From Gemmatimonadota bacterium (GTDB lineage: Bacteria; Gemmatimonadota; Gemmatimonadetes; Gemmatimonadales; Gemmatimonadaceae), in NCBI GenBank assembly GCA_003222065.1, contig QHUV01000126.1, positions 1 through 9,164 of the forward strand: a stretch of 9,164 nucleotides of DNA, read 5' to 3'. Below the pieces are notes generated by a model. It made no database searches. It was given only the letters and a program-made list of their open reading frames with translations, and had not been told where the DNA came from. Position numbers and translations under genes: made by a program. Below, piece by piece: positions 1 through 9,164 of the stretch (position 1 is its first letter; the number at the start of each line of letters is the position of its first letter).

Positions 1-2054
1 TAGATCATCGGCTCTTCTCCCGATGTGATGTCGCCGCGCCTAACGTCGGACACGACACCGACGATGACCAAACCGCTGTCCGTCTGCCGGCGGCCAAACC
101 CGACGTGCTTTCCGATCGCGTCGGAGCCGGGCCAGAAACGCGAGGCCGCCGCGGCGGTCACGATCGCGACCCGTTGCCGTTCATCCCACGTGATGTCGCG
201 GCCCTTGAGCAGGCGCATCCCCATCGTGCGGAAATAGTCCGGAACCACCGCGCTCACCTGGCTCATCAGCGTCCCCGAAACGTTCGCCTCGGGGCGCTCG
301 ATGAGGCGTATGCCGTCCGAAATCCCACCCGATTGCGCCGGCGCCCGATCCGAGGCGGATACGCTCGTTACCCCGGGCACGGCAAGCAGGCGCCGCTGCA
401 GGTCGCGATAGAAGGACGTCTCGGCCGAGTCCGGATACCGCGCTGGCAGCGTTAGGCGGAGTGCCACGGCGTGATCGGTGCGAATGCCGAGATCGAGACT
501 GATAATCTTGCGGAAACTCTGCAGCACCAAGCCGGCGCCGACAAGCAACATCAGGGCAAGCGACAGTTCAGCAATGACGAGCCCGCCTCGAAGCCGCCAC
601 GCATGCATCGCGCCGGCGCTGCCTCGGCCGCCGTCGCGCAACGTGCTGCCGATCTCGGGATCCGATGCGCGCAGCGCCGGCCACAGCCCGAATACCAGGC
701 CGGTGACGAGCGCGATCATCATCGCGAAGCCGAATACCCAACCATCCAAGGACACTTCATCCAGCCGGCTGATGCTTTGCGGGGCCAATGCGATCAACGT
801 TCGCGTACCGGCGACGCCGAGCGCCACACCGAGCAGCCCGCCTAACGCGGCGAGGGCCCCACTTTCCACCAGGAGCTGGCCGATGAGGCGGGCACGACTC
901 GCGCCAAGCGCTCTCCGGACGGTCAGCTCCCGACTCCGTGCCGCGCTTCGCGTCAGCTGGAGGTTCGCGACGTTGATGCAGGCGATGAGCAGTACGAGCG
1001 CCGACGCGGCGAGCAGAATCATGAGCGGCCGCGAGACGTCGCCGACAATCTCACTGCGCATCGAGTACACGTTGGCTGCCCAGCCCTGATCCTCTCGCGC
1101 ATATTCGGTCGCGAGCTCACTCGCGACGCGACGCATGTCGCGCTGCGCGTCGTCCACGCCGACGCCCGCCCGCAAGCGGGCCGCAACGCGCAGCAGATGG
1201 TTCGCGCGATTCTGATACTTTGGAATTTGCTGAACTATCGCCGGCGCCCACACGTCGACGTCGCGGGTGTACAACCGAAAGCTAGGCGGCAACACGCCGA
1301 TCACCGTCTTGCCCGATCCATTGAGGGTGATGCGCTTGCCGACGATGCTCGAATCGGCGCCGAAGCGCCTCACCCAGACCCCATATGAGAGAACGACGTC
1401 GCCGTCCGGTTCACCCGGCGCGAAAAGCCGTCCATGCAGCGGCGCGATGCCGAAGAGTGAGAACAGGTTGTCCGAGGCGACGACCGCTGAAAGCCGCTCC
1501 GGCTCCGCGCCGTCACTCAACGTCATCGTGCTGTTGAGCCACATCGCCATGTCGGTGAAGACACGGTTGCGCGTCTTGAAGTCGAGGTAGTCCTGTACCG
1601 AGACGCTGAATTTCTGGAGCGTGCCGTCAGGATTCTGCGAGTAGACGCGCACGAGCTCCGCCGGCCGCTCGTAAGGCAATGGTCGCAGCAGGACCGCGTT
1701 CACAATGCTGAAGATCGCGCTCGTCGCGCCGACGCCGAGTCCCAATGTGAGGATCACGACCGTCGCAAAGCCGGGTGATTTCCTCATCCCTCGCAGCGCG
1801 ATGCGGAGATCCTGGGCGACGTGCTCGACGAGGCGAACGCCCCGGGCGTCCCGCGCCTCTTCCTTGTAGCGTTCGACCCCACCGAAGGTGAGGAGCGCCG
1901 CGCGACGCGCTTCGTGAGGTGTCATGCCGAGGCGTTCGTTCTTCTGCTGCTCGAGCTCGATGTGCAGTTGGAGCTCGTCGGCCAGCTCGCGCTCGACATG
2001 AGCGCGGCGCGTCAGCGCTCGCAACCGCCGCGCGAGGCGATGCATGAACACCAT
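1..2054 (-). CDS. ADOP-family ABC transporter permease (FtsX/MacB-like), C-terminus off the left edge
   Basis: Inner-membrane permease of the acidobacterial duplicated orphan permease type, related to MacB/FtsX. Such proteins have two FtsX-type halves and usually no adjacent ATPase; the substrate is unknown. I read 684 uninterrupted codons from ATG 2054 to the window edge. Residues about 20-72 form the soluble N-terminal prefix typical of these proteins (ERELADELQLHIE, then TPHEARRAALLTFGG). TM1 is about 97-118 (FATVVILTLGLGVGATSAIF), followed by a periplasmic MacB-PCD domain, TM2 about 344-366 (ALVLLIACINVANL), further helices, a second-half TM near 485-508, and part of the second periplasmic domain (VIVGVVSDVRRGD). 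Full-length relatives run to about 800-890 residues, so the last three helices are missing here. The start is ATG 2054; an in-frame ATG at 2045 is an alternative. The gene begins 19 bp after the PadR stop, so co-transcription is likely. No ATPase gene is visible. Family assignment is strong; function is not known. Confidence 0.93.
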   Translation of the reverse strand, partial: MVFMHRLARRLRALTRRAHVERELADELQLHIELEQQKNERLGMTPHEARRAALLTFGGVERYKEEARDARGVRLVEHVAQDLRIALRGMRKSPGFATVVILTLGLGVGATSAIFSIVNAVLLRPLPYERPAELVRVYSQNPDGTLQKFSVSVQDYLDFKTRNRVFTDMAMWLNSTMTLSDGAEPERLSAVVASDNLFSLFGIAPLHGRLFAPGEPDGDVVLSYGVWVRRFGADSSIVGKRITLNGSGKTVIGVLPPSFRLYTRDVDVWAPAIVQQIPKYQNRANHLLRVAARLRAGVGVDDAQRDMRRVASELATEYAREDQGWAANVYSMRSEIVGDVSRPLMILLAASALVLLIACINVANLQLTRSAARSRELTVRRALGASRARLIGQLLVESGALAALGGLLGVALGVAGTRTLIALAPQSISRLDEVSLDGWVFGFAMMIALVTGLVFGLWPALRASDPEIGSTLRDGGRGSAGAMHAWRLRGGLVIAELSLALMLLVGAGLVLQSFRKIISLDLGIRTDHAVALRLTLPARYPDSAETSFYRDLQRRLLAVPGVTSVSASDRAPAQSGGISDGIRLIERPEANVSGTLMSQVSAVVPDYFRTMGMRLLKGRDITWDERQRVAIVTAAAASRFWPGSDAIGKHVGFGRRQTDSGLVIVGVVSDVRRGDITSGEEPMI

Positions 2055-2073
2055 GTGAGAATCCGCCCTGTCG

Positions 2074-2406
2074 TTAGGTCGTAGCCATGACGGCGTCGAT
2101 CGCCGTGGCGAACCGCCGCCAACTTGCGGCTTCGTTGCTGAGCTGCCGTTGCCCGGCTTTCGTCAGCTGGTAGAACTTTGCCTTCCGGTTGTTTTCCGAC
2201 GTTCCCCACTCCGCGTCGATCCAGCCGCGATCCTCGAGGCGGTGGAGCGCCGGATAGAGCGAGCCTTGATTGACTTGCAGCACGTTGCGCGAGATCTGCT
2301 GGATCCGCTGGGCGACGCCCCAGCCGTGCATCGGCTCGAGCGAGAGCGCCTTGAGAATCAGCATGTCGAGCGTGCCTTGCAGGACGTCGTTCGTCTCGAC
2401 GGGCAT
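2074..2406 (-). CDS. PadR-family transcriptional regulator
   Basis: Small winged-helix regulator of 110 residues, probably a dimeric repressor of its own operon. Residues 7-19 (DVLQGTLDMLILK) are the hallmark N-terminal helix of PadR proteins found beside ADOP permeases. The recognition helix region is about 45-63 (VNQGSLYPALHRLEDRGWI), and the wing and following helix lie at about 73-89 (NRKAKFYQLTKAGQRQL). I chose ATG 2406 because family members start 5-10 residues before LQGTLD. The frame stays open upstream only to a TTG at 2484, and that extension would translate the upstream inverted repeat. No clear Shine-Dalgarno sequence precedes ATG 2406. The gene ends with TAA 19 bp before the permease start. 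Pairing of PadR with ADOP permeases is common in Acidobacteriota and Gemmatimonadota; the ligand is unknown. Confidence 0.93.
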   Translation of the reverse strand: MPVETNDVLQGTLDMLILKALSLEPMHGWGVAQRIQQISRNVLQVNQGSLYPALHRLEDRGWIDAEWGTSENNRKAKFYQLTKAGQRQLSNEAASWRRFATAIDAVMATT

Positions 2407-2443
2407 CGAAAGAGGGGCTAGGGCAAGGAAAGGCGACTCCCCA

Positions 2444-2483
2444 TGACGTTCGACAAGAGTGAAGGCGCTCTTGTCGAATGTCA
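2444..2483 (-). promoter_or_regulatory. Inverted repeat in the PadR-permease promoter region, candidate operator
   Basis: Arms 2444-2459 and 2468-2483 are complementary at 15 of 16 positions, the exception being a G-T pair at 2448/2479. They are separated by 8 nt, and the inner 11 bp (TTCGACAAGAG) are perfect. The element ends 38 nt before the PadR start codon. Read on the minus strand, a consensus -35 hexamer TTGACA (2479-2484) overlaps its right arm. The hexamer 17 nt further on (CACTCT) is a poor -10, so the exact promoter is uncertain. A dyad here fits autoregulation by PadR. It could instead act as an RNA hairpin in the leader. No T-run follows on either strand, which argues against a terminator. 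Confidence 0.6.
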
Positions 2484-2597
2484 AGGGGACGGGAAGCGCA
2501 CCGCGTGGCCTATGGATTCTCGCCTTTCCCCGGCGGCCTTTGTGTCCCGGTCGATTCGCCGCGGCGTCAGCGCGAGCTAGAGCACCAACAGCTTCAT

Positions 2598-2643
2598 CAC
2601 GGATTCCCCGGATTCACAACAGATTTCACGGATCTGCTCCGTG
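2598..2643. repeat. Degenerate CACGGATT-type intergenic repeat
   Basis: CGGAT or a near variant recurs every 10-12 nt (CACGGATT, CCGGATTCAC, CAGATTTCACGGAT). The right end can fold into a small hairpin, CACGGA 2627-2632 with TCCGTG 2638-2643 and a 5-nt loop. It looks like a decayed member of the CACGGATT-type intergenic repeats I recall from several soil bacterial phyla. It lies in the gene-free stretch 2407-2801, where I see no convincing ORF or RNA gene. Confidence 0.4.
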
Positions 2644-2745
2644 CGCGTTCATGACTCCACCCCTCACGAGCCCGGACGATCCTTCTTGTGAACGACCTCG
2701 GCAAGTTCGTCGCGCCGGGCGATTTCCCCGGCCCTCGTTCGACGT

Positions 2746-2797
2746 GTAGGTAGAGCTAGGAATGGCCCTAGCACCCAACTCCAACCCTAGTCCCTAC
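2746..2797. repeat. Short inverted array of CCYARC-like units upstream of the YCII gene
   Basis: The right half reads as 6-7 nt units close to NCCYARY (CCCTAGC, ACCCAAC, TCCAAC, CCTAGT, CCCTAC). The left half holds partial reverse complements (GTAGG, GCTAGG). GCTAGG 2755-2760 and CCTAGC 2767-2772 form a perfect 6-bp stem around a 6-nt loop. The element ends 4 nt before the YCII start codon, so it occupies the place where a ribosome binding site would be; none is visible. Confidence 0.4.
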
Positions 2798-2801
2798 TTC
2801 C

Positions 2802-3269
2802 ATGCGATTCATGGTCATCGTCAAGGCGAACGCGGAGACCGAAGCTGGCAAGCTTCCGAGCACCGAGCTGCTCACCGCGATGGGCAAGTACAATGAGGAT
2901 CTCGTGAAAGCCGGCGTCATGCTTGCGGGCGAAGGGCTCCAGCCGAGCTCGAAGGGGGCCCGCATCAAGTTCGCAGGTAGCAAGCGGACCGTCGTCGACG
3001 GGCCGTTCGCCGAGACGAAGGAGCTCATCGCCGGCTTCTGGCTCTGGCAGTGCCGGTCGAAGGAAGAGGCAATCGAATGGGCGAAGCGGTGCCCGAATCC
3101 AACGGGCGAGGAGTCGGTGCTCGAGATTCGCCAGGTGTTCGAGGCCGACGACTTCGGCGCCGAGCTCACTCCCGAACTGAGGGAACAGGAACAGCGGATC
3201 AGTGCGAAGATGTCCGCGAATGCGCAAAGCGCGGAGCGTAAAGCGCCGGGCGTAGAGCGTGGTGCGTAG
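2802..3269 (+). CDS. YCII/DGPF-domain family protein
   Basis: Soluble cytoplasmic protein of 155 residues in the YCII (YciI-like, DGPF) family. Residues 1-10 (MRFMVIVKAN) and the diagnostic DGPFAETKE at 66-74, followed by LIAGFWLWQ, leave little doubt. Family members adopt a ferredoxin-like alpha/beta fold and are often encoded beside ECF sigma factors, but no sigma factor gene is visible here. The biochemical role of this subfamily is unknown. The start at ATG 2802 matches the usual N-terminus; an ATG at codon 4 is possible but would remove the first strand. The domain seems to end near residue 135-140. Residues 141-155 (SAERKAPGVERGA and preceding AQ) are encoded entirely by the heptad array that starts at 3224, so the tail is probably a by-product of repeat expansion over the original stop. 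The next gene starts 77 bp downstream on the same strand. Confidence 0.92.
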   Translation: MRFMVIVKANAETEAGKLPSTELLTAMGKYNEDLVKAGVMLAGEGLQPSSKGARIKFAGSKRTVVDGPFAETKELIAGFWLWQCRSKEEAIEWAKRCPNPTGEESVLEIRQVFEADDFGAELTPELREQEQRISAKMSANAQSAERKAPGVERGA

Positions 3270-3342
3270 AGCGTGCTTCGGTCGCGCTCCACGCCTCACG
3301 CTCACGCTCCACGCCTAACGCTCAACGCCTAACGCTCTACGC
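3224..3342. repeat. Head-to-head array of 7-bp repeats (GTAGAGC units, then ACGCYYN units)
   Basis: The left half, 3224-3272, is seven consecutive heptads: GCAAAGC, GCGGAGC, GTAAAGC, GCCGGGC, GTAGAGC, GTGGTGC, GTAGAGC. After a short centre (about 3273-3290, with TTCGG) the right half, 3291-3342, holds the reverse-complement form: ACGCCTC, ACGCTC (6 nt), ACGCTCC, ACGCCTA, ACGCTCA, ACGCCTA, ACGCTCT, ACGC. The 11-mer GCGTAGAGCGT occurs at 3250-3260 and 3264-3274, and its perfect complement is at 3332-3342, so several alternative hairpins are possible. A further stem is 3264-3273 with 3285-3294 (9 of 10). The array covers the last 15 codons of the YCII gene and ends 4 nt before the permease start. 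It resembles the heptameric short tandem repeats (STRR) of cyanobacteria in design, not in sequence. Confidence 0.85.
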
Positions 3343-3346
3343 AACC

Positions 3347-5794
3347 ATGACCTTCCTCTCCGATCTCCGCCGCGCTTTCCGCAGCCTCTACAAGGCTCGC
3401 GGCTTTGCCAGTGCCGTCATCCTCACGCTCGCGTTAGGCATCGGCGCGAACACGGCGATGTTCACCCTCCTCCGCGGTACACTCCTCCGGCCGCTCCCCA
3501 ATCGCCAAGGGGAACGGCTCGTCTACCTGCGCCAGTCGGCGAAGGGCGCCGGCCAGGACAACGTAGGCTTCTCCGTCCCGGAGATCATCGACTATCGCTC
3601 GGCGACGAAGACGCTCGCCAGCATCGCCGAGTACTCGTCGATGACCTTTACGATGATCGAGAAGGACGAGCCCGTGCACATTCAGGCCGGCATCGTCAGC
3701 GGCAACTACTTCGAGGTGATGGGGCTCGCTCCGGCGCTCGGTCGCCTAACGAGCCCGCAGGACGACGGCCCGGCCGCCGCCCCGATCGCCGTGCTCTCGC
3801 ATGCGTTCTGGATGCAACACTTCGGCGGTGACCCGAGCGTCATTGGACGCCGCGTGCGCATCAACGACATGGCGTCGACGATCGTCGGCGTCGTCCAGCG
3901 CGCCCCACACTACCCGACGCGCACCGACCTGTTCGTGAACATGGTGACGAGCCCGCACCACCTGAGCGCGACGATGAAGCAAGGGCGCACGCACCGCATG
4001 ACGGAGGTCTTCGCGCGCCTCGCACCGAACGCGACCGTCGAGCAGTCGCGCGCCGAGATCGCGCGCATCGGGACCAACGTGCGCGCCGACCATCCGGAGG
4101 CGTACGAGCGCGCCGCGCAGTACACGATCAGCGTCTCACCGCTCCGCATGGCGCTGAATGAGCGCGCTTCGTTGACACTTTGGCTTCTCATGGGCGCCGC
4201 GGCCTTTGTTCTCCTCATTGCGTGCGCAAACGTCGCGAACTTGACGCTGATGCGCGGCGTTCGGCGCGAGCGGGAAATGCTCGTGCGGGCCGCCCTCGGC
4301 GCCGGGAGCTGGCGGCTACGACGATTGCTCCTCGCCGAGAATCTGGCCTTGGCGCTCGTCGGTGGGGCGTTAGGCGTTCTCGTCGCCTTCGCCGGACTCA
4401 AGATGTTGGTCGCGTTCGCCTCACAGCTCACTCCGCGCGCCGACGAGATTCGCGTCGACGGACTGGTGCTGACTGTCGGCTTGCTCACGAGCATCGCCGC
4501 CGCGATCGTGCTCTCATTCGTGCCGGCGGTCGGACAGGAGAATTCACTGGCCGCGCCGATGGCTGCCGCGGGACGACGGACGACCGCCGGCCGTGGACGC
4601 CAGCGCCTCCAGCACACCCTCGTCGTCGCGCAGCTCGCCGTGTGTATGGTGCTTCTCACTGCGGCCGGACTCCTCGTCCGCACGCTGACGAAGCTCAACT
4701 CCGTCGAGACAGGCGTGCGGGCGGAGAACGTTCTGACGATGGAGATTCCCATAGAGACCAACGCGCTCGATCAGCCCGCCAAGCTGTCGATGTACGAGCG
4801 TATGCGCGATCGCGTCTGGACGCTTCCTGGCGTACAGGTCGCGTCGATCGGCTCGAACGTTCCGTTGCGCAGCACGTACTTCATTCTCGAGGTTAAGGCC
4901 GAAGGGCGTGCACTCGCCTCCGGCGAAGCAACCCCCCGCGCCGTGTATAAGACTGCCGATCCGCAGTACTTCGAGGCGGCGGGAATTCCATTGCTCAAAG
5001 GGCGCACCTTCACCACGACGGACCGGCGCGAATCCGCGCGCGTCGTAATTCTCAGCAAGTCGTTCGCCGAGCGGCTGTTCGGCAATCAGGATCCGCTCGG
5101 CCGGCGCGTCGCGTGGACGGGCGAAGTACTGAAGTTCATACCCGTCTCCGGCGATTGGCGCACGGTCGTCGGCGTCGTCGGTGACACCCGCGACCAAGGT
5201 CTCGACACCGATCCCACGCCGACGATGTTTCAGCCGATGGCACAGGAAGAGGTGTTCGCCGGCGCGATGGTCATTCGGACGCGCACCGATCCGAACGTCG
5301 TTCGGCCAGCCGCTTTGCGTGCGATTCGTGAGCTGTATCCGCGACAGCTCATCGAGAACGTCGCGACGCTCGACGAGGTGCGCGATGCTACCGTTGCCCC
5401 GCGCCGCTTGAACGCGCTGTTCATCGCATCGTTCGGCGCACTGGCGATGGTTATCGCCATGGTCGGGATCGCCGGTGTGCTCGCCTTCTCGGTCAGCGCG
5501 CGGACGCAGGAGATCGGCATCCGCATGAGTCTCGGTGCCGACGCGTCGCGGGTCTTGCGCATGGTTCTCGCCGAGGGCGGCGTCCTCCTCGCCATCGGGC
5601 TTGCCGTTGGCTTCACCGGTGCGCTGGCGACATCGGGGCTGTTGCGGGGTCTGCTCTTCGGGGTCGCGCCGCACGATCCCGCCACGTTAGGCGGTGTCGC
5701 TTTCATCATCGCCGCCGTTGGTGTGGCAGCGTGTCTGCTTCCCGCGTTACGTGCGGCGCGCGTCGATCCGGCGGTGGCGTTGCGATCCGAGTGA
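3347..5794 (+). CDS. ADOP-family ABC transporter permease (FtsX/MacB-like), complete, without N-terminal prefix domain
   Basis: Inner-membrane protein of 815 residues with two FtsX/MacB-type halves. TM1 is about 21-41 (AVILTLALGIGANTAMF), followed by a periplasmic MacB-PCD domain (about 45-260) containing NYFEVMGLAPALGR. TM2-4 are at about 278-300 (VLLIACANVANLTLMRG), 328-352 and 373-395. The second half has a TM at about 425-445, a second periplasmic domain with YFEAAGIPLLKGR and VVGVVGDTRDQG, and TMs at about 688-713, 742-765 and 782-800. It ends with the family's RAARVDPAVALRSE. Unlike the permease at 1-2054 it begins directly before TM1 and lacks the soluble prefix. No PadR gene or ATPase gene adjoins it. 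ATG 3347 has no Shine-Dalgarno sequence, since its leader is heptad repeat. It may be co-transcribed with the YCII gene 77 bp upstream. The substrate is unknown. Confidence 0.94.
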   Translation: MTFLSDLRRAFRSLYKARGFASAVILTLALGIGANTAMFTLLRGTLLRPLPNRQGERLVYLRQSAKGAGQDNVGFSVPEIIDYRSATKTLASIAEYSSMTFTMIEKDEPVHIQAGIVSGNYFEVMGLAPALGRLTSPQDDGPAAAPIAVLSHAFWMQHFGGDPSVIGRRVRINDMASTIVGVVQRAPHYPTRTDLFVNMVTSPHHLSATMKQGRTHRMTEVFARLAPNATVEQSRAEIARIGTNVRADHPEAYERAAQYTISVSPLRMALNERASLTLWLLMGAAAFVLLIACANVANLTLMRGVRREREMLVRAALGAGSWRLRRLLLAENLALALVGGALGVLVAFAGLKMLVAFASQLTPRADEIRVDGLVLTVGLLTSIAAAIVLSFVPAVGQENSLAAPMAAAGRRTTAGRGRQRLQHTLVVAQLAVCMVLLTAAGLLVRTLTKLNSVETGVRAENVLTMEIPIETNALDQPAKLSMYERMRDRVWTLPGVQVASIGSNVPLRSTYFILEVKAEGRALASGEATPRAVYKTADPQYFEAAGIPLLKGRTFTTTDRRESARVVILSKSFAERLFGNQDPLGRRVAWTGEVLKFIPVSGDWRTVVGVVGDTRDQGLDTDPTPTMFQPMAQEEVFAGAMVIRTRTDPNVVRPAALRAIRELYPRQLIENVATLDEVRDATVAPRRLNALFIASFGALAMVIAMVGIAGVLAFSVSARTQEIGIRMSLGADASRVLRMVLAEGGVLLAIGLAVGFTGALATSGLLRGLLFGVAPHDPATLGGVAFIIAAVGVAACLLPALRAARVDPAVALRSE

Positions 5795-5809
5795 CGTTCT
5801 GGTTGAGCG

Positions 5810-5869
5810 CGGACTCACGCGGACGCACGCGGACGAATCGGCTCGTCCGCGTGCGTCCGCGTTAGTCCG
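5810..5869. terminator. Large near-perfect hairpin between convergent genes, putative bidirectional terminator or palindromic repeat
   Basis: Arms 5810-5836 and 5843-5869 (27 nt each) are complementary except at one position, around a 6-nt loop ATCGGC (5837-5842). The inner 20 bp are perfect and contain a tandem 10-nt unit (ACGCGGACGC, ACGCGGACGA). It lies 15 bp after the permease stop and 24 bp before the stop of the convergent peptidase gene, as expected for a shared terminator. Neither strand has a T-run after the stem, so it is not a canonical intrinsic terminator. It could instead be a dispersed palindromic repeat or an mRNA 3' end protector. Confidence 0.6.
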
Positions 5870-5893
5870 TGTTAACCCTGACAAGCGAGATCA

Positions 5894-7372
5894 CTACGGG
5901 ACTGGCCTGGCGCCTCTCGTCCGCGCCAGCGCTTCGATCTCCGCGATTTCCCTTGGCGCGCCAGCGCTGATGCGCTCGACGCCGGATTGCGTCACCACGT
6001 AGTCGTCCTCGATGCGCACGCCCGTGTTCTCGTAGCGCATAACGAGTGGACGGACGCGCGCGATGTACGCACGGTTGCGTGGCGTGTCGGGCAGCGCCGC
6101 CAGGGCGCGAGTGCTGATGTAAATCCCCGGCTCGATCGTGAACGCATCGCCGGGCTGATACGTGCGCTCGCCGTAGTAGAACTGCGCCGGATCGTGCACG
6201 GCGAGTCCGAGCCCGTGACTGATGCCATGTACCGTCCAGAAGTACGCCTGCGTGCACGGGCGCGGAGTGGCGGTGCAATCGACGGCCCACGGCGGATCGA
6301 GCGTCGCGTCGGCGCTGTCGATGAGGCCGAGCGCCGCGAGTCCACGCGCGCGCACGGCGAACGATGAGTCCTCGGCGGCGCGCGCCAACGCGCCGGGCTT
6401 GGCGACGCGCTCGGCGGCCGCCTGTGCGTCGCGGACGAGCTGGTAGATCGCGCGCTGCGCGGCCGTAAACGTTCCGCTCACGGGCAGCGTGCGCGTGATG
6501 TCCGCCGCATACCCCTGATATTCGGCCGCGGCGTCGATGACGACTAAATCACCTGGTCGCGCCACGGCAGTGTCCTTCATGTAATGCAGCTGGGTGCCGT
6601 TGACGCCGGAGCCGACGATCGAGCCGTATGCGGCGCGCTCGGCGCCCAGCTTCTTGAACGTGTACTCGATGAGCGCCGCGACCTCATACTCGTGCTGTGG
6701 CGGCGGCGCCTGCATGACGGTGCGATGTCCTTCGGCGCTGATTTGGGCGGCGCGTTTGAGGAGCGCGATCTCCGCGGGACTCTTGCGCGCACGCAGCTGG
6801 TCGAGGAGTTGGTGCGCGTCCTTGACGACGAGCCCTGGATGACGCGCCGCCACCGCCCTCACGAATTGTTGACCCCTCGTTAGGGTATCGACGCGCGCGA
6901 AGTCCGCGTCCTCGAAGTCGGAGAGTGCGTAGAGAGGCACGCCGGTCGACACGAGCGAGTCGACGACCGTCCCGAGCGCCGCGAACGGTCGCGACGGAAG
7001 CTGGAGCGAACGCGCGATCGCCGTGGAATCGGGACGAAAGCCGTAGTAAAATGCGCGGCGCGGATCGATCGGCGTCGCGAACAGAGTGCTCGTCGCGCGT
7101 CCGCCGCGCGCCACTAGTACGAATGCCGCGTCCGGCTCATCGTAACCCGTGAGATAGTGGAAGGCGGGAAGCTGGAAGAACGTGCCGTAGTCAGTCACTG
7201 GCGTGCGTCCACCGAAGGCGATGACGACGCCGTCCCCGATATGCGCCGCCATCGAGTCGCGGCGGGCGGCATATTCGGTGGTCGAGATCTGCGCGCTGAG
7301 TGACGTGGCTGCCGCGAACAGCAGGCCGACGACAGTCATCAAGCTGGCGCGAGCGCAACGAATTTTACGCAT
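5894..7372 (-). CDS. pepP: Secreted Xaa-Pro aminopeptidase (aminopeptidase P, peptidase family M24B)
   Basis: Removes the N-terminal residue of peptides with proline in second position, using two divalent metals, usually Mn. The product has 492 residues. An AMP_N domain (about 33-165) is followed by the pita-bread catalytic domain (about 200-470). The five expected metal ligands are present: D280, D291 (VVIDAAAEYQGYAADITRT), H386 (HGISHGLGL), E414 (FTIEPGIYI) and E455 (GVRIEDD). H263 and H393 match the further active-site histidines of E. coli PepP. Residues 1-27 form a Sec signal peptide (MRKIRCARAS, hydrophobic core, SLSA before Gln), so the enzyme is probably periplasmic, whereas E. coli PepP is cytoplasmic. 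An insertion at about 335-378 carries two cysteines (C366, C373) that could form a disulfide. I chose ATG 7372 because it yields the signal peptide. The frame stays open to 8026, but that part lies antisense to the exonuclease gene. Confidence 0.94.
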   Translation of the reverse strand: MRKIRCARASLMTVVGLLFAAATSLSAQISTTEYAARRDSMAAHIGDGVVIAFGGRTPVTDYGTFFQLPAFHYLTGYDEPDAAFVLVARGGRATSTLFATPIDPRRAFYYGFRPDSTAIARSLQLPSRPFAALGTVVDSLVSTGVPLYALSDFEDADFARVDTLTRGQQFVRAVAARHPGLVVKDAHQLLDQLRARKSPAEIALLKRAAQISAEGHRTVMQAPPPQHEYEVAALIEYTFKKLGAERAAYGSIVGSGVNGTQLHYMKDTAVARPGDLVVIDAAAEYQGYAADITRTLPVSGTFTAAQRAIYQLVRDAQAAAERVAKPGALARAAEDSSFAVRARGLAALGLIDSADATLDPPWAVDCTATPRPCTQAYFWTVHGISHGLGLAVHDPAQFYYGERTYQPGDAFTIEPGIYISTRALAALPDTPRNRAYIARVRPLVMRYENTGVRIEDDYVVTQSGVERISAGAPREIAEIEALARTRGARPVP

Positions 7373-7432
7373 TTCAGTTTGGGTCCAGTCGAAGACATAC
7401 CAATCTGCTTCAACGGGGTCGTATACTGCCAT
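7373..7432. promoter_or_regulatory. Divergent promoter region with a -10 element for the exonuclease gene
   Basis: These 60 bp separate the divergently transcribed peptidase and exonuclease genes and must hold both promoters unless transcription comes from further away. On the plus strand TATACT (7422-7427) matches the sigma-70 -10 consensus at five of six positions. I see no matching -35 at 16-18 nt spacing. The hexamer ends 5 nt before ATG 7433, so transcription from it would start at or beside the start codon, giving a leaderless mRNA. On the minus strand I find no convincing promoter for the peptidase. Confidence 0.4.
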
Positions 7433-8284
7433 ATGGTCGTGCATCTCCTCGACGGCACCTACGAGTTGTTCCGCCACTTCTACGGGCTGCGACGCTTCAC
7501 CAAAGGCGAGGACCCGCCGTTTGGCGCGGTGATCGGCGTACTGCGCACCGTACTGCAGATGCTCGAGACGGGCGCCACGCACATCGGCGTCGCGACGGAT
7601 CACGTCATCGAATCCTTCCGCAACCAGCTCTGGCCCGGCTACAAGACCGGCGAAGGCGTCGAGCGTGCGCTGCTCGCCCAGTTCCATCCTCTCGAGGAGG
7701 CGCTCGTCGCTATGGGTGTTGCGGTGTGGCCGATGGTGGAGCTGGAAGCCGACGACGCACTCGCCTCCGCCGCGCACCTCGCGGAAATGGACGCGACGGC
7801 GGAGAAAATTTGCATCTGGACGCCCGATAAAGATCTCGCGCAGTGCGTCCGCGACGACCGCGTCGTGCAGGTCGATCGGCGCAGCGGAAAGATTCGCAAC
7901 GCCGATGGTGTTCGCGAGAAGTTCGGCGTCCTGCCGGCGTTGATCCCTGATTTTCTGGCGCTCGTCGGCGATTCGGCCGATGGATATCCAGGGCTTCCCG
8001 GCATTGGACCGGCGACAGCCGCCCAATTACTCAACCGGCACGGCGCGATCGAGAATCTTCCGCCGGATGTGCTGCGACCCGACAAGCGTGAGCTCGCGCT
8101 CCTTTTCAAGGACCTCGCGACTCTCCGCACGAACGCGCCACTATTCCGCAATGTCGACGAGCTCCGCTGGAATGGCCCCACGACCGAATTCGACGCGTGG
8201 GCAAAGCGCATCGGCGAGGAACGTCTCGTCGAACGCGCGACGAAGGCGAATGCCGCGCTGCGTGGTAGTTCCCTTGCACGCTGA
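7433..8284 (+). CDS. Stand-alone 5'-3' exonuclease / flap endonuclease homologue
   Basis: Structure-specific nuclease related to the N-terminal domain of DNA polymerase I, expected to remove 5' flaps or RNA primers in replication and repair. The product has 283 residues with no polymerase domain. Metal-binding acidic residues of the family are in place: D7 (HLLDGTY), D56 (ATDH, followed by SFRNQLWPGYKTG), E105-A-D107-D108 (ELEADDALA), D132 and D134 (TPDKDLAQ), and D180 and D183 (LVGDSADGYPG). A helix-3-turn-helix DNA-binding element follows (GLPGIGPATAAQLL, about 187-200). The usual GDKD is PDKD here. I chose ATG 7433 because homologues begin just before the LIDGTYELFRHF-like motif. The longer frame starts only at a TTG (7379) and would add 18 unlike residues. 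No clear Shine-Dalgarno sequence is present, consistent with leaderless translation. It diverges from the peptidase gene. Confidence 0.9.
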   Translation: MVVHLLDGTYELFRHFYGLRRFTKGEDPPFGAVIGVLRTVLQMLETGATHIGVATDHVIESFRNQLWPGYKTGEGVERALLAQFHPLEEALVAMGVAVWPMVELEADDALASAAHLAEMDATAEKICIWTPDKDLAQCVRDDRVVQVDRRSGKIRNADGVREKFGVLPALIPDFLALVGDSADGYPGLPGIGPATAAQLLNRHGAIENLPPDVLRPDKRELALLFKDLATLRTNAPLFRNVDELRWNGPTTEFDAWAKRIGEERLVERATKANAALRGSSLAR

Positions 8285-8402
8285 CGCAGCTCGCGAATCC
8301 AGGCGAGCGGAGCCGGGAGTCCTTTCGCGCGATAAGGGTGTGGGCGCCCTCGCGTGTCGTGTGACGGGAAGCGAGCATGGCACGTTGACATCAACAAATG
8401 CT

Positions 8403-8406
8403 GGAG
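8403..8406 (+). promoter_or_regulatory. Ribosome binding site that selects the Rieske gene start
   Basis: GGAG at 8403-8406 is 9 nt before ATG 8416. This favours 8416 over the in-frame ATGs at 8398, which would place the GGAG inside the gene, and at 8422 and 8431, which are further away. Confidence 0.5.
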
Positions 8407-8415
8407 CAGCAACGA

Positions 8416-8925
8416 ATGCTGATGGACAACATGAATGTCCAGCCCGAGTGCCGTGGCTGCGATCACGATCCATCACGCGGGTTGCGACCCGCCGTCATGG
8501 GCGCGCACGAAGATGGGATCGGGCGGCGGACCTTTCTGATTCAGAGCGGGATCTTGACGGCAATCGCGGCGCTCAGCGCGTGCGGAGGCTTGGGCGGCGG
8601 AGAGATCACGGCGCCTAACGTAAACAGTACAATCAACATCAGCGACTATCCTGCGCTCGCGAACATTGGGGGCGTGGCCATCTTCACACTCGGATCAGCA
8701 CCACTCGCTGTCGTGAGGACGGCAGCCTCGACCTTCCTCGCGCTGTCGCGAGTTTGTCCGCATCAGGGTGGAACTGTGCAGCGGTCGGGCAACGATTTCG
8801 TATGCCCCGTGCACGGCGCGACCTATGACCTGACGGGACAATGGATCGGCGGACAACGGGCGTCGAGTCTCCATCGGTACACGACCACGTATGACGCCAG
8901 CGCGGGCACACTCGCCATCAGTTGA
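8416..8925 (+). CDS. Rieske [2Fe-2S] protein with Tat signal and lipobox
   Basis: Exported electron-transfer protein of 169 residues, counted from ATG 8416. The cluster ligands are C114 and H116 (VCPHQGG) and C130 and H133 (FVCPVHGATYD), the classic CxH...CxxH pattern of a Rieske fold, here with 13 intervening residues. At 37-38 is a twin-arginine signal (GRRTFLIQ) followed by a hydrophobic stretch and the lipobox LSAC with C56. The protein is therefore probably folded with its cluster in the cytoplasm, exported by Tat and lipidated. A Gly-rich linker follows. The unusually long N-region contains C12-x-x-C15 (ECRGCDHD), which would be removed on maturation. No cytochrome b, oxidase or oxygenase partner is visible, so the redox partner is unknown. 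Start codons at 8398 and 8497 are alternatives. A preceding 131-bp gap (8285-8415) shows no gene. Confidence 0.88.
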   Translation: MLMDNMNVQPECRGCDHDPSRGLRPAVMGAHEDGIGRRTFLIQSGILTAIAALSACGGLGGGEITAPNVNSTINISDYPALANIGGVAIFTLGSAPLAVVRTAASTFLALSRVCPHQGGTVQRSGNDFVCPVHGATYDLTGQWIGGQRASSLHRYTTTYDASAGTLAIS

Positions 8926-8970
8926 ACACTGTCGCCGCTAGTTGGAAAAGGAATATGTGCCGGAGCGAAC

Positions 8971-9164
8971 ATGATCGTTGCATGCGCCCTGCTGTTCGGG
9001 CTGGTTCAGGTGCCGCAGCTTCCGGTTGCGGTCCGAACATCATGGGTCGGCCCAGTCGGCGTGGTGCGGGCGGCGTTGCCCGCTGACACACTGCGCGGCC
9101 TAACGACCCGTGTCGCGCCGATACCTCCAGTCTCTCCCGACACACCGGAGGTGCGCCGGCCGCG
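8971..9164 (+). CDS. Start of a probable exported protein, C-terminus off the right edge
   Basis: From ATG 8971 the frame is open to the window edge (64 full codons). GGAG at 8962-8965, 5 nt upstream, is a good ribosome binding site. The product starts MIVACALLFGLVQVP, a short hydrophobic segment that looks like a signal peptide with little positive charge. A Pro-, Val- and Arg-rich stretch with no recognisable domain follows (RVAPIPPVSPDTPEVRRP near the edge). It starts 45 bp after the Rieske gene on the same strand and may form an operon with it. I do not recognise the family. The Rieske/exported-protein pairing could indicate an envelope redox function, but that is speculation. Confidence 0.55.
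   Translation, partial: MIVACALLFGLVQVPQLPVAVRTSWVGPVGVVRAALPADTLRGLTTRVAPIPPVSPDTPEVRRP

Follow-up and report, generated by a model that had tools for sequence, protein, structure and literature searches.

DNA uptake sequences have been described for two families, the Neisseriaceae and the Pasteurellaceae (PMC7811141), and those of the Neisseriaceae come in dialects (PMC3630211). Gains of the uptake word have been reported in recombination tracts of Neisseria (PMC2397512), and the reported properties of such words include under-representation in coding and newly acquired DNA and, in Haemophilus, no increase in uptake when a second uptake sequence lies within 100 bp of the first (PMC7811141). 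Here we describe a short word that recurs in a stretch of Gemmatimonadota DNA and in the genomes of relatives; a literature search for the 7-mer itself found nothing.

Occurrence of the word in the window

The window (the whole stretch of DNA analysed, 9,164 nt) contains 13 CCTAACG sites, seven on the plus and six on the minus strand, with matches at positions 39, 450, 841, 2072, 3314, 3328, 3432, 3745, 4368, 5685, 6878, 8614 and 9099, against a mean of 0.47 and a maximum of 3 in 200 dinucleotide shuffles. This recount agrees with the first-pass annotation, including the nine sites that read CGCCTAACG (six forward, three reverse). The best-supported core is not CCTAACG, however, but GCCTAAC with a G after it (CGTTAGGC as the reverse complement), which is complete in 11 of the 13 sites. 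The 8-mer, GCCTAACG, is called the word below.

Three words were located within a MacB/FtsX permease gene on the minus strand, at 38..45 and 840..847 (plus strand) and at 450..457 (minus strand, CGTTAGGC on the plus strand). The two sites that lack the leading G are both on the minus strand, one at the end of a PadR reading frame (2072..2078, CGTTAGGT on the plus strand) and the other in a minus-strand M24 peptidase gene (6878..6884, CGTTAGGG on the plus strand). Two plus-strand words are intergenic, the first of them in a heptad array (3313..3320) and the second (3327..3334) 14 bp away in the same orientation. In the plus-strand permease gene the word is found on the minus strand at 3432..3439 (CGTTAGGC on the plus strand) and 4368..4375, where it is read as GCG TTA GGC (Ala-Leu-Gly), and at 5685..5692, as ACG TTA GGC (Thr-Leu-Gly), and on the plus strand at 3744..3751, as CGC CTA ACG (Arg-Leu-Thr). 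The remaining plus-strand words lie in a Rieske protein gene (8613..8620, GCG CCT AAC, Ala-Pro-Asn) and in a frame that runs open to the window end and has no Pfam match (9098..9105). The window also encodes an exonuclease, and relatives of this gene are scattered over many phyla.

Abundance and sharpness of the word

The host assembly (3.73 Mb) carries 958 copies of CGCCTAACG, divided 446/512 between the strands, compared with 70 for the reversed control pattern. Relatives carry the word too, and the excess is neither restricted to the window nor close to expectation over the whole genome. In Gemmatirosa, GCCTAAC is the top 7-mer by z-score (312 copies in 460 kb, where a third-order Markov model predicts 25.1), and GCCTAACG occurs 332 times in 540 kb where 14.9 copies are expected. 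The signal is sharp, as 17 of the 24 single-base variants do not exceed expectation in this genome; GTCTAACG, which fits the integron consensus, was found once against 10.6 expected and so is not enriched. Past the single base on either side the flanks hold little information, which leaves an inserted or mobile repeat as the source of the word unsupported. In genome G593, 56 of 63 sites have A as the second following base, a preference that Gemmatirosa does not share, and this is dialect-like variation.

All replicons tested carry the word. A phage- or satellite-like element of 21 kb in Gemmatirosa has 14 words in a repeated unit of ~15 kb, a density at least that of the chromosome; a search of phage records with this element gave no match. 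Two words were also found in ~4.35 kb of rRNA genes of genome G200.

The word in coding DNA

Codon choice writes the word into genes. In Gemmatirosa, 160 of the 178 TTA codons complete GTTAGGC, and TTA GGC without the preceding G was seen once; similarly, G-CCT-AAC occurs 84 times and CCT-AAC without the G a single time. None of the Leu-Gly pairs of two word-poor genomes is in the word form (0/433 in G019 and 0/228 in G159). The rpoB gene holds nine words in G200 and none in G229, a member of the same genus which encodes leucine at 9/9 of these places by CTC or CTG, so that at each site TTA GGC and the CTC GGC or CTG GGC form lie two synonymous changes apart. Word density in coding and noncoding DNA was 0.61 versus 1.24 per kb in Gemmatirosa, 0.44 versus 1.37 in G245 and 1.05 versus 1.08 in G200, so that coding DNA is poorer in the word in two of the three genomes tested and equal in G200. 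A codon-pair or codon-usage preference fails as the cause, since what matters is the base that precedes the codon pair and since the word is no less dense outside genes than within them. The evidence from codons, and from inside and outside genes, upholds two proposals of the first-pass annotation, that the word imposes TTA or CTA leucine codons and that selection or drive acts on the DNA word itself.

Only 2 of 47 candidate sites were used in the most codon-atypical 5% of Gemmatirosa genes. Across gene quintiles the use of sites is almost flat in Gemmatirosa (.138,.195,.191,.155,.169) and rises clearly in G200 (.211,.208,.382,.316,.474).

Distribution among genomes

Of the 298 Gemmatimonadota genomes counted, 20 contain 80-2056 copies of the 9-mer and the remainder 0-51, the word-poor genome G121 having 51. 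The same 9-mer is present in a second phylum, at 89-2020 copies in 14 of 117 genomes of the Chthoniobacterales. Word-rich and word-poor lineages are intermixed in an rpoB tree, which includes 26 of the 30 genomes searched. Some lineages thus have the word while their sisters lack or nearly lack it, and two unrelated phyla are involved. Word-rich genomes and word-poor relatives stand side by side in G200/G229, G080/G159 and G242/G144, and Gemmatimonas aurantiaca is word-poor as well. No other iterated word of similar strength was found in the word-poor genomes sampled (100 kb each of G159, G025 and G004, and 200 kb of G019). This on/off pattern, the second phylum and the attC identity described below lay beyond the reach of the first-pass annotation.

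The word as a candidate uptake sequence

We infer that GCCTAACG is likely a DNA-uptake (self-recognition) sequence, with a probability of about 0.5, whose predicted reader would be a putative receptor of the type IV pilus/ComEC machinery. Cells would preferentially take in fragments bearing the word, homologous recombination would then place it in the recipient genome, and it would build up to the limit of what the proteins tolerate. Loss of the reader, or a shift in what it recognises, would leave codon bias to remove the word again, as may have happened in the word-poor sisters. Its presence in a second phylum would imply either great age of the reader's specificity or its transfer from one phylum to another.

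The spacing of the word was compared with simulations. Neighbours 20-100 bp apart are depleted in G200 (7 against 21.7 expected, and no simulation out of 400 gave so low a count) and in Gemmatirosa (G080; 9 against 18.7, with 1 of 400 as low), where the avoidance holds for 20-200 bp; there was no significant effect in G245 (3 against 4.6). Close pairs in the same direction are in excess in Gemmatirosa (14 against 5.3 expected) and absent from G200 (0 against 5.3). The avoidance of near neighbours in G200 and Gemmatirosa recalls the Haemophilus result, and the low word density in coding DNA of Gemmatirosa and G245 and the low use of sites in atypical Gemmatirosa genes recall the under-representation reported for uptake sequences, a pattern that the word-rich phage-like element does not follow. 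In pooled samples of Gemmatirosa and G245, only 19 of 463 neighbour spacings are below 20 bp, and the suggested role as a seed of heptad arrays does not account for the word.

Competence genes were surveyed in a panel of 50 genomes, comprising all 20 with at least 80 copies together with 30 taken from the remaining 278, with G121 counted as word-poor. ComEC was found in 18/20 word-rich and 25/30 word-poor genomes, PilM in 20/20 and 30/30 (one partial, one weak) and GspH-type pilins in 14/20 and 23/30. None of ComEC, PilM, GspH-type pilins and the integron integrase separates the word-rich from the word-poor members of this panel. The ComEC and pilin genes that the first-pass annotation proposed to look for are present in word-rich genomes, but in their word-poor relatives too, no pilin stood out as the reader, and the uptake role that it listed is kept as the best reading with this point against it. 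The phage-like element rich in the word and the occurrence of one word in two phyla, unlike the dialects of the Neisseriaceae, also count against an uptake sequence, as do the words in the rRNA genes of G200, the spacing in G245, the close same-direction pairs of Gemmatirosa and its almost flat use of sites across quintiles.

A sharp word of the uptake style in two other phyla, on or off between sisters, offers many natural contrasts for finding the reader gene and allows molecular drive to be tested against selection. Should the word turn out to signal something other than uptake, a DNA-reading system just as widespread and so far undescribed is at work.

Alternative explanations

Chi sites usually show a strand bias and an excess of no more than a few-fold. 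The word could be a Chi-like site at which a helicase-nuclease of the RecBCD, AddAB or AdnAB type stops degrading and starts recombination, with chromosomes, plasmids and resident phages selected to carry it. Its length and lack of symmetry would fit, as would its presence on the chromosome, on the megaplasmids of Gemmatirosa (66 words against 5.5 expected in 80 kb) and on the phage-like element, and one site per stretch would be enough, which agrees with the spacing. However, the word has no orientation with respect to replication. Its orientations divide 152/160 over 23 chromosome samples, and when all possible origins were tried no replichore bias was found, the best co-orientation being 57.1%, a value matched by 113 of 1000 random sets. 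A Chi-like role is on balance unlikely. The same figures bear out the mixed orientation noted from the window and the argument made there against strand-biased words such as KOPS; the density comparable to that of uptake sequences is upheld as well.

A protein that organises the nucleoid or acts in segregation or repair may also bind the word, whose copies are dispersed over all replicons tested and spaced apart. The orientation bias seen in KOPS is missing, and a core chromosome function that is switched on and off between sisters would be odd, so that this explanation appears distinctly doubtful.

Integron cassettes of this order usually have an attC arm that, together with the next base, equals the 8-mer, a match that may be due to chance. 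In five arrays from word-poor genomes, GCCTAAC forms the outer arm of 46 of the 59 attC sites found by their inner box, the next base is G in 52 of the 52 arms found, and the preceding base (C 28, T 13, G 7, A 4) resembles that of chromosomal words. It is conceivable, although we think it a long shot, that the word is a shared uptake code which mimics the attC arm: a competence receptor preferring the cassette arm would harvest cassette-bearing DNA from any phylum, biased uptake would write the arm into genomes thousands of times, and a reader gene moving between phyla would place the word in Gemmatimonadota and Chthoniobacterales and leave it missing in sisters. The identity with the attC arm makes such a link between transformation and cassette capture directly testable.

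Slightly more doubtful still is a direct tie to integrons, in which the chromosomal copies would be targets, decoys or capture sites of the integron integrase. The composition of the attC arms favours it, as does the published consensus (RYYYAAC and GTTRRRY; PMC3053210). Yet GTCTAACG fits that consensus without being enriched, and an integrase above the cut-off was found in 13/20 word-rich and 18/30 word-poor genomes. An attC site has two inverted arms with inner boxes and spans 57-141 bp, and the chromosomal words are not such sites: inward pairs 45-160 bp apart number 1-3 per word-rich sample versus 42 in the arrays.

It is very improbable that the word marks a site of methylation or arose through biased mutation or repair: highly iterated cyanobacterial palindromes are reported to be tied to methyltransferases (PMC4390886), but the SMRT methylome of Gemmatirosa has three m6A motifs (RGATCY, ATGCAC and CCAGN7TCA; 5-methylcytosine lies outside its coverage), none of which matches (PMC3974934), leaving the earlier idea of a methylase recognition site unsupported, and a mutational process would need neither two synonymous steps per site nor an avoidance of neighbours.

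Comparison with known systems

The cyanobacterial HIP1 resembles the word in being an 8-mer iterated genome-wide and missing from some relatives, but it is a palindrome tied to methyltransferases in the account cited (PMC4390886), whereas the word is non-palindromic and no methylation motif reported for Gemmatirosa matches it. Chi shares its length, lack of symmetry and presence on several replicons; the word differs in lacking an orientation with replication and in its far larger excess. The usual outer arm of attC sites (the R box, RYYYAAC or GTTRRRY) in arrays of this order is, with its next base, the same 8-mer, but the chromosomal copies are single, lack a partner arm and inner boxes, and lie in core genes such as rpoB. 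From the uptake sequences of the Neisseriaceae (DUS) and Pasteurellaceae (USS) the word differs in its length (8 bases versus 9-12), in belonging to other phyla, in being the same in two of them, in having sister lineages without it and in being carried by a phage-like element, and it lacks the inverted pairs of neisserial terminators. What it shares with DUS and USS is that all are short, non-palindromic and strongly over-represented, occur in both orientations inside and between genes at a spacing of ~1 kb, are built by point changes, and are found in hosts that have competence genes.

The word in the window

All 13 CCTAACG sites claimed for the window by the first-pass annotation were found, seven on the plus and six on the minus strand, against 0.47 in dinucleotide shuffles. 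As a definition of the word CCTAACG holds only in part, since 11 of these sites carry the longer core GCCTAACG and those at 2072 and 6878 lack it. Pfam matches were obtained for seven of the eight open frames examined: two MacB/FtsX-type permease genes (3-2045 and 3347-5794) flank genes for a PadR regulator and a YCII protein, and the window also encodes an M24 peptidase, a 5'-3' exonuclease (7436-8284) and a Rieske protein.

Between the YCII and permease genes lies a heptad array (3227-3344; ACGCTCA, ACGCCTA and similar units), which holds two copies of the word and whose halves resemble the arms of a long hairpin. CGCGGAC-like units are repeated in both directions in a short intergenic stretch (5796-5880), which is perhaps a terminator hairpin. 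Records holding relatives of the exonuclease (67-78% identity; 80 loci kept of 444) bear the titles of many phyla, and one is an archaeal MAG; this reflects either wide transfer or mislabelled MAGs.

Genome-wide excess and sharpness

The excess proposed for the genome as a whole is borne out in the host assembly (81.7% complete, 3.73 Mb, 736 contigs), which has 958 copies of CGCCTAACG, 446 and 512 by strand, against 70 of the reversed pattern. When 7-mers in genome samples were ranked by z-score against a third-order Markov model, GCCTAAC came first in Gemmatirosa kalamazoonensis (312 against 25.1 expected in 460 kb of chromosome and 66 against 5.5 in 80 kb of megaplasmids), G245 (123 against 10.8), G200 (86 against 8.6), G242 (42 against 3.3) and G133 (29 against 3.3), and also in the host, where the sample (66 against 6.3) consists mostly of loci picked for holding the word. 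It was second in the pooled 80 kb of genera g10 and g13 (25 against 4.1), behind the overlapping TGCCTAA.

The word is sharp. In Gemmatirosa GCCTAACG occurs 332 times against 14.9 expected, and of the 24 variants that differ from it by one base 17 do not exceed expectation. GCCCAACG (85 against 14.2) and GCCTAACA (31 against 5.8) stand clearly above it; GCCTGACG occurs 55 times against 27.8 and GCTTAACG 3 times against 0.8. GTTGGGC, which differs from the word by a single step, is enriched too in the Gemmatirosa and G200 samples and is tied to a leading G (in Gemmatirosa xxG TTG GGC 49 times, against 2 without the G); it is either a weak variant of the site or a product of its decay. Other over-represented words are TCGGGACTC (63 against 3.3) and AGGACTGAA (25 against 0.6) in Gemmatirosa samples L112-L114 and L130-L149, and AGGGGCTAG in 60 kb of G242 (L212-L214; 6 against about 0.03). 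No second word of comparable strength was seen in the word-poor samples.

Codon usage at the word

Coding calls in Gemmatirosa (540 kb), G245 and G200 were made with a simple gene caller of our own. As had been claimed, the word occurs both within and between genes, at 0.61 per kb inside and 1.24 outside called genes in Gemmatirosa, 0.44 and 1.37 in G245 and 1.05 and 1.08 in G200, and it was found in four coding registers. The suggestion that it imposes TTA leucine codons was likewise upheld, as 160 of 178 TTA codons in Gemmatirosa, 60 of 88 in G245 and 120 of 170 in G200 lie within GTTAGGC.

It is the base preceding the codon pair that decides, in line with selection or drive acting on the DNA word itself. 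TTA GGC follows G 160 times and another base once in Gemmatirosa, 60 and 3 times in G245, and 120 and 0 times in G200, and TTA with other glycine codons occurs 0, 1 and 6 times, respectively; the corresponding counts for CCT-AAC, after G and after other bases, are 84 and 1, 13 and 0, and 37 and 3. The word-poor controls have none in 433 (G019) and 228 (G159) Leu-Gly pairs. Among permissible sites the word occupies 46% of Pro-Asn and 32% of Leu-Gly in G200, and 33% and 13% in Gemmatirosa.

In rpoB, Leu-Gly accounts for 12 of the 15 word columns in the word-bearing genomes, and at the nine sites of G200 its congener G229 has leucine in all nine, encoded by CTC or CTG, with no word. Columns are common to different genera (1569 in six genomes, 620 and 1221 in five, 898 in four), and some reuse is expected because no more than 12 Leu-Gly columns show good conservation.

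Spacing, orientation and gene context

As the null for spacing, sites matching the observed number in each class were drawn from noncoding DNA and permissible codon positions. G200 (7 against 21.7 expected; as low in 0 of 400 simulations) and Gemmatirosa (9 against 18.7; 1 of 400) have too few neighbours at 20-100 bp, with an excess in G200 at 200-400 bp (56 against 40.0) and 400-800 bp (75 against 56.4); in G245 no departure is significant (3 against 4.6 at 20-100 bp). Pairs closer than 20 bp are in excess in Gemmatirosa (14 against 5.3) and absent from G200 (0 against 5.3), and 18 of 19 such pairs in the pooled Gemmatirosa and G245 samples share one orientation. The mixed orientation and lack of replication strand bias that had been put forward both hold in Gemmatirosa: 23 chromosome samples carry 152 and 160 words by strand, and the best co-orientation over all origins, 57.1%, was attained in 113 of 1000 random sets.

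Candidate-site use across gene quintiles is flat in Gemmatirosa (.138,.195,.191,.155,.169) and rises in G200 (.211,.208,.382,.316,.474). In the most atypical 5% of Gemmatirosa genes, whose calls may include false genes, use is low, at 2 of 47 candidate sites. The rRNA genes of G200, about 4.35 kb, contain two words. A 21-kb Gemmatirosa element carries 14 words in a repeated unit; its sequence recurs about 14,997 bases further on (L031, 1-20000), which suggests that the unit may be about 15 kb. From its proteins the element looks like a phage or satellite, and the genome paper describes it as possibly phage (PMC3974934). Its words count against a simple uptake picture.

Distribution within and beyond the phylum

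Among 298 Gemmatimonadota genomes CGCCTAACG occurs 80-2056 times in 20, from 12 genera and three families, and 0-51 times in the other 278. Two named genomes are also word-rich, the 'Gemmatimonas sp. b28_HoplandSoilSeptJan' MAG (1397 copies) and Gemmatimonadaceae OFX_bin.8 (352), whose counts equal those of G048. Congeners differ: in g24 G200 has 1948 copies and G229 one, and in g55 G186 has 85 and G261 six. On an rpoB tree of 26 genomes, built by a quick method with SH-aLRT support only, the 16 word-rich rows are unclustered, with eight parsimony changes, at least five of them forced by supported branches; 280 of 500 label shuffles were as low as eight.

Fifty named genomes were scanned, 23 with titles of Gemmatimonadota relatives and 27 from outside the phylum; in the latter group two Verrucomicrobiota have 160 and 173 copies and the other 25 genomes at most 29. 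None of 145 Verrucomicrobiota scanned exceeded 80 except the query genome. In the order of that query, Chthoniobacterales, 14 of 117 genomes have at least 80 copies (G593 2020, G585 1313, G581 986, G550 975, G506 728 and nine others 89-240), with 0-75 in the remainder. In 40 kb of G593 the form is GCCTAACGA (53 against 1.0 expected; GCCTAAC 63 against 7.8), and in 56 of the 63 the second base downstream is A. The codon signal is weaker in this genome of lower GC: 16 of 83 TTA codons lie within the word, and CCT-AAC follows G nine times and another base three times.

Candidate readers and the integron match

The iterated word is real, strong, patchy and cross-phylum. Its best single reading is an uptake sequence with a predicted reader, to which we give a probability of about one half. 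In a panel of 20 word-rich (at least 80 copies) and 30 word-poor Gemmatimonadota, the ComEC and minor pilin genes suggested as a check were found widely and failed to separate the two classes: ComEC in 43 of 50 (18 word-rich, 25 word-poor) and GspH-type pilins in 37 (14 and 23). PilM was present in all 50, with one partial and one weak match, both word-poor, and an integron integrase above the cut-off in 31 (13 and 18). Judged by gene content, an uptake route is present in these genomes; none of these four explains the on/off switch across the panel. The host integron integrase (G000:C102:2096-3035) consists of two adjoining match pieces in different frames and may be broken or mis-assembled. 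Among open-licence papers none came up on uptake sequences in Gemmatimonas or other gemmatimonads, and for Verrucomicrobiota one metagenomics review did; further papers may exist.

Where word-poor genomes have the word in clusters of one orientation, these are cassette arrays with attC sites; one array, G002:C80, adjoins a partial integrase gene. Loci L200, L201, L202, L203 and L204, from word-poor Gemmatimonadota, are such arrays, and their attC sites are regular; in L202 there is also a gene that, on reading, looks like an IS110-type transposase. That the chromosomal words are themselves attC sites was rejected, and the integron-permitted variant GTCTAACG shows no enrichment. In five arrays attC sites were located by an inner box; 46 of the 59 sites have GCCTAAC as their outer arm, and G follows in 52 of the 52 arms found. 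The attC consensus, in the published description, is RYYYAAC and GTTRRRY (PMC3053210), and the eight-base match between word and arm may reflect coincidence, a constraint common to both, or a causal link.
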